This document shows positions 1 to 56,418 of a DNA stretch of 56,418 nt, one piece after another. The position numbers and the translations under genes are program-made. Source of the stretch: a virus. The first letter of the stretch is position 1. Every line of letters begins with the position of its first letter. The notes under the pieces were generated by a model. It ran no database searches, was not told the DNA's origin, and was given only the letters and a program-made list of their open reading frames with translations. The stretch covers positions 1-56,418 of the IMG/VR virus record IMGVR_UViG_3300046529_001172, one strand, 5' to 3'.

Positions 1-162
1 GACCGACAAAAAGCAATCGTCGCCTGCTGGGAGCGCTGGGATGAAGATGAACCCGACATTTCCACCGAACAATTAATGGCCAGAGTCTGCACCGATTGCA
101 ATTGCGATGCGGGGCACGTGGCTCAAGCGTTACATCAACAACAAACCGAAACCGAATCATGA
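1..162 (+). CDS. Small hypothetical protein, 5' end cut by window edge
   Basis: This is the left copy of the 55-residue gene complete at 56163-56330. It enters in frame at codon 3 and stops with TGA at 160-162, overlapping the RecT start as ATGA. One codon differs between copies: CAA (Gln) here, GAA (Glu) at 56292. The protein is short, acidic and has a Cys-x2-Cys-x-Cys cluster. I do not recognise a family. On the circle this is one gene, not two. Confidence 0.6.
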   Translation, partial: DRQKAIVACWERWDEDEPDISTEQLMARVCTDCNCDAGHVAQALHQQQTETES

Positions 163-250
163 CTGCACCAATTCAAACTGCACCATCGCCGCAAACCACT
201 GCGGCCGTTAAACCCAAAAAGACCGAGTTCGAGATTCTGCTCGAGAAGGA
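1..250. repeat. Terminal direct repeat, left copy
   Basis: Bases 1-250 match bases 56169-56418 at constant offset 56168. By eye the only difference is C at 124 against G at 56292. This is the signature of a circular or terminally redundant molecule read past its start, and fixes the unit length at 56,168 bp. The repeat carries the end of a small gene and the start of the RecT gene. It may be a true physical end repeat or an assembly overlap; the sequence alone cannot decide. Confidence 0.95.
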
Positions 251-1409
251 CGTCAAGTCCCTGAGCTGGATTGAACCCTACGGAGCGGACGAGGGCTACA
301 CCATCCCGCTGAGCGTCAAGCTCATCCGCGATTACGTTGCCGTGCCGTTCTGGGATCGGGAATCGAAGAAGCACATCGAACCACCAGACGAGCAGTGCTT
401 CAAGTTCATCGCGCTGTGCAAAGCCCGCCGGTTGAACCCGTACGAGGGCGATGCCTACATGATCCCGTTCTGGGATTCGCAGTCGAACCGTCCACTGTGG
501 AGTTTGATCACCTCGCACAACGCATTCCTGAAGCGCGCCGAGTTGCATCCGAAGTACGATGGGATGGATAGCGGCATCATCGTGCTCGATAAGGATAAGA
601 ACCTCGTGGAACGGGTGGGCGACTTCGATCACCCTGGCGACCAAGTGCTGGGCGGTTGGGCGGTCGTTTACCGCACCGACCAACTGCATCCGAAACGGTC
701 CAAGGTGAAGCTGTCGACCTACAAGAAGAACTTCGGTGTCTGGCTCAAGGACGAGGCCGGAATGATTTGCAAGGTCGCCGAAGCTCATGCGGTGCGCGAC
801 ACTTTCCCGTCCCAGGTCGGCGGCATGCTCATGCGGGAAGAGGTCCACGAACACGATGGCAGTCCGATCACTGAGAAGAAGCCACAGTTCACCCACGACG
901 GCATGGATATGCTGCGCAAGACCAATGAGACGGTTCCTACCGTCGTGCCGGCCCCGGAGCAAAAGCCAGAGCCTAAGAAGCGAACCAGGCCCACGATGGT
1001 CGAAGAGCCCATGCCCGAGGTTGTCAAGCCTGAGAGTACTACAGCGCCCGTACAGCCCGTGCAACCAGAGCCTGCAGCCACGGTTCCTGCTGCGGAACCC
1101 GCCCCTGCAGCCACCGCGGCACCGACACCCGCTCCAACAGCCCCGGCAGCGTCTGCGGCCCCGGAAACCGACGAGCAGCGCGTTAAACGCCTTGCTGAGA
1201 CATTGGTCCAGATTGGCGTGACCGCAGGGATAACTGTGGACGAGGTCAACGATTATCTGGTCAAATTCAACTGGAAGAAGCCCGACCAGAAGGTCATCGA
1301 GATTGCCGAGCGTAAGCTGCAGGCGGTCATCAACGCGTGGCAGGCAACCCCGGAGCTCGGGGCGCAGCTTAAAAAGAAGCTCGCCGAAAAGAGAGCAGGT
1401 GCGGCATGA
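159..1409 (+). CDS. recT: RecT/Bet-family single-strand annealing protein
   Basis: Phage recombinase that would anneal complementary single strands during replication and recombination, working with the exonuclease encoded just downstream (1705-2853). The core lies at about residues 45-270. Residues 81-104 carry the Bet signature, a Phe-rich start, ALCKARRLNPY and DAYMIPF, followed by LWSLITSHNAFLKRAE at about 114-129. Residues 275-355 are a Pro/Ala/Thr-rich linker and the last 55 residues look helical. I chose ATG at 159 because it overlaps the preceding stop as ATGA; an upstream in-frame start at 96 would add 21 unlikely residues. Family assignment is strong. The long C-terminal extension is unusual for Bet and could hold a protein-interaction tail. 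Confidence 0.9.
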   Translation: MTAPIQTAPSPQTTAAVKPKKTEFEILLEKDVKSLSWIEPYGADEGYTIPLSVKLIRDYVAVPFWDRESKKHIEPPDEQCFKFIALCKARRLNPYEGDAYMIPFWDSQSNRPLWSLITSHNAFLKRAELHPKYDGMDSGIIVLDKDKNLVERVGDFDHPGDQVLGGWAVVYRTDQLHPKRSKVKLSTYKKNFGVWLKDEAGMICKVAEAHAVRDTFPSQVGGMLMREEVHEHDGSPITEKKPQFTHDGMDMLRKTNETVPTVVPAPEQKPEPKKRTRPTMVEEPMPEVVKPESTTAPVQPVQPEPAATVPAAEPAPAATAAPTPAPTAPAASAAPETDEQRVKRLAETLVQIGVTAGITVDEVNDYLVKFNWKKPDQKVIEIAERKLQAVINAWQATPELGAQLKKKLAEKRAGAA

Positions 1410-1708
1410 GCAAACCCAATCCAGTGGAAGTTCGCGAGCTTGTCGACAAAGTCACCAAAGAATTCGCCGACCGTGGGTTGGTCATTGAGAGCGGTTGGCA
1501 GGCATTTTTGGTTTTGGCAATGAATCCTGAGGCAAGTGATCTTCAAAGGGAAGAGATGCGCAAGGCTTACTACTTTGGGGCACAGCATCTCTTCGCATCG
1601 ATCATGAGTATTCTGGACGAGGGAGCAGAGCCCACTGAGAAAGATGTGGCGCGGGTGGACTTAATCAACAAAGAGCTTGAACGCTTTGTGAAGGAGGTGA
1701 AACCGTGA
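1406..1708 (+). CDS. Hypothetical protein, paralogue of 2840-3136
   Basis: A 100-residue soluble, helical, acidic protein wedged between the annealing protein and the exonuclease with ATGA overlaps on both sides. Residues 31-33 read GWQ. Then come a basic-aromatic stretch (REEMRKAYYFGA) and a late DLINKELERF motif. The product of 2840-3136 has the same order of motifs, so the two are probably related copies flanking the nuclease gene. Similar small proteins occur in many phages next to recombination genes, with no role I can name. It may bind one of its neighbours. Confidence 0.75.
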   Translation: MSKPNPVEVRELVDKVTKEFADRGLVIESGWQAFLVLAMNPEASDLQREEMRKAYYFGAQHLFASIMSILDEGAEPTEKDVARVDLINKELERFVKEVKP

Positions 1709-2853
1709 CCGAAGATCCACGCCTTGGCCTGCCGTCGGCATCCTCGTTCGCCCTGGACGCACTCTGTCCCGGGCGCAACGAGTTGCTGCGGGAAGTTGCC
1801 GAATTGAAACTGGTCGAAATCCGCGACGAAGATGCGGAACGCGGGACACGGCTGCATGCCGCATGGGAAAAGGACGACCCGAGCAAGCTCGACACCGAGG
1901 ACACCGAGATCTATGAACGCGGTGTGAAGCTCGCCGACCAGACTGTGTTTGCCTGGCGCACGTTCCTCGAGGCCAAAGGTCAGATGTCACCGGCCATCAA
2001 GGAAATGAAGCGCGAAGAACGGTACTGGTATCACGACCGCCACGGCAATCTGGCGCTCAGTGGTCAGCCCGATCGCGTTTACGTTTCCAAACCGTACGGG
2101 CTCGCCATCGACTTCAAGAGTCTCTGGTGCCGGTCCCTGGTTGCGGCCGAGTGGAATTGGCAGGCTCGAGTACTGGTTGCCCTGACCTCGGACGAGTTCG
2201 ACTTGAACCACGTGCGATTCGCCTTCCTGAAAGCCATGTTCGGCGTGAAGGACGTCGTCGATTACGGAGCGGAGGACATTGAGCGGGCCAAGTGGGGCAT
2301 CGACCAGGTGTTGTGGGAACAGAAGCGCAATCCCGTTCGCCGGTCTGGCGCATACTGCCGCCACTGTAACGCGTGCACCGTTTGTCCCGAGGCCGCGGCG
2401 TTCGCTACCCTTCCCTCGTTCATAGCAGCGGACCACCGGGAGGATGCCAACATCACGCCCGCGATCGCAAAGCAGCTCGTGGCCAATTTGTCTCTGGACG
2501 ATTGCATAAAAGTTTGGGAAAGCACGACCGCGCGCCACAACATCGAGGACGCGTGCAAGGGGCGCATCAAACAATTGGACCCGTTGCAGTTGGCCGAGCG
2601 CGGCCTGCAGTTCGCGGATGAGAAATTCAACTGGCCAATCACCAATCCATCGAAGGCGCTGAAGTTCCTGAACACACTGATCAAGGGGGACAGACTGTGG
2701 ACTGCAGTCGGCATCGGCAACGCGAAGCTCGCCGAGCTTGTGCAGGAAGCAGGCATTGCGTCATCCAAGAAGGGTGCCGAGGCCTGGATTCGGGAAAAGC
2801 TCGCCGATTGCATCACCAAAAAACCACAGGAGAGATCCATTGAGCGCATTTAA
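1705..2853 (+). CDS. RecB/Cas4-like PD-(D/E)XK exonuclease with Cys cluster
   Basis: Predicted DNA exonuclease partner of the RecT protein. Visible motifs are RGTRLHAAW near residue 47 (the His motif of RecB-type nucleases), GQPDR with Asp123, AIDFK with Asp136 and Lys138, and an aromatic/Gln helix ending at Gln153 (NWQARVLVAL). A single Cys at 21 and the group Cys218, 221, 224 and 227 (YCRHCNACTVC) resemble the Fe-S clamp of Cas4/AddB nucleases. Length, 382 residues, is longer than Cas4; the last 120 residues look helical. It overlaps the preceding gene as GTGA, so the start is GTG at 1705. Nuclease identity is well supported; the iron-sulfur cluster is inferred. Confidence 0.85.
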   Translation: MTEDPRLGLPSASSFALDALCPGRNELLREVAELKLVEIRDEDAERGTRLHAAWEKDDPSKLDTEDTEIYERGVKLADQTVFAWRTFLEAKGQMSPAIKEMKREERYWYHDRHGNLALSGQPDRVYVSKPYGLAIDFKSLWCRSLVAAEWNWQARVLVALTSDEFDLNHVRFAFLKAMFGVKDVVDYGAEDIERAKWGIDQVLWEQKRNPVRRSGAYCRHCNACTVCPEAAAFATLPSFIAADHREDANITPAIAKQLVANLSLDDCIKVWESTTARHNIEDACKGRIKQLDPLQLAERGLQFADEKFNWPITNPSKALKFLNTLIKGDRLWTAVGIGNAKLAELVQEAGIASSKKGAEAWIREKLADCITKKPQERSIERI

Positions 2854-3136
2854 ATATTTCGACACGCTCGAGGAAGGCTGGCAGGAATACGTGCAGAGCC
2901 TGGTCAACGACAAGGTCACACTCACTACCGATCAACTCGAGCGCCTGCGTCAGGCGTTCTTCTGCGGAGCGGGAATCACCGTCGGGATGATGCTTTCAAC
3001 GAAAGGCTCTGGAATGAAGAACGCCACAGCTAAAATAAAGGCAATCAACAACGAGATTGCCACCGAACTCATGAATCAACTTGCAGTGTCGGTCGCCAAA
3101 CGTCTCAACGCAAAACTGCAGCAACAGCAGAATTAA
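2840..3136 (+). CDS. Hypothetical protein, paralogue of 1406-1708
   Basis: 98 residues. The start is taken as TTG at 2840, seven bases after AGGAGAG, since everything upstream in this frame is out-of-frame nuclease sequence and the new N-terminus (MSAFKYFDTLEEGWQ) looks natural. GWQ, LERLRQAFFCGA and IKAINNEIATEL follow in the same order as in the product of 1406-1708, indicating duplication. A Gln run ends the protein. It overlaps the nuclease gene by 14 bases and the next gene by one (TAATG). Role unknown. Confidence 0.75.
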   Translation: MSAFKYFDTLEEGWQEYVQSLVNDKVTLTTDQLERLRQAFFCGAGITVGMMLSTKGSGMKNATAKIKAINNEIATELMNQLAVSVAKRLNAKLQQQQN

Positions 3137-3477
3137 TGCGCGCACTTCTCATTATGATTCTCGCAGTCACCAACATCCAGCCACCACCGGTTCCGATCCC
3201 GATTCCCATCAGGCACAAGCAACCGTCGGGGCGCGCCGACATGCTGATGACCAAGTCGGCGTCCACCAATCACGCTCCGCACGTGGATTTCACCAACATC
3301 TATTATCCACTGCGCTACGACACCAATCTTGTGCTGACGAATTACACCTGGGTGATCGAGCAGTCGTCGAACATGGTCGACTGGTTTTTCTTCTGCAACG
3401 GTACTAACTTTAACACTCCATTCACTGTGGTGAAGCACTTGCCGCATTGGTGGTATCGAGCCAAAGGAAGTCTATGA
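3136..3477 (+). CDS. Small secreted or membrane-anchored protein
   Basis: 113 residues. A hydrophobic N-terminus (MRALLIMILAVTNI) looks like a short signal or anchor, followed by a Pro/Ile stretch (PPPVPIPIPI). The rest reads as one beta-sandwich-like unit with the phrase WVIEQSSNMVDWFFF and a terminal WWYRAKGSL. This style (an -IEASTNLVDW- core ending in a YRxK/FRL tail) is typical of secreted proteins of Verrucomicrobiota, which is my main hint to the host. It is first in a run of four export-type genes. Function unknown; lysis or host-surface action is possible. Confidence 0.6.
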   Translation: MRALLIMILAVTNIQPPPVPIPIPIRHKQPSGRADMLMTKSASTNHAPHVDFTNIYYPLRYDTNLVLTNYTWVIEQSSNMVDWFFFCNGTNFNTPFTVVKHLPHWWYRAKGSL

Positions 3478-3659
3478 AAATTATCTACTGGAAATTCTCA
3501 CTCCTGATGCTTGCCTGGGTGCTCCTGGGCGTGGCACTAATGGTCATCAACACCCGCGTCACTCATCTCGAACCCGCGACGTTTGGCGGCATCGCCATCG
3601 CCAGCGCGGCCTATTTGATCGCAACCACTGCACTCATTAAACCCATAACTCACAAATGA
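3474..3659 (+). CDS. Two-helix membrane protein, holin candidate
   Basis: 61 residues starting at ATG 3474, overlapping the preceding stop as ATGA. Two hydrophobic helices are clear: about residues 7-25 (SLLMLAWVLLGVALMVI) and 36-54 (FGGIAIASAAYLIATTALI), with a short polar loop between and a Lys-ended tail. Size and topology fit a class II-like holin, but many small phage membrane proteins look the same. Context, among exported proteins, makes lysis or membrane modification reasonable. No endolysin is recognisable nearby, which weakens the holin call. Confidence 0.55.
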   Translation: MKIIYWKFSLLMLAWVLLGVALMVINTRVTHLEPATFGGIAIASAAYLIATTALIKPITHK

Positions 3660-3660
3660 A

Positions 3661-4437
3661 ATGAAAACCTCTGTCTGGGCGGTGACGATATTCTTCATCG
3701 CTTATTTCGCTGCTCCGCACACCAACGCTGCTTGGATTAATCCCACCAACTACTGGCAATTCGCCAATCACCAACCCGTTCCGGTCGACCAGGTGACCAA
3801 CATCGCGCAGGCGCCCACCGACCTCGGGCCGGCCGATGCGCAGCCGGAACAGCCTCACGGCAAGCTCCTCGCGCCGGTCATCTTCTTCGTCATCGTCCTG
3901 GCGGCATTCGCTTACATTATTTACCAGTTGATCAAGCTTCTGGATAAAGTAATTCCGCCACCCGAGAAACAGGCACCTCCACCACCCAACGCTGGCGACA
4001 CGAACCTGCCGCCGATCACGATTAATCCCACGACCGGCCCTGGACCCGCTATCGCTGGTTTGAAGACGAAAGCTTTGAAGATCGACAGCAACACTCCGTC
4101 GTGGGGTCCAGTGACCTACTACAACATTTCGAAGTGCAATTACGAGAATACGGTGGAGAAGTTTGCGACCAAAATTTATTACAACGGATTTTGGTCCAGC
4201 GGCATGACGTTGAGCACCGACCTGCTGCATTGGGAGGACAGTCACTATCGAATCGACTGTTACATTTGCACAGCGCAGGGAGCGGTCTTTTACGCCTACT
4301 ACCATTACGACACCAATTACTGGAACTGTTACTACACTTCCGGTTACGTCGCCACCAACCACCAGGCACCAGCGTGGTTCGATTTGTCCGACCGTCCTCC
4401 TCAACCTCAACAATACTTCAGACTCGATCCAAAATGA
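3661..4437 (+). CDS. Membrane-anchored protein with exported C-terminal domain
   Basis: 258 residues. An N-terminal signal-like segment (residues 5-24, ending near HTNAAW) is followed by a Pro-rich linker, a strong transmembrane helix (about 75-95, APVIFFVIVLAAFAYIIYQ), a second Pro-rich linker (about 100-125) and a Tyr/Cys-rich C-terminal domain ending QQYFRLDPK. That tail matches the FRL-type ends of verrucomicrobial secreted proteins. The C-terminal domain repeats the TLSTDLLHW style of the gene at 3136. I cannot assign a function; display at the host envelope is the simplest reading. Confidence 0.6.
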   Translation: MKTSVWAVTIFFIAYFAAPHTNAAWINPTNYWQFANHQPVPVDQVTNIAQAPTDLGPADAQPEQPHGKLLAPVIFFVIVLAAFAYIIYQLIKLLDKVIPPPEKQAPPPPNAGDTNLPPITINPTTGPGPAIAGLKTKALKIDSNTPSWGPVTYYNISKCNYENTVEKFATKIYYNGFWSSGMTLSTDLLHWEDSHYRIDCYICTAQGAVFYAYYHYDTNYWNCYYTSGYVATNHQAPAWFDLSDRPPQPQQYFRLDPK

Positions 4438-4901
4438 AAACATCAATCAAAACATCAATCGTATCAGCAATCGTCCTGTTCATCGGCGCTGTCGCTGCTC
4501 ACGCACTCAATTCATGCGTCACGAACGTGGACATTTACTGCGTGACCGGCAATCAGGTCAGCACCAGTCAGAACGGAAGTTCAACCTCTCCCACGAACGA
4601 AGTTCACGGTGGCGGGGCAACCTTGATGAACACAACCGGGGACCAGAACGGGGTGTACATAAATTTTTACGGAACCTGCTCCACCTCAGATCAGGTCATC
4701 GCCGTGATTATTTATTCGTGTAACGATTCTTGGTGCGGTTTGGGACCGTGCTCTGCTGGCTCGTACGCGATGAACGTCACCCTACCGGCAGGCTGCGACA
4801 TAGTGAGCGGCTACCTCGGATACTACGCCGCAGAATGTTGCAGGATCACATGGAACCCAATGTCGTGTCATTCATGCACGGCAGGCGGCGGTCAACAATA
4901 G
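4434..4901 (+). CDS. Secreted Cys-rich protein
   Basis: 155 residues from ATG 4434 (ATGA overlap with the previous gene). Residues 1-26 form a textbook signal peptide: MKTSIKTS, then a hydrophobic core, then VAAHALNS. The mature part carries about a dozen Cys residues and many Ser, Thr, Asn and Gly, as in small disulfide-stabilised extracellular proteins. It closes the export cassette 3136-4901. No family recognised. Exported Cys-rich proteins are unusual in an early phage operon. Confidence 0.65.
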   Translation: MKTSIKTSIVSAIVLFIGAVAAHALNSCVTNVDIYCVTGNQVSTSQNGSSTSPTNEVHGGGATLMNTTGDQNGVYINFYGTCSTSDQVIAVIIYSCNDSWCGLGPCSAGSYAMNVTLPAGCDIVSGYLGYYAAECCRITWNPMSCHSCTAGGGQQ

Positions 4902-4971
4902 TTTCCTCAATGCTGCCTCTTGATCGGGGTAGCCTTGAATGAATTATGAATCCTGCCACGGAGGTTTTACA

Positions 4972-5295
4972 ATGACGCCACAAACTGAACCCACCATCGA
5001 GGAAATGCGGATTGAGGTGTGCCGATGGATGGGACAAGACCCATTTCCTCGTTGCAACAATCCTGAATGCGAGGACTGCTCTGGTGCTTTGGGTGGGCAT
5101 GACAAACCTCTCACCCTCGACTGGTTGCGCTCTTGCTTCTTGAAGCTGCCGCCAGAGCAAAAGAAACTTTGGGTGAATCACATTTGGGCGATTATTTATC
5201 CTGACCAAAAATACGGACCCTGTGAATGGGAGGTTGCCTTGATGAGCATAACGGACGAGCAGTTTTTAACAGCCTTATGGAGAACAATACAATGA
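4972..5295 (+). CDS. Hypothetical protein
   Basis: 107 residues. I take ATG 4972, preceded by GGAGG at good spacing, rather than an in-frame ATG at 4939. N-terminal IEEMRIEVCRWMG, a Cys pair region (CNNPECEDC), a Leu/Trp-rich middle and a C-terminal W-E-VALMSITDEQFLTALWRT resemble the small alpha/beta proteins often seen in phage accessory regions that relate a sequence to the day's replication load; their role is unknown. Confidence in the gene is good, in the family low. Confidence 0.65.
   Translation: MTPQTEPTIEEMRIEVCRWMGQDPFPRCNNPECEDCSGALGGHDKPLTLDWLRSCFLKLPPEQKKLWVNHIWAIIYPDQKYGPCEWEVALMSITDEQFLTALWRTIQ
5269..5295 (+). repeat. Translation-start repeat, copy 1
   Basis: Twenty-seven bases containing GGAG (5279-5282) nine bases before ATG 5292. 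It matches 5601-5627 at 23 of 27 positions, and both copies serve as ribosome-binding sites (GGAGAACNATACAATGA). The copied block suggests that the two small genes, or their leaders, arose by duplication. Confidence 0.6.
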
Positions 5296-5591
5296 CCCCA
5301 AACATGAAAACCGACCAACAACTAACAATCGAAAAAGCAATCGAAGAACTGTGGAAAATGCAGTCTCAAATTGTTCACGGCACTACTTTCTTCGGAAAGA
5401 CCGCCCAACTTATCGAACAAATGCGAGAACTGCTACGCTCTGCCCATGCTATAGCGGACAGAAAAGGCGAGGGCACGCATTGGGAGAGATTCGCAAGCAG
5501 CATTGCTGCACTCGGGATTGGACCTGTTACAGCAAGAACGTATCGCATTCTACCATCCGACACGGAGCAACCGATAGAACCTAAACCCTAA
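5292..5591 (+). CDS. Hypothetical protein
   Basis: 99 residues, ATGA overlap with the preceding stop and GGAG nine bases upstream. Mostly helical, with a middle stretch HGTTFFGKTAQLIEQMRELLRSAHA and a C-terminal part ASSIAALGIGPVTARTYRILP that could form a helix-turn-helix-like turn. No family recognised. Located in the run of small accessory genes after the export cassette. Confidence 0.6.
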   Translation: MTPNMKTDQQLTIEKAIEELWKMQSQIVHGTTFFGKTAQLIEQMRELLRSAHAIADRKGEGTHWERFASSIAALGIGPVTARTYRILPSDTEQPIEPKP

Positions 5592-5600
5592 AATGCCCTC

Positions 5601-5627
5601 ACAGCCCCTTGGAGAACGATACAATGA
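5601..5627 (+). repeat. Translation-start repeat, copy 2
   Basis: Second copy of the 27-base start block at 5269-5295 (four mismatches). GGAG at 5611-5614 lies nine bases before ATG 5624, which decides the start of the next gene. Confidence 0.6.
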
Positions 5628-5794
5628 GCACCATTGAAAGACTTAAATACTTAATAGAGAAATTCGCATCATACGAACCTATAGTAAAAGGCACTCAAGA
5701 AAAGTCAGCTCGGGATAACCAGTTAATGGTGCTCGGGCAGATTAACTATTGCGTGGACGTGTTAATCGAGGAAACGAAAACAAAACCAACATGA
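5624..5794 (+). CDS. Small hypothetical protein
   Basis: 56 residues, start fixed by the GGAG in the repeated leader. Helical, charged (STIERLKYLIEKFASYEP), with a later VLGQINYCVDVLIEE helix. No recognised family. Its 3' end overlaps the next start as ATGA. Confidence 0.55.
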   Translation: MSTIERLKYLIEKFASYEPIVKGTQEKSARDNQLMVLGQINYCVDVLIEETKTKPT

Positions 5795-6093
5795 CCCCAA
5801 ACCATTCAGAGCAGGCGAGGAAGTGCTTTGAACAGATGTGTAACAAGTTTGATTATTGGCCGCCCAATGAAGGCCCGTTTCTTACTGTCATCCAACGCCA
5901 CCTCGACGCCTACCACGAGTCGAAGGCGAAGGAGTTGGTGAATGGACTGGACGCTGTTTTAGAGGCTTGTAGGCAGGTCAACAAGGCTGCCATTGGAAAC
6001 TTTTACCTCCCAGAGACAAGGGAAGGTGCGTTGCAGCTTGGCAAATCCTACGTCGAGGCCATGAACAACACCGCAACGAAGGAGAAATTGTGA
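5791..6093 (+). CDS. Hypothetical protein
   Basis: 100 residues from ATG 5791 (ATGA overlap). Soluble and helical; a notable FDYWPPNEGPFLTVIQRHLDAYHESKAKEL stretch lies early and a GKSYVEAMNN helix late. No family recognised. Confidence 0.6.
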   Translation: MTPNHSEQARKCFEQMCNKFDYWPPNEGPFLTVIQRHLDAYHESKAKELVNGLDAVLEACRQVNKAAIGNFYLPETREGALQLGKSYVEAMNNTATKEKL

Positions 6094-6359
6094 GATACCC
6101 AGTAGAAAACGGAAGAGTCGTAAATCCGTTCAACCCGTTAGAGCGCCCGACATTTCTTCCCGGAGACAAGATTCGGGATAAACGTGACCATTCAAAAACT
6201 ACATGGAGAATTGTCCGCAGAATTGCTCATCTCGACAGCGAGCTTATGACATTTCGCAAAGTTGGCGACGACTCTAATGAGGTTAACTGCCAATCGGCTG
6301 AGATAGTGCCTTGGCTGGAAATGGTAGCAATGAGCGCAACAAAGGAGAAACATGACTAA
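6090..6359 (+). CDS. Small basic hypothetical protein
   Basis: 89 residues. GTG at 6090 overlaps the preceding TGA and sits after AAGGAGA, a strong ribosome-binding site. The product reads as a small beta protein: PTFLPGDKIRDKRDHSKTTW, then IVRRIAHLDSELMTF and a closing acidic/hydrophobic end. SH3-like or Tudor-like folds look like this, but that is only an impression. Confidence 0.6.
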   Translation: MRYPVENGRVVNPFNPLERPTFLPGDKIRDKRDHSKTTWRIVRRIAHLDSELMTFRKVGDDSNEVNCQSAEIVPWLEMVAMSATKEKHD

Positions 6360-6747
6360 GGAAGAAATTGTTATCCATTTGAAAAAGACGGCTTCTTTTT
6401 ATCCAGCTATCGGACCGGCTTGTTTGCAAGCCGCCACCCTCATCGAACAGCAGGCGAAGGAAATTGAGACAGCAGAGCAGATGTTGAATGGATTTAGCAA
6501 ACAAATTACCGAAATCGCACATGCTTTACTTGCGACGGAATACGTGGTTCATGATGAACAAGGCAGTCCCGTCACATGCCCGCCAAACCTTGTTCAATGT
6601 GCTCACCGATTGGTAAATGAACGTGCCAAGCTACGGTTCGCACTTTCTGAAAAGGCGAAGGAAATTGAGGAGTTGAAACGTAATCAGAGAACTATTTCTG
6701 AGCAAATTGAACAACAGATAATCGACCAAACGTATTGGAACGAATGA
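6352..6747 (+). CDS. Coiled-coil hypothetical protein
   Basis: 131 residues, ATG 6352 after AAAGGAGAAAC. Long heptad-like helices at about 28-55 and 90-130 (LIEQQAKEIETAEQML; EKAKEIEELKRNQRTI) flank a short segment with Cys-Pro-Pro. Such proteins are common near phage recombination genes; role unknown. Confidence 0.65.
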   Translation: MTKEEIVIHLKKTASFYPAIGPACLQAATLIEQQAKEIETAEQMLNGFSKQITEIAHALLATEYVVHDEQGSPVTCPPNLVQCAHRLVNERAKLRFALSEKAKEIEELKRNQRTISEQIEQQIIDQTYWNE

Positions 6748-6929
6748 AAGAATTTAATCTCCAAGAAGAAACAATTCGAGTGCTTCGTCAAGACCTGCAA
6801 ACCCTCCGCACCCAAAACGAGAGGCTGAGGGAGGCGTTGGAGAGAGCATTACCAAAACTTCACGGCGTTCAATACCAAGAAGCCAAAACCCTGCTTGCGG
6901 GGGTTAAGCCCACTTCGCAGCCTTCTTAA
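6744..6929 (+). CDS. Short coiled-coil protein
   Basis: 61 residues from ATG 6744 (ATGA overlap with the previous gene; ATG 6735 is a possible alternative). Residues 5-38 form a regular leucine-zipper-like helix (RVLRQDLQTLRTQNERLREALERAL). It resembles many phage accessory proteins and could pair with the product of 6352-6747. Confidence 0.6.
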   Translation: MKEFNLQEETIRVLRQDLQTLRTQNERLREALERALPKLHGVQYQEAKTLLAGVKPTSQPS

Positions 6930-7100
6930 ATGAAATCACTCCCCAATGGCTACGTGCTGCGCCCTGACGGATTCTACGAGCGCCCCTGCGAGTTCAAGAA
7001 TGGCAAGCGCGTGCACACCCGAGAAAAACTCATCCGCACCAAGGGTGGCGTCCTTGTGCGCGTTGAATCTATCGCACTGACACAGTCCCATCGGGGCTGA
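6930..7100 (+). CDS. Small hypothetical protein at end of early operon
   Basis: A 56-residue ORF whose ATG directly follows the preceding TAA. It has natural composition: MKSLPNGYVLRPDGFYERP, then Lys/Arg-rich strands (KRVHTREKLIRTKGG). It is last of the plus-strand operon and runs 32 bases into the oppositely directed lipoprotein gene, so the two operons converge here. No clear terminator hairpin is seen. Confidence 0.5.
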   Translation: MKSLPNGYVLRPDGFYERPCEFKNGKRVHTREKLIRTKGGVLVRVESIALTQSHRG

Positions 7101-7272
7101 TGGTCATCCCGTTGGTCAGGCTTCCAACTCGGGTGAAGTTCACCGTTCCGTAAACGCTGCTGACTTTCACGACCACGATCGCCGGATCCTTGGCGAGCGC
7201 CTCGGTCAATTTGGTGATGTTGGTCGTGGAGCAGCCACTCAGAAGTAAGCAGGCCAGGAGAGTTCGTTTCAT
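7069..7272 (-). CDS. Small lipoprotein
   Basis: 67 residues. The N-terminus MKRTLLACLLLSGCSTT is a lipoprotein signal with lipobox Leu-Ser-Gly-Cys (Cys14), so the mature chain would be lipid-anchored. The remainder (LTEALAKDPAIVVVKVSSVYG, ending ISPDGTVSVR) is a short helix and beta part. It ends the late minus-strand operon right after a one-helix membrane protein. Size and anchoring fit an outer-membrane spanin subunit, but it lacks the Pro-rich middle usual in those, so the role is open. Confidence 0.65.
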   Translation of the reverse strand: MKRTLLACLLLSGCSTTNITKLTEALAKDPAIVVVKVSSVYGTVNFTRVGSLTNGMTISPDGTVSVR

Positions 7273-7293
7273 CTGGGAATCAATACACGAAGG

Positions 7294-7404
7294 TCACCAT
7301 CCAAACAAGTTGGCAAAACAGCGCAGTGCCCAGAGGAACACGATAATCGATATGATGGCGGCGATCAGGAACCCGATGCACCCGCGCAGTTCAGACTTCG
7401 GCAT
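7294..7404 (-). CDS. 36-residue one-helix membrane protein
   Basis: A very short ORF: five polar residues, then a strong helix (about 9-27, GFLIAAIISIIVFLWALRC) and a short tail. Its ATG shares a base with the upstream stop (TGATG), typical of coupling, and the lipoprotein gene follows after 21 bases. A holin, pinholin or inner spanin-like part are possible, but the chain is short for an inner spanin. Confidence 0.5.
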   Translation of the reverse strand: MPKSELRGCIGFLIAAIISIIVFLWALRCFANLFGW

Positions 7405-8678
7405 CAGTTGGTGGTAACCGTATTGCCCTGTCCAATCAAGGTTGCCTTGTCCGCGACACCCTGGCCTGATGGAGCGGCGTTCGTTCCCAAGTTCAAAGTA
7501 TACGTGTACGCAGTGTGGGCCGAGGCAACACCGCGAGCGAGAATCGCATTGATCGACGCAGCATTGAGCGCGCAGGACGACATATTAATCGTGGAATTGT
7601 TCAAGGTGAAAATCGCAACGCCGATACCCAGAGTTACGAGCGCTGCATTGCCTGATCCATTGTAGGTGTTACGAATAGTTGCCAGTGTGGGCATTGTAAA
7701 AGTTTGCAGGACAGTGCAGCCAGTGAACAAAACCTGTTGAACATCAGCCACGTTCGGCAAGTTCAACGAAACCAAGGATGAACAACCATGGAAATCAATC
7801 AGCGATCCACCACCCGCCAGTTGAGTCAAATTAACAGATGTTAACTGCGGACAAGTATTGAAATCCACATGCTGCCCAATAGTTCCGCAGTTCGGCAAGC
7901 TGAGAGAAGTCATTAATGGGCATGGACCCGCGACTAAGTTGCCACCAATCGTGGTCAGCACAGGAGCACTGAAACTGGTGATGTTGTTTTGTTGAAACTG
8001 AAGATCGCCAGTCGTGCTTATCAACGCGGGTAATGTGAAAGCGCCGATCAATCCACCTGGTGCGGCCAATCCAAAAAACAAACTGCCGCCCACGGTTGCC
8101 AGTGAAGTCAGTGTCACCGAAGTGCAATTTGGGTTGAGGGAAAAATTCAGGTTCCCGAGGCACGACTTCAGCGCAGGCAGTGAAATTGAAGTTATCGCGG
8201 CCTGATTGGAAGCCGTGAAATTGCCAAATGCACGAACCAATGTCGGGAACGAAACCGACACAACCGAACTAAAATTGAACGAAGCACTTACGACTGAACT
8301 GAACGCGGAGCAGTTGGTGCTGTTGCATGCTCTGACTTTGTAGTACCAAATGTTCTGATTGGCCATTCCGGTCGCATCCGTTGCCGTAGCCACTCCCCCG
8401 CCAACCGTGGTGAACAGATTGAAGTTAATGCCATCGGTAGACTTCCAGACTTCGTTGCTGCTGCCTGGTGTCGCCGGATTGGTCCATGTGAGCACCACGT
8501 TCGCCTGATTTGAAGCAAACGTAATATCGAGATTGGTGGGAGCGGCGGGAGATGCCGCCACATTGCCGCGCTGTGCGAACTGGCACAGGAGGTAAGTCCT
8601 GATCTGCATTAACTGACCATCAGTGAGGCAGCGGAAGCAGGAGGACAATCGAGACAGGTTATTGACGTCGCAGTTCAT
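7404..8678 (-). CDS. Fibre/receptor-binding protein: anchor motif, FnIII, leucine-rich repeats
   Basis: 424 residues. Residues 9-37 hold a Cys-containing motif, SSCFRCLTDGQLMQIRTYLLCQF, almost identical to the start of the next protein upstream. Residues 45-132 form a fibronectin type III domain (VVLTWTNPATPG, YYKVRACNSTNCS). From about 135 come repeated ITSISLPAL / VTLTSLATVGG units, like BspA-type leucine-rich repeats, up to about 370; Asn/Thr-rich C-terminus. Domain order (shared N-terminal motif, then variable binding modules) is that of tail fibres or spikes. It is coupled (TGATG) to both neighbours. Which receptor it binds cannot be told. Confidence 0.75.
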   Translation of the reverse strand: MNCDVNNLSRLSSCFRCLTDGQLMQIRTYLLCQFAQRGNVAASPAAPTNLDITFASNQANVVLTWTNPATPGSSNEVWKSTDGINFNLFTTVGGGVATATDATGMANQNIWYYKVRACNSTNCSAFSSVVSASFNFSSVVSVSFPTLVRAFGNFTASNQAAITSISLPALKSCLGNLNFSLNPNCTSVTLTSLATVGGSLFFGLAAPGGLIGAFTLPALISTTGDLQFQQNNITSFSAPVLTTIGGNLVAGPCPLMTSLSLPNCGTIGQHVDFNTCPQLTSVNLTQLAGGGSLIDFHGCSSLVSLNLPNVADVQQVLFTGCTVLQTFTMPTLATIRNTYNGSGNAALVTLGIGVAIFTLNNSTINMSSCALNAASINAILARGVASAHTAYTYTLNLGTNAAPSGQGVADKATLIGQGNTVTTN

Positions 8679-9826
8679 CAGAAAGCGGTTCCATAAACGG
8701 CAGTGATGTAATTGCGCATTGAGGTGCGCTCACCTGCAGTCAGTTGCCGGTTCCATACGTAGATTGCAGCAGTGTTTCCAGTAAAATAATAATCCTGCAT
8801 TCCATACCAACGAACCACACCAAGCCTGTAACCATCTGCTGCATCGTGGACGCCCTGCTGTGTAAAAACGTAGCCACCTGCGATGCTGAAAAAGTTGGCA
8901 GACTTCACCCACGCATTGTAACTGGTATTATCAGACTTCACTGAAATGTTGTAGCAGACAAATGCGGCAGCAGTGTTGACTCCTGGTAATCCGAGATCGG
9001 TTCTAGTGGTTAATCCAAAATCTTCATAGAAGTGGCCATCGGTCCACGGTTGATGCGGAGGAAAAACATCTTGTTGGGTGAATTGAAAACAGCCACCAAC
9101 GCCATTTGGATCGCTGGGTGGATCGGCAGCGTGCTTATACACTGCCATCACCTCAAGACCGGTGAAACCGCCCGCCCCAAAGAATGCCGCTTGACCCAAT
9201 GCCTGCCCCGGTGGTCCACCTGTGTTTTTAATCGTCGCATGGCCATTCGCAGTGATGGCTTGATCCACTGTCGGAAAATTTCCTCCAGTCGTCCAGTTGT
9301 GCGCGTTGCCGGATTTGTCCAGCCAAGTGGCCACATTGGAACCCGCAAGTGAGCCATCGAAATCGTAACTCTCGTTGCGGAGAATTAATCCGCTGGTGAC
9401 AGGGAACGCGTTGACGGTGATTTGCTTTGTCGCGGACCATGGTGATGCCACCACACCCGCTTTGCGCCAGCGAATTGCGCCGTTCACAACCTGGTCGCCG
9501 GTGGTAAATGCTGGACTTGAAGCAGTGGCATTGCAGGCGACGTTGGTCGCAACGATATTCGTGGAAGGGTCACCTGGTGCTGCGATTGTTCCCAAATCGT
9601 AACCGTCAAATCCTGATGGGCACGAACCTCCGACAATCGAGGCCTGTGCCACGCCGGCCCCGCCATCAACAAAGGACCACTGAGCTGGACTAGGAAGCCC
9701 ACCAATGTTAGACGCCACGCTGGCAAATCTGCAAAGCAGGAATGTCCGCACCTGCATCAACTGCGCGTCGGTCAGGCACCGCAGGCAGGAAGAACGTTGG
9801 GCGAGTGTATTGGGGTCGCATGTCAT
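8678..9826 (-). CDS. Fibre protein: anchor motif plus LamG/concanavalin-like domain
   Basis: 382 residues. Residues 11-35 repeat the SSCLRCLTDAQLMQVRTFLLCRF motif of the neighbouring fibre. A beta domain follows (about 45-145), then from about 150 a domain of concanavalin-A/LamG type: YDFDGSLAGSNVATWLDKSGN at its start and AIYVWNRQLTAGERTSMRNY at its end, both hallmarks of glycan-binding domains in surface proteins. The start ATG touches the preceding TAA. Likely binds host polysaccharide; the family call is good, the ligand unknown. Confidence 0.75.
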   Translation of the reverse strand: MTCDPNTLAQRSSCLRCLTDAQLMQVRTFLLCRFASVASNIGGLPSPAQWSFVDGGAGVAQASIVGGSCPSGFDGYDLGTIAAPGDPSTNIVATNVACNATASSPAFTTGDQVVNGAIRWRKAGVVASPWSATKQITVNAFPVTSGLILRNESYDFDGSLAGSNVATWLDKSGNAHNWTTGGNFPTVDQAITANGHATIKNTGGPPGQALGQAAFFGAGGFTGLEVMAVYKHAADPPSDPNGVGGCFQFTQQDVFPPHQPWTDGHFYEDFGLTTRTDLGLPGVNTAAAFVCYNISVKSDNTSYNAWVKSANFFSIAGGYVFTQQGVHDAADGYRLGVVRWYGMQDYYFTGNTAAIYVWNRQLTAGERTSMRNYITAVYGTAF

Positions 9827-10078
9827 TTATCCACCAAGGGCGGTGACGATTTGGCAGAGCAGGAAGGTGTCCATGGCTGCGTTGTTTCCCCACGCGCATT
9901 CGAAGCACTTCGCCTCATTTGCGATAAATGACGGATCCGTTGAAGCGCCAGCAACCAGGGCAGCACGGATCTGCGCGAGTAGGAATGTCTGCATGGGTCG
10001 GTGCATGCCATCGGGAACGCAGCACTCGAACTGCTGGGCGGCAGTGGCTAACCCTTGTGGACTGCAATCAACTGCCAT
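9827..10078 (-). CDS. Small protein with two copies of the fibre anchor motif
   Basis: 83 residues consisting mainly of two copies of the motif seen once in each fibre: residues 15-44 (FECCVPDGMHRPMQTFLLAQI) and 55-80 (CFECAWGNNAAMDTFLLCQIV). The pattern is Cys-x-x-Cys, a short loop with Gly or Asp, then MQxFLLxQI. It overlaps the gene above as TAATG. It may be the adaptor by which fibres attach, or a decoration protein. Four copies across three adjacent genes argue for a shared structural module. Confidence 0.65.
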   Translation of the reverse strand: MAVDCSPQGLATAAQQFECCVPDGMHRPMQTFLLAQIRAALVAGASTDPSFIANEAKCFECAWGNNAAMDTFLLCQIVTALGG

Positions 10079-10389
10079 TAGTAACCACCCATTCCGCCAC
10101 CGGGATTGCCTGGATTATCGGTGGCCATGCCCTCGAGCTCGGTGTCGGCCTCGGCAGTGGGCTTCTCCTTGACGTCGTGCGGATATTTCACTTCCACCTC
10201 GTCCTCGTACTCGCGGACCACCTCAACGTAGTACTGCTGCCCAGGCTTAAGCTCTTTTCCCTCGAAGAAGGATTTGGGAAGCAGCGCGGTTTCCCCGCCC
10301 TCATCCGCTTTGGGTTTGGAAGGCGCGGTGTCTTCTGCACCCTCATCTTCCATGGCACCGTAGTGCCCACCCATATCGTTTTTTGCCAT
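10078..10389 (-). CDS. Small acidic virion-associated protein (putative)
   Basis: 103 residues. Acidic N-terminus (EDEGAEDTAPSKPKADEGG), a core of strands (ALLPKSFFEGKELKPGQQYYVEVVREYEDEVEVKY) and a Gly/Pro tail ending GGGMGGY. The core strongly resembles short proteins encoded beside capsid genes in other environmental phages. It follows the capsid gene after a terminator-like hairpin. Head decoration or head-tail junction is a fair guess; function unproven. Confidence 0.6.
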   Translation of the reverse strand: MAKNDMGGHYGAMEDEGAEDTAPSKPKADEGGETALLPKSFFEGKELKPGQQYYVEVVREYEDEVEVKYPHDVKEKPTAEADTELEGMATDNPGNPGGGMGGY

Positions 10390-10407
10390 AGCTCAAACAG
10401 TAAGGAA

Positions 10408-10433
10408 GCCGGGGGTTAACCACAACCCCCGGC
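10408..10433 (-). terminator. Terminator-like hairpin after the capsid gene
   Basis: Perfect 10-base inverted repeat GCCGGGGGTT / AACCCCCGGC around a six-base loop, 12 bases past the capsid stop codon. On the minus strand it is followed by a moderately T-rich stretch. It probably attenuates rather than stops transcription, giving more capsid than fibre transcript. Confidence 0.7.
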
Positions 10434-10445
10434 ATTGACTACGTC

Positions 10446-12080
10446 TTAAGCCACGAACGGCAGGCTGGCAGTCGCGCAAGGTCCAGTCAGCTGGATCTGC
10501 GTGGTATTCAGCACCGTCCAAACGCCCATGATGTCGAGCGTGAAGTTCATCTGGTTGACCAGCGCGGCGAGCGTGGTCGTGCCAGTGATTGCACCATGCT
10601 GAACTGGGCCACCTTCGCACACGGCGCTGTTGGCCTCGATTTCGTAGGTGCCGGTGATCGCCTGCTTGACCGGCGTAAAGGTGATGACCGTGTTGATCGG
10701 AATCGGGCTCGTGCCGCTGTGCTCGTCCACGCAAGTCGGAGGAGCGCTGCTGTAAGTCTGGGTCGGGTAACCGGGATCCGCATTGCAGGTGTTGATCTCG
10801 ATGACGCAGGACGGTTCGCGTTTGTGGAAGATAAGAACGCCGAACTCGGTGTAATTCGGGGCGATGGCCTGTTTGAAATCACCAATGAACTGTCCCTTGT
10901 TGCGGCGTTTATTCTCGATGACGCACCCGTTGACATCCGCTCCGAGGTTATCCATGACGAACTGCCACTTGCCACCGAAGTTGCGCGCGGCAAAGGGCAT
11001 CTCCGGATTGACCGGCAGCGCTTCAGACACCAGGCACTCGATGATCTTCGGGTGCCAGATATAGGTCCAGGTATACTGCGCATTGTCGAAGTCAGGATTG
11101 CTGATCGACTTGATGCCTGCAGCTGAACCGGCCCCGCTCGAGGGGATGTTCTTGTACGGCAGCACGACCTGATATCGGAAGTTGCCGTTGACCAGGCCGA
11201 CGAAGTTGAACCGCAGGCCACTGGTATCCACCCGGGTGGTGTAATTGCCAATCTGGCCTGAGAAACCATAGCGCCAGTATTTGCTGGTCGCGTCCCACTG
11301 CTCGAAGCGCCAGTTGCCTGACACCGAGGGAACGCCACCAATGCCTTGCTGGCCACCGAGACGGTCGAGTTCCCAGCAGGTCTGCGTGTCGGTCACGAGC
11401 TCGAGCATCGGCGGGGTAGATTCCTTGTAGGGATTCTCGCCCAGGTAACCAATGCGAAGCAGAGGCTCGACCATGCGCTGCAGCATCTGCGGGGTCAGCT
11501 TGAACACGCTGGTATTCGGCGCATTGGTGTCGATGTAGATCTCTTCGTCACCGACCTGCACCCAGACATAACTGAAGATGCTCGCGGTCTGGCCGAAGTT
11601 GCGGTTGGCAATGAACTTATTGTCAACGAACTGTGCACCGCGTTTGCGCAGGAAATTGTCCTGAATCGTGCCGGTGGCAGGCTTCAGAATCTTGCTGATG
11701 ATGTAAGCAAACTGCTCCTTGGCGTGCGTGATGTGCATGTCCTGGTCGTAGCACAGCAGCGGAGTCTGCCAGGATTGCTTCTCGAGAAAGTAAGTGAGCC
11801 GAGTCGAACCCCAACCAATGAGATGCTCATTGAGATCGCAGGGCGTTCCCAAGCAGCTCGAGGAGGTAACCGCCTCCCAGACCTTGGTCACGTTGGGATA
11901 AACGTGGTTGAAGCGATCGCGGGTATGCTGGGTACCGGACCAGGCTTCAAACGTGCCGGATGTCACGTGGGCCATCCAGCCATCAGAGGGACGAATGTCC
12001 TTGATGATGTATTTGTCGTAGTTGGGTTGTTGATCAACCAGAAATTGGGTGAACTGAGAACAGCTGACGATTCGCGCCAT
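10446..12080 (-). CDS. Probable major capsid protein
   Basis: 544 residues from ATG 12080 (49 upstream in-frame codons look non-coding). Begins MARIVSCSQFTQFLV. No signal peptide; a long aromatic-rich alpha/beta middle and a beta-rich C-terminal part from about 440 (TYSSAPPTCVDEHSG, ITGTYEIEANS). The evidence for capsid is place and size: after portal, small head genes and a scaffold-like gene, with its own 200-base leader and a hairpin behind. I do not recognise the fold from sequence. Its first 50 residues have a relative in the gene at 21303-21629. A large tail protein is the alternative. Confidence 0.65.
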   Translation of the reverse strand: MARIVSCSQFTQFLVDQQPNYDKYIIKDIRPSDGWMAHVTSGTFEAWSGTQHTRDRFNHVYPNVTKVWEAVTSSSCLGTPCDLNEHLIGWGSTRLTYFLEKQSWQTPLLCYDQDMHITHAKEQFAYIISKILKPATGTIQDNFLRKRGAQFVDNKFIANRNFGQTASIFSYVWVQVGDEEIYIDTNAPNTSVFKLTPQMLQRMVEPLLRIGYLGENPYKESTPPMLELVTDTQTCWELDRLGGQQGIGGVPSVSGNWRFEQWDATSKYWRYGFSGQIGNYTTRVDTSGLRFNFVGLVNGNFRYQVVLPYKNIPSSGAGSAAGIKSISNPDFDNAQYTWTYIWHPKIIECLVSEALPVNPEMPFAARNFGGKWQFVMDNLGADVNGCVIENKRRNKGQFIGDFKQAIAPNYTEFGVLIFHKREPSCVIEINTCNADPGYPTQTYSSAPPTCVDEHSGTSPIPINTVITFTPVKQAITGTYEIEANSAVCEGGPVQHGAITGTTTLAALVNQMNFTLDIMGVWTVLNTTQIQLTGPCATASLPFVA

Positions 12081-12281
12081 AACCAAAAAGTTTGTGTTAA
12101 CTGCATCGCTCGCCGCACCTGTGTGCGCACAAGACTTCACAGACCTTTTGGTGAGCCAAATCCAACCCGACGCTTTGCGCGTGAGGCCTGTCCGCGTTAA
12201 CGGACGCTCGACTGCCGCCCGAGGCAATCACTGTCAGGGCACCGATTAACCACTTCGGCAACTATCCGGTTAATGTGACGA
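12081..12281 (-). promoter_or_regulatory. Leader region of the capsid gene
   Basis: 201 gene-free bases, the longest gap in this operon apart from 13104-13436. It holds two small inverted repeats: GTCCG-CGTTAA-CGGAC near 12187-12207 and TTAACC...GGTTAA near 12246-12273; the second lies right after the stop of the minus-strand gene 12282-13103 and may end or slow its transcript. A promoter for the capsid gene is likely here but no clean -35/-10 pair is visible to me. Confidence 0.4.
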
Positions 12282-13103
12282 TTAACGCCTTTCTAAAAAG
12301 CTGTCAAGGGAAGATTCCCACGAAGTGTAAAGCTGCGGGAGCGAGGAACAGTGCGCCAGGGAGAGTTTCGAGGCCTCGCCCTGCAAGTTGTCGATGAGCA
12401 ACTGCATCTTATGGTCGAACAAATCGCACAGATCCCCAATGACCTGCCGCACGGTCTTTACGATGGGAGATCCAAAGTGATGCCTGCCCTGCGCCGAGTG
12501 CTGCGCTGAGTAAATCAGGTTCTGAATTATGCCCACCGCGTCCTCGATGAAGATATACTGACGACTGGCATCAGGAATGGTCCGGACCACAAACTTTTCC
12601 TGCTTCATCTCGATGGCTCTGACCACGCCTGGTATTAGTCGCTCGAGATGCGGATCCCCGGGACCGAAGAAATTGGGGAACCTGGCCAACACGCACGGGT
12701 TTCGGCCGGCCCATTCGCCGACAACGACTTCCGCGGCGACCTTGCTGACGTCGTAAGCGTTGAGCGGTTTGAAAACTGTATCGAGCGTGCACTGCTCCTG
12801 ATCGCCATACACTTTGTCAGTCGCCACGTAGATGAGCTTGATGCCCCTGCCGCTCAGAGCGTTCAGCAGCACGATGGTGTCGATGGTGTTCGCCTGGTAA
12901 GCCTCGGCAGGCATCTGCATGCACAACCGGACGTTGGCGAGGCCTGCGCAGTGGACAACGCAATCGGGTTTATGAAGGTCCAGCCATTCGTTCAGCAGGA
13001 TTGGCGACCGGCGCACATCCCGACGAATATATTCAGATGGCTTGAGAGCGTTCTTGAGGCGTGAACTGAGGAACCCGTTTTCTGAACCAGTGATGGCGAT
13101 CAT
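12282..13103 (-). CDS. NAD-dependent sugar-nucleotide epimerase/dehydratase (extended SDR)
   Basis: 273 residues. Rossmann start MIAITGSENGFLSS (a G-x3-G-F-x variant), a VVHCAGLANV strand near 50-58, IYVATDKVYGD at about 91-101 and the catalytic pair Tyr117-x3-Lys121 (YDVSK), all hallmarks of the extended short-chain dehydrogenase family that includes dTDP-4-dehydrorhamnose reductase and CDP-glucose 4,6-dehydratase. It would act on a nucleotide sugar. It lies in the head operon with its own gaps on both sides, and fits with the glycosyltransferase cassette upstream at 21.6-26.5 kb. Exact substrate unknown. Confidence 0.8.
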   Translation of the reverse strand: MIAITGSENGFLSSRLKNALKPSEYIRRDVRRSPILLNEWLDLHKPDCVVHCAGLANVRLCMQMPAEAYQANTIDTIVLLNALSGRGIKLIYVATDKVYGDQEQCTLDTVFKPLNAYDVSKVAAEVVVGEWAGRNPCVLARFPNFFGPGDPHLERLIPGVVRAIEMKQEKFVVRTIPDASRQYIFIEDAVGIIQNLIYSAQHSAQGRHHFGSPIVKTVRQVIGDLCDLFDHKMQLLIDNLQGEASKLSLAHCSSLPQLYTSWESSLDSFLERR

Positions 13104-13436
13104 AATCCCACGAAGGGTAGGCTGATATAGCGCCGTTTACTTTGGGTCGCAATCCAAAATCCTTCATGGGGAATGGTGGCAGGCCTGGTGTGGCCAGGAT
13201 TTCCGGAGATCAACCCGTTGTCTTACATTTAGACGACACTGCCATAAAACGCGGAGAGGCTAGGACGGTGTGCGGAATGCCGCCAGCACGATCTCTAGCC
13301 TCTCGATTAATGAGCCCTAACACACGGGCTTAATAAATCATGATGTTGAGCCCAGAGCCTGCGAAACATTGGTCCCCACAATCGCTCCGGGAAAACCGTT
13401 CGAATGCCGTACATCAGGCGTCGAGCTTCGGACTTA
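13104..13436. other. 333-base gene-free stretch between scaffold-like and SDR genes
   Basis: No convincing ORF on either strand. It contains a strong inverted repeat (listed separately at 13254-13304) and a second weaker one next to it (AGCCC / GGGCT, 13313-13330, with AT-rich flanks). It probably ends the scaffold-like transcript and starts another one. Confidence 0.5.
13254..13304 (-). terminator. Long stem-loop, probable terminator
   Basis: Arms GAGAGGCTAG (13254-13263) and CTAGCCTCTC (13295-13304) are a perfect 10-base inverted repeat. Within, GCGG-AATG-CCGC can extend the stem. On the minus strand the stem is followed by CGCGTTTT, so a factor-independent terminator for the scaffold-like gene is the simplest reading; a structured RNA element before the SDR gene is the alternative. 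Confidence 0.6.
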
Positions 13437-14714
13437 TCAGCTGCCGAGGGGCGCTTCTCGAGCCATCGAGTCCAGTTTCTTATACGGGTCATCTTCTTCG
13501 CCGCCCTGGCCACCCGCGGGCGACCGCATCCCTTCACCTTCACCTGGCGTGCTCTGTTCATATTCTTTTAGTGCCTTTTCCAATTCAGCTACTCGTTTGC
13601 TGGACTCGCGATATTTGTAGAACAACCGGTCGAACGCACCGGCCTTGGTGCGGAACGAGGCAATCGCTTTGGCCATGTCCTCGCCGCTCATCTGCGTCTC
13701 GCCATCGGCAATCGGTGCGCCATTGGCGATAACACGTTTGACCAGGTGCTGACCTTTCTCGAGCAGCTCGTTACCCTTGGGGTCGCTATCGTCAGGCTTG
13801 AAGTATTGCGGGAACTTTTCAACCGCGGCGTTCATGTAGCCATCAATCATGTCGGTGGCTTGCTTCTGGTACTGCGTCATCTTGTCCCGACGATCAGCTT
13901 CCCACTTGGTGCCCTTCTCGCGATACTCAGCGATGGCGTTTTCCGCTTCCTCGGCGCGCGACTTGGCATTCTCCACGTGATGCAAAATCACCGCCGCTCG
14001 AGCATCACCAAACAGCTTCGATGCAAGGTCCGCTGCAGCTTCCGGATCCCGCGTGCGCATGATGGCATCGAAATCCTCAGCCGTGCCTGGGCGACTGGCC
14101 TGAGTGATGGTGCCAGTCTCCGCATCCTTGCGTTCAATGACTTTCAACGCCGAGGCCGATTTGCGACCGGCGCTGTACGCGTTGATGTAGGGCTTTTCGA
14201 ACTTGTCCTTGTACTCCTCGGACTTGGAGTAATTGGCGTAGCGCATCTCCTCTTCGTATGCAGCTAGACGCTTTTGATGATCTGCCAATCGCTCTTCATA
14301 GGTCTTTTTCTCGGGCCACTCGGTGGGCGCCTTCGGTGCCTTCTCCAGCTCGGCAAGCTTTGTCTCGCGCTCCTTGAGGCGACTCTTCAGTGCGTCATAG
14401 TGCTTGCGCAGGTCTGCCGCTTTCTCGGGTGGATTGTCGAAATCAATCTCTGCCGGTTTGGCCGGTGGCTTGACTTCCGGTTTGGCCGGTGGCTTTTTCT
14501 CTTCCTTGATGAACTTGCCATCTGGACCTTTTGGTGGCGTGGGTTTCGCTGGTGCTGCAGGCCTCTCAGGCGGGGCCGGCGGGGAACCTTCATCCAGCGT
14601 CTCGACACCAATCGCCTCGAGCGCGCCGAATGCTTCACTCCCCGCGATGTCGAATACGGGAACCGAGGGTGTTGCTGCAGGAGCTGCGACTGGGGCTGGG
14701 GGTGCTTCGGGCAT
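13437..14714 (-). CDS. Scaffold-like head protein
   Basis: 425 residues: Ala/Pro-rich N-terminus (1-90), then long charged helices (about 95-300) with heptad character (YDALKSRLKERETKLAELEKA), a middle part, a second helix (about 365-395) and an acidic Gly-rich end. Highly charged, helical, few aromatics and placed two genes before the capsid gene: the usual profile of a phage scaffolding protein. No protease motif seen. Confidence is from context and composition, not homology. Confidence 0.6.
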   Translation of the reverse strand: MPEAPPAPVAAPAATPSVPVFDIAGSEAFGALEAIGVETLDEGSPPAPPERPAAPAKPTPPKGPDGKFIKEEKKPPAKPEVKPPAKPAEIDFDNPPEKAADLRKHYDALKSRLKERETKLAELEKAPKAPTEWPEKKTYEERLADHQKRLAAYEEEMRYANYSKSEEYKDKFEKPYINAYSAGRKSASALKVIERKDAETGTITQASRPGTAEDFDAIMRTRDPEAAADLASKLFGDARAAVILHHVENAKSRAEEAENAIAEYREKGTKWEADRRDKMTQYQKQATDMIDGYMNAAVEKFPQYFKPDDSDPKGNELLEKGQHLVKRVIANGAPIADGETQMSGEDMAKAIASFRTKAGAFDRLFYKYRESSKRVAELEKALKEYEQSTPGEGEGMRSPAGGQGGEEDDPYKKLDSMAREAPLGS

Positions 14715-14716
14715 AA

Positions 14717-14992
14717 TCAGACTTTGTGGTCGAGATTTTGGTTTGCGGGCAAATCACGCTTGGTGGGATCCGATGACGTCAGGTTCATCAGATTGCGCAA
14801 CATCATTTTCGCGCCCTCAATTCGGTACTGGTTGGACGCAGCCTGGTTGCCGTCGGCAGACTGCAGCTCCATGACCATCTGCAGCAGCGCGGCAGCAGAG
14901 GCCTTCATGAACACCTCACTGGCGGATGCGTCGTTCCACGCCTTTGCGGCATCCGATTTACGGAATGCTTCTCGAGGTGAAAAGGTGATCAT
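14717..14992 (-). CDS. Small head-region protein
   Basis: 91 residues, helical and Ala/Met-rich (FMKASAAALLQMVMELQSA). Coupled to the gene before it (ATGA at 14989-14992) and two bases from the scaffold-like gene. It resembles small unknown proteins in other phages near portal and scaffold genes. Function unknown. Confidence 0.65.
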   Translation of the reverse strand: MITFSPREAFRKSDAAKAWNDASASEVFMKASAAALLQMVMELQSADGNQAASNQYRIEGAKMMLRNLMNLTSSDPTKRDLPANQNLDHKV

Positions 14993-15438
14993 TTGTATTC
15001 GATCAATGGCTGAGGTGGCACATCACAAACTCCAATGCGGTCGAGATTGCGCGTCACCTCTCCACCGCGAACCATAAATCCCGCCTTCTTGTAATCGCCG
15101 CTCCACTCAATCAGTTTAGCAACTGCCACCACGCGATTCGGCATCACGTTGTTGCTGAACGCCATCATGGCCAGTCGCTTTGCGTCGGCACCGTCGAAGT
15201 GGTAAATACGGTTTCGGTCAGGCTCCTCGATGATCATGACCCAGTGGTTGCTGGGCTCGCCCTGTAACTGACGCAGGTTGAATTTCAGATCGGATATCTC
15301 ATCGCACAGGCTGCGTTCGTATTGGTCCCGGTTGCGCAGTTCATTCTCGAGCCCTTCCATGCGAATCCGAATTCTCGATCGCAATCGCAGGCTGCGTTTC
15401 CGCCTCAACATCTTTCTGGTGATGCGCGTGACCTTCAT
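14989..15438 (-). CDS. Hypothetical protein with basic N-terminus
   Basis: 149 residues. The first 27 residues are very Arg-rich, then a coiled coil (MEGLENELRNRDQYERSLCDEISDLKFNLRQLQ), then an alpha/beta domain (HWVMIIEEPDRNRIYHFDGADAKRLAMMAFS). ATGA overlaps at both ends. The Arg-rich tail may bind nucleic acid. No family known to me. Confidence 0.6.
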   Translation of the reverse strand: MKVTRITRKMLRRKRSLRLRSRIRIRMEGLENELRNRDQYERSLCDEISDLKFNLRQLQGEPSNHWVMIIEEPDRNRIYHFDGADAKRLAMMAFSNNVMPNRVVAVAKLIEWSGDYKKAGFMVRGGEVTRNLDRIGVCDVPPQPLIEYK

Positions 15439-15803
15439 TCAACAGCTTCGTAAGTGGCGGCGAAAATGTCAGGTTTGCATGGATAGTTCTCGCCCTTCAC
15501 ACCTGTGATAATCCAGTCACCAGGGCAAACAATGTGACCTCCTTCGAGCGTGTCGATCCATCCGTGAACGTGCATTATCTGACTGCAATGTTTGCAGACG
15601 TCCTGACCGTCGCATTCCGGTGTTCGGTAGTAGCGAACGATCTGACCCTCCCATCCGTTGGCTTTAATTTCATCGCCGGTCCAAGTGCGCAAAACCCCGT
15701 TTTCAAATCCCTGCTTCTCTTTCGAAAAGTCCTGTGGATGGTCGCCGTTTTTAAACCATTGAGTTGCCTCAATCACCACTGGCTTCTTTCGATATTTTGC
15801 CAT
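15435..15803 (-). CDS. Conserved phage protein (PGDWIITGVKGE family)
   Basis: 122 residues with two motifs I have seen in many unrelated phages: MAKYRKKPVVIEATQW at the start and PGDWIITGVKGENYPCKPDIF near the end, the latter around a small Cys/His cluster (CKHCSQIMHVHGW). A widespread small phage protein with no assigned function. Confidence 0.75.
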   Translation of the reverse strand: MAKYRKKPVVIEATQWFKNGDHPQDFSKEKQGFENGVLRTWTGDEIKANGWEGQIVRYYRTPECDGQDVCKHCSQIMHVHGWIDTLEGGHIVCPGDWIITGVKGENYPCKPDIFAATYEAVE

Positions 15804-15804
15804 A

Positions 15805-16158
15805 TCAGTTCTGCGTCAAGTTTGGTTCAACCAGGTCCAGCGCTGCAGCCATGAACATCGCCTTGGCCCCATCCTTCTCTTCCTGCGTCATGTAGGGCGC
15901 AGTCGGGGCATCGAGCGACTTCATGCAATGGTCAGCCGACATGAGCGCCGTGACCTTAAAGCGATGCGCCGTGTCCTGAATGATTTTTTTGTAATCACTC
16001 AGCGTGGAGTCGTATTTGGATCCCAACGACTGCCGCAGCATGTTGCGCGCAAAGACGAAGGCATCCTGAATCTCCCGCATCTCCTGAGGCGTGCGGAATC
16101 CTGCCGCGTGCAATTGCTTGAATGCACCGGCCAAATATTCTTGGTTGCGTTCGTCCAT
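15805..16158 (-). CDS. Hypothetical protein
   Basis: 117 residues, predicted helical, with Met/Ala-rich segments (DAFVFARNMLRQSLG; KAMFMAAALDLVEPN). Shares a base with the neighbouring gene (TAATG at 16158). In the head-gene run; role unknown. Confidence 0.65.
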   Translation of the reverse strand: MDERNQEYLAGAFKQLHAAGFRTPQEMREIQDAFVFARNMLRQSLGSKYDSTLSDYKKIIQDTAHRFKVTALMSADHCMKSLDAPTAPYMTQEEKDGAKAMFMAAALDLVEPNLTQN

Positions 16159-16547
16159 TACACCACCTCAGCGACCGGCGGCAGCGCGGGCATGTGATCC
16201 TTGATGGACGGGTTTCGCCCTGGTGGCGGAATGGGGGCAGCTTCCGCAGGAGGGGCGACCGGCGCTGGTGGTGGTTCAACTGGAGCAACCATCTCGGCAG
16301 GCTCTTCGGGTGCTGCACCCTCCGGTTTTCCAACTGCCACGACGGTAACTTTTCCAACGGACTTCTCTCGAGAGCGCATCACGCCATCGGCATAGCGCAC
16401 GGCATAATCGCCAACGGTGGCATGCTGGAACCGCTTGTGCTCCAAATCATCACGCACGCATTCCACGAACGCGAGGCTAATGAAGTGGTCGCGAATCTCA
16501 ATCGCGTTTGGTGTCGGTAGTTTGATCTGTTGTTTATTTTCTGCCAT
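16158..16547 (-). CDS. Hypothetical protein with Pro/Ala-rich tail
   Basis: 129 residues. A compact N-terminal part (about 1-75; IEIRDHFISLAFVECVRDDLEHK) is followed by a low-complexity Pro/Ala/Glu stretch (about 75-110) and a short end IKDHMPALPPVAEVV. Overlaps the upstream gene by 14 bases. Unknown function. Confidence 0.65.
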   Translation of the reverse strand: MAENKQQIKLPTPNAIEIRDHFISLAFVECVRDDLEHKRFQHATVGDYAVRYADGVMRSREKSVGKVTVVAVGKPEGAAPEEPAEMVAPVEPPPAPVAPPAEAAPIPPPGRNPSIKDHMPALPPVAEVV

Positions 16548-16800
16548 GTGCTGTTCCAGTTTTTACAGTTGCTTTGCCACCGCCCACCCGCCGGCCCTTG
16601 ACCATATTCCTGCTCTTGCGAGCCACCTTGACCAGAATCCTCCCCGCCTGTTGTGGGGACATGAACGGGTCGTAAGGAATGCCTCGAGGTGTTGGGTTGG
16701 CCACATGGTCTGGCCGGTAATCGCGGTGGGTGAAATCACTGAACTCATCCTCGGGAAGTCCCGGGAGATGCGTCATCGTGTTGGTTGGTGGTTCAACCAT
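16534..16800 (-). CDS. Small basic protein
   Basis: 88 residues, Pro-rich at the start and basic at the end (ARKSRNMVKGRRVGGGKA). It sits 33 bases after the ATP-grasp gene stop. A basic tail in a head gene could contact DNA; no family recognised. Confidence 0.6.
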   Translation of the reverse strand: MVEPPTNTMTHLPGLPEDEFSDFTHRDYRPDHVANPTPRGIPYDPFMSPQQAGRILVKVARKSRNMVKGRRVGGGKATVKTGTAHGRK

Positions 16801-16833
16801 TAGTCAAAGTCTTCGCAACCTTTGCAAATCCAG

Positions 16834-18129
16834 TCAAGAGAAAACCGTTTCGGGTGGCGGGATCGCCTGCTTCCCGAACTCGATTCCCTTCTCCTCGCCA
16901 GTGTCCACTATCTCGAGCAATTCCGCCAGGGGCTCGAGGTCGGCGCTCATCCCATCAGGAAGCAGGTCGCACTGTTCCTTCACCTTATTCATGAGCCCTT
17001 CGATGGTGTCATCGATCGCAACCAACCATCCAATGGCTTCACCGTGCTGCTCGTCCGGTGGGAAGCAGCGCACGCCATCAATCATGCATGAGTTTGGCAG
17101 CTTCAACCAGCGATCGAGTTCCTTGGGGATTTCAGTAACGCCCCAGGCATGACGGTCGCCCTTCATGTTTACCAGCACTTCAGCGGTGTAAGGTTTTTCG
17201 TAATCAGGCTGGACCAGGTTCCCCTGCGCTCCCTGGTAAATCACCTCAGGCAGGTTCTTGATGTTCTCGAGGTTGGATGGCGAGGCGGGCATCGGCGCTC
17301 TGCAGGTGGCATCACCGAAATATGCTTTGTCGCCTTTGACCCGAATTTCCATCGACCAGAAATTGCGGTACCGGTACTTCTTCAACACTGGTGAAAAGGC
17401 GACGAGCACCTCACGCGTCTGCGGTGGCATCTCCTCGAATTTGGTCACTGCGGACAGGTAGGCTTTATCCTTGTTCTCGTCGCCGTGCAGCATCCGGTCG
17501 GGCCAGGCACCATCGATGCCGTAAGTGTCACCGCCAATCTCGAGCGGAGTGTCAATCGGATCAAACACCATGAACGGCACAATCTCTTTGGCCGGCCCAA
17601 ACTTCACCGACCAGGCATCGACCAAGCCCTCGTCCAGTTTCCAACTGCGGAATTTCTGCGTCTCGAAGGATCCACGCCAGCGACTGATTTTGATGAACCA
17701 TGGGCCATCGTTGGCCTTGAGGAATTCACGCAGCTTGGTCAACCCGAGGATGGTGCGATACTTGGGAACGTCCAATCCGATCTCGCCCAGGACTCGGTGG
17801 AATTTCTCGCGCAACAATTCCAGCTTGTCACCATGACGACTGCCCCACACAGGAATCCCCTGGCTCTCCAGCTCGAGCTGCAGCCCGCCATGCTCGATGT
17901 CAGGGAACACGGCGCAATCGATTTCGCTCTTCACTGCCCAGATATCGTTGCACCGTTCCACGCCCTCGAGCCCGTAGCCCAGGATTGCAGAGTTGAGCTT
18001 TGAGAATCCCTCCTCGTAGGGAGAGTGATAGAGGACGCGCTTGAAACCGTTGCGCGCCAATCGTTCGGCCAGCGTCGTGAATAACCCGTGGTCGAAAACT
18101 AAACAGGTGGCCTCAGACAGCTCTTTCAT
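16834..18129 (-). CDS. ATP-grasp superfamily protein
   Basis: 431 residues. N-terminal alpha/beta part (about 1-85), then the central ATP-grasp layout: a loop PVWGSRHGDKLELLREKFHRVL near 93-114, KYRTILGLTKLREFL (123-137), WFIKISRWRGSFET (about 143-156) and later acidic strand residues FWSMEIRVKGDKAYFGDAT (about 267-285). The layout resembles PurD-type ligases that join an acid to an amine using ATP. In phages related proteins sit near packaging genes with no known substrate. Overlaps the HExxE gene as ATGA. The superfamily call is fair, the reaction unknown. Confidence 0.7.
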   Translation of the reverse strand: MKELSEATCLVFDHGLFTTLAERLARNGFKRVLYHSPYEEGFSKLNSAILGYGLEGVERCNDIWAVKSEIDCAVFPDIEHGGLQLELESQGIPVWGSRHGDKLELLREKFHRVLGEIGLDVPKYRTILGLTKLREFLKANDGPWFIKISRWRGSFETQKFRSWKLDEGLVDAWSVKFGPAKEIVPFMVFDPIDTPLEIGGDTYGIDGAWPDRMLHGDENKDKAYLSAVTKFEEMPPQTREVLVAFSPVLKKYRYRNFWSMEIRVKGDKAYFGDATCRAPMPASPSNLENIKNLPEVIYQGAQGNLVQPDYEKPYTAEVLVNMKGDRHAWGVTEIPKELDRWLKLPNSCMIDGVRCFPPDEQHGEAIGWLVAIDDTIEGLMNKVKEQCDLLPDGMSADLEPLAELLEIVDTGEEKGIEFGKQAIPPPETVFS

Positions 18130-18587
18130 CCAGTCGGTGGCGACTGATCAGTTCCCGAGGCCTCGACCACCTTGGGTAACTCAGGAAGCGCTTCAATCGC
18201 CTTGGCGTAGTCCTCCCACGCAATGCCGCAGGCCGCAATGAACATCCGCTCCGCAGCCGTGGCGAAGCAGTGCTGGTCCCGGTAGGGTGCATCAATATGG
18301 TCGCCTGGCTCACTGTCATCGCCTTCGGGTCGAGTCTTCTCGTAGGCAAGGTCAAATGCATCCACTTGTTCCTGTGTTATGCCTTTCTCCGCGCACAAAC
18401 CGACTTCGAACAACTCGTGAAGGGTGATCGCCAATGCCATTAGTCCCTTCGGGTCATTGGGCAAGCGACTGATTTTGATGTGCAACACTCCATCAGTGTC
18501 CATGAACCAGTCCCCAGCGGTTTCGTATCTCTGCGATTCGTGAGGAATCACTTCGACCAATATTTTCTCAAACTTTAATTCACTCAT
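18126..18587 (-). CDS. Conserved phage protein with HExxE motif
   Basis: 153 residues. TLHELFEVGLCAEKGI carries His57-Glu58-x2-Glu61, a zincin-like helix, and a second conserved block DAPYRDQHCFATAAERM (99-115) adds His106 and Glu113 as possible ligands. I recognise this pair of blocks from many phages, always unassigned. A metal-dependent peptidase or a metal-free relict are both possible. Located between portal and ATP-grasp genes. Confidence 0.7.
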   Translation of the reverse strand: MSELKFEKILVEVIPHESQRYETAGDWFMDTDGVLHIKISRLPNDPKGLMALAITLHELFEVGLCAEKGITQEQVDAFDLAYEKTRPEGDDSEPGDHIDAPYRDQHCFATAAERMFIAACGIAWEDYAKAIEALPELPKVVEASGTDQSPPTG

Positions 18588-20887
18588 TCTTCATCGAATA
18601 GGTTGACTCGTTTTTTGGTTAGGTCCAGCGCTCCCTCTTGCGCGGACTTTTGCATCTCGAGCTGATGCTTCTGAGCATCCTGCTTCTGCTGCTGCTCGAA
18701 CTGCAGTTGCCGTTGCACGGTCTTCTGAGCGTGCGACTCGCTGGCCAGTTTGGATTTCATCTGGGCGCTGATGACCATCGCCTTCGCCTTCGCCGCGTCC
18801 TTGGGATCTCCACCGTTCTGTCCCTGAGCCTGCTGCGCGGCCTGCTGCTGCCGCTGCTGGAATCCCTTCACTTCGTTCATCATCTTGCCCAGCGCATCTT
18901 TGTATTCCTTGACTCGCGCCTTTTGCTGTTTGTCCTGCGCGAGCTGCATGATGAAATAATTCGTGTACTTCTCCGCAAATCCGAACCCGATGATATCCAT
19001 GGGACTCCCAACTCCACCCATCTGCATAATGATCTGGATGTGCCCCTGAATCTTCTTGAGCATGGTTTCGATGACCTCGATCGGGTTCAGCCCTTCTTCG
19101 GGTTCGATTTCGCTGCCTGCCATCATGCTGCCGAAAGCAATCTGGGTGTCGTGCACGGTCTTGCTGATTTCGGGCATCTCCGGATTGAGATCCTCGGCCA
19201 GGGCGTAATCGCCAGTGATGGCCGCATCGTAAATTGTGTTGATTCGTTGCTGCGCTCGAGCGCCGTGGGCCGCGCGCACTGCCATGAGCTTTTCGGCGAT
19301 CGCAATCTCGAGCATCTTATTGCCGCCACCCATGACGCGGTTCACCTGAAGATCCCAGCGCTCGTGATTCAGCGCTTCTTCGGGCACTCCATCCTTGAGG
19401 CAATCCACTCGGAACCCACGAACATCCATGTCCTTGGAATTCCTAATGCAGAATCGGCGGGCGATTTCGTTGTAGCGGAATTTTTCCCGCATGTAACAGA
19501 GGTTAAGTGCCGACCCAACAATGCTCGCCGTGGTGTTGGCTTTCTGCATCGTGAGCGTGGCAGTCTCTTCCTTGTTGGGATCATCCGTATCACTCGAGTA
19601 GTTGCCGCCCTGCTGCGCCATCGCTCGACGGTTCATCTCAATTGCTGCCATGGCGAGTTGCTCATTAACCTGCCAGCGCTCTTCGGGCCGCACAAAGTTG
19701 AGTCCTTCGGGCATGAATCCTTTGTCGACCAGGTCCACCTTCTGAGCGCGGTCGACGTCAGCGGGATTGGTCACGCGAAAATACTGCATCAGCGACTCGA
19801 ACACTGCGTCGTTGAATTTGCACTTCAGTCGGTTTTGCAGGTGGCACACTGCGTAGAGCAGGAACCCGAGAGAACGGATCGAGTGATATTTGAAAGGGGC
19901 AACCGCTGACGCATCACCAAATTGGAAATGAATACTCTTATCAATCTTGTCCGCATAGACGCGATCTCCCGAGTCATAAAGGAACTTGCCGCGATTGGAA
20001 CCGTGACGCGTGCTCTCCTTCGCGGAACCGATGCGGCCATTGTATTGGGCTGCAGTAATTGCACCGCTGCCTGGTTGGCCCCAGGCATCGAGGATGATGC
20101 GCCGGTTCCATCCGCTTTGTTTGCCGTTGTCGTTCCAGAAGTAGAAGTCATAACAATCGATTGTTGGCACTGCGTCACTGGCATAGAGCCCGCCATCCTG
20201 CTTGAAGCGCTCTTCCATTTTGGATGGACTCCACACTTCCGGCCAGGTCTGGCCCAGCAGTGTTTGGGTCTGTTCATCCGCCCACTTGAGCACGCTGTTC
20301 ACCACCGGCATTTGCCAGCCAGGATCCACCTTCGGACCTTTGGCCATCTTCCACAGTTGATTCACCGAGTAGGAACGGTAGATGGCAAAGAACGGGAGAT
20401 TGTCCAGCGCACGATTGGTGTTACTGGGAATCAAAAGATCCTCGATGCCGTACTGAGTGGGCATCCACTTCTGTTTGTTCTCCCAACCAGTTGGACCCAC
20501 ACCATGCAGCACTACCTGGGCGAACACGCCCTCGCGCAAATCCAGATACCCGTAGGAATCTATCATCCGCTTGTTCCACGCCTTGGTGATGCGCGCTTGC
20601 CACTTCTGCCGTTTATGCTTCGGCCCGTAATCGAGGCTTACACTGACGAGCGGTTCAGGATTGCAGAAGGCGTTTGAAAACTGGCGCCGAGCCGTAAGAC
20701 CCAAATCAGTCGCGGACAAGTCATTAACGTTGGTGGCGATATTGTTCTCAACCTGCTCCTGCGCAGTGTAAGGAGGGGCACCGTTGAAGAGGGAATTGAT
20801 GAGCTGCCGGTTGAGGTCACGCGGGTAATCGGCGAGTCTCATCTGCCAAACCACCTGTTCGACAGATTCGGCGCTTTTGAACTTCAC
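18584..20887 (-). CDS. Portal protein
   Basis: 767 residues if begun at GTG 20887 (RVKFKSAESVEQ); upstream in-frame sequence is out-of-frame nuclease gene. Alternative starts are ATG 20842 and ATG 20962. Segments such as ARRQFSNAFCNPEPL, YGPKHKRQKWQARITK and FAQVVLHGVGPTGW match portal proteins of podovirus-type environmental phages. The C-terminal 110 residues are a Gln-rich coiled coil (QQRQQQAAQQAQGQ, FEQQQKQDAQKHQLEMQ), as in long portal barrels. Would form the dodecameric DNA gate at the capsid vertex. Follows the VRR-NUC gene. Confidence 0.85.
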   Translation of the reverse strand: MKFKSAESVEQVVWQMRLADYPRDLNRQLINSLFNGAPPYTAQEQVENNIATNVNDLSATDLGLTARRQFSNAFCNPEPLVSVSLDYGPKHKRQKWQARITKAWNKRMIDSYGYLDLREGVFAQVVLHGVGPTGWENKQKWMPTQYGIEDLLIPSNTNRALDNLPFFAIYRSYSVNQLWKMAKGPKVDPGWQMPVVNSVLKWADEQTQTLLGQTWPEVWSPSKMEERFKQDGGLYASDAVPTIDCYDFYFWNDNGKQSGWNRRIILDAWGQPGSGAITAAQYNGRIGSAKESTRHGSNRGKFLYDSGDRVYADKIDKSIHFQFGDASAVAPFKYHSIRSLGFLLYAVCHLQNRLKCKFNDAVFESLMQYFRVTNPADVDRAQKVDLVDKGFMPEGLNFVRPEERWQVNEQLAMAAIEMNRRAMAQQGGNYSSDTDDPNKEETATLTMQKANTTASIVGSALNLCYMREKFRYNEIARRFCIRNSKDMDVRGFRVDCLKDGVPEEALNHERWDLQVNRVMGGGNKMLEIAIAEKLMAVRAAHGARAQQRINTIYDAAITGDYALAEDLNPEMPEISKTVHDTQIAFGSMMAGSEIEPEEGLNPIEVIETMLKKIQGHIQIIMQMGGVGSPMDIIGFGFAEKYTNYFIMQLAQDKQQKARVKEYKDALGKMMNEVKGFQQRQQQAAQQAQGQNGGDPKDAAKAKAMVISAQMKSKLASESHAQKTVQRQLQFEQQQKQDAQKHQLEMQKSAQEGALDLTKKRVNLFDEE

Positions 20888-20918
20888 CCTGCCTGTATCG
20901 GTGATTTCGGGCGAAGGG

Positions 20919-21302
20919 TCAAGCGAACAGCTGCGCGAACTCCTCGAGACTGCGGACCACATGCACCACGTGACCGTTCCTGGCAGCGTGCACAATGAAC
21001 GCTTGCTGCTCTTTGGTAAGCTTCCCGTTCTTGCGTTTGCACTCCACAAATCGCACCTGCGCGCCGTGGGCCAGAATCGTAAAGTCTGGCTCGCCCTTGG
21101 TGCGGTATGTGCGATTGGCCATGGACCCGTGCAGATACTGCCACCCCTTTGAAACACAGTAGTCGATGATTTGGTCGTGCAGGTCGGATTCAACAGCTAC
21201 CGGCAAATCGTGAATACCATTTGCGGGCAAGGTTGGTGGCGCTTCAGGCTTTCCGCGTTTCAACCGCATTTCCATTTCGTTGAACTGCTGCGGGGTGATC
21301 AT
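20919..21302 (-). CDS. VRR-NUC domain nuclease
   Basis: 127 residues. The domain fills residues 37-127: ESDLHDQIIDYCVSKGW, GEPDF with Asp73, VECKRKNGKLTKEQ with Glu87 and Lys89, and the trailing Gln. This is the PD-(D/E)XK-type VRR-NUC fold, found in phages as a stand-alone nuclease acting on structured DNA. Encoded directly before portal, so a role in packaging or Holliday-junction resolution is plausible. The ATG abuts the previous stop. Confidence 0.85.
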   Translation of the reverse strand: MITPQQFNEMEMRLKRGKPEAPPTLPANGIHDLPVAVESDLHDQIIDYCVSKGWQYLHGSMANRTYRTKGEPDFTILAHGAQVRFVECKRKNGKLTKEQQAFIVHAARNGHVVHVVRSLEEFAQLFA

Positions 21303-21629
21303 TCAGAATCTTTTATTTCGTAGATTCCCATACTCATCAAACAGTTTCGACGCCCTGAAGCGTAAGTGCTGAAAACTGGTATCAGGATCAAATGGTCCAC
21401 CATCAATGTGCGTAAGCCATGGATCGGTTTCCTTCATGTCGCGAATAATCGCCTCATCGTACTGCGGTTGCATATCCACAAGGAATTGCGTGAACTGCGC
21501 GCAGCTTACCCCTGCAGGCTTAATAATTTTCCATCGAACAGGTTCAAACTTAGGGATGAAGATCAGTGGCGATATCGAAACGCCACCAACGATCGCAGCC
21601 AACGAACTAAAAAAGCCTCTGCGGTTCAT
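21303..21629 (-). CDS. Tat-like signal fused to capsid-N-terminus-like domain
   Basis: 108 residues. The start MNRRGFFSSLAAIVGGVSIS has a twin-arginine-type motif (RRGFF) and a hydrophobic core, as in Tat signals. Residues 41-90 (SCAQFTQFLVDMQPQYDEAIIRDMK) closely match the first 40 residues of the probable capsid protein (SCSQFTQFLVDQQPNYDKYIIKDIR). So a capsid-type N-terminal arm is attached to an export or membrane signal. It may be a minor head protein. No published function known to me. Confidence 0.6.
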   Translation of the reverse strand: MNRRGFFSSLAAIVGGVSISPLIFIPKFEPVRWKIIKPAGVSCAQFTQFLVDMQPQYDEAIIRDMKETDPWLTHIDGGPFDPDTSFQHLRFRASKLFDEYGNLRNKRF

Positions 21630-21648
21630 GAGATGCCTACGAGGTGGT

Positions 21649-22257
21649 TCACTGCTTTTTAATTATCGCCAATTCTTTCGAGAGGCTCATCCAATCAATG
21701 TTGTGCTTGCCCTGCAGGACTTCATCCAGCTTTGCCTTCATGAAGTCGCTGTGGTTGGGAAGTCCCGCCACGACGAAGATGCTGCCTGCCGTGTAGCAAA
21801 CCCCCAGATCCTCGATACAATAAAACCCGCCTGGTTTCAGCGCTCCCCAGAGCGAGCAAAAGGTCGTGATGATTTGGTCGTTTCGATGCCCACCATCATC
21901 GACAATGATGTCCCAATCGCCACCGTGGCCTGATAGGAATCGACTCCAAAATACCGATTGACTCTGATCGCCTTCAACAAACGTATAACGCTCGTGCGTC
22001 TTTGCTCCAACTGTATTCCATTCGTTGGTGTTGGCCACAATGTCCACACCGTAAACATGAGCGTTGGGAAAGTAATCCAGCCACATCTGAATGGACGGAC
22101 CTGACGCAACTCCTATTTCCAGCACCTTGAGCCTGTCGTTTCGAATTGGGTCAAACGCCCGACCATAATGAGGTGTGTAGCCATGGCCGGTGCCATCTCG
22201 CTTCACCACTGCTTTGTCGTTGTCGTATTTCTGCGCAAGATCTTCGAGTGTTTTCAT
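21649..22257 (-). CDS. Class I SAM-dependent methyltransferase, MycE/ElmM type
   Basis: 202 residues from ATG 22257 (ATGA overlap with the next gene; GTG 22269 possible). It starts MKTLEDLAQKYDNDK and has the N-terminal HGYTPHYGRAFDPIR segment, the SAM-binding LEIGVASGPSIQMW (motif I), DYFPNAHVYGVDI (motif II) and DIIVDDGGH, where the Asp-Asp likely binds a metal, as in sugar O-methyltransferases of antibiotic pathways. Together with the adjacent TylF-like protein it suggests glycan O-methylation. Acceptor unknown. Confidence 0.8.
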   Translation of the reverse strand: MKTLEDLAQKYDNDKAVVKRDGTGHGYTPHYGRAFDPIRNDRLKVLEIGVASGPSIQMWLDYFPNAHVYGVDIVANTNEWNTVGAKTHERYTFVEGDQSQSVFWSRFLSGHGGDWDIIVDDGGHRNDQIITTFCSLWGALKPGGFYCIEDLGVCYTAGSIFVVAGLPNHSDFMKAKLDEVLQGKHNIDWMSLSKELAIIKKQ

Positions 22258-22955
22258 AATTTTTGGCACCAGATCGCGGTGCCTTCGATGTAATTGGCAA
22301 CTGGTCTGTAGGGTCCGAAATAATCATCGAACGCCTTTTGGGGAGGCGAATTATTGTTGCAGTCATCCATGATCAGGAAGCCACCAGGTGAAAGCTTTGG
22401 CCAGAGATTGATCAGGATGGTCATCGTGGAACTGTAGGAGTCACCATCCGCCCGCAGCACTGCAAGCGACTCATTAAAGTCGGGCAATGTAGATTCAAAA
22501 TAACCCCGCAGGAATGTCACTCCATCCAGCAGACCAAACTTTTTAAAGTTCTCAGTCACCTCGTCCATCGACACGCTCAGGCATTTGTATTTAGCCCACT
22601 CCGCATTCTCAGGATTGTCTTCTGGGAATCCGCAAAAAGAATCACAGACATACACCATGCGATCTGGCGGAAGGCATGCTCGAGCGTAAATGCAGGCACC
22701 ACCACGCCACACCCCGCATTCAGCAAATCCACCAGGGACACCCTCCTGCATGGCGCGCTCGCACAAGTCCCGCACATTCCTCAAACGCAATCGGTTCAGC
22801 ATCGTGAACGAATCTGCTGGCCAAAATAATCCTCGCTCTTTTTCATCCGGAGAGATGATGTGAGTAGTAGGATTTCCATTTTCATCAAGACCAAGTTCCG
22901 GCCAAAACCAAAACATCAGCGTCTTTTCCAGAAGATCCAAATAGTCTGGACTCAT
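22254..22955 (-). CDS. TylF/MycF-family O-methyltransferase
   Basis: 233 residues. WPADSFTMLNRLRLRNVRDL, GGFAECGVWRGGACIYARAC (SAM motif I), YVCDSFCGFPEDN and LRADGDSYSSTMTILINLWPKLSPGGFLIMDD are all recognisable from the macrocin/mycinose O-methyltransferases; the Asp pair after GGFLIMDD is the metal site. Coupled to its neighbours by ATGA overlaps. Two different sugar O-methyltransferases side by side are rare in a phage. Confidence 0.85.
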   Translation of the reverse strand: MSPDYLDLLEKTLMFWFWPELGLDENGNPTTHIISPDEKERGLFWPADSFTMLNRLRLRNVRDLCERAMQEGVPGGFAECGVWRGGACIYARACLPPDRMVYVCDSFCGFPEDNPENAEWAKYKCLSVSMDEVTENFKKFGLLDGVTFLRGYFESTLPDFNESLAVLRADGDSYSSTMTILINLWPKLSPGGFLIMDDCNNNSPPQKAFDDYFGPYRPVANYIEGTAIWCQKL

Positions 22956-23638
22956 GGGCAGCTTCCAATTCCGTTTACGTGATAGTCTTTTATTTTCGGC
23001 AGGCGTGCGCCGGCCCCAATCCAGCGCTCTCCTTCATAGCGTGCGATAGGCGCAGCAACACCATGGGTCTTAATCAGCTCGCGATCGAGGATGGATGGGA
23101 GCGTGGAAATGAAATCGGAGGTTGCCCACCAAAAGTTTCCACCCCAAATATTGTCGATAGGCGGCACGCCCACGTTCATCATCCAGTGGCAACCAACCGA
23201 TTCGAATCCAGAATCCAAATCAGCGATGCAGCGCTGCCAGTTGACCACGCAAGCGTTCATCATGCAATTGCGCCACCTGGTCACAAACTTCAGGTATTCA
23301 GTATCTGTTTGAGTCGCGCCTTTGCAGTGGAAATAAAGCACGTTCCACCCGGGATGCTCTTTGGACCAGTCCCACATGCGAACCATCGTCGGAGTTTCGG
23401 ATCCTTCGTTTACTCCCTGGTAATAAACCGTGGCCTTTTCTGGAAGGCTCAGTCGGGCGTACACCACGCTCTCCTCGCCACCGTTAACTCCCACGCGGAT
23501 CTCACTGGCAGCGTCCTCGAGGCCGGATGCCTTCAGGATTGCCATTTGCTCCTTGCATATATTGAACCCGTGCAGGCAGGGATGGTCTGGAGCGCCTTTG
23601 AAAAACAGTGTGTGATAAAAAACCGCGATGGGCTTCAC
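22952..23638 (-). CDS. Glycosyltransferase-like protein, copy A
   Basis: 228 residues from GTG 23638 (GTGA overlap). It shares motif order with the product of 23635-24327: IAVFYHTLFF, a short helix, ASEIRVGVNGGEES, LPEKATVYYQG, LYFHCKGATQT, WRNCMMNACVVNWQRCIADLD, CHWMMNVG, GNFWWATS and ARYEGERWIGAG. These look like a GT-A-type fold with a conserved H-x-KGAT block. I have seen the family in phage genomes beside other glycosyltransferases. Donor and acceptor unknown. Confidence 0.65.
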   Translation of the reverse strand: MKPIAVFYHTLFFKGAPDHPCLHGFNICKEQMAILKASGLEDAASEIRVGVNGGEESVVYARLSLPEKATVYYQGVNEGSETPTMVRMWDWSKEHPGWNVLYFHCKGATQTDTEYLKFVTRWRNCMMNACVVNWQRCIADLDSGFESVGCHWMMNVGVPPIDNIWGGNFWWATSDFISTLPSILDRELIKTHGVAAPIARYEGERWIGAGARLPKIKDYHVNGIGSCP

Positions 23639-24327
23639 GGGACACCCCCACCACCATTTGGCCGGAACTGGAACACGTTTGGCCGAGGCCCATTGCCCCA
23701 AAACACTTCCGACTCATACCGACTTTCGGCAGAAGCAATACCTGACTGCTTGATTCGATCGCGTAAAAACATTGATGGCAACTTACGCACAAATGAAGCT
23801 TTGACCCAAAGGAATCCTCCCGCCGGAATATGCTGTGTGCCATCCGCCATGTTCCACATCCAATGCGAGCAGGCGATGTCGTGCCCAGCGTCGAGCGCAT
23901 TGACGCATTCTCGCCAGTTCCCCACCAGGTCTGACATCATGCTGTCGCGCCACGGCTTGGAAACGGTTTCGCCATACGAACTGCCCGGGGCATGAGTCGC
24001 ACCCTTTGCGTGCGTGTAACAAATGTACGCTTCCTCGGAAAGATGCTGCGACCGGACCCACAGCATCATGACGGTAAGGTTTTCCGCCCTGCTATCGAGC
24101 CCGTGATGAACGACGACTGCCTTCTTCGGGAAACACAATTTGGAGTACGGTTTGCTTTCCTCGCCGCCATTAATACCAACATGAAATTCAGAAGCAGCTT
24201 CAATGAGCCCACTGCGATTGTATTGCTGCATCTGGCCCAGAACGATAGGAAGAGCCGAACTCAGCTTGACCGGCGGGTTGCCCAGCACAAATAGCCCGTG
24301 ATAGAAAAGGATGATTGGAATGCTCAT
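23635..24327 (-). CDS. Glycosyltransferase-like protein, copy B
   Basis: 230 residues from ATG 24327 (ATGA overlap). Paralogue of 22952-23638: IILFYHGLFVLG, ASEFHVGINGGEES, FPKKAVVVHHG, CYTHAKGATHA, WRDSMMSDLVGNWRECVNALD, CSHWMWNM, GFLWVKAS and SRYESEVFWGNG lie in the same order. A tandem duplication in the cassette; divergence suggests different acceptors. Confidence 0.65.
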   Translation of the reverse strand: MSIPIILFYHGLFVLGNPPVKLSSALPIVLGQMQQYNRSGLIEAASEFHVGINGGEESKPYSKLCFPKKAVVVHHGLDSRAENLTVMMLWVRSQHLSEEAYICYTHAKGATHAPGSSYGETVSKPWRDSMMSDLVGNWRECVNALDAGHDIACSHWMWNMADGTQHIPAGGFLWVKASFVRKLPSMFLRDRIKQSGIASAESRYESEVFWGNGPRPNVFQFRPNGGGGVP

Positions 24328-25007
24328 GCCACGTGATAGTAAGGTGGCGCAGTCAGCTTGTCGCCAATGATAATGTTTTCCTGTTCGCCTCGGTGAAAAG
24401 TTCCAGGCATCGAGTCGCACTCGTGGACCGTTTTTACATCGTGCCATCCTACGATCATCGCATGCTTTTTCTGAGACAGCACCCAGCTCGTTAATCCAAT
24501 CGGACCATGCTCGTATGGGTATCGCTCGCTATTGTCCCTTACTCGAAACGGGTGGTTGTTAATCAGGGCCGGCGAACACCAGAAGCCAGTCGTCCTGATA
24601 TGCGGCCATACTTTTATTTTTAAGTCGCCCTGGTTGCCGGTGCAGCCATAAAGGCCATCACCATACACCTGGTAGGCGCTCACCATCCGCATCAACCATC
24701 CCGCTCCGCGAATGTAGGAGCTGCCGCCAAAGAACACCATCAGATCGCAATTGATGGACTGCGCGGCGAACTGGTACGACCCAATATCCATGCCGATGTT
24801 TTCTCGAGGGATAATCTGCGTGCCTTTAATCCATGAGAATTGCGCCACAGCGCGACCGGCGGGTGGACCACCGTTGCTGATGACGATCATCGAGTGGTCG
24901 TGCATCGGCGGGTACTGGCGATACGAGTCCACGAAGCGCTGAGCGTAACCGACATGCTCACCACCGAAGTTCTTAGTGGGGTAATTGTAGACGACACAGA
25001 TTCTCAT
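24324..25007 (-). CDS. Glycosyltransferase-like protein, third type
   Basis: 227 residues from ATG 25007. MRICVVYNYPTKNFGGEH, an ISNGGP strand, PRENIGMDIGSYQFAA, DLMVFFGGSSYIRGAGWL, HIRTTGFWCSPALIN and YEHGPIGLTSWVL are present. The ENIGMDIGSYQ and FFGGSS blocks resemble wall- or LPS-type transferases with a DxG-type nucleotide-sugar site. Sits between the duplicated pair and a 52-residue protein. Function by fold only. Confidence 0.6.
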   Translation of the reverse strand: MRICVVYNYPTKNFGGEHVGYAQRFVDSYRQYPPMHDHSMIVISNGGPPAGRAVAQFSWIKGTQIIPRENIGMDIGSYQFAAQSINCDLMVFFGGSSYIRGAGWLMRMVSAYQVYGDGLYGCTGNQGDLKIKVWPHIRTTGFWCSPALINNHPFRVRDNSERYPYEHGPIGLTSWVLSQKKHAMIVGWHDVKTVHECDSMPGTFHRGEQENIIIGDKLTAPPYYHVA

Positions 25008-25162
25008 TTTTTGATATACCAACTGAGTGCTTTCCAGTTACCGACCGCGATGCAGTAAAAATAAATCCCACTCTTTTTGAACCCGCCCTTTCGAAACCGG
25101 ATGAACCGATCAGTTTCATTGCGTGGTGCTGGAGTGGTGATTTTTACTCCGTAGATACTCAT
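25004..25162 (-). CDS. 52-residue protein within glycosyltransferase cassette
   Basis: Short ORF with start and stop both coupled to its neighbours (ATGA at 25159-25162 and 25004-25007). The product is basic and aromatic (DRFIRFRKGGFKKSGIYFYC, then IAVGNWKALSWYIKK). Coupling on both sides makes it likely to be real. No family recognised. Confidence 0.55.
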   Translation of the reverse strand: MSIYGVKITTPAPRNETDRFIRFRKGGFKKSGIYFYCIAVGNWKALSWYIKK

Positions 25163-26484
25163 ACCCACTGCTCCGGAAACCCGTAAATCGCTGCAGGCCG
25201 ATCGATGCGGGTGTTTGGATTCTTAGGCCACTCCTCCACTGCCACGGGTTTGTGCAGTGCGTGCGCGATGGCAAGCGCAAAACTCTGGTTGCCAGCAAAC
25301 TTCTGCGCGCCTGCGATAACTCGCGCCAGTGCCAGTGCGTTGGACGTCACGCAGTAATCAAATTTGCAGTGCGGAGCGAATCCGCGAAACAATTCATACT
25401 CCTGCTCTTCACCCACGAATACCATCTCCTTGTGGAAGCGCTCGATGAACCGCGTCCAGTTAAAGTTCAGGTCTTGGTAGCGAGCCGTGCGGTTGACCAC
25501 GATTGGCTTGGTGACAATTGGGTTCGGAACGGTGAGCCAGGGATCCGTTGGGAGCGGCAATCGAAATGCGTCACAGTGCAGCTTCAGGATGGTATCGTTG
25601 TCTTTGGCACTGCGCTGCCTCCACGGGATGCGGAACCGGTTCAGGTCATGCGTGGTCGAGGCTGGATGCCCATGCGTGTAGCGGCACTTCAGAATGTAGT
25701 CCTGAGCCTCGATGAGTGGAGCCAGGTTGTCCACCCACGATGCCTCGCCGCCCATTCGCGTCCAACGACTGTCGAGCGGATGCGGATACTTATTGTGCGG
25801 CGTCAGGAACAGCATGCCACCGCCGGTCGCCTTCACCACCGCCAGTCCGTAAATAACGTCACCGGCATCACCGGAGTGCGTGTAGATGTTGCAAACACGT
25901 TTGTCAGCAGGCAGGTGAGTGAGCAGGCTGTGGAATCCAAATTGACCATTCCAGAATTGCGGGATGCCCTTCCATTCAAGGTTGTCCCAAGAGCGACCTT
26001 CCATGGCGAAGTCCTTCGCGACTTCAAATGGCGCAATCTTGAGTCCAGCATCCTCGACTTCACTTCGATGTCGTCCACAAATACACGAGTCCTCGGGATG
26101 AAAGTCGGGCCAGTTTTGCTTCGATATAAATTCCATCAGGCGCTTGCTTCGAAGTGAGAATCCACCGTTGCCCACGATGCCAGCAGGATTGAACGGTGCG
26201 CCGATGTAATCGTATTTAAGAAACTCATCCGACCAGGCATTACCGTTGAGCACGTAGCCATCGTACTGGATCACCAGCGCGTGCGAGGTGTCCACGTACT
26301 TGTGCATGTCCTGAATGCAAAACCGGGAGTAGTTTCCCAAGCTATCAATCGGAAGGTGGGTGATAAAATTTACGAACCCGAAATCACACTGCTCCTGAGA
26401 TTTCTCAATCGCTCGAAGTGCCCATGAACGCTTTGGCGTGCAGTCCGCGCACAGCAGCGTGACCTGTGGAAGTGAGGGCTTCAC
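25159..26484 (-). CDS. DUF5672-type domain fused to GT9-like glycosyltransferase
   Basis: 441 residues in two parts. N-terminal (about 1-190): HALVIQYDGYVLNGNAWSDE, YDYIGAPFNPAG and VGNGGFSLRSKRL mark the DUF5672 family of putative glycosyltransferases. C-terminal (about 195-441): IYTHSGDAGDVIYGLAVVKA near 201-220 and a late KFAGNQSFALAIAHALHKPVAVEEW near 400-425 are typical of heptosyltransferase (GT9/GT-B) proteins. A fused two-domain transferase; usually the parts are separate genes. First glycan gene of the cassette. Confidence 0.75.
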   Translation of the reverse strand: MKPSLPQVTLLCADCTPKRSWALRAIEKSQEQCDFGFVNFITHLPIDSLGNYSRFCIQDMHKYVDTSHALVIQYDGYVLNGNAWSDEFLKYDYIGAPFNPAGIVGNGGFSLRSKRLMEFISKQNWPDFHPEDSCICGRHRSEVEDAGLKIAPFEVAKDFAMEGRSWDNLEWKGIPQFWNGQFGFHSLLTHLPADKRVCNIYTHSGDAGDVIYGLAVVKATGGGMLFLTPHNKYPHPLDSRWTRMGGEASWVDNLAPLIEAQDYILKCRYTHGHPASTTHDLNRFRIPWRQRSAKDNDTILKLHCDAFRLPLPTDPWLTVPNPIVTKPIVVNRTARYQDLNFNWTRFIERFHKEMVFVGEEQEYELFRGFAPHCKFDYCVTSNALALARVIAGAQKFAGNQSFALAIAHALHKPVAVEEWPKNPNTRIDRPAAIYGFPEQWV

Positions 26485-26828
26485 TTCACCACCACGCCTT
26501 TGTAGTTACCCATTACCTCGAACATCGTGTCGGTCCTGAACGCCGACAGAATTTCACCAAGCCTGGGCAGCGTCTTATCGAGAGTGCGCTGGCTGAGCTG
26601 GGCCGCGAGTTCGCTCTTGAGCAATTCCTCGCCGCATTTCCGGCGCTTATGCTCGGCTTGAACTGACCTTCCCATGTCCTCGTGGACCTGCGCCTCGAGC
26701 GCCAGTGCGTCGGCCAAGGCTTTGTGTTCCTCGGACTGTTTGGCTTTGCGCTGAGCAAAATACCTTGCCTGATCGATCTTCTTCAGGATCTGATCCTCGC
26801 TCTTCCAGATTTTCTTATGCTTGGGCAT
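26481..26828 (-). CDS. Charged coiled-coil protein
   Basis: 115 residues, very basic N-terminus (MPKHKKIWKSEDQILKK) and long charged helices (about 15-90). ATGA overlap with the glycosyltransferase gene and 14 bases with the gene above. No family recognised. Confidence 0.6.
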   Translation of the reverse strand: MPKHKKIWKSEDQILKKIDQARYFAQRKAKQSEEHKALADALALEAQVHEDMGRSVQAEHKRRKCGEELLKSELAAQLSQRTLDKTLPRLGEILSAFRTDTMFEVMGNYKGVVVK

Positions 26829-27528
26829 CGGTTTCCCTCAGGATCCAGCAGCGCGGATTTTCCTTCTGCAGCGCTGCCTTCACTTCGTCAGACATGAACT
26901 TCAGAATGAAGGATAACGGGGTGTGGACCTTCAGCTTCAGCGGGCAAAGGCACGCACCGCATACCCCCAGCTGCGCATCGAAGGACGTCGTTAACGAAAG
27001 GTTATGCAACCGCTCGATTTGCTTCTTGATGAGTGTTGCGGCCGGAACGGTGAACCATCGGGACAAGTCGCCGCTCTCGTTCTTGGGACAAATGGCGCAG
27101 ACACTGGCTCGCTGCTGCGATACACCAGCGTCAACCGGCGCTTCACCCGATTGTTCCCATGCCAATAGTGTTTGGGCCCCCGCGGCGAGTCTACTTGCGG
27201 CCACCGCAACAGACTGAAGCTTGCCCAGCGCTTTGGGGGCCGGTTGAAAAGACGCGGGTGCCGCATCCTCGATGACGTAACTGTCTGCGCCTGGAATGCT
27301 GGCCACCCGCATCGCATTGACCGAATCCACCTCGGCCTCTATGGCGGTCATGCTGGTATCGAGCTTGAAGCGCGGATTGGATTGCCGATGCTTCTGGAGC
27401 GCGCGGCAGAGTGCGTAAAAATCCCACTGGGTAATCGGTTCGACCTTGTGATTCTCCCATCCCGTTAACCGCTGCCGGTAAATAAACCCGCCAGGCGGCG
27501 ATTGCGAACGACTCTTGAGTCTAAGCAT
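26815..27528 (-). CDS. Conserved phage protein with two Cys clusters
   Basis: 237 residues. The N-terminus MLRLKSRSQSPPGGFIYRQ is distinctive; later come CAICPKN (about residue 145) and CGACLCPLKLKVHTP (about 191-205), two Cys-x2-Cys-type knuckles that could bind zinc or an Fe-S cluster. I recall phage proteins with the same layout (a PPGGFIYRQ start and a KLKVHxP end), function unassigned. Probably the first gene of the late minus-strand operon; divergent from the XRE regulator across a 77-base gap with an operator-like palindrome. Confidence 0.65.
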   Translation of the reverse strand: MLRLKSRSQSPPGGFIYRQRLTGWENHKVEPITQWDFYALCRALQKHRQSNPRFKLDTSMTAIEAEVDSVNAMRVASIPGADSYVIEDAAPASFQPAPKALGKLQSVAVAASRLAAGAQTLLAWEQSGEAPVDAGVSQQRASVCAICPKNESGDLSRWFTVPAATLIKKQIERLHNLSLTTSFDAQLGVCGACLCPLKLKVHTPLSFILKFMSDEVKAALQKENPRCWILRETDAQA

Positions 27529-27574
27529 GGTGACGTTTTACACAGGCTGGAAAATAAAGTCAATCTCCACTTTA

Positions 27575-27592
27575 CAAGATTTGCGAATCTTG
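27575..27592. promoter_or_regulatory. Operator-like palindrome O1
   Basis: Perfect 18-base palindrome CAAGATTTGCGAATCTTG in the 77-base divergent gap, 14 bases before the XRE start. A near-identical palindrome stands at 42934-42951. It is the likely binding site of the XRE protein, controlling its own operon and the late operon. Confidence 0.7.
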
Positions 27593-27605
27593 CGAAGATC
27601 CAACG

Positions 27606-27851
27606 GTGCCAATCAAGCTTGAATTTGTTTACAAGACCAAACGGGTGAAAGAGCCCAATCACAAGGTCATTGGGAAAGCAGTTCGACATGTCCGCAGCAC
27701 GCTGGGGCTGCAGCAGTCCGCCCTGGCCAATCACATGGACATCAGCGCGTGCTATCTGTCCGACCTCGAGCAGGGCAAACGCAACTGGACCCGCGAGCTG
27801 TTCGACAAGGCAGTTTTCGCCATCAACTGGCTGGGGAAAAACGGAAAATGA
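27606..27851 (+). CDS. XRE-family HTH transcriptional regulator
   Basis: 81 residues from GTG 27606. HTH of the lambda repressor/Cro type covers residues about 20-75: VIGKAVRHVRSTLGLQQSALANHMDISACYLSDLEQGKRNW, with the recognition helix around ISACYLSDLE. Small for a CI-type repressor, without a dimerisation or cleavage domain, so more Cro-like. Reads away from the long late operon; an operator-like palindrome lies just upstream. Probably sets early/late timing. No integrase is present, so lysogeny is not shown. Confidence 0.85.
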   Translation: MPIKLEFVYKTKRVKEPNHKVIGKAVRHVRSTLGLQQSALANHMDISACYLSDLEQGKRNWTRELFDKAVFAINWLGKNGK

Positions 27852-28033
27852 GACTCTGGCTCGTTCGAGAAACTGAAAAGGCCCGCCTGTATTCCAAGAC
27901 GGATCCCAAAGATCCCGATCGTGTGCCTGATGAAATTTGGGTTCCAAAATCCATCATCGAGCACACCACCAAACGTGGCGACGAGCATGATGTGAAGCTG
28001 CCGGATTGGTTTATTGAGAAAGAGGGCTTGTGA
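27848..28033 (+). CDS. Small conserved phage protein
   Basis: 61 residues from ATG 27848 (ATGA overlap with the XRE gene). EIWVPKSIIEHTTKRGDEHDVKLPDWFIEKEGL is the kind of short protein seen beside regulators and accessory genes in many phages, with the IWVPKSxIEH and PDWxxEKEGL blocks. Function unknown. Confidence 0.7.
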   Translation: MRLWLVRETEKARLYSKTDPKDPDRVPDEIWVPKSIIEHTTKRGDEHDVKLPDWFIEKEGL

Positions 28034-28272
28034 TGATGCCCTGCCGAAAATGCGGTCATGAGTTGTATGCGACGTCCAAAGAGGCGAAAAAGGGGACGCA
28101 CGTTGAAGACAAGACCGGACCAATCTGCTCGCTATGCTTTCACCTCGAGATGGCGCTAGAGTATGCGAACAAAAGACTTCTTGAAGTCGTCTCGGAGCAC
28201 ATCGAAAACGCTCAACGCACTATGCCGCATAATTCAACTGATGCTTCTCCCGCAACCGGCGCGCCTTGTTGA
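28030..28272 (+). CDS. Zinc-ribbon-like small protein
   Basis: 80 residues from GTG 28030 (GTGA overlap). Cys-x2-Cys at residues 5-8 (CRKCGHELYA) and a second pair later (CSLCF near 33-37) can hold one zinc. Third gene of the XRE operon; its 3' end overlaps the terminase 3' end by 53 bases, tail to tail. A DNA- or protein-binding cofactor of the regulator is possible. Confidence 0.65.
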   Translation: MMMPCRKCGHELYATSKEAKKGTHVEDKTGPICSLCFHLEMALEYANKRLLEVVSEHIENAQRTMPHNSTDASPATGAPC

Positions 28273-30064
28273 CCAGGTCTTGAACCCACTGCTTGTTTCC
28301 CTTGTCCTCCTCGGCGTTAGCCATCTTCCGGATCTCAAACCCACGACGACGAGCGCCCTCTACCAGGGTGACCAACCAGTCGAACTCGTCGGGTGACACC
28401 CCGCCAGTGCGGACCTTCATTTCCTTTTTGGTTTCCACCTCGATCTTGTTGCCATCGGTTTCCTTCCATTCACGCATGCACCCCTCATCGGCTGTTCTTT
28501 CGATCACACCGCGCAGCTGATCTGCCTCGGCGCAGTAACGCACCGTCCACCACAGCTCAGTGACAAACTTGCGATAGTGCTCGTTGCATAGCTTCAACCG
28601 GCGGGCCTTGAGCTTATCGTCATAAACATACATGTCCATGGTCACTGGCCGGTTCGACGGGTTGCCGCCGAACTCGACTGCGTTAATCAGCACGCTGCAG
28701 TGCTTCGCCAGGGGTGGCCCCAGGCTTCCTCGACCGGTGGAGTCGTAGAACACGTTGCTCTTTGGGATGTCATTGGACTCACAGTAGGAATTCACCCAAA
28801 TCGCAATCTGCTCCTCGGGCGTCAGCGCCATGTTGATGTTGATGGGCACATTCTGAGGTTCCGATACCCAGAGCACCATGTTGCCGTCGATGACTTTACC
28901 GAATTCACCATGGCCACCAATGCATCTGTCGCCACCGCATCCACCGTAGGCAGCATCGAGCGCGAATATCTTCACCCTTTGCGTGCCGGCCCAAGTGGGT
29001 TTGTCGAAGATGCGATGGATCCGGCAGAAGCTCATGGACAGAACGCGTTTCGCATTCAGACCACTGCGCCGAACCCCCAGCGCCTGCGAATAATACTGCG
29101 GCGAGTCCTTCCCGAATCCAGCCACCACGCGGTTGATGGAGTCCTGATTGAGCAATCCCTGGTAGCGCTTCTCTCCGTCGGTGCAATCCACGATCGCGGG
29201 ACTGTCCGGACCATAAAGGCAGATGGTGCGACTGTTCAGGAACCGGCGATTCTTCCAGACGGTCGTGATTTTCGGCTCTGGGAAGTTGTCCCAGCCATCT
29301 TCCGGTTCGCTGATCTTGTCGAGCGGATCATTCTGACCAATCGGGTTGCCGGTGAACACGCCCTTGTAATTTCCGCTGTTCATGTTGGAGATGGAATCGA
29401 GCATCCCTTGCCCCATGAACTGGAACTCATCGCCCAGGTGCCTTCGCCGCTCCTGCTTCATCCCGACGTAACTGGCCATCGACAGGAACTCGCCCTTCTC
29501 GTCTTTGCAGGGCACGCACATAATTCCCTTTCGCATGTCGCGCGCGAATGTGTCCTTGTCCTCGAGGTCGTCGGTAGAGATTGCCTTCTTGCCCTCGAGA
29601 TAAACACCTGGCAACCACGGGTGCAGGAATTTCGCCTTCTGAAACAGGTTCTTCAGGTCGCCCCAAACGCGGGCCTCGAGCGCTGGCAATGTCGTGGATG
29701 AAAGAATGACCAGAGTGTTCTGCGGGAACGCGAAGTAATCAGTTAGCCCATACCGTGACAATGCCACGTGCGTTTTGCCGGTGTCCTTGGGGCCAATAAT
29801 GGCAGTGATCGTGTTCTGCAGGATTTCCTCGAGAATAAGATCCGACCAGCGATGGTGATAGTCGTCGGGCCAGAGAAGAATCTGCGAGGCCTTGTAGTGG
29901 AAGAACAATCCGTTGCCAACCTGGCCGTACCGGGGATCCACATAACGCCCGCCACGGCGCATCATTACGAACTCGATTTTGAGCGGGTCGGTATCTTCTT
30001 TCCAGGGCAACCCGTATTTCCACAACGCCATAAGGCACTTGACGTTAGGCACCCCCACGCGCAA
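28220..30064 (-). CDS. terL: Terminase large subunit
   Basis: 614 residues. ATPase: Walker A GPKDTGKT at 91-98, Walker B-type LGDEFQF at 209-215 (Asp211, Glu212), then TGNPIG as motif III-like. RNase H-like nuclease: IFALDAAYGG with Asp369, FYDSTGRGS with Asp440, and SPDEFDW near 555-565. Drives DNA packaging through the portal. The start is uncertain: TTG 30064 is the furthest, ATG 30031 would give MALWKYGLPW. No separate small subunit is recognisable. Stands alone on the minus strand, facing away from the fibre gene at 30074. Confidence 0.92.
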   Translation of the reverse strand: MRVGVPNVKCLMALWKYGLPWKEDTDPLKIEFVMMRRGGRYVDPRYGQVGNGLFFHYKASQILLWPDDYHHRWSDLILEEILQNTITAIIGPKDTGKTHVALSRYGLTDYFAFPQNTLVILSSTTLPALEARVWGDLKNLFQKAKFLHPWLPGVYLEGKKAISTDDLEDKDTFARDMRKGIMCVPCKDEKGEFLSMASYVGMKQERRRHLGDEFQFMGQGMLDSISNMNSGNYKGVFTGNPIGQNDPLDKISEPEDGWDNFPEPKITTVWKNRRFLNSRTICLYGPDSPAIVDCTDGEKRYQGLLNQDSINRVVAGFGKDSPQYYSQALGVRRSGLNAKRVLSMSFCRIHRIFDKPTWAGTQRVKIFALDAAYGGCGGDRCIGGHGEFGKVIDGNMVLWVSEPQNVPININMALTPEEQIAIWVNSYCESNDIPKSNVFYDSTGRGSLGPPLAKHCSVLINAVEFGGNPSNRPVTMDMYVYDDKLKARRLKLCNEHYRKFVTELWWTVRYCAEADQLRGVIERTADEGCMREWKETDGNKIEVETKKEMKVRTGGVSPDEFDWLVTLVEGARRRGFEIRKMANAEEDKGNKQWVQDLVNKARRLREKHQLNYAA

Positions 30065-30073
30065 AGTCGAATC

Positions 30074-30961
30074 ATGAGTGGAATTGCTGACTGCTGCTCG
30101 AGCTGTGGCGCTGTTATACCGCCGGTCGTAATTCCAGGCCCACAGGGACCAGCGGGTGCGGCAGGCGCCAATGGCACAAATGGAGTTTCAGCGTTCACCA
30201 CAGCCACTGCTCCGATTGGACCAACCCCCGCAGACACCACCACCGCTTACACAATTGCCGTCGCCAGTTCGCTCGCATTCGTTGTTGGTCAGGACATCAT
30301 CGCCGGTCAGGGACCAGGCGTTGTGCTCGCCAATCCCGGACCACTCGCGATGGTCATCACTGCCATTCCTTCGCCCAACAACATCACGGTTAAAAATCTT
30401 CGCGTGGCAGATGAGACAGTCAGCGTCAGCACTGGTGCAGTAGTTTCGGTCGCTGGTTTTCTTCCAGCCGTTCCGGTGTCAATTGCCCAAGGCGGAACTG
30501 CATCCACCACCAAGGCTGGAGCACAGACTGCTCTCGGACTCGGCCAGGACTCGTTGGTTTCCAGCGCGGCAACTGGCACAGCTCAGGTAATCCTCGGGGC
30601 AGGTCCGGTTCAGGTTGCGGCGATTGACGTCCAGCTTCCGGCAACCGGCACTTACGAGCTGCGCGGTCATGTCACGGTTGATTTCGCTGGCACCACGTTT
30701 GCCGCGGCCACCCGCCACATCAGCGCCAAGATTCGCAACATCACTCAGGGCACAACACTCTCAACGGGGGTGATCAATTGTCCGGTGCAAGGTCCGCTGA
30801 GTTTTCCAACTCATCATTTGGTAATACCTCCAGTCAAATACTCTGCTGGCAATGCGAACGATCATATTCAGGTGAGCATTGAGATTGATACCGTGAACAC
30901 CGCAGGAACGCTTTCAGTGGACGCAGGCAGTCTTGAAGCCATCCCGTTGCGACTCACCTAA
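30074..30961 (+). CDS. Collagen-like tail fibre protein
   Basis: 295 residues from ATG 30074. A Cys-rich start (ADCCSSCGAVIPP) is followed by a short collagen-like G-x-y stretch (GPQGPAGAAGANGTNG, about 20-36), then Ala/Thr/Val-rich beta segments with an AQGGTASTT motif found in phage fibres, and a C-terminal jelly-roll-like domain (about 180-295) as in trimeric fibre heads. Only about 10 bases separate it from the divergent terminase start. Overlaps the next gene as TAATG. Confidence 0.7.
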   Translation: MSGIADCCSSCGAVIPPVVIPGPQGPAGAAGANGTNGVSAFTTATAPIGPTPADTTTAYTIAVASSLAFVVGQDIIAGQGPGVVLANPGPLAMVITAIPSPNNITVKNLRVADETVSVSTGAVVSVAGFLPAVPVSIAQGGTASTTKAGAQTALGLGQDSLVSSAATGTAQVILGAGPVQVAAIDVQLPATGTYELRGHVTVDFAGTTFAAATRHISAKIRNITQGTTLSTGVINCPVQGPLSFPTHHLVIPPVKYSAGNANDHIQVSIEIDTVNTAGTLSVDAGSLEAIPLRLT

Positions 30962-33048
30962 TGCCATCGAGTCAATTCGCGCAGAATGCTGTATTTGATT
31001 ACCTGTTCGATTTCCAAGATGGGATGGACAGTGGCACCAGTCCGTTGCTGCTTCCGAAAAACCAGTTGGTGTGGGGATCCAACCTCACCAATCGCGGCGA
31101 CCTGATTCATCCTCGCCCGCCGCGGCGAATTCTCACGCTTAATTTCACCGACCCGACAATCACCAACGCGGTCATCAAAGGACTCTGGCAGGGTGGTTGT
31201 TATTACAAGCCCGACGCTGGTCCTGAAACCCTGGTGGCATCCATCTCGGGCCGGTTGTTCCAGTTCATCCCGATCGGCACGGTTGCCACAGTCATCGAGG
31301 TGACCGGCGGGAACCCACAGACCGCCACTGCGACACAGTGCTGGCTCATCCAGGCGGAAAATTACGTGTTCTGGAATGACGGCATTAAGCTGCCGGTGTT
31401 TTTCAACGGCACCACCACGGCGCGCAGCAACGGCAGTCCATTGCCCTCACCGACCTTCACAATTTCCACGAAGTTTTTCATCCCCACAGGTTACAACATC
31501 AATTCCGTTCCAGCTCCACCACCTCCAGTCATCACGATTCAGTTGACCGGAAATTTCACTGGGGCAAATGGAGATCCGTTCGTAATCAACGGTGGAACCA
31601 CATTTCCTATTTCTGGCACCGTGCAGACTGGCGCTGGAACACCAACCATCACGGTCACCGTCAACATCGTGGGCACCGACCCACCGGTTGCAATTCCAGT
31701 TGCGGCAGGCTCGATATTAACCTCGCCGCCAACCACTGCCGTTCGACAATTTCCAATAGGAAGGCAAATGGCCTACGGTCGCAGTCGCGTATGGATGGCA
31801 TTGGCCAACGGAAAAGATTACATCGCTGGCGACATCGTCGGTGGACCATCAGGCACGAAGGCGCTCAACTTTCGTGATTCCATCCTGAACATCACCGAGA
31901 ACGATTTCCTTGCCGGTGGCGGCACCTTCACAGTCCCCGGATCCATTGGCGACATTCGCGCCATGATTTTCACCGCGCAACTCGATAGTGCGCTGGGTCA
32001 GGGACCACTGATGATTTTCACGCCAACGCATGTGTTCAGCAACAATGCACCAGTCGACCGACTCGCATGGCAGACGCTCACAAACCCGATTCAAACCGAG
32101 GCGGCAATCGGGAACGGTGGACTCGGCCAGTACTCCACTTTCCTTGTTAACTCAGACACATTCGCCCGCGCACTGGACGGCATTCGTTCACTGATTCTCT
32201 CGAGCCAGGATTTCAACACCTGGGTGCGCACGCCAATCAGCCATGAAATCGAACGCGTGCTGAGATTCGATAACCAGGCGCTGTTGCCAAATGGAACCGG
32301 AGGATTTTTCGACAACCGTGCGCTGATGTCGGCCAGTCCGATTTCCACCGTGCAGGGAGTTTATCACCAGGCGCTGATATCGTTGAACAACGATCTCATT
32401 TCTACCGTGCGCGAGAAGCAGCCACCGGCCTACGACGGTGCCTGGCCTGGACTGAACATCTTCCAGATGATGATCGGAGAATTCGCGCTAGTGCAGCGCT
32501 GCTACCACTTTGTTTACAACACCGTGCTGCAGACGCTCGAGCTTTGGGAACAGATGCCGGAAGTTGCATCGGATGTGGAAAATAATCCCGCTCCCATGGT
32601 GGGCGACAACGGCACGCAGGCAATTGAGTGGTGGTTTTCAACCGGAGCAATGGCGTTTGGCGATCGCAGTCCGGGAGAGAAAACTTTCAAGCAGCTCTTT
32701 AACGGTGAAATCATGGTGGACAAGCTCGTTGGCCGAGTGGACTTCCAGGCGTTCTACAAACCCGACCAGTACCCGTGCTGGATCCCGTGGCATCAGTGGA
32801 GTGAATGCGCCACCGCGCCCACCGCAAATTCTCCGACCAACAAACCACAATTCCGGCCGCGCATGGGACTCGGAACGCCGGTCGCAGTGCCGTGCGACCC
32901 ATCGACCAATCGAGCGTTAAACTTGGGCTACACTTTTCAGTTCAAATTGGTCGTGAAGGGGCAATGCGAATTTGTCGGGGCGCGCTTCGGCGCTTACACC
33001 ATCCCCGAGCCCACCTTTGCTCCACCGGCCTGCTCGAACGTATGCTGA
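30961..33048 (+). CDS. Large tail/neck protein (stabilisation/nozzle-like)
   Basis: 695 residues. The N-terminus (GMDSGTSPLLLPKNQLVWGSNLTNRGDLIHPRPPRRIL) has the S-P-x-LL, N-Q, N-x-x-x-RG and RPP order typical of podovirus tail stabilisation or tubular B-type proteins. Residues about 150-270 contain a beta domain with PAPPPPVITIQL and SGTVQTGAGTPTITV; the remainder has beta-propeller character. Likely part of the short-tail nozzle. Assignment by motif style and place; moderate. Confidence 0.6.
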   Translation: MPSSQFAQNAVFDYLFDFQDGMDSGTSPLLLPKNQLVWGSNLTNRGDLIHPRPPRRILTLNFTDPTITNAVIKGLWQGGCYYKPDAGPETLVASISGRLFQFIPIGTVATVIEVTGGNPQTATATQCWLIQAENYVFWNDGIKLPVFFNGTTTARSNGSPLPSPTFTISTKFFIPTGYNINSVPAPPPPVITIQLTGNFTGANGDPFVINGGTTFPISGTVQTGAGTPTITVTVNIVGTDPPVAIPVAAGSILTSPPTTAVRQFPIGRQMAYGRSRVWMALANGKDYIAGDIVGGPSGTKALNFRDSILNITENDFLAGGGTFTVPGSIGDIRAMIFTAQLDSALGQGPLMIFTPTHVFSNNAPVDRLAWQTLTNPIQTEAAIGNGGLGQYSTFLVNSDTFARALDGIRSLILSSQDFNTWVRTPISHEIERVLRFDNQALLPNGTGGFFDNRALMSASPISTVQGVYHQALISLNNDLISTVREKQPPAYDGAWPGLNIFQMMIGEFALVQRCYHFVYNTVLQTLELWEQMPEVASDVENNPAPMVGDNGTQAIEWWFSTGAMAFGDRSPGEKTFKQLFNGEIMVDKLVGRVDFQAFYKPDQYPCWIPWHQWSECATAPTANSPTNKPQFRPRMGLGTPVAVPCDPSTNRALNLGYTFQFKLVVKGQCEFVGARFGAYTIPEPTFAPPACSNVC

Positions 33049-33049
33049 T

Positions 33050-33946
33050 ATGGCGTGTCGAGAATGCATTCCACTGCCGTGCGCGAACCCGCCAGACCTG
33101 GCATCGGGCATAGATGGCGCGATCTACAGCGCATTGGATTACAGCTTCATTGTCGACTGTCCGGATGGGTGCTACTGCCCACCGGGAACTTTTCCCCAAA
33201 CGATTTCGATTCTGGCCAGCACTATCCCTCCGGTCATTCCTCCGATAGTCCAACCAGGCGACCAGATCGTTCTACAGCTGCAGGGATGTGACAGTTTGAT
33301 CACGCGCACGCTCGATTCTGGATCCACTCAGGCCCAAATAGCCGCGGCAGCACAATCGATGCAGGCTGAATGGGCCGGCCAACAAGCAATCTGCATTGCC
33401 AGAATGGTACCGGGGGTCAACTGCACGTCGCATCAGTTCATTACGATCTGCAACGACCCCAACAGTTTTTTCTGCGCCACGACAGGTGGAACTGTGGTAA
33501 TTCCCGCATGCGCCTTCACTCAACAGCTTAACGTGTTTGGATTGACCCAGACTCAAATTGACGCAGCTACAGCAATCATAAAAGCCAACCTTAACCAGCA
33601 GGCTACCGACAGCTTTTGCCCGTTCTTTGGAGTGGCATGTTCAATCAACGAAACGAACGGTGCTGCCGGAGGTGAGATAGATATTTTTGTCCAAAACGTG
33701 GCAACACTCACCTCATTCGACAGCTCAACGCTTCAGTGCTGCAAACTCGATGGAAGTAATTGCACCAATTCGGTCCAGCCTACCGTTGCGCCATTGACCA
33801 CTTTGAATTGTATCAGCTTTCAAGGCCCGAACAGCATTTTGCCGTTTATTATCAAGTATAAAGGCGTCACTATTTTCACCGATCCGAATAATAATTCAGG
33901 CTTCAACAGGAATGTCACCATCGGAGTGAACTGCGGAAAGCCTTGA
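33050..33946 (+). CDS. Cys-rich virion-type protein
   Basis: 298 residues from ATG 33050. MACRECIPLPC, then CPDGCYCPPG and many Cys throughout, with a repeated pattern about 70 residues apart (TQAQIAAAAQSMQAEWAGQQA and TQTQIDAATAIIKANLNQQA) that suggests an internal duplication. Located between the nozzle-like and adaptor-like proteins, so probably a tail or spike part. Disulfide-rich outside proteins fit the Cys-rich fibre motif theme of this phage. Confidence 0.6.
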   Translation: MACRECIPLPCANPPDLASGIDGAIYSALDYSFIVDCPDGCYCPPGTFPQTISILASTIPPVIPPIVQPGDQIVLQLQGCDSLITRTLDSGSTQAQIAAAAQSMQAEWAGQQAICIARMVPGVNCTSHQFITICNDPNSFFCATTGGTVVIPACAFTQQLNVFGLTQTQIDAATAIIKANLNQQATDSFCPFFGVACSINETNGAAGGEIDIFVQNVATLTSFDSSTLQCCKLDGSNCTNSVQPTVAPLTTLNCISFQGPNSILPFIIKYKGVTIFTDPNNNSGFNRNVTIGVNCGKP

Positions 33947-33979
33947 CCCCCAACCACAACAGATGTACGGAACAATACC

Positions 33980-34987
33980 ATGCTGACCTTTGGTGACGTC
34001 AAATCCAGTCGGGTAGTTCGCGTTGCCGGTGTGTGTCCGGAGTCGCCAGATTTCGCCCAGATCACCAATGACGTCATCCGCGAGCTCCTCGATCGCGGCA
34101 ACTGGTGGAACACTCTCAAGATCGCTCGAGGCTGCATCTACAACAACTGCATCACATGGAACCGTTATGTCGGCACAGTGGAAGGATTCAATCGATGTGG
34201 GAGCGCCCCAATCAAAAACGGATGGATGGAATTCAACGCGGTGCTGCCTGAGCACGTTAATCACTTCAACCGCACGGGCTCGTTTTTGTGTGCTAACGAT
34301 CTTGCTCTGGTTGACCAGGGCACCAGTCCGGTCTTCAACCAGATCCCGTGCAACCAGAATCGGTTTATACAGTTTTACATCACGCAAGCAGCCGACGTTG
34401 GAAAAACCATTACCCTCTTTGGAGTTGATGGGAATGGACTCGACATCATCACACAGCGAAGCGACGGCACCATCCAACCCGGGGTCGTACTATCACTGGC
34501 TCTCCCGTTCGTCCAGGCGCCGATGCTCTTCCGGCAGATAACGCGAGTGATCAAGGATGTCACGGTTGGACCAGTTTACGGTTACCAGTTTGATGGCACC
34601 AACACGTTTCCATTAGCCGTATACGCTCCGGACGAAACCAATCCGGATTATCGCACCCAGAGACTGACTCAGGGCGGATGCGTGGCCACTAACTGCCAGC
34701 AATTCCCGAGCAAGATTGAAGCCTACGTGAAGTTGGCATTCGTCCCGGTCGTGAACGACAACGACTTGGTTTTGATTGACTCGCTGGATGCACTCGCACT
34801 GGGCTACCAGGCCATGAAGCTGGGTGATGCATACGATTTCGACGGTCAGGAAAAAGGACTTCGGGCCGCAGTGCTTCGACTGAACATGCAGCTCCGAAAT
34901 AAACTGCCGGTGGATGCTACTCCGGTACGATTCAAACCGTACGGCACTGCCACGCTTGAACGACGGTCGATTGGGAGGTTGATGTAA
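33980..34987 (+). CDS. Probable head-tail adaptor or neck protein
   Basis: 335 residues. Starts MLTFGDVKSSRVVRVAG, then ITNDVIRELLDRGNWWNTLKIARGCIYNNCITW, GTVEGFNRCGSAPIKNGWMEF and GVDGNGLDIITQ. This type of protein recurs in podovirus-like tail modules next to nozzle proteins; a structural junction part is likely. No catalytic motif. Good gene, moderate function. Confidence 0.55.
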   Translation: MLTFGDVKSSRVVRVAGVCPESPDFAQITNDVIRELLDRGNWWNTLKIARGCIYNNCITWNRYVGTVEGFNRCGSAPIKNGWMEFNAVLPEHVNHFNRTGSFLCANDLALVDQGTSPVFNQIPCNQNRFIQFYITQAADVGKTITLFGVDGNGLDIITQRSDGTIQPGVVLSLALPFVQAPMLFRQITRVIKDVTVGPVYGYQFDGTNTFPLAVYAPDETNPDYRTQRLTQGGCVATNCQQFPSKIEAYVKLAFVPVVNDNDLVLIDSLDALALGYQAMKLGDAYDFDGQEKGLRAAVLRLNMQLRNKLPVDATPVRFKPYGTATLERRSIGRLM

Positions 34988-34988
34988 T

Positions 34989-35858
34989 ATGCCAACGAAC
35001 ATGCTCAGCACCACCGGAACGGGTGGTCGCACAGGATTCGGCAGCGTGCCTGGGCCAATCCCCATCCCGCCAAATGTGTTCACTCAGCTGTCGGGAGCCG
35101 TGCCAGGCTTCACCGGCAACACTGCCACCACGAGCAGTCTCATTGGAAGTCAGGAAAGTGGACAAGTAAGCCCGCAGACAATGAACGCTCTGAAGACGGG
35201 AGCGGCGGAATTTGGCACTGCGAACGGCATGCCTGGAAGTGGGCTCGAGCAAAACCAATTGTTCGGCAACATTGCTGGCTTCAGTGAAGGGCTGCAGCAA
35301 AAGGGGATTCAGAATTATCTCGCGATGGTTTCCGGCCTCGGACCCACGATGACGCATCCGGAATTGGCCGCACAGATCTCTGCGCGCAACACCGACCTTG
35401 CGGCAGCGCCAGATCCCAAGCTCGCCGCACAAGAGCAGTTCAATCTTTGGCTCAAGGGCATGCAGTACGCTCAGGGGGCCGGCGGATACGGCAATGGTCC
35501 CGGTCGATGGGGTGGTGGCGGAACACTTGGCCCAACGCACAGTAACTGGGGTGGGATGGGGATTAACCCTCCCACCGATTCGCTGGGATTTCCGTCTTAC
35601 AACATGAGTTCGCCTGATACCGGTGGCGTGATGACTGCGACAGCTTCACCTCCTCCCGGTGGTTGGCCTGGTGCACAACCGTGGAACGCTGGCTTTGCCG
35701 TCGGGGCACCTGGCAATCGTGGTTACAACTACGGACCAACCAGTGGTGCGTTTTATCCGGGCCTAACTTACGATGAAGAGCAGGGAGCACTGGCCGGTGG
35801 TGGCGCTGGGGCCAATCAAGGGTTTGAATCTTCAGAATACGCTGGTGGTGGAGGATAA
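34989..35858 (+). CDS. Internal virion-type Gly/Asn-rich protein
   Basis: 289 residues, low-complexity Gly, Pro, Thr and Asn. A helical block from about 55 to 165 reads TAAEFGTANGMPGSGLEQN, LQQKGIQNYLAMVSGLGPTMTHPELAAQISARNTDLAAAPDP, which I recognise from phage tail modules upstream of coiled-coil and ejection proteins. It probably travels in the capsid or tail. The C-terminal third is Gly/Tyr/Pro-rich. No enzymatic motif. Confidence 0.55.
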   Translation: MPTNMLSTTGTGGRTGFGSVPGPIPIPPNVFTQLSGAVPGFTGNTATTSSLIGSQESGQVSPQTMNALKTGAAEFGTANGMPGSGLEQNQLFGNIAGFSEGLQQKGIQNYLAMVSGLGPTMTHPELAAQISARNTDLAAAPDPKLAAQEQFNLWLKGMQYAQGAGGYGNGPGRWGGGGTLGPTHSNWGGMGINPPTDSLGFPSYNMSSPDTGGVMTATASPPPGGWPGAQPWNAGFAVGAPGNRGYNYGPTSGAFYPGLTYDEEQGALAGGGAGANQGFESSEYAGGGG

Positions 35859-36880
35859 TGGCACTCGATATCCCAATGCCGTGGCTGCACGGGCCGAATG
35901 TCGCAGGCGCAATTGCGTCAGGCGCTCAGGCCGGTGAAGCGGGCGCACGCCTGCAGGAAGCCAGGGAGAGCGATAGTGCGCATCTCGCTCAACAGGCGAT
36001 GCAGCACAGTCAGCAGCTCCAAATGGAAGGGGCTCGCCTGTCGCAACAAGAGCACATTGCAAAAATGGAGATGCAATCGCGCAAGGAAATTGCCGAGCAA
36101 AATCGCCTGCGCCAGGACCAACAGTTGGCAATGCAAGGTGCGTATCACGACGCTCAAATCGGAATGGCCAAGAGTCGTCTCGAGGAATCGAAAGCAATCG
36201 CTGATCAAAAGTCGAAAGACGCGGCAATGGCATTTCAACGCGAGCAAGCGTTTGCAGCTGACGTCTCTAGCGGCACGAACATCATGGATGCCTACCGTAA
36301 AAATCCCGTGAGCGCATCCGTACTAAGCGCGATCACCCGAACGCAGCTGAAAGAGGGTCAGGGCGGAAAGCCCGTAATTCGTGAAGGCAAGTTCCCGCTG
36401 ATTGAATACGATCCAGTCACTCGAAAAGCCACGACGGTCTACACGCCACCGGAATCCACGACCATCAGCAAAGCGGACACTGAAGATTTGCGCGACCTGC
36501 GTCATGAGCGCGATGCTCTCGAGAAGAAACTTTCTGGAAAAGCGTTCGCGCAACGAGTTGGAATGGCGAACCCGGAAGAGAATCAGAAGGACGAGCACCG
36601 ACTACTGGAGATCACTAATCGCATCAACGAAATCAAGCGTGGCCCCACCAAAACTCCCCCACCCTTACAAGATCGGCCAGCGCCACCGGCAGCAATTGCA
36701 CCCCCTGCAGCTCCAGCAGCGGCACCTGCAGTTCCAGTGGCAGCACCAGCGCCACCTGCAGCAGCGGTAGCGCCACCTAAACCGAAGAGCAAAATTCAGC
36801 GCGCTCACGAGCTGGGCATCGCACATCCTGACTGGACAAAAGAGCAGATTATTAAGGCGGTGAACGAGGAAATGCAGTAA
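35858..36880 (+). CDS. Coiled-coil internal virion protein (putative)
   Basis: 340 residues. Starts MALDIPMPWLHGPNVAGAIASGAQAG, then a long coiled coil (about 30-130; Gln/Ala/Met-rich), a beta segment (about 170-200), a second helix (about 210-260) and a Pro/Ala-rich linker (about 265-310) ending in a small conserved helical tail (KIQRAHELGIAHPDWTKEQI). Overlaps its neighbour as TAATG. A DNA-ejection partner of the giant protein that follows is likely. Confidence 0.55.
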   Translation: MALDIPMPWLHGPNVAGAIASGAQAGEAGARLQEARESDSAHLAQQAMQHSQQLQMEGARLSQQEHIAKMEMQSRKEIAEQNRLRQDQQLAMQGAYHDAQIGMAKSRLEESKAIADQKSKDAAMAFQREQAFAADVSSGTNIMDAYRKNPVSASVLSAITRTQLKEGQGGKPVIREGKFPLIEYDPVTRKATTVYTPPESTTISKADTEDLRDLRHERDALEKKLSGKAFAQRVGMANPEENQKDEHRLLEITNRINEIKRGPTKTPPPLQDRPAPPAAIAPPAAPAAAPAVPVAAPAPPAAAVAPPKPKSKIQRAHELGIAHPDWTKEQIIKAVNEEMQ

Positions 36881-36889
36881 TGGTGCACC

Positions 36890-39800
36890 GTGGCATACGA
36901 CTTCACAGAGGACGACTTCTCACCGAAGAGCCAGCACACGTTCACTGACGAAGATTTCCTTCCCAAGACTCAGCGCAACACCGACATCGATGCGGGTTTG
37001 GATTTCTTTCAGCGCACGCACCCCGAGTTGTATCCGCAACAGGGCCCAGGCATTCAACCTGTAGATTCCACGAGTGCCGCCACGCCGGTTGCTCCAGCTC
37101 CTGCCCCTGCCCCGGGAACAATTGGACCAACTCCATTTCGGCCACCCCCAATTTCGGCTATGGCGCAACAAATGGCGCGCGGCGAACCGGTCACTCAACA
37201 ACCCGGAGAGGTGCTCGAGGAACCTGTGAGCCCATATCGGTTGCAGCATCCCCAAACGCCGTTTGAAGTGATGCAAATGCCGACCTCGATGCCGGTACCG
37301 AAGATGAGCGAGGAGACGGGCACAAAAATTGCGGGCTACATCGACAAGTTGCGGGCCGGCCAATCAACACCGGAACAGTTGAAGGCAGGCGGTCAGATCA
37401 TCGCTGGTGGTGAACAGGCAATCGCTGGAATAGTGGACTTCATGACCTCTCCTGCGGGCATGGCTACGGTGATGACTGCAGGTGTCATGGGTCCGGAAGT
37501 CGCAGGCGCCAGACTCGCATCACTGACGCAACGTGGAATCTCCAGCGCCTATGCATTGGACATGCTCAGGAATGCACCAGACCAGGCTGCGCGCATTATG
37601 GAAGCCATCAACAGCGGCGACAAGCTGACTGCGACCCGTGAAATTGTTAATTCGTTGGTTTCCGCTGCAGTGATGGGGCATGCGGCAAAAGGTGCGGTCA
37701 CCCCGCTCCCAGAGGCAATGCCCACACCAGAAATCTTGCGCCGACCCGGGGAAGGTCCAGCAGTCCCCGACGTTCAGGACGTCGTCAAGAACTGGTACCA
37801 GAACAAGCGGATGGCGAATGAGAAGATTGTCGACATCGGCGGCACGGCTGTGCCGGTGGAACGGCCGATGCTGACCCCTGGCGAAGTCATTTCGGAAGCT
37901 CTTAAAAAAGAGCCACTACAACCCGCAGCTCCAGAGGCTGCACAACCAAAGGAAACAAGTGCCAGCAGTGACCAGAAAGCAGCAGAAGTTCATGGCGGGG
38001 TGCAAGAACAACCCAAGCTCAATGAAGGGCAAGTGCCCGCCAAAGAAGGTGGCGCAGGAGTTCAGCCGAATGTCGAAGGACAAGCGCCACGTGAAGTATC
38101 ACTAGCCCCACACGAGCAGATTGCCAAAGACCTGGGCATTGCCGCGCGCAAGCCAATCAGGAACCTTTGGCAGTTTGACATCACCGATCCAATTACGGGA
38201 CAACCAGCGGGCTTCAGCATCAAGGAAGGGTCAACACCAGAGCAGGTGAAGGCAAAAGCCGACGACTTGCGTAAAAAGTTTGTCGAGGACATCGGACAGA
38301 ACCTCACACCCGACATCGTTGACCGGTTGACCACGGCAGAACTCCAACAGGTGATGGGCAAGCGCGGCCACCGAGTTGGAATCGAATACGGAGAGACGCT
38401 TACCGAGAAAGATGTGCCTGCACTGCAGGCGAAATACGATGCGACCCTTAAGGCGATGAAGGAAGCGTTCGGGAAAGGGGACATCGGGGCAGCGCAGAAG
38501 GAAGGTGCAAAACAGATTTTCCTTGGTGGCGCATTGATGGGTGCGACCAAGGGCAAGCATCCAATTTCTGGTGCCAACTACGAAATGTATCTGAAGCAAA
38601 AGGCAGCAGAGAAAGCTGCCGCTACTCCAGCATCTCCTGCAGCGCCTACCGCTCAAGCACCGGCGGCACCTGTAACCACTTCCGCTGCCGTTCCATCGCA
38701 CGTCAAAGCGCGCATGGAAGGCGAACGACAGGCCAAGCTGCAGGGCAAGTGGCAGAAGTTAGTAACTGCTCCGAAGGAAGGTCGTCAGGAAATCATCGAT
38801 TCACTCACAGGTGAAGAGGCTGGGGAGTTTGTAAAACGCGGAGAAGCTGGACCTCCCGGGACATTCGATCCGGAGCTTAAACAGGCGCTGGTAAAAAAAT
38901 GGCACGGTCCCGGGTGGATTGAGAAAGCTGAAGAGACTGCTGAGACAGGTCAAGGAGAAGCAGGCGAGCTCAAACCCGAACCCAAACCTGCAGCGCCGGC
39001 CCCGGTAAAACCCAAAACCGTCACACCACAACTCAGTGATGCGGAACTTAAGACAATCATCGACGCACTCACTGGGGGCACACCAGATCCCGATCTGAAA
39101 CAGTCGTTAACGAAGAAATTGTCTCCTCCCATTCAGGTCCAGCCAAAACCAGAAGCACCAAAACGCTCGCCTGTTGTTCCTATCGATGAGCCCGCGTTAC
39201 GCAAACAAGGTGCCGAAGAGATTGGCGACTACGAAGAGGAGTTTCGTCGGGCGTGGCATCCCAACTCGGATTACCTGGCCGAGTCGGTGCGCGATGCAGT
39301 AGGAGATCCAGAGTTCCAGAAGCTGTACAAAGCTGTCACTGGCATCCAGTTGAAGGGACACTCGGCCAATTGGCCCAATGCGCAGAAGGGCATTTTGAAT
39401 TTTATTAGGGACGTTACTTCCGGAGCAAAACGACCGACACCCCTCACGCTGGATCAGCGAAAACTCGCGGCATACGTCCGCTACGCTCATCCGGAAATAT
39501 TCCACCAGTTGCAGCTTCAAAAGATAGCTGAAGCTGCAATGAACAAACAAACAGGGCGTGGACTCAGCAGTACGGATTACATGGATGCTGATTTCAAAGA
39601 AGCGTTCGCCCTGGACAAGCTTAAGGGTTTGGGCCTTACCGATTTCGGTGGGTTCAATCTGGACGACTGGTCGGACGCCCGAGAGCACGTTTGGACCCAG
39701 AAGCCAGGCCTCGCCGCGTGGATTGAGAAGAACATTAAAGGCAAAGACCTCGGTCCAATTGCGGAGGAACCGGAAGAGCAGGTGATGGCCAATCAGGAGG

Positions 39801-42800
39801 AGGGGCAACAAGCTCGCGGTGGCCCCACTCACGGTCTGCCTGCAGGTGTGCCTGACCGTGGACCGAATTTTCCGGCCGAGCTGATGGAAGCCAGTCGCCA
39901 GTTGGGCTCGCTCGTGCGTTCTCGAGCCACGCTACGCCCAGGCGTCCTGGGCCAGTTTGTTCGCACGCTCCAGAAAGACCTCATCGAAGTCGGCGATGTC
40001 CGTAATCAAATGACGGTGTCGCACGAAATCGGTCACGCTCTGGATGGCAGGCTCTGGCCGGTTCAAAACTATGGTGAAAGCCAGCGCAGTCTCGCGGAAC
40101 GGTTAGCGCAAACCTATCCTACGACCAGTCCACAGGACCTGGCACGATTGGGCAAGGAACTGCACACCGAACTGACCCCAATCAGCGTTTTGATGCGTGG
40201 TCCTATGGTCGGCAGTCCTGGCCACATCCAGTATCGCAAGCGCGCCACCGAACTCATTGCGGATTACTTCGCGCTGTATGCGCACGACCGGAATCGTGCG
40301 GCCACCATGGCACCGAAATTTACGAAGGGGTTTGAAGATTCACTGACTCGCGATCGTAACACTGAGGAGATAGTTCAGGGCATCGTCGCGGGGAACGTGG
40401 TTCCCAAACCTCCTTCGCCAACTTTGCCTGCGGCGTTAGCAGGCATCACCGGTACCGCGCCACAGCCAGGCACCGCAATGCCTGGAGCGGTACCGGTACC
40501 GCCGAAGTTTCCACCGCCGGTTCGTGAACGTGACGCAGCCGTCGCGGCAGAAGATCGGGTGAAAGGATCAGTCAGAACCGAAGTGGCGGAAGTGGAAGGG
40601 GCACGCATCGATGCCGAGGAATGGCGCAAGCGCGTTCCGGATAAGAATCAACGCAATGACGTCGGCGCATTTGTTGAGGGTATCGGCAACCTCGAGAAAC
40701 CAGGCGACACCATCGACCGTGTCCGCAACCGGATGACTCCGAAGATGGAGCGGTTGGCCAAGGACTATCGGCTCGGCCAGGAACTGCAGCGGCAGGAACA
40801 GAACAAATATCTCAAGGACACCGAAGAGGGTGAATACCTGAGTTACATCGAGGATTACCTCGGCCATTTCTACGTCGACAGCTCGGCCAAAAGAAGCGCG
40901 GTGGCCAGCAGGTTTTTGAAGGACTCGCCGCACGCCAAGCAGCGTAAGTTGCCGACCTTGAAAGAGGCGGTGGAAATGGGGCTCACTCCGATCACCCAGG
41001 ATCCCACGGTCACCTACGAGTTGAATGCTCGAGTCAATTGGCGAGTAGCCACCAACCGAAAGTTCGTTGCCGATCTGAAGAACATAACGACTGCATCCGG
41101 GGAACCGGTGGTCGTGCCCGCCAGTCAGGCTCCTGCAGGTTGGGTGATCACCAACAATCCTCTCATTCAGCGCGTGTATGCACGGCAGACACCTGGTGGA
41201 CTCATGCTGTGGAAAGGTGGCGCGGCCATCCATCCCGACGTCTGGCATGCAGCGCGTCAAATTCTGGAAACGCCAATCTCAGGCGACATCGGCAAAGCGT
41301 ATGATGCCATCAACGCGTTCACTCGAGCCAATGCATTTGCGTTTTCTCTATTCCACGATCTCACTCTGCGCAGTGCCGCGGTCGGTTCGATGGCCACGCC
41401 ACTCAATCCATTGCGTGGGCTGATTCGAATCATGGAACGCAATCCGATCACCGGCCAACTGGAGCTGTTCCAATCCACTCGAGGCCTCGGCAAGGAAATG
41501 CTGCAGATGCGGGAGATTGTTTATGACGCGGCTCTGCACGGGCTCAAGTTCGGATTCAACGACAGTGAAGCGTACCAGCACGCAGCCCGCACATTCCTCG
41601 ATCGGTTGGCGGCAAAGTTGCGCGACACACCAGTACTGGGAAAGACATCACGACTCGCGCGCGACATCCAGCAATGGCGGCAGGAAGGACTCTGGAAAAA
41701 CACCCACGACGCTTTCAAGATTGTCACCTACCACGACCTCGTGTCGAAGGCGCTGCAGAGCGCGCCACCAGGCACCGATGTCAAGCAAGTGAAGGAACGC
41801 ATTGCCTCACTTCTCAACGATGCGTATGGCGGTCAGGAATGGCAGACCAAATTCTGGATGAGCCCAGGCACGCGAAAAATATTCAGCCGATTTTTCCTGG
41901 CACCGGACTGGACGATTTCCACGCTCCGCAGTGTGCCGGGATTGTCTGATGTGGCCTCGACCGTTCGCGAGCAGGCACCTCGGATTGCAGGTCGGGAAAC
42001 TTTCCCCACACAGAAAGAGGGACTCGGTGGCAATGCCCGACGCTTGCGATTTTGGGGTGCGGAGTTGGCAGCGCTCGCCATGGCAACTGTCGCCGCGCAA
42101 TACGCCATCTACAAATTACTGGGTGACGATAAGAAGGGCGACAAACCATTCATCTGGGACAACGAGCTGAACCAGAAGGGTCGTGTCGATGTGACACCCG
42201 TCATACGTCATTTGCCGTGGACTGATAAGAAGGATCCGACTCGGCACTACGTCAACCTGGGCAAGCGACCGGCGGAAATCATTAATTGGTTTACCGACTT
42301 CGACAAACAAATCCTGTCCAAGGCCAGCCGACCAGCGGCAATGGTGTTCGAGCAGATCGCCGGTACCGAAGGCGACTTCAAAGCGCCGTGGAAACAGGAC
42401 CATGAGTCGTTCATCGAGAGTTTGCCGAAGCGCGCTCAGGCGATCGGGAAGCAGGCGCTGCCGTTTTCGTTCATGGGAAATCAATTGGCGCTCTCCGTGC
42501 CGGCCCGCAAGGGCATGACCAAGTATAAGGCGCAGCAGGCATACGAAAGCGTGTTCGAACTGGCGACAGAGCCCAATCGTCTTCGCTCGTTCCTGCGCGG
42601 CCAGACACCGTCAGAGGGCAGCATCGCCGAGATGAGCAAGCAAATCACCGATGCCGCACAGCGCAATGGTGTCCCCGCCCTCGACGTCATGCGCCACGCA
42701 CTCTCAGTCGTGCGTGGGCATCACTACAACGAATTCTTCAAGGCATTTCAGTCGGGCGACCAAAAGAAAATGGACGAGGAAGGTCGGGCGCTCCTCGTCC

Positions 42801-42874
42801 TGGGATCCACCACTGATGAGATTGAACAATCGGTGAAAAAACGCGTGGAGCTTATGCCGACCCCGGTGGAGTAG
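36890..42874 (+). CDS. Giant internal/ejection polyvalent protein with metallopeptidase motif
   Basis: 1994 residues from GTG 36890 (ATG 36880 is out of frame). N-terminus with repeated DFSPKSQHTFTDEDFLPK, then Pro/Ala-rich linkers (to about 800). Around residue 1040 lies SHEIGHALDG (His1045, Glu1046, His1049) and at about 1121 ATELIADYFALYAHD (Glu1121), a zincin triad spaced as in gluzincin-type peptidases. From about 1150 the chain is helical with one hydrophobic helix (ELAALAMATVAAQYAIYKLL, about 1722-1741). Such giants enter the host with the DNA. The peptidase may cut envelope proteins or peptidoglycan cross-bridges; that is inference. No lysozyme motif seen. Confidence 0.75.
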   Translation: MAYDFTEDDFSPKSQHTFTDEDFLPKTQRNTDIDAGLDFFQRTHPELYPQQGPGIQPVDSTSAATPVAPAPAPAPGTIGPTPFRPPPISAMAQQMARGEPVTQQPGEVLEEPVSPYRLQHPQTPFEVMQMPTSMPVPKMSEETGTKIAGYIDKLRAGQSTPEQLKAGGQIIAGGEQAIAGIVDFMTSPAGMATVMTAGVMGPEVAGARLASLTQRGISSAYALDMLRNAPDQAARIMEAINSGDKLTATREIVNSLVSAAVMGHAAKGAVTPLPEAMPTPEILRRPGEGPAVPDVQDVVKNWYQNKRMANEKIVDIGGTAVPVERPMLTPGEVISEALKKEPLQPAAPEAAQPKETSASSDQKAAEVHGGVQEQPKLNEGQVPAKEGGAGVQPNVEGQAPREVSLAPHEQIAKDLGIAARKPIRNLWQFDITDPITGQPAGFSIKEGSTPEQVKAKADDLRKKFVEDIGQNLTPDIVDRLTTAELQQVMGKRGHRVGIEYGETLTEKDVPALQAKYDATLKAMKEAFGKGDIGAAQKEGAKQIFLGGALMGATKGKHPISGANYEMYLKQKAAEKAAATPASPAAPTAQAPAAPVTTSAAVPSHVKARMEGERQAKLQGKWQKLVTAPKEGRQEIIDSLTGEEAGEFVKRGEAGPPGTFDPELKQALVKKWHGPGWIEKAEETAETGQGEAGELKPEPKPAAPAPVKPKTVTPQLSDAELKTIIDALTGGTPDPDLKQSLTKKLSPPIQVQPKPEAPKRSPVVPIDEPALRKQGAEEIGDYEEEFRRAWHPNSDYLAESVRDAVGDPEFQKLYKAVTGIQLKGHSANWPNAQKGILNFIRDVTSGAKRPTPLTLDQRKLAAYVRYAHPEIFHQLQLQKIAEAAMNKQTGRGLSSTDYMDADFKEAFALDKLKGLGLTDFGGFNLDDWSDAREHVWTQKPGLAAWIEKNIKGKDLGPIAEEPEEQVMANQEEGQQARGGPTHGLPAGVPDRGPNFPAELMEASRQLGSLVRSRATLRPGVLGQFVRTLQKDLIEVGDVRNQMTVSHEIGHALDGRLWPVQNYGESQRSLAERLAQTYPTTSPQDLARLGKELHTELTPISVLMRGPMVGSPGHIQYRKRATELIADYFALYAHDRNRAATMAPKFTKGFEDSLTRDRNTEEIVQGIVAGNVVPKPPSPTLPAALAGITGTAPQPGTAMPGAVPVPPKFPPPVRERDAAVAAEDRVKGSVRTEVAEVEGARIDAEEWRKRVPDKNQRNDVGAFVEGIGNLEKPGDTIDRVRNRMTPKMERLAKDYRLGQELQRQEQNKYLKDTEEGEYLSYIEDYLGHFYVDSSAKRSAVASRFLKDSPHAKQRKLPTLKEAVEMGLTPITQDPTVTYELNARVNWRVATNRKFVADLKNITTASGEPVVVPASQAPAGWVITNNPLIQRVYARQTPGGLMLWKGGAAIHPDVWHAARQILETPISGDIGKAYDAINAFTRANAFAFSLFHDLTLRSAAVGSMATPLNPLRGLIRIMERNPITGQLELFQSTRGLGKEMLQMREIVYDAALHGLKFGFNDSEAYQHAARTFLDRLAAKLRDTPVLGKTSRLARDIQQWRQEGLWKNTHDAFKIVTYHDLVSKALQSAPPGTDVKQVKERIASLLNDAYGGQEWQTKFWMSPGTRKIFSRFFLAPDWTISTLRSVPGLSDVASTVREQAPRIAGRETFPTQKEGLGGNARRLRFWGAELAALAMATVAAQYAIYKLLGDDKKGDKPFIWDNELNQKGRVDVTPVIRHLPWTDKKDPTRHYVNLGKRPAEIINWFTDFDKQILSKASRPAAMVFEQIAGTEGDFKAPWKQDHESFIESLPKRAQAIGKQALPFSFMGNQLALSVPARKGMTKYKAQQAYESVFELATEPNRLRSFLRGQTPSEGSIAEMSKQITDAAQRNGVPALDVMRHALSVVRGHHYNEFFKAFQSGDQKKMDEEGRALLVLGSTTDEIEQSVKKRVELMPTPVE

Positions 42875-42933
42875 TCACGCAGCCATGGCCTGGTTGTAAG
42901 CGTCCTGCAACATGAGCCATGGATATCCGTTAG

Positions 42934-42951
42934 CAGGATTTGCAAATCCTG
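42934..42951. promoter_or_regulatory. Operator-like palindrome O2
   Basis: Perfect 18-base palindrome CAGGATTTGCAAATCCTG, matching O1 (27575-27592) at 15 of 18 positions with each change mirrored on the other arm. It lies 446 bases before the DNA-metabolism operon. Both flanks also agree (TTA before, AAAG or GAAG after). Likely bound by the same XRE protein. Confidence 0.7.
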
Positions 42952-42963
42952 TAAAGAAAAAAT

Positions 42964-43024
42964 CCTCGGGCAAGGTTTAGCGGACGGGGTCAAAGAAAGA
43001 TAACCGTCCACATTCGGCCCGAGG
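42964..43024 (+). ncRNA. Nested stem-loop, possible structured RNA
   Basis: Outer arms CCTCGGGC (42964-42971) and GCCCGAGG (43017-43024) pair perfectly over eight bases and inner arms GGACGG (42982-42987) and CCGTCC (43004-43009) over six, with a purine-rich loop. It stands just before a GC-rich hairpin at 43032-43052. A structured leader, such as an attenuator or riboswitch-like element, is possible; no class recognised. Confidence 0.45.
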
Positions 43025-43031
43025 AAAGAAA

Positions 43032-43052
43032 CCCCGGGCTCAGAACCCGGGG
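43032..43052. terminator. GC-rich hairpin
   Basis: CCCCGGG / CCCGGGG around a seven-base loop. Without a T-run on the plus strand, so either a weak terminator for the giant gene transcript or part of the leader structure of the next operon. Confidence 0.5.
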
Positions 43053-43397
43053 CAACCTTATGAATACCACCATTAACCTGCACCGTTTTACCACTGTGAA
43101 TAACTTGTTAGCAAGTACTTCTTGAAAGTGGGGACAGACTGTGGGCTAATCATCGGATGCGATTCCAAAGTCGCTGGCTCAAAACAACCGATTCGCTGGA
43201 TGCACATTGCCGTGTGTCGACAATCCCCGTCGATGCCTTTTGGACGGTGGTGTGCGTCCTGCAAATCGGTTATCCTTATACGATAACTCACCATTAGAAC
43301 TTCTAAAATTGTCAGAAATGAGAAAATTGAAACCACAACCACTTGCAAGATTTTGGGGAAAATATTTTCCCGGTTTTGTGTCCACTGAAAACTGTCC

Positions 43398-44228
43398 ATG
43401 AGCCTAAAAATCCTGAAGCCATTAAGCGATGGGGAGGAGTTCGAACTAACCGACTGTGAAGAGAAGATTGAAGCTAACCTGAGTGGCTTCTGGGACTGCC
43501 TGTTTTCCTTCTCCAAAATCCGCGAGTTGAAACTCTGGCGCAAGCACTACGAATCGTTTGAAGAGTACTGTGAACAACGCTGGGACATCACCTCCAGGCG
43601 GATGAATCAGCTTATCAAAGCACACGAGGTGAAGACCAGTTTGCCCAAGGAATTCGCGAAGCTCATCACCAACGCTGCTCAAGCTGCCGCGGTCGCCAAT
43701 GTTCCGGAAGAGCAGCGCGAGGAAGTGCTGGAAGAGGCATCGCGGAACGGTGATATCACTGCAAACGGCATCACTGAAGCTGCGGAAACCGTTACCGCTA
43801 CCACGCCGGCCCCGGTTCGCGTCCTGAAGAAACTTTTCTACGATGAGATCGGCGAGATCATTCCCGATGAGGCGCTCCCATTCTGGCACCGCAAGCAGGA
43901 GGTGCAGGATCTAATGACCAGCATCACTCGAATCAAAACCCATCTGAGTGAAGCGATCAAAAAAGAAGACCCAATGTTTGCGCGCATGGGCAACGGAATC
44001 ATCGTTGATATCAACGCGCTCTACACTTCGATTAGTGAAGCCAAACCGTACACAGTCTGCAGTCAGTGCATGGGATTCCCGAGCATGCAACCGCACGGGT
44101 GCGGTTACTGCCGCAACAAGGGGCTCATCTCCAAATTCCAATGGGAGCACAACACCCCACAGGAGATCAGGAACATCCGGTTGGCAGCAATCGCCGACCG
44201 GCAGAAGAACGAGAAGAACCATGTTTGA
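43398..44228 (+). CDS. DNA-binding-type protein with C-terminal zinc knuckle
   Basis: 276 residues. An early HTH-like segment (ESFEEYCEQRWDITSRRMNQLIKA, 52-75) with ParB/regulator-like character, a helical middle (about 85-130) and a C-terminal Cys group at 221, 224, 235 and 238 (CSQC...CGYC). First gene of the DNA-metabolism operon, overlapping the helicase gene by 8 bases. A replication-origin binding or operon regulator role fits its place. Family not named. Confidence 0.65.
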   Translation: MSLKILKPLSDGEEFELTDCEEKIEANLSGFWDCLFSFSKIRELKLWRKHYESFEEYCEQRWDITSRRMNQLIKAHEVKTSLPKEFAKLITNAAQAAAVANVPEEQREEVLEEASRNGDITANGITEAAETVTATTPAPVRVLKKLFYDEIGEIIPDEALPFWHRKQEVQDLMTSITRIKTHLSEAIKKEDPMFARMGNGIIVDINALYTSISEAKPYTVCSQCMGFPSMQPHGCGYCRNKGLISKFQWEHNTPQEIRNIRLAAIADRQKNEKNHV

Positions 44229-45951
44229 AGATCGGTATTATCAGACGGAGGCAGTTGACGCGATCAACCAGCAATTTCGCGAGGTCCAATCCACACTCAT
44301 TGAGCAGGCCACCGGCACCGGAAAAACCGTGGTGTTCGGTCGCGTTGTAAAATCGCGCCTGCCGAAACGTGCCATGATCCTGGCACATCGCAGTGAACTA
44401 CTCTCTCAGGCGCGAGAGAAGCTCATGGAGATTTGTCAGTGCAATGTGGAGGTGGAGCAGGCCGACCAGTACGCCAATACGCACGGCATCTGGAGGGCAC
44501 CAGTCGTGGTGTCCTCGATTCAATCGCAGTGCAGCGGGCCTAAGGACAACCGGCGCTACAAACGCTTCAACCCAGATCATTTCGAGACGATCATTGCCGA
44601 CGAATGTCACCACTCCACTGCAGCCACCTGGCGGGAAACCATTAACTGGTATCTGCAAAATCCCAACTGCCGGTTGCTGGGCGTAACCGCGACCAGCGAT
44701 CGGGCCGACGAAGAATCACTCGGGCAGGTGTTCAAATCCGTCGCCTACAAATATGGCATTCTGGACGCGATCCGTGATGGCTACCTGGTCGACATCACCC
44801 AGCAATTTGTGAAGGTCGGTTCGCTGGATTATTCCCACATCAAAACGACCTGCGGCGATCTGAACGAGGGCGATCTGGAAAAGGTCATGATGATCGAGTC
44901 GACCACGCAACGAATTTGCCAGTCCAGCCTGGAAGCGATGTTCGCGCTTAAACCCAAGACGCTGGACGAGGTCCCCGTTCCGGAGTGGAAAAGTTTTTTC
45001 AAGGCACTGGGCCGAAAGCCACGACGCACCATCGTGTTCACGGTTAGCGTGGCCCACGCGGAGATGTGCGCCAATATCTTTGGCCGCGCCATGGACGGTG
45101 TGGAGTGGGTCTGCGGAAAAACTGCGAAGGAAAGACGACAGGAAATTTTGACCCAGTTTAAAACCGGCGAGATTTCAGTTTGCGTCAACGCCATGGTGCT
45201 CACCGAGGGATACGACAATCCATGGGTGGAGCTCATCGTGATGGCACGCCCCACCAAGAGCCGATCGCTCTATGCCCAGATGGTCGGCCGTTCCACGCGC
45301 ACGCTGCCAGGAGTGGTGGACGACATTCCTGAGGCAGATGTGCGCCGACTGCTGATTGCCCAGAGCGCCAAACCCTTCTGCCGCATCCTTGATTTCGTCG
45401 GCAACAGTGGCAAGCACAAGCTCATCACCGTGGCCGATATTTTGGGTGGTCATGTGACCGAGGCTGCAAAAGAGAAAGCGGTGAAAGTCGCCATGGAGAA
45501 GGAAGCGCCGGTTAAAATCATGGTGACCATGTCCAATGCCGAAGAGGAAATTGAGCGGCAACGCCAATTGGCCATGGAGAAAGCGCGCAAGCTCGAGGAG
45601 TCGCGCAAGTCGCATCTGCTGGCGAGGTCAGAATTTCACCTCACCGAAGTGAATCCGTTTTCCAACGATCACGAACGGATTCCACTGCATAAACGCCGCT
45701 CCAAAGATGGCCGGTTCTTCAGCGAAAAACAGTCACGCGTTTTGCGCCTCGCTGGGTGCGACCCGGAGAGATTTGGTTACAAGCAGGGTCAGGCCATCAT
45801 CACCTCGTATTACAAAAAGCATCCTGCGAGCGCGAAGCAAGTGGAGACGTTGAAACGATTTGGGTTTGATCCAACTGGCTGGACGCACGCACAAGTGAAG
45901 GCAACGCTCGACCGACTCGCGCAAAACAAATGGAAGTTGGTGAATGCGTGA
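44221..45951 (+). CDS. SF2 DEAD/DEAH-type helicase
   Basis: 576 residues from ATG 44221. Motif I TGTGKT (31-36), motif Ia ILAHRSEL (53-60), motif II DECH (127-130), motif III TATSDR (156-161), then NAMVLTEGYDNP (motif V) and QMVGRSTRT (motif VI). C-terminal extension from about 430 is charged and coiled. Belongs to the phage/UvsW/RecQ-like superfamily 2 group of ATP-dependent DNA helicases. With primase and recombination proteins it would drive fork remodelling. Downstream genes overlap. Confidence 0.9.
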   Translation: MFEDRYYQTEAVDAINQQFREVQSTLIEQATGTGKTVVFGRVVKSRLPKRAMILAHRSELLSQAREKLMEICQCNVEVEQADQYANTHGIWRAPVVVSSIQSQCSGPKDNRRYKRFNPDHFETIIADECHHSTAATWRETINWYLQNPNCRLLGVTATSDRADEESLGQVFKSVAYKYGILDAIRDGYLVDITQQFVKVGSLDYSHIKTTCGDLNEGDLEKVMMIESTTQRICQSSLEAMFALKPKTLDEVPVPEWKSFFKALGRKPRRTIVFTVSVAHAEMCANIFGRAMDGVEWVCGKTAKERRQEILTQFKTGEISVCVNAMVLTEGYDNPWVELIVMARPTKSRSLYAQMVGRSTRTLPGVVDDIPEADVRRLLIAQSAKPFCRILDFVGNSGKHKLITVADILGGHVTEAAKEKAVKVAMEKEAPVKIMVTMSNAEEEIERQRQLAMEKARKLEESRKSHLLARSEFHLTEVNPFSNDHERIPLHKRRSKDGRFFSEKQSRVLRLAGCDPERFGYKQGQAIITSYYKKHPASAKQVETLKRFGFDPTGWTHAQVKATLDRLAQNKWKLVNA

Positions 45952-46706
45952 ACTTCTTCATCGGCCTAGACAACCCGTCCCATGCTTGGCCGTTCAAACG
46001 CTCGATGATTTCCATCAACCGAATTCGAAACCGCAAGGGCGAGTTCTACATCAACGAATGGATAATGGACAGTGGAGCGTTCACCGAGATCTCCACACAC
46101 GGGAAATGGCGCACGCCAGTCGAGGATTATGCCAAGCACATTATTCGGTGGGCGAACACGGGCGAGCTGCAAGCAGCCGTGGCGCAGGATTACATGTGCG
46201 AGGACTTCATTCTCGAGAGGACAGGCCTGTCCATCGAGGACCACCAGCGTTTGACCATAGAACGGTACCGGCAATTGATTGCCCTGGTCGGAGTTCCGGT
46301 GCTGCCAGTGCTGCAGGGTTACTCGCCGACCGATTACATTCAGCATGTCGAGGACTACGGAGAATTGCTTAAGCCTGGGCAGTGGGTGGGAGTGGGCAGC
46401 GTCTGCAAGCGTAACGCCAACCCAGATGCAATTGAACATGTGCTGCGGTCAATTAAGGCGCTTCGGCCAGACCTGCGCCTGCACGGGTTTGGTTTGAAGA
46501 TCACCGCGTTACAGAACGGCAGTGTGCGCGACCTGCTGCATTCTTCCGACTCGATGGCGTGGAGCTTTGCTGGCCGAAAGAACGGCGATGCGCACGACCC
46601 ACGAGCAGCGCTCACTTACTGCGCGCAGGTGCAGGATATTTTGAAGGCACCGTGCCTCATTCAGGATTCACTTTTCGACTGGTGGTATGAAAACCCAACC
46701 CAATGA
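45948..46706 (+). CDS. dpdA: DpdA-family 7-deazaguanine DNA transglycosylase
   Basis: 252 residues from GTG 45948 (GTGA overlap with the helicase). TGT-type barrel: WIMDSGAFTEI (Asp41), AAVAQDYMCED (Asp81), GVPVLPVLQGYSPTDYI, WVGVGSVCKRN (147-155), HGFGLKI and SSDSMAWSFAGR (199-210). These fit DpdA, the phage and bacterial relative of queuine tRNA-ribosyltransferase that swaps guanine for a 7-deazaguanine in DNA. Shorter than tRNA TGT and without its zinc site. Paired with a QueF-like gene next door. Confidence 0.85.
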   Translation: MNFFIGLDNPSHAWPFKRSMISINRIRNRKGEFYINEWIMDSGAFTEISTHGKWRTPVEDYAKHIIRWANTGELQAAVAQDYMCEDFILERTGLSIEDHQRLTIERYRQLIALVGVPVLPVLQGYSPTDYIQHVEDYGELLKPGQWVGVGSVCKRNANPDAIEHVLRSIKALRPDLRLHGFGLKITALQNGSVRDLLHSSDSMAWSFAGRKNGDAHDPRAALTYCAQVQDILKAPCLIQDSLFDWWYENPTQ

Positions 46707-47022
46707 ACAACGGTGCGCTGGTATGATTGAGATCCATGAGTTGGACATTCCTTCGTGCTGTCCGGTCACCAAGAACCCGCAACCAGGCAGCGTGCTCAAA
46801 ATCAAATACCGACCAAAACGAGTTATCCTCGAGGTGGAATATTTGGAAATTTACATCCGCGAGTACGTCGGTGGTCGCCTGGACGTTCGCAGCATGGAAG
46901 GCATGGTCCAGAACATCGCTCAGGACTGCGCCAGAACACTGGGCGTGAAGGTAAAAGTGACCGCCAAATTGATTCTCCTGCCGAAACAGAAAATGAAACT
47001 GCAGTGCACCGCATGGCCTTAG
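46687..47022 (+). CDS. QueF-like T-fold protein (preQ0-related)
   Basis: 111 residues, 20-base overlap with dpdA. DIPSCCPVTKNPQPGSVLKI, LEVEYLEIYIREYVGG and RSMEGMVQNIAQDCARTLGV follow the layout of the unimodular QueF/T-fold family: CPxT, then a Glu motif on the next strands. The Asp that follows the catalytic Cys by seven positions in nitrile reductase QueF is Gln here if the alignment is right, so reductase chemistry is doubtful. It may act on preQ0 in another way, for example amidation or transfer. Strong context for DNA 7-deazaguanine modification. Confidence 0.7.
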   Translation: MKTQPNEQRCAGMIEIHELDIPSCCPVTKNPQPGSVLKIKYRPKRVILEVEYLEIYIREYVGGRLDVRSMEGMVQNIAQDCARTLGVKVKVTAKLILLPKQKMKLQCTAWP

Positions 47023-47882
47023 AAAAACATCCATGGATTCGCGCGCGGCACGACTTCAAGTGCGGCAGCTGCGGCAAAGCTGACTGGTGCTGCTTCAACG
47101 CAGGCCTCTACGGTGGACCTGGTTGGTGCTGCATGCGCAACACCAGCGCCACGCCAATGAAGAATGGTGGCTACTGGCATGCACTCACCGAAGCGCCGAG
47201 GAAAATTCCCAAAGCGCCACCACCGGAACCGTCGATTGATTGCGGCACCATCATGTTGGGATTCCTTGCTCAAACCGCACCAGAATGGGTCGAGCAGTTG
47301 GCCTTACTTTTAAAAGTCTCAGTGGTGTCACTATGGAAAATCGGTTGCGGTTGGGCGACCGGAAGAGATCTGAGACGCTACATGAAATGGCAGGGTGGTG
47401 GTAGTTGGGCATTCCCAATGAGAAACGGGAACGGAGTAATTGTCGGCATCCGATTGCGCACCACTCAGGGAGAAAAAATTGCAGTGCGAGGTGGACGAGA
47501 TGGTGTGTTCGTTCCGCAAGTGCCTGCACAAAAAACCGCTTACATTGTGGAGGGTCCGACCGACACTGCAGCGTGTCTGACGCTTGGGGTATTCGGTTTG
47601 GGCCGGCCAAACTGCAGGGGCGCCATCGCGCACACACAGGTCACAATCAATCGACTGGGCATCGAGCGCGCCATCGTCGTGGGTGAGCCTGACGTTCCGA
47701 AGTACGAGGATCAACAGAGCCCAGGCATCGAGGGCGCGAAGCGGTTGGCTCAGGAGCTGCAGATCCCGGTGGCGAGCATGGTGTTACCGGCCAAGGACAT
47801 GCGAAAATTTCTGGAAATGGGCGGCACCAGGCCCGTGCTCGAGTCGATGGAAAAACATTTGGTATGGAAATTGCCGGAATAA
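47013..47882 (+). CDS. Toprim-domain DNA primase-like protein
   Basis: 289 residues from ATG 47013. N-terminal zinc knuckle (Cys17, 20, 26/27, 39/40; CGSCGKADWCC, WCC), a linker (about 50-80), then the Toprim fold: YIVEGPTDTAAC (Glu181), VVGEPDVPK (223-231) and a closing SPGIEGAKRLAQ. The arrangement is that of phage and plasmid primases without a helicase domain; the helicase is the separate SF2 gene upstream. No polymerase motif. Primes lagging-strand synthesis on host polymerase. Confidence 0.8.
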   Translation: MALEKHPWIRARHDFKCGSCGKADWCCFNAGLYGGPGWCCMRNTSATPMKNGGYWHALTEAPRKIPKAPPPEPSIDCGTIMLGFLAQTAPEWVEQLALLLKVSVVSLWKIGCGWATGRDLRRYMKWQGGGSWAFPMRNGNGVIVGIRLRTTQGEKIAVRGGRDGVFVPQVPAQKTAYIVEGPTDTAACLTLGVFGLGRPNCRGAIAHTQVTINRLGIERAIVVGEPDVPKYEDQQSPGIEGAKRLAQELQIPVASMVLPAKDMRKFLEMGGTRPVLESMEKHLVWKLPE

Positions 47883-48064
47883 AATTCGCAAAAGGCAACT
47901 GGCTGCTCGACATGACCAAGCGGGTCGAAGTGTTCAATCACATTCGCAATTCGGTGCTGTGTTCTCCGCTGCCGTTTTTCGAAACTCCCTTCCCGATCAC
48001 GCAGTACAAATTGCGCTGCACCAACAAGACCAAGTGCTGGGTGGCAGAACATGGACGCAACTGA
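47864..48064 (+). CDS. Small hypothetical protein
   Basis: 66 residues, ATG 47864, 19-base overlap with the primase gene. Aromatic (LLDMTKRVEVFNHIRNSV, PLPFFETPFPITQYKL) with a Cys at the end (TNKTKCWVAE). No recognised family. Follows the frame and coupling style of the operon, so likely real. Confidence 0.55.
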   Translation: MEIAGIKFAKGNWLLDMTKRVEVFNHIRNSVLCSPLPFFETPFPITQYKLRCTNKTKCWVAEHGRN

Positions 48065-48269
48065 ACTCAATCCGCCACTGTTGGCCTGTCACACAAACTG
48101 GACGCTCAAAACTGCGCTCAGTGAAGTGGAGATCCAAAAAGAAAAGCGTTACCTCATCACGGAGCGGTTGGGAATTTTGTGCGGCACAGGCGAGCCCGAC
48201 ATCGATGCACTGGCGCATGCGGTCACTGAGGCCGATGAGTGGGAAGCGCGGTACAACGATTCCATCTGA
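48051..48269 (+). CDS. Small hypothetical protein
   Basis: 72 residues, ATG 48051. Helical (ALSEVEIQKEKRYLITERLGILCGTGEPDIDALAHAV), acidic end. Overlaps the previous gene by 14 bases and the methyltransferase gene by 31. No family known to me. Confidence 0.55.
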   Translation: MDATELNPPLLACHTNWTLKTALSEVEIQKEKRYLITERLGILCGTGEPDIDALAHAVTEADEWEARYNDSI

Positions 48270-49333
48270 ACTATTACAACGAAAATAATCCAGTCGCCGC
48301 GGAGTGGCTCTTGCGTCTCATGGGCGAGGGGCTGATCCCGCTGGGTGACATTGACAAACGATCCATCAAACATGTCGAACCAACTGACCTTCGGGGATAT
48401 ACCCAGTGCCACTTCTTTGCGGGAATCGGTGGATGGCCATTGGCTCTGCACCTGGCCGGATGGCCCGAGTCCCGACGAGTGTGGACTGGAAGTCCACCCT
48501 GCCAACCCTTCAGCTGCGCCGGAAAGTACCGTGCTGCCAGTGACGAGCGCCATCTCTGGCCTCGATTCTGCCGAATCATTTGCGAAGGACAATCGCTCTA
48601 TGGAGTTCCAACAATCTTTGGAGAGCAGGTTTCGAGCGCGCTTGGCCGGGAGTGGCTCGTCGGAGTACGAGCTTCGCTGGAAGCAGTGGGTTATGTCGTC
48701 GGGGCCGGCGATATTTGCTCTGCGGGCGCTGGTGCGCCGAATATCCGGCAACGGCTCTACTGGGTGGCCCACGCCTCGATCGAACGAAGCAGGTCAATGG
48801 CAGACGGACCATACTGGCAAGAAATATCTGACACTGGACGGGGCAGCGCATGCAGCGGGCTGGCCGACGCCACACAGCGGTGCTTCGAAGGGCCCAGGCG
48901 CGCACAACCCCAATGGTGTGAACCTGCAGACGGCAGCGCAAACGGCTGGGTGGGAGACACCCAACGCGAGGGACTATCGGCAATCCGCCAGGAGCCAGCA
49001 TGGCCTGGTGCCGCAGGCGAACAAACTGGCCGGTTGGGCCTCGCCGAAGGAACGGGATTACCGGTCGGCATCAGCAACGGAGGAAGCAGTGGCGCAGTGG
49101 TTCCAGCATCCACGGGGGAAGGATCTGGAGAAGGAAGTCACGCACTTAACTTCTGGAGTGAGTCCCGATGGCACTGGTGCCGTGATGGGAAGTACCGAAG
49201 GATACCTGTTGAACCCGCATTTTTCCCGCTGGCTGCAAGGGTATCCGGCAGAGTGGCAAGCCTGCGCGGATATGGCAACGCGATCAATCCGCAGGTAGCG
49301 GCGGAATTCGTCAAAGCCTACATGGATTTATGA
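48239..49333 (+). CDS. DNA C5-cytosine methyltransferase
   Basis: 364 residues from GTG 48239. Motif I CHFFAGIGGWPLALHLAG (FAGIGG 60-65), motif IV TGSPPCQPFS with catalytic Cys88, motif VI-like FGEQV (127-131), motif VIII RQRLYWVA (170-177), a long variable region (about 180-330, target-recognition domain) and motif X RGYGNAINPQVAAEF (343-357). This is the layout of Dcm-type enzymes that methylate cytosine C5 in DNA. Likely protects phage DNA from host restriction; recognised site unknown. A second ORF in another frame overlaps it (48345-49298). Confidence 0.9.
   Translation: MGSAVQRFHLNYYNENNPVAAEWLLRLMGEGLIPLGDIDKRSIKHVEPTDLRGYTQCHFFAGIGGWPLALHLAGWPESRRVWTGSPPCQPFSCAGKYRAASDERHLWPRFCRIICEGQSLYGVPTIFGEQVSSALGREWLVGVRASLEAVGYVVGAGDICSAGAGAPNIRQRLYWVAHASIERSRSMADGPYWQEISDTGRGSACSGLADATQRCFEGPRRAQPQWCEPADGSANGWVGDTQREGLSAIRQEPAWPGAAGEQTGRLGLAEGTGLPVGISNGGSSGAVVPASTGEGSGEGSHALNFWSESRWHWCRDGKYRRIPVEPAFFPLAARVSGRVASLRGYGNAINPQVAAEFVKAYMDL
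48345..49298 (+). CDS. Alternative-frame ORF inside the methyltransferase gene
   Basis: A 317-codon ORF in the +1 frame, wholly inside the cytosine methyltransferase gene, without stop. Its product has repeats of the type GWPTP and ends LNPHFSRWLQGYPAEWQ, features I have also seen in annotated phage proteins. Those could be a shadow of the conserved methyltransferase codons (GLADA, GDTQ) or a true overprinted gene. A proper test needs codon-level conservation. Treated as uncertain. Confidence 0.3.
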   Translation: MTLTNDPSNMSNQLTFGDIPSATSLRESVDGHWLCTWPDGPSPDECGLEVHPANPSAAPESTVLPVTSAISGLDSAESFAKDNRSMEFQQSLESRFRARLAGSGSSEYELRWKQWVMSSGPAIFALRALVRRISGNGSTGWPTPRSNEAGQWQTDHTGKKYLTLDGAAHAAGWPTPHSGASKGPGAHNPNGVNLQTAAQTAGWETPNARDYRQSARSQHGLVPQANKLAGWASPKERDYRSASATEEAVAQWFQHPRGKDLEKEVTHLTSGVSPDGTGAVMGSTEGYLLNPHFSRWLQGYPAEWQACADMATRSIRR

Positions 49334-49524
49334 ACCAACCTTACATCAGCGATTCATTCCGCTGGATTGAATACGATCGAGCCAATCAACGCTTGAAGCT
49401 CACCGGCTCTTTCACATCGGATGACCTGACAAACCTTGCGGAGTGGTTATGGCTGGAAGTTCGAAAACCACTTAACGAATCATCCACGACAATTGATGTT
49501 AAGCTGTCACCCACCAAACCTTGA
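49330..49524 (+). CDS. Small hypothetical protein
   Basis: 64 residues, ATGA overlap with the methyltransferase stop. Reads RWIEYDRANQRLKLTGSFTSDDLTNLAEWLWLEVRK, soluble and mixed alpha/beta. Unknown family. Confidence 0.55.
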   Translation: MNQPYISDSFRWIEYDRANQRLKLTGSFTSDDLTNLAEWLWLEVRKPLNESSTTIDVKLSPTKP

Positions 49525-49736
49525 AGACCCGTCTCCTGCATGTGACTGCCGAAGGCTGGCATGCGCATTGCCGCTGGGTCTTCCGGAGCGGCAAATGGGA
49601 GGCGGTCATCTTCGATCCCAGGCTCGCGTTTCTCAAAGGCATGTCCCCGCCGCAGATCATCCTCGAGCTGATGGAGATTGAAGCGACGTTCTCCTGGGGT
49701 CCGATTGAAGACTTGCCAGCGCCTTCTGTCATATGA
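49521..49736 (+). CDS. Small hypothetical protein
   Basis: 71 residues from TTG 49521 (TTGA overlap). HVTAEGWHAHCRWVFRSGKWEAVIFDP, then a hydrophobic IILELMEIEATFSWG. Likely real by coupling to both neighbours. No family recognised. Confidence 0.5.
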   Translation: MKTRLLHVTAEGWHAHCRWVFRSGKWEAVIFDPRLAFLKGMSPPQIILELMEIEATFSWGPIEDLPAPSVI

Positions 49737-50296
49737 CCACCGACGCTGATCGTGCTCTCGCGCGCCGTATGGCCCAGCGCATCTGCGATTATCGCCGCCA
49801 GCGCGGGGCGGGGACCATCAATCATTTCTCCACCAACGTACCGATGGAGGTCAGCTTCTATCGCGGCCTGCTGACGGAGATCGCTTTCGCGCACGAATTC
49901 GATTTGCCGGTGAACGACACCGTCTTCGAGTACGGCGATGGGGGCAAAGATTTCCTGCTGCCGTTGCTGGCCCATGGCATCACCCGTGTGAACGTCAAGA
50001 GCAAGACGGTCACCAAGAGCCTTGAAGCGCTGGTTAATTCCAGGGAGGGCACCCATCTGCGTGTTCCCCGCCATGAACTGGATCCGGGCACCATCTACAT
50101 TTTCGGCGTTTACCTGGTGCCGAGCGACACTGCCGAGGTCCATCGCTGGGCATGGGGCCACACCCTTCTCGACCATTCCAACCTCAAAACTTTCATCAAC
50201 TCCAACAACGACTCGTCCTACACCCTCCGGTTTCAAGAGTGCACCCCATTGGCCGAACTCAAGGCGCAAGTGCCGACCGAGTTCGATCTTGTATAA
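49733..50296 (+). CDS. Restriction-nuclease-fold protein
   Basis: 187 residues. GLLTEIAFAHEF with Glu49, GDGGKDF with Asp73, and VNVKSK (86-91) are spaced like a PD-(D/E)XK active site, but the residue two before Lys89 is Asn, not Asp or Glu. Long C-terminal part with TIYIFGVYLVP. Could be an endonuclease (homing- or restriction-like), or an inactive relative that binds DNA. End of the operon; coupled to the previous gene as ATGA. Confidence 0.6.
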   Translation: MTTDADRALARRMAQRICDYRRQRGAGTINHFSTNVPMEVSFYRGLLTEIAFAHEFDLPVNDTVFEYGDGGKDFLLPLLAHGITRVNVKSKTVTKSLEALVNSREGTHLRVPRHELDPGTIYIFGVYLVPSDTAEVHRWAWGHTLLDHSNLKTFINSNNDSSYTLRFQECTPLAELKAQVPTEFDLV

Positions 50297-50307
50297 GATT
50301 TCACCAC

Positions 50308-50323
50308 TACTACCGAGGTAGTA
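50308..50323. promoter_or_regulatory. Palindrome P1
   Basis: Perfect 16-base palindrome TACTACCGAGGTAGTA, 12 bases after the stop of the nuclease-fold gene. A near copy (TACTACTGAGGTAATA, two mismatches) lies 101 bases further. The two-base spacer suits a protein-bound site more than a hairpin. Confidence 0.55.
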
Positions 50324-50408
50324 TTTTAAAAATGGACACTTCTGTAAAACCGTAATTCACAACGTGTTACACATGTAACCTTCTAACTGGCGTGTTTGGT
50401 GGTTACAC

Positions 50409-50424
50409 TACTACTGAGGTAATA
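50409..50424. promoter_or_regulatory. Palindrome P2
   Basis: Second copy of the palindrome at 50308-50323, matching 14 of 16 bases; its own symmetry is imperfect. Spacing of 101 bases is close to a whole number of helical turns, so one factor could bridge both. Confidence 0.5.
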
Positions 50425-50819
50425 CATGACATTTATCTTTCGTTGATAGTCAACGACTTACACCGAAAAAACTCGATTCCGCTTGACACGTTTTTATTTT
50501 TCTGCGCATGTACTGAATTACATTTGCCTCTGGCCGAAGGGGACTCAGTCACTTCACTCCCGTTGCATTCGAACTCACCCGCTGCTTTCTTTTTGTCCTT
50601 TTTCTTTCTGCAGTCTGTACCGGCCCAACTCCCTGCGAGTGCTCCCAAGTCGCACCCATTCTGTCGGGACGTCACTCGTATAAGATCGGAACGACCCGTG
50701 TGACAGTCTCGGGCCCCAAGAACCCCCGGGAGCTCACTCCAAACCAAAACCGGACCGGACCTGAAAAAATCCAATACGGGTACGGAGTGAGTCTGACACC
50801 CCCCTGGCTCGTGCGCGGC

Positions 50820-50843
50820 GGGTCGGCGGGCGGGTGGGGTGGG
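50820..50843 (+). other. G-quadruplex-type sequence
   Basis: Five guanine runs of three or more (50820-50822, 50828-50830, 50832-50834, 50836-50839, 50841-50843) separated by loops of 5, 1, 1 and 1 bases. This meets the usual G-quadruplex pattern on the plus strand, 71 bases before the 3' end of the facing minus-strand gene. Could slow replication or transcription here. Confidence 0.6.
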
Positions 50844-50913
50844 CACGGTCGGAACGGGAAAGAGATTCCTTCGACTCGATCTTAATGGGAGCGGGCGCCA
50901 GACGAGGGCATTC

Positions 50914-51381
50914 TTATGGCGCCTGGGCCTGGGCGTCTGGGTCGTAACCTTTGGGTGGAAGCGTGGAAGGGTCGAGCGGTGGAAGATCCGATGGTGGCAT
51001 CTCGAGAGGCATCGGCAACTCGCTGTCTGCAGCGAGCTTGCCCGGGGGTTTGCCTGCCTTGCCAATCGTTGCCTTTCGCCCTGTAAGCACGCATTCCATC
51101 TCGAATACCATCGACGCTGCACGAACCCATTCAAGCGCCTCTGAGCTGCTCTGGGTGTTGCATGCTTGAAGTAGCATTCGCCTTTGCGTGCGGCGGTATT
51201 GAGTTACAGCGGCGTGCGTGGACAATCCCGGTCGGGCAGGTTCAGAAACGAGCTTATGCGCCTTTGCAAGGTCGCGTAGTTCCTTTTGGCGTGCTGCGCC
51301 TTTTGCGCCTGCGATGCGTGCGGATTCGCTGGTAAAGGGCCTGTAAGGCATTATCGGCGCGGCCTGCAGGGCGCTATTCAT
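50914..51381 (-). CDS. Hypothetical helical protein
   Basis: 155 residues from ATG 51381; ATG 51351 (MPYRPFTSESARIAG) is an alternative and the more natural-looking start. The body has a basic helix (GAKGAARQKELRDLAKAHK), a long helix (EWVRAASMVFEMECVLTGRK) and a Pro-rich C-terminal part. Codons upstream of 51381 are repeat-rich and non-coding. It resembles small phage packaging or regulatory proteins with an FTSESAR start, without a known role. Confidence 0.55.
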   Translation of the reverse strand: MNSALQAAPIMPYRPFTSESARIAGAKGAARQKELRDLAKAHKLVSEPARPGLSTHAAVTQYRRTQRRMLLQACNTQSSSEALEWVRAASMVFEMECVLTGRKATIGKAGKPPGKLAADSELPMPLEMPPSDLPPLDPSTLPPKGYDPDAQAQAP

Positions 51382-51918
51382 GCGGGTAATATGGGCGCGA
51401 TCTTGTCCACCTGGCAAGCGGATCTTAAGAACGCGCGCGGCCTGTGCCTGGTCAGCTCGGTACAAGATCGGCGCGGTGGATCTTATGACGTCGGCCGACG
51501 TCTGCGGACGTCCGGCGATCTTGCTCGCGCCTAATCGCAAACGGTGGCCGGATTCTTACAAGTTTTTGACGGAACGGGCGATTAAGATCGGTGATCTTGT
51601 GATCCTGGTTCGGTAAAATGGGCAATTCCGATGCGGTGGCATCTTGTGCGATTTTGCCCGGGCCGGCGGGCGTTACAAGATCCGGGTCGAATTCTTATGG
51701 CGCAGCCGTTCGGCCGGCAATCGTAAGATCGGGCTCGAGCTTGCGGCCGTTCTTATGGGAGCGCGCGGCCGAGCCTGGCGCCTGGCTTACAAGATCGGGC
51801 ATGCCTGGGGCGCCTGGTGCATAAGATCATAGGGTTGACATAGGGTTAATAAGATCGAGCCCAAAAGCAAAAGCGCCCACCGTAGTGAGCGCTCGAGCTG
51901 GGGAGAAGAAGGCTTGGT
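51382..51918. promoter_or_regulatory. 537-base iteron-like region with TAAGATC repeats
   Basis: Gene-free stretch with many short repeats of the type TAAGATC/ACAAGATC on both strands, for example at 51399, 51421, 51462, 51479, 51517, 51583, 51593, 51673, 51723, 51788, 51822 and 51849. A block GCGCCTGG often precedes them (51778, 51810). The ends of 51842-51918 show no gene. Candidate origin of replication or a tandem of promoters/operators for the minus-strand operon. Confidence 0.6.
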
Positions 51919-52155
51919 CTATTGGCTTGCGCCCTCTTGATACCCTTGCGCGATATCCTGCCAATCGCGCAGACTCTCATCAAAGGTCGATTTGAGACGC
52001 ACGCGTCCCTGCAGGAGGAGCGTGATCGTTGTCTCATGGTGCCACTGGCCACAAAATGAACACTTGGCCGGATGGATCAGATCGTGTCTGCAATGCACGC
52101 ATTTGGCCACGGGAACCGAGGGGGCGATCTTGTGCGCCAGATCCGCGGCAGTCAC
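51919..52155 (-). CDS. Zinc-ribbon small protein
   Basis: 78 residues. CVHCRHDLIHPAKCSFCGQWHH (residues 19-40) has four Cys and His residues fit for one zinc; TLLLQGRVRLKSTFDESLRDWQ follows. Common style of small phage proteins linked to nucleic-acid binding or redox. Coupled (ATGA at 52152-52155) to the gene above. Confidence 0.65.
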   Translation of the reverse strand: MTAADLAHKIAPSVPVAKCVHCRHDLIHPAKCSFCGQWHHETTITLLLQGRVRLKSTFDESLRDWQDIAQGYQEGASQ

Positions 52156-52478
52156 TTATCACCCCCGAATAAGCGCTTTTCTGCGCGTGCAATCCTGAGC
52201 GCGGCCAATCGGTCGGCCTTGCGTGCCTTGCGAGCTCGAGCCCGTTCGAGTGTGTCCCGGTTAACCCTGCAGCGCAGAGCGTAACGGTATACGTCGATCA
52301 GCGCCACGCGTTCGACTCGGCGCGTGCCTTTTGGCCAGATCTCCAGCATATCGGCAATGCCCTGATCTTGTGTTCCTGGCACGAGACGCACCGCAAGCGC
52401 CCGATTGCGATCAGCGCAGAAAGTACCATCAAGTGGCACGATCAGCGCTCGCACAATGGGTGTCTTTAAGCGTGTCAT
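52152..52478 (-). CDS. Hypothetical basic protein
   Basis: 108 residues. N-terminal strands (VRALIVPLDGTFCADRNRALAVRLV) and a C-terminal Arg/Ala-rich helix (RDTLERARARKARKADRLAALRIARAEKR) that may bind DNA or RNA. ATGA overlaps on both sides. Unknown family. Confidence 0.6.
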   Translation of the reverse strand: MTRLKTPIVRALIVPLDGTFCADRNRALAVRLVPGTQDQGIADMLEIWPKGTRRVERVALIDVYRYALRCRVNRDTLERARARKARKADRLAALRIARAEKRLFGGDK

Positions 52479-52708
52479 TTGACCTCCGTTCTTATGAGCG
52501 CTTGGAACGGCGCGACGGGTTCAATCCTGCAGTTTGCATGAATCAGATCGATCGGGATCCGGATCCCCGATGCGGTGGCATAATACCCTTGCGGTTCAAA
52601 GCGCTTTACCCAGCGCCTGATCGCCGATTGTGCGGCCTCTGAGCTCGGGTAGGTGCAGGCCGCAATTGGCAGGCCATCAGGTGACAATACTTTGAAGCTC
52701 ATATTCAC
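52475..52708 (-). CDS. Small conserved phage protein
   Basis: 77 residues from GTG 52708, with ATG 52702 as alternative. MSFKVLSPDGLPIAACTYPSSEAAQSAIRRWVKRFEPQGYYA is a type of start I recognise from many small phage proteins (an SFKVLxPDG start with a later YPSxxAA). Function unknown. Coupled (GTGA) to the gene above. Confidence 0.65.
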   Translation of the reverse strand: MNMSFKVLSPDGLPIAACTYPSSEAAQSAIRRWVKRFEPQGYYATASGIRIPIDLIHANCRIEPVAPFQALIRTEVK

Positions 52709-52863
52709 TCGAAGTATTCCTGAGTTGTATAGCTGATGACAGCGCCGACGTCTTCGCCGTTAGCCTGAGGCACGGCATTCTCGATCCCGCGGAAGGTGAC
52801 CTCGTGCGGGTCCACGTCTGGATGAATTTCGACGGTAATTTCGACGGTCAAGGTGCATTTCAT
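52705..52863 (-). CDS. 52-residue hypothetical protein
   Basis: A very short ORF coupled to both neighbours (ATGA at 52860-52863, GTGA at 52705-52708). Product is a small acidic beta protein: MKCTLTVEITVEIHPDVDPHE, then NGEDVGAVISYTTQEYFE. Coupling on both sides supports it. No family recognised. Confidence 0.55.
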   Translation of the reverse strand: MKCTLTVEITVEIHPDVDPHEVTFRGIENAVPQANGEDVGAVISYTTQEYFE

Positions 52864-53627
52864 CGCCCACCTGCCTTTGCATAGTGCGCGAAATAATCCG
52901 ACTTGTAACCGCCGGATCCGTTCGTTTTAATTTCCTGCCAAGCTTCCGACGCGATTGATCCTGCAGGTTGGGTCCCGTGCAGTAAGATCGCAAAGTCGCG
53001 ATCGCTGTCGAATAGCAGACTGTCATCGTGATCGATCTGCAATCGTGCAGACTGCGCGGCGAGCTCAGTGTAAACCACCAGCGCAGAGCGCAGATTGTGC
53101 ACGGGGATCAGGTGATCAAACTTGCCACCGCGTGATGCAACTAACTTAAGATTGCGAGGGATTGAATCCAGTCGCGCAATCCAAAAGGGCAGCGCCTTTG
53201 TGTAACCGTAAAAGGTTATTTGAGGCCTCAGAATTGAGGCCACGATCAGCCACGCGTCGAAATACGATTGGCTGAAAAAATCGCCACTCTGATGGATCCG
53301 CACTAGCTTTGCTTTTTTGGGCAGGGAACGGACGATCAGATTGGCCATGGCCACGGGCGATTTGCAGGCCTGCAGTTTTTCCAAATTCGCCCAGCGCCCT
53401 TGCCTAATGTTGGGAAATAGTGCCTCTGCAGTGGCCGCGTAACATCGGAATTGCGTATGCTTGCCATCAGTCAACTTGCCAGTGTGTCGGCCGACTCGCG
53501 CCAGACAATCGCGTGCGCCTGGGCAGGTGAACCCTGCAGGCAGGCTAAAGGTTGCAAGGTGGTACTTCTTCCACCATTTGCGCAGTTTGGCATTTGCGCG
53601 GCCGAATTTGAGCTTGGCGGGTTTCAC
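52860..53627 (-). CDS. GP88-like conserved phage protein
   Basis: 255 residues. Blocks NAKLRKWWKKYHLATFSLPAGFTCPGARDC, FRCYAATAEALFPNIRQGRW, VRIHQSGDFFSQSYFDAW, FYGYTKALPFW and ILLHGTQPAG match the phage Gene product 88 family, known from mycobacteriophages and many others. Conserved Cys, His and aromatic residues suggest an enzyme or nucleic-acid binder, but the role is unknown. Fourth gene of the minus-strand operon. Confidence 0.75.
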   Translation of the reverse strand: MKPAKLKFGRANAKLRKWWKKYHLATFSLPAGFTCPGARDCLARVGRHTGKLTDGKHTQFRCYAATAEALFPNIRQGRWANLEKLQACKSPVAMANLIVRSLPKKAKLVRIHQSGDFFSQSYFDAWLIVASILRPQITFYGYTKALPFWIARLDSIPRNLKLVASRGGKFDHLIPVHNLRSALVVYTELAAQSARLQIDHDDSLLFDSDRDFAILLHGTQPAGSIASEAWQEIKTNGSGGYKSDYFAHYAKAGGR

Positions 53628-53833
53628 TTGCCCTCCTTTTCTATGCTCAGGAACCCGGGACCATTGCCCTCGGGATCACATTGAATCCAAGCGATCAACC
53701 CTCCGGAAAAGCGCAAGCCATAAACAGCCTGATCGTCAAAGGATTGATTGTCCACGCAGAGCCCGATCACTTTTTTGTTCAGTAATTGGGCAAGGTGCTT
53801 TTGGTGGAATGCATGCTCAGAATCAGCGCTCAT
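53624..53833 (-). CDS. Small hypothetical protein
   Basis: 69 residues from ATG 53833 (ATGA overlap with the gene above). HAFHQKHLAQLLNKKVIGLCVDNQSFDDQAVYGLRF, then GLIAWIQCDPEGNGPGFLSIE; small mixed fold of the kind common in phage early regions. Function unknown. Confidence 0.6.
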   Translation of the reverse strand: MSADSEHAFHQKHLAQLLNKKVIGLCVDNQSFDDQAVYGLRFSGGLIAWIQCDPEGNGPGFLSIEKEGK

Positions 53834-54042
53834 ATTCCACCGACCTCCTGTAAGAGCTCTTCCGCTCCGTAAACTTGCTTTTCTCCGCATCCCTCGCACG
53901 CGCCCTTGCGCATATCAGGCTCGCCGTTATTTTCGAGCCCGCACGCAATGCAAAATGCGGGATTGTCTAAGGTACGATTACGACGCTCGACTGCGTCTAA
54001 AATGACCTCGAGCGTTAAGGTCTTATGGATTTTTTGTTTCAT
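53830..54042 (-). CDS. Conserved phage zinc-binding protein
   Basis: 70 residues from ATG 54042. LEVILDAVERRNRTLDNPAFCIACGLENNGEPDMRKGACEGCGEKQVYGAEELL is a motif set I know from many phages (Cys-x2-Cys, then Cys-x2-Cys with EKQVYGAEELL). One zinc is likely. First gene of the minus operon; a divergent promoter region lies before it. Confidence 0.75.
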   Translation of the reverse strand: MKQKIHKTLTLEVILDAVERRNRTLDNPAFCIACGLENNGEPDMRKGACEGCGEKQVYGAEELLQEVGGI

Positions 54043-54060
54043 GCTTTTGGTTAATGAAAC

Positions 54061-54121
54061 CCTTGCCCCATGGTGATCGCATGCCGGAATCTGAAACGGC
54101 AAAAGCGCACAGGGCAAGGGG
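54061..54121. promoter_or_regulatory. Inverted repeat with nested symmetry
   Basis: CCCTTGCCC (54061-54069) and GGGCAAGGG (54113-54121) pair over nine bases. Inside, ATCGC (54077) faces GCGAT further out and GCCG...CGGC (54084-54101) pairs too. It lies in the leader of the minus-strand operon; an operator pair or an RNA leader structure. Confidence 0.55.
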
Positions 54122-54201
54122 GAAAATAAACACTGCGATCACGAGGGGATTAAATCACAAGCGACCGCGGGTTGCAAGAGAATTTTTCTGGAAAAAATCC
54201 A

Positions 54202-54230
54202 TTGACCGCCTGGCGCCTGGGGAGTAAGAT
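54202..54230 (+). promoter_or_regulatory. Sigma70-type promoter of the early operon
   Basis: TTGACC (54202-54207), 17 bases, TAAGAT (54225-54230): near-consensus -35 and -10 with ideal spacing. The start site would fall at about 54237, just at or before ATG 54239, so the mRNA could be leaderless or the real start lies further in. The TAAGATCGG -10 region resembles the repeats at 51.4-51.9 kb. Confidence 0.7.
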
Positions 54231-54238
54231 CGGGGCCA

Positions 54239-54520
54239 ATGAAACCAAAATTCACCAAGCAATCCCGGAGCGGGCGAACCGTGCGTGGCACTTCCCGCAG
54301 GCCTGGCACCCGCAGCGCAGATCGTGGCCAACAAGATCGTGTCCAACGTCAGCGCAGACTATTCAGGGAGATCGCGCTCATCATGATGCAAGTGCAAGAG
54401 TGCAAGGCTGAAATCAATCACAGCCCGTACGTCGTCGACAAATCGGTTCTGAAAATGTATTTGCACGACCTGCGCGTTGACCTTGCGGCCGCACATAAAG
54501 ATCTTGAGGCGCTGGGATGA
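54239..54520 (+). CDS. Hypothetical early protein
   Basis: 93 residues from ATG 54239. The first 48 residues are very Arg/Ser-rich and unlike the helical rest (LIMMQVQECKAEINHSPYVVDKSVLKMYLHDLRVDLAAAHKDLEAL), so an internal start at ATG 54383 is possible, giving a 45-residue protein. The promoter just before 54239 leaves almost no leader. First gene of the early operon. No family. Confidence 0.5.
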   Translation: MKPKFTKQSRSGRTVRGTSRRPGTRSADRGQQDRVQRQRRLFREIALIMMQVQECKAEINHSPYVVDKSVLKMYLHDLRVDLAAAHKDLEALG

Positions 54521-54798
54521 GCGACCCATTTCTAAACGCCAAGCGCATCAACACGGGATGCCCGACCTGCAATTACGGTGAAGCAAGTGCGGTGTCGATG
54601 GGTCCGGGTCCGAAGCAAAGACCGCCGCGACCAGGGGATCCATCGATTTGCATGAAGTGCGGCGAGATCCTCGAGTTCGATGCCAACCTGAAGCTGCAGG
54701 TGATCACCATCAAAACGCTGATGGAGATCCCAGACGATATAAGCGGGCTATTGCAGGCCACCCAACGATTCGTGCGCGTAATGAAACCCTGCGGATGA
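54517..54798 (+). CDS. Zinc-ribbon conserved phage protein
   Basis: 93 residues. CPTCNYGEASAVSMG with a later CMKCGEILEFD forms a four-Cys zinc ribbon split by a Pro-rich loop (KQRPPRPGDPSI). The RPGD-x2-IC-x2-C arrangement is known to me from many phages, unassigned. ATGA overlap with the previous gene. Confidence 0.7.
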   Translation: MSDPFLNAKRINTGCPTCNYGEASAVSMGPGPKQRPPRPGDPSICMKCGEILEFDANLKLQVITIKTLMEIPDDISGLLQATQRFVRVMKPCG

Positions 54799-55004
54799 AA
54801 TTCTGCATCATAGTTCCCTATCAGCCCGTGACCTTGTCGAGGACAACCGACAATCCAATGGTGCGGGCGTACAACTATCGCGGAGATCCCGCCGCACCAG
54901 GCAACGACCTTTTCACGATGCAACGATTAGTAAGGGACTGGGGCTACACTGAAGTGCCCATCAACTCCAAAACCGGCAGAGAGATCCTTGCGCGGATTAA
55001 ATGA
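54795..55004 (+). CDS. Small hypothetical protein
   Basis: 69 residues from ATG 54795 (ATGA overlap). MKFCIIVPYQPVTLSRTTDNP; RAYNYRGDPAAPGN, then a helix with DWGYTEVPINSKTGREILARI. Short alpha/beta fold, no family recognised. Confidence 0.55.
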   Translation: MKFCIIVPYQPVTLSRTTDNPMVRAYNYRGDPAAPGNDLFTMQRLVRDWGYTEVPINSKTGREILARIK

Positions 55005-55339
55005 CCACCAAACTCACAAAGGAACAGCTCGAGGCCATCCGGCAGGAGTTCAAGCTCACGATACACACTTACCTCGCCGCGCATGCGCCAGACAATTTTC
55101 CGATTGGCACCTATAAGCTCGAACAGCTCGAACTGCCACCAGAGCCCGTGGGCGCGGCGTTCTGCGAAGGATGCAAGGCGGATAGTGACTGCGATGGCAG
55201 TGAGGCGTGCAGAAGGATGCAGGCCTGGAACCAGGCCAAGCACAACGTGCGAGCAATCAATCTTCAATGGGCTGAAGTGCAAAGGCGTTTCATCTACGCC
55301 GACGCAATGATTTCGGAACTACAACGCAGGCAAAAATAA
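55001..55339 (+). CDS. Hypothetical protein with Cys cluster
   Basis: 112 residues, ATGA overlap. LTKEQLEAIRQEFKLTIHTYLAAHAPDNF, then FCEGCKADSDCDGSEAC (four Cys) and a long helix (MQAWNQAKHNVRAINLQWAEVQ). No family known to me; a small metal-binding regulator is one option. Confidence 0.6.
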   Translation: MTTKLTKEQLEAIRQEFKLTIHTYLAAHAPDNFPIGTYKLEQLELPPEPVGAAFCEGCKADSDCDGSEACRRMQAWNQAKHNVRAINLQWAEVQRRFIYADAMISELQRRQK

Positions 55340-55345
55340 AAACCT

Positions 55346-55735
55346 ATGGGAATGGATCTAATTGGAATGAGCGGCGAAGACTTTCGCGCCAGTTGCTGGT
55401 CGTGGCGACCAATTCACGCGCTCTGCGAAGAGCTCAACACCGAGAAGTCGCTGGGACTCGACCTTCACGGTTGGGGCTACAACGATGGCTGCGGCCTGCA
55501 CTCGCAGACTGCGTGCAACTTACTCGCCGATGCGATCGAGGAGCGGTTGAACACCACCAAGCTCGAGAAGTTCTACGTCGAATTTGCGGGCAGCGTCTGC
55601 CGCGTGAACGAGCAGGGAAAATTCCTTAAGGAAGGTGAAACCGGCGGCATGCCCGCGCACTGCACCGATAGGGAGCACATGCTCGAGTTTGTAGCTTTCC
55701 TGCGCGAATGCGGCGGGTCATTTGAGATTTGGTAA
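55346..55735 (+). CDS. Conserved phage protein (MGMDLIG family)
   Basis: 129 residues. MGMDLIGMSGEDFRASCWSWRPIHALCEEL and a following HGWGYNDGCGLHSQTACNLLADAIEERL are typical of a small protein seen in many phages, sometimes next to the same zinc proteins. Ends with an acidic/aromatic REHMLEFVAFLRECGGSFEIW. Function unknown. Confidence 0.7.
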   Translation: MGMDLIGMSGEDFRASCWSWRPIHALCEELNTEKSLGLDLHGWGYNDGCGLHSQTACNLLADAIEERLNTTKLEKFYVEFAGSVCRVNEQGKFLKEGETGGMPAHCTDREHMLEFVAFLRECGGSFEIW

Positions 55736-55738
55736 TTT

Positions 55739-55981
55739 ATGAGCAAGACATCCAAACACATTAAGAACGGGCGCAAGGCATTCTTTGCGCGACCACCTGA
55801 AACGATGGCGAGCCTGGGCGACCGAATTCGCCAGATGCGAACCGGCCAGTCCATTGTGCTCACGCTGACAGAGAGCGAGCGCAAGGTTGCGTTGCAGGCT
55901 GCTTCTGCCGCGGGCCGGCGCATCGCCACGCGCAAAACTCAAAACGGATCCTTCACAATCACACGATTGCCAAACGGATGA
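55739..55981 (+). CDS. Small basic hypothetical protein
   Basis: 80 residues. Basic, with RIRQMRTGQSIVLTLTESERKVALQAASAAGRRIATRKTQNGSF, possibly a helix-turn-helix-like DNA binder. ATGA overlap to the next. Role unknown. Confidence 0.55.
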   Translation: MSKTSKHIKNGRKAFFARPPETMASLGDRIRQMRTGQSIVLTLTESERKVALQAASAAGRRIATRKTQNGSFTITRLPNG

Positions 55982-56154
55982 ACTGCGATCTTTGTCAGTC
56001 TGTGAAGTGGCTTCAGAGCAATCTGGATAACCGCGTAGATCGACCTGTGGCCAACTGCAGACCCTCGCAAGGCCAGCATTCCGGAACCCATCGCCAGCGA
56101 GCGCTTGTGTCCCGGGTCTTAACCATAGGGGCAGTCGGCACTGCCGCAGACTGA
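55978..56154 (+). CDS. Small hypothetical protein with N-terminal Cys pair
   Basis: A 58-residue ORF coupled by ATGA to the gene before it. MNCDLCQSVKWLQSNLDN starts with Cys-x2-Cys; the rest is basic and Ser/Gly-rich (RPSQGQHSGTHRQRALVSR). It stops eight bases before the next start. Low complexity makes it less certain. Confidence 0.4.
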   Translation: MNCDLCQSVKWLQSNLDNRVDRPVANCRPSQGQHSGTHRQRALVSRVLTIGAVGTAAD

Positions 56155-56162
56155 TTTAATTT

Positions 56163-56330
56163 ATGACCGACCGACAAAAAGCAATCGTCGCCTGCTGGGA
56201 GCGCTGGGATGAAGATGAACCCGACATTTCCACCGAACAATTAATGGCCAGAGTCTGCACCGATTGCAATTGCGATGCGGGGCACGTGGCTGAAGCGTTA
56301 CATCAACAACAAACCGAAACCGAATCATGA
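56163..56330 (+). CDS. Small acidic hypothetical protein (complete copy)
   Basis: 55 residues, ATG 56163. MTDRQKAIVACWERWDEDEPDIST, then RVCTDCNCDAGHVAEALHQQ. Stop overlaps the RecT start as ATGA. This is the complete version of the gene cut at bases 1-162. No family recognised. Confidence 0.65.
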   Translation: MTDRQKAIVACWERWDEDEPDISTEQLMARVCTDCNCDAGHVAEALHQQQTETES

Positions 56331-56418
56331 CTGCACCAATTCAAACTGCACCATCGCCGCAAACCACTGCGGCCGTTAAACCCAAAAAGACCGAGTTCGA
56401 GATTCTGCTCGAGAAGGA
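56169..56418. repeat. Terminal direct repeat, right copy
   Basis: Same sequence as 1-250 except position 56292 (G here, C at 124). Continues the early operon into the RecT gene and shows that the genome is circular or terminally redundant. Confidence 0.95.
56327..56418 (+). CDS. recT: RecT/Bet gene, second copy of its 5' end
   Basis: First 92 bases of the RecT gene at 159-1409, repeated by the terminal overlap and cut by the window end. On the circle it is the same gene. Confidence 0.9.
   Translation, partial: MTAPIQTAPSPQTTAAVKPKKTEFEILLEK

Follow-up and report, generated by a model that had tools for sequence, protein, structure and literature searches.

Why would a virus that encodes no enzyme of preQ0 synthesis place a gene for a DpdA-type transglycosylase directly before a gene for a QueF-like protein, and what might the second protein do? 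The question arises from IMG/VR virus record IMGVR_UViG_3300046529_001172, the whole of which (56,418 bases, hereafter the window) was analysed. DpdA phages without a precursor pathway form a large class, and it is difficult to foresee whether or how their DNA is modified (PMC6884629). A pair of this kind offers a compact two-gene system for learning in what way these phages draw on host precursors and which base finally results. The answer put forward here, tentatively and with somewhat less than even confidence in the whole, is that the two genes may form a virus-borne cassette in which DpdA inserts a host 7-deazaguanine and the QueF-like protein changes its nitrile non-reductively.

A direct terminal repeat of 250 bases (positions 1-250 and 56169-56418, one mismatch) makes the record terminally redundant and probably a complete genome, which renders an absence of precursor genes informative. 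Both frames of the pair, with an overlap of exactly 20 bases, stand where the initial annotation had put them, as do the motifs DSGAF, GVGSVC, CPVTKNP and LEVEYL that it had read in their products (Table 1). For DpdA the reading frame could begin at ATG 45930 or GTG 45948, of which the GTG is the better start because it overlaps the helicase stop (GTGA) and matches the start region of homologues; the QueF-like frame opens at ATG 46687. The helicase stop and the next downstream ORF overlap the pair on either side, and all four genes appear to be translationally coupled. The helicase is not kept as a partner in the other QueF-like lineages, and a Pfam search with the downstream ORF at 47013..47882 gave no match. 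The methyltransferase gene farther downstream lies in the same operon direction and is a second DNA-modification gene. Given that most other large ORFs tested in the window had no PHROG or Pfam match, the phage must be very divergent. A 1994-aa ORF at 36890-42874 has no Pfam match of any kind, and the phage also encodes a BspA-type leucine-rich-repeat protein (7404-8678, minus strand) and a DUF5672 protein (25159-26484, minus strand). No tRNA was found in the window, and no Rfam family scored above threshold in it, so that the known families of preQ1 riboswitch are absent.

Table 1. Features at the DpdA/QueF-like locus, in window coordinates; residue numbers in the residue table cited as a basis exceed those of the papers by one.
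Feature	Position	Strand	Basis or remark
DNA helicase, directly upstream of DpdA	44221..45951	+	PHROG 16, E 3.8e-76; start from sequence
DpdA-type guanine transglycosylase (predicted)	45948..46706	+	252 aa from GTG 45948; 258 aa from ATG 45930
DpdA Asp in DSGAF	46068-46070	+	motif
DpdA Asp in HSSDSMAW	46548-46550	+	motif
QueF-like T-fold protein (predicted)	46687..47022	+	111 aa; hhalign, QueF profile, residue table, six-lineage alignment
Cys25, equivalent to QueF Cys55	46759-46761	+	invariant in six lineages
Gln32, at QueF Asp62	46780-46782	+	residue table
Glu49, equivalent to QueF Glu78			residue table
Met70, at QueF His96			residue table
Glu71, equivalent to QueF Glu97 substrate anchor	46897-46899	+	invariant in six lineages
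ORF overlapping the QueF-like stop, perhaps primase	47013..47882	+	by eye: CGSCGKADWCC zinc-ribbon-like, YIVEGPTD TOPRIM-like
C5-type DNA methyltransferase	48239..49333	+	PHROG 363, E 2.2e-63; cytosine-C5 type by eye

The assignment of the first gene of the pair to the DpdA-type transglycosylases, resting on profiles and a predicted fold, is secure, and here the initial annotation was right. The product matches Pfam DpdA (PF23859) at E 2.5e-39 and 135 bits, against a cut-off of 27, and PHROG 1279 at E 1.5e-62. An AlphaFold2 model built from 39 relatives reached a pLDDT of 89.7, and its top PDB matches in Foldseek were the TGT 7a3x and 7ui4, a crystallised DpdA that inserts preQ0 into DNA (E about 2-3e-6, probability 1.00). 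Across 90 relatives the motifs DSGAF, QDYMCE (QDxMCE), GVGSVCKRN (GVGSVCKR) and HSSDSMAW (DSMAW) are near-invariant, and the two catalytic-type aspartates, D47 and D207, are conserved at 0.98-0.99; by motif, the aspartates of DSGAF and HSSDSMAW presumably correspond to TGT D102 and D280. Relatives number at least 233 in IMG/VR contigs and 25 in GTDB genomes, and 399 isolate-phage records, mostly of mycobacteriophages, are matched. Weak matches to TcpF/Pol_BBD in Pfam and to TcpF in PDB were dismissed as chance. In a suitable host, this DpdA probably inserts a 7-deazaguanine into DNA.

Judged by profile comparison, the product of 46687..47022 is homologous to QueF, and its right label is QueF-like rather than QueF. 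It matches NCBIfam QueF-II (TIGR03139) at E 1.3e-6 and 28.3 bits, far under the 86.9-bit cut-off, and Pfam QueF (PF14489) at E 0.03 and 15 bits, against a cut-off of 27.3. A profile of 11 QueFs finds it at E 7.2e-9, and when a profile of the six QueF-like lineages was aligned to QueF with hhalign, the probability was 97% (E 1.1e-10). The same procedure with controls from the same phages gave 7% for FolE, 0.6% for QueD and 0.05% for QueC, which rules out these three (all below 8%) as the relatives in question. The nearest PDB matches were QueF and QueF-L, at a marginal E of 0.03-0.07. The T-fold, QueF-like identity first proposed is thus upheld, albeit below curated cut-offs, and the profile searches place both proteins inside the TGT and QueF/T-fold families. 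Structure modelling, recommended as a check at the outset, succeeded for DpdA and failed for its partner: AlphaFold2 with six sequences gave a poor model (pLDDT 49.7), whose Foldseek matches are meaningless and carry no structural claim here; the order beta-beta-alpha-alpha-beta-beta is seen only in that low-confidence model. Weak tblastn matches to Rinkes and Funsized (E 0.2-0.6) were likewise set aside as evidence of homology, profile methods being used instead. No relatives of the protein were found in plasmids, and a peptide-pattern search of GTDB genomes found none.

What sets this protein apart is its active site. QueF sequences have been defined by Cys55, Asp62, Glu97 and a motif with Glu78, E(S/L)K(S/A)hK(L/Y)(Y/F/W), proteins missing any of these being left out (PMC5372742). 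The window protein belongs to a clade of six divergent viral lineages (window, L007, L019, L087, L088 and L090), all of which retain the thioimide cysteine and both glutamates. The position of Asp62 reads Q, Q, Q, Q, L and K, and never Asp, whereas the ten QueFs from phage records all keep Asp62, as does QueF-L. The lysine/NADPH motif ESKShK is also lost from all six, only its Glu being kept (EVx[SYA]Lx); Met stands at the position of His96, and no RGG remains at the C-terminus. In their place are invariant residues of the clade's own: NExRC near the N-terminus, Cys10, His17, RSMEG, Cys81 and Cys107. Strong purifying selection acts on the QueF-like genes of the six lineages, synonymous change being high or saturated. 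The glutamine first remarked upon in place of the Asp that follows the catalytic Cys is therefore real and, because six lineages have the same loss together with invariant residues of their own, the Asp-less pattern is, as the alignment has it, the signature of a clade. Taken at face value, the sequences mark out a small branch of QueF proteins that had not been recognised before and that is without a residue QueF needs.

The link to DpdA proposed in the initial annotation holds beyond the window. The QueF-like gene lies directly downstream of DpdA in five of the six lineages, the sixth (L087) being a contig of 5.2 kb without DpdA. Gene by gene, the window has DpdA and the QueF-like gene in common with the genomes of the other lineages and very little else; the pair thus behaves as a cassette, and its recurrence in otherwise unrelated viruses argues that the two genes are coupled. 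In a tree of 95 DpdAs, which lacks the L088 sequence, the four DpdAs of paired lineages form, together with that of L008, a five-member group with support of 100/94. L008 lacks a QueF-like gene; the ORF right after its DpdA (L008:2153-2359) starts MVELKTQENERA, compared with MVELKSQPNETRC in L019, and then diverges. Deletion of the partner gene may have left this ORF as a remnant, though the matching stretch is short, and the DpdA frame that overlaps it accounts for part of the likeness. A profile scan of 50 other DpdA viral records found no QueF-like gene (a repeat on ten records recovered six of six known carriers), and the bacterial DpdA genes retrieved had none next to them. Because it was a QueF-like query that brought in L088 and L090, the share of DpdAs with a partner in an unbiased set is about 3 in 80. 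Since most relatives of the window DpdA have no QueF-like gene, a second step must be optional. Two of the lineages have peculiarities of their own: the DpdA of L088 (L088:2-808) carries, between its QDWMCEP motif and TGL, a cysteine-rich insert EGCPKRCRPRGKKPCGRGCFWG absent from the other paired DpdAs, and upstream of the QueF-like gene of L087 lies a C5-cytosine methyltransferase-like ORF (L087:5-1897) with an intein-like insert (CFPAETLILAKRG ... VVHNC).

Where, then, might the base come from? Searches that were all positive in control genomes found no QueC, PTPS/QueD, FolE or radical SAM (QueE) anywhere in the 56,418 bases of the record, as had been claimed at the outset; all four are also absent from the 36.6 kb and 131.8 kb records, which are possibly fragments. 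In the DpdA-plus-QueF phages Funsized, R5C, Pan1, phi38:2 and Mufasa8, genes of preQ0 synthesis adjoin the pair, and in an immuto phage QueC lies elsewhere in the genome. Among 15 bacterial genomes that carry this DpdA subfamily, QueC gave a substantial match in 13 and a marginal one in two, and QueF scored above cut-off in 12. A precursor supplied by the host is plausible on these gene counts. Moreover, a host already making preQ1 needs no viral reductase, which mildly favours a chemistry other than reduction.

In the mechanism envisaged, DpdA would replace guanine in the phage DNA with a 7-deazaguanine made by the host, preQ0 being the most likely one, a step well supported by family and fold. 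The QueF-like protein might then use its Glu to bind the nitrile of the 7-deazaguanine, and its Cys would attack to form a thioimide, as in QueF and QueF-L, which have this intermediate in common and rely on the Asp for general acid/base catalysis (PMC5485725). With neither the general-acid Asp nor the NADPH-binding motif in place, the thioimide would be resolved by ammonia or water rather than by hydride. This would yield dG+ or dADG, probably on the base already in DNA, by analogy with QueF-L, whose substrate is preQ0 already in tRNA and which uses ammonia (PMC5485725). Lastly, the modified DNA would resist restriction, as 7-deazaguanines are known to shield phage DNA (PMC6884629). That the QueF-like protein tailors the inserted base is fairly likely; that such tailoring is non-reductive is evenly balanced. 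Bolder still, and rather unlikely, is the view that the clade is a new T-fold enzyme acting on DNA-borne 7-deazaguanine with an Asp-less Cys/Glu site, giving a base or chemistry new to phages from a precursor wholly of host origin.

The main rival is a working nitrile reductase that converts host preQ0 to preQ1, or dPreQ0 to dPreQ1, despite the loss of Asp62, leaving dPreQ1 in phage DNA. Its prominence stems from Streptococcus phage Dp-1, whose QueF was predicted to be QueF-L and whose DNA nevertheless contained dPreQ1 (PMC6884629), a case that makes sequence a poor predictor of product; HVTV-1 likewise carries dPreQ1 with a QueF/QueF-L-type protein (PMC6884629). Homology to QueF, the retained equivalents of Cys55, Glu78 and Glu97 and the frequent proximity of phage QueF genes to DpdA are all in keeping with reduction. 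Invariant His17, Cys10 or Cys107 could substitute for the Asp in a reductase, and His96 is also missing from several phage QueFs in the residue table, which counts against the non-reductive reading. Yet both Asp62 and ESKShK, which define QueF (PMC5372742), are gone from all six lineages, the Asp is kept by each of the phage-record QueFs in the comparison, and the likely hosts have a QueF of their own, so that a reductase seems unlikely, if well short of negligible. The lost Asp may instead mean that the protein is no enzyme and either binds the base or serves as a subunit, passing host preQ0 or preQ1 to DpdA or stabilising it. Translational coupling and constant adjacency to DpdA would suit such a role; the invariance of the nucleophilic Cys and the substrate-anchoring Glu, together with 38 further columns, and the many relatives of the window DpdA that manage without a partner make it improbable.

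Activity on host tRNA, in the queuosine pathway, would accord with the TGT fold and with the annotation of members of the DpdA group as queuine tRNA-ribosyltransferase. Bacterial TGT, however, has a CxCxxC zinc motif, which by eye the 252-aa DpdA core lacks, the closest curated family is DpdA, and the pair sits among genes of DNA replication and modification; a tRNA target is accordingly a slim prospect. Slimmer still is the notion that DpdA or its partner is a relic that has ceased to modify DNA, as in phage Orion, which has DpdA only and a host without the pathway, and whose DNA carried no 7-deazaguanine (PMC6884629). The possible remnant in L008, of the same DpdA clade, fits such decay, whereas active-site motifs that stay conserved alongside high synonymous change speak for genes in use.

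Published systems comprise DpdA-only phages and DpdA-plus-QueF phages with the full pathway (PMC6884629). No description was found in the literature of a pair without the pathway, or of an Asp-less QueF-like clade tied to a short DpdA. The nearest kin of the window DpdA is the short singleton phage subfamily (PHROG 1279, PF23859; DpdA-only group 3 of Hutinet et al. 2019, PMC6884629), likewise a short TGT-fold protein in phages without preQ0 genes; its isolate-phage members have about 35-54% identity to the window DpdA, with a strong profile match. The window DpdA is paired with a QueF-like gene, and no such pair occurs among the isolate, prophage and other viral relatives examined of that subfamily. 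The idea of phage-specific tailoring of 7-deazaguanine in DNA is common to the enzymes DpdL, DpdM and DpdN, reportedly described by Cui et al. in 2023, and to phage phiST, said to carry dDG/dCDG; a DpdL-like origin of the clade was rejected, none of the proteins encoded in the examined 50 kb of phiST resembling it. More broadly, the pair is a possible tool to write a base into DNA, and a natural Asp-less QueF homologue is a direct test of how an active site shifts among reduction, amidination and hydration. With unimodular QueF, the NADPH-dependent preQ0 reductase, including that of phages Dp-1, R5C, Pan1 and phi38:2, the clade has in common T-fold homology, the Cys, Glu78 and Glu97 and a genomic link to DpdA, but it lacks Asp62, ESKShK and RGG, has a three-residue insertion before RSMEG and scores under curated cut-offs. 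QueF-L, the archaeosine synthase of Crenarchaeota (PDB 5jyx), is like the clade in size, in a Cys within a CPxS/T motif, in having no canonical NADPH motif, in a helix that resembles the clade's, which ends SYRG, and in acting on a nucleic-acid-bound base, as is proposed for the clade. However, of the Cys-plus-Asp thioimide site of QueF-L the clade has only the Cys, and where QueF-L keeps the Asp and a His-Glu pair, the clade has Q, L or K and Met-Glu.
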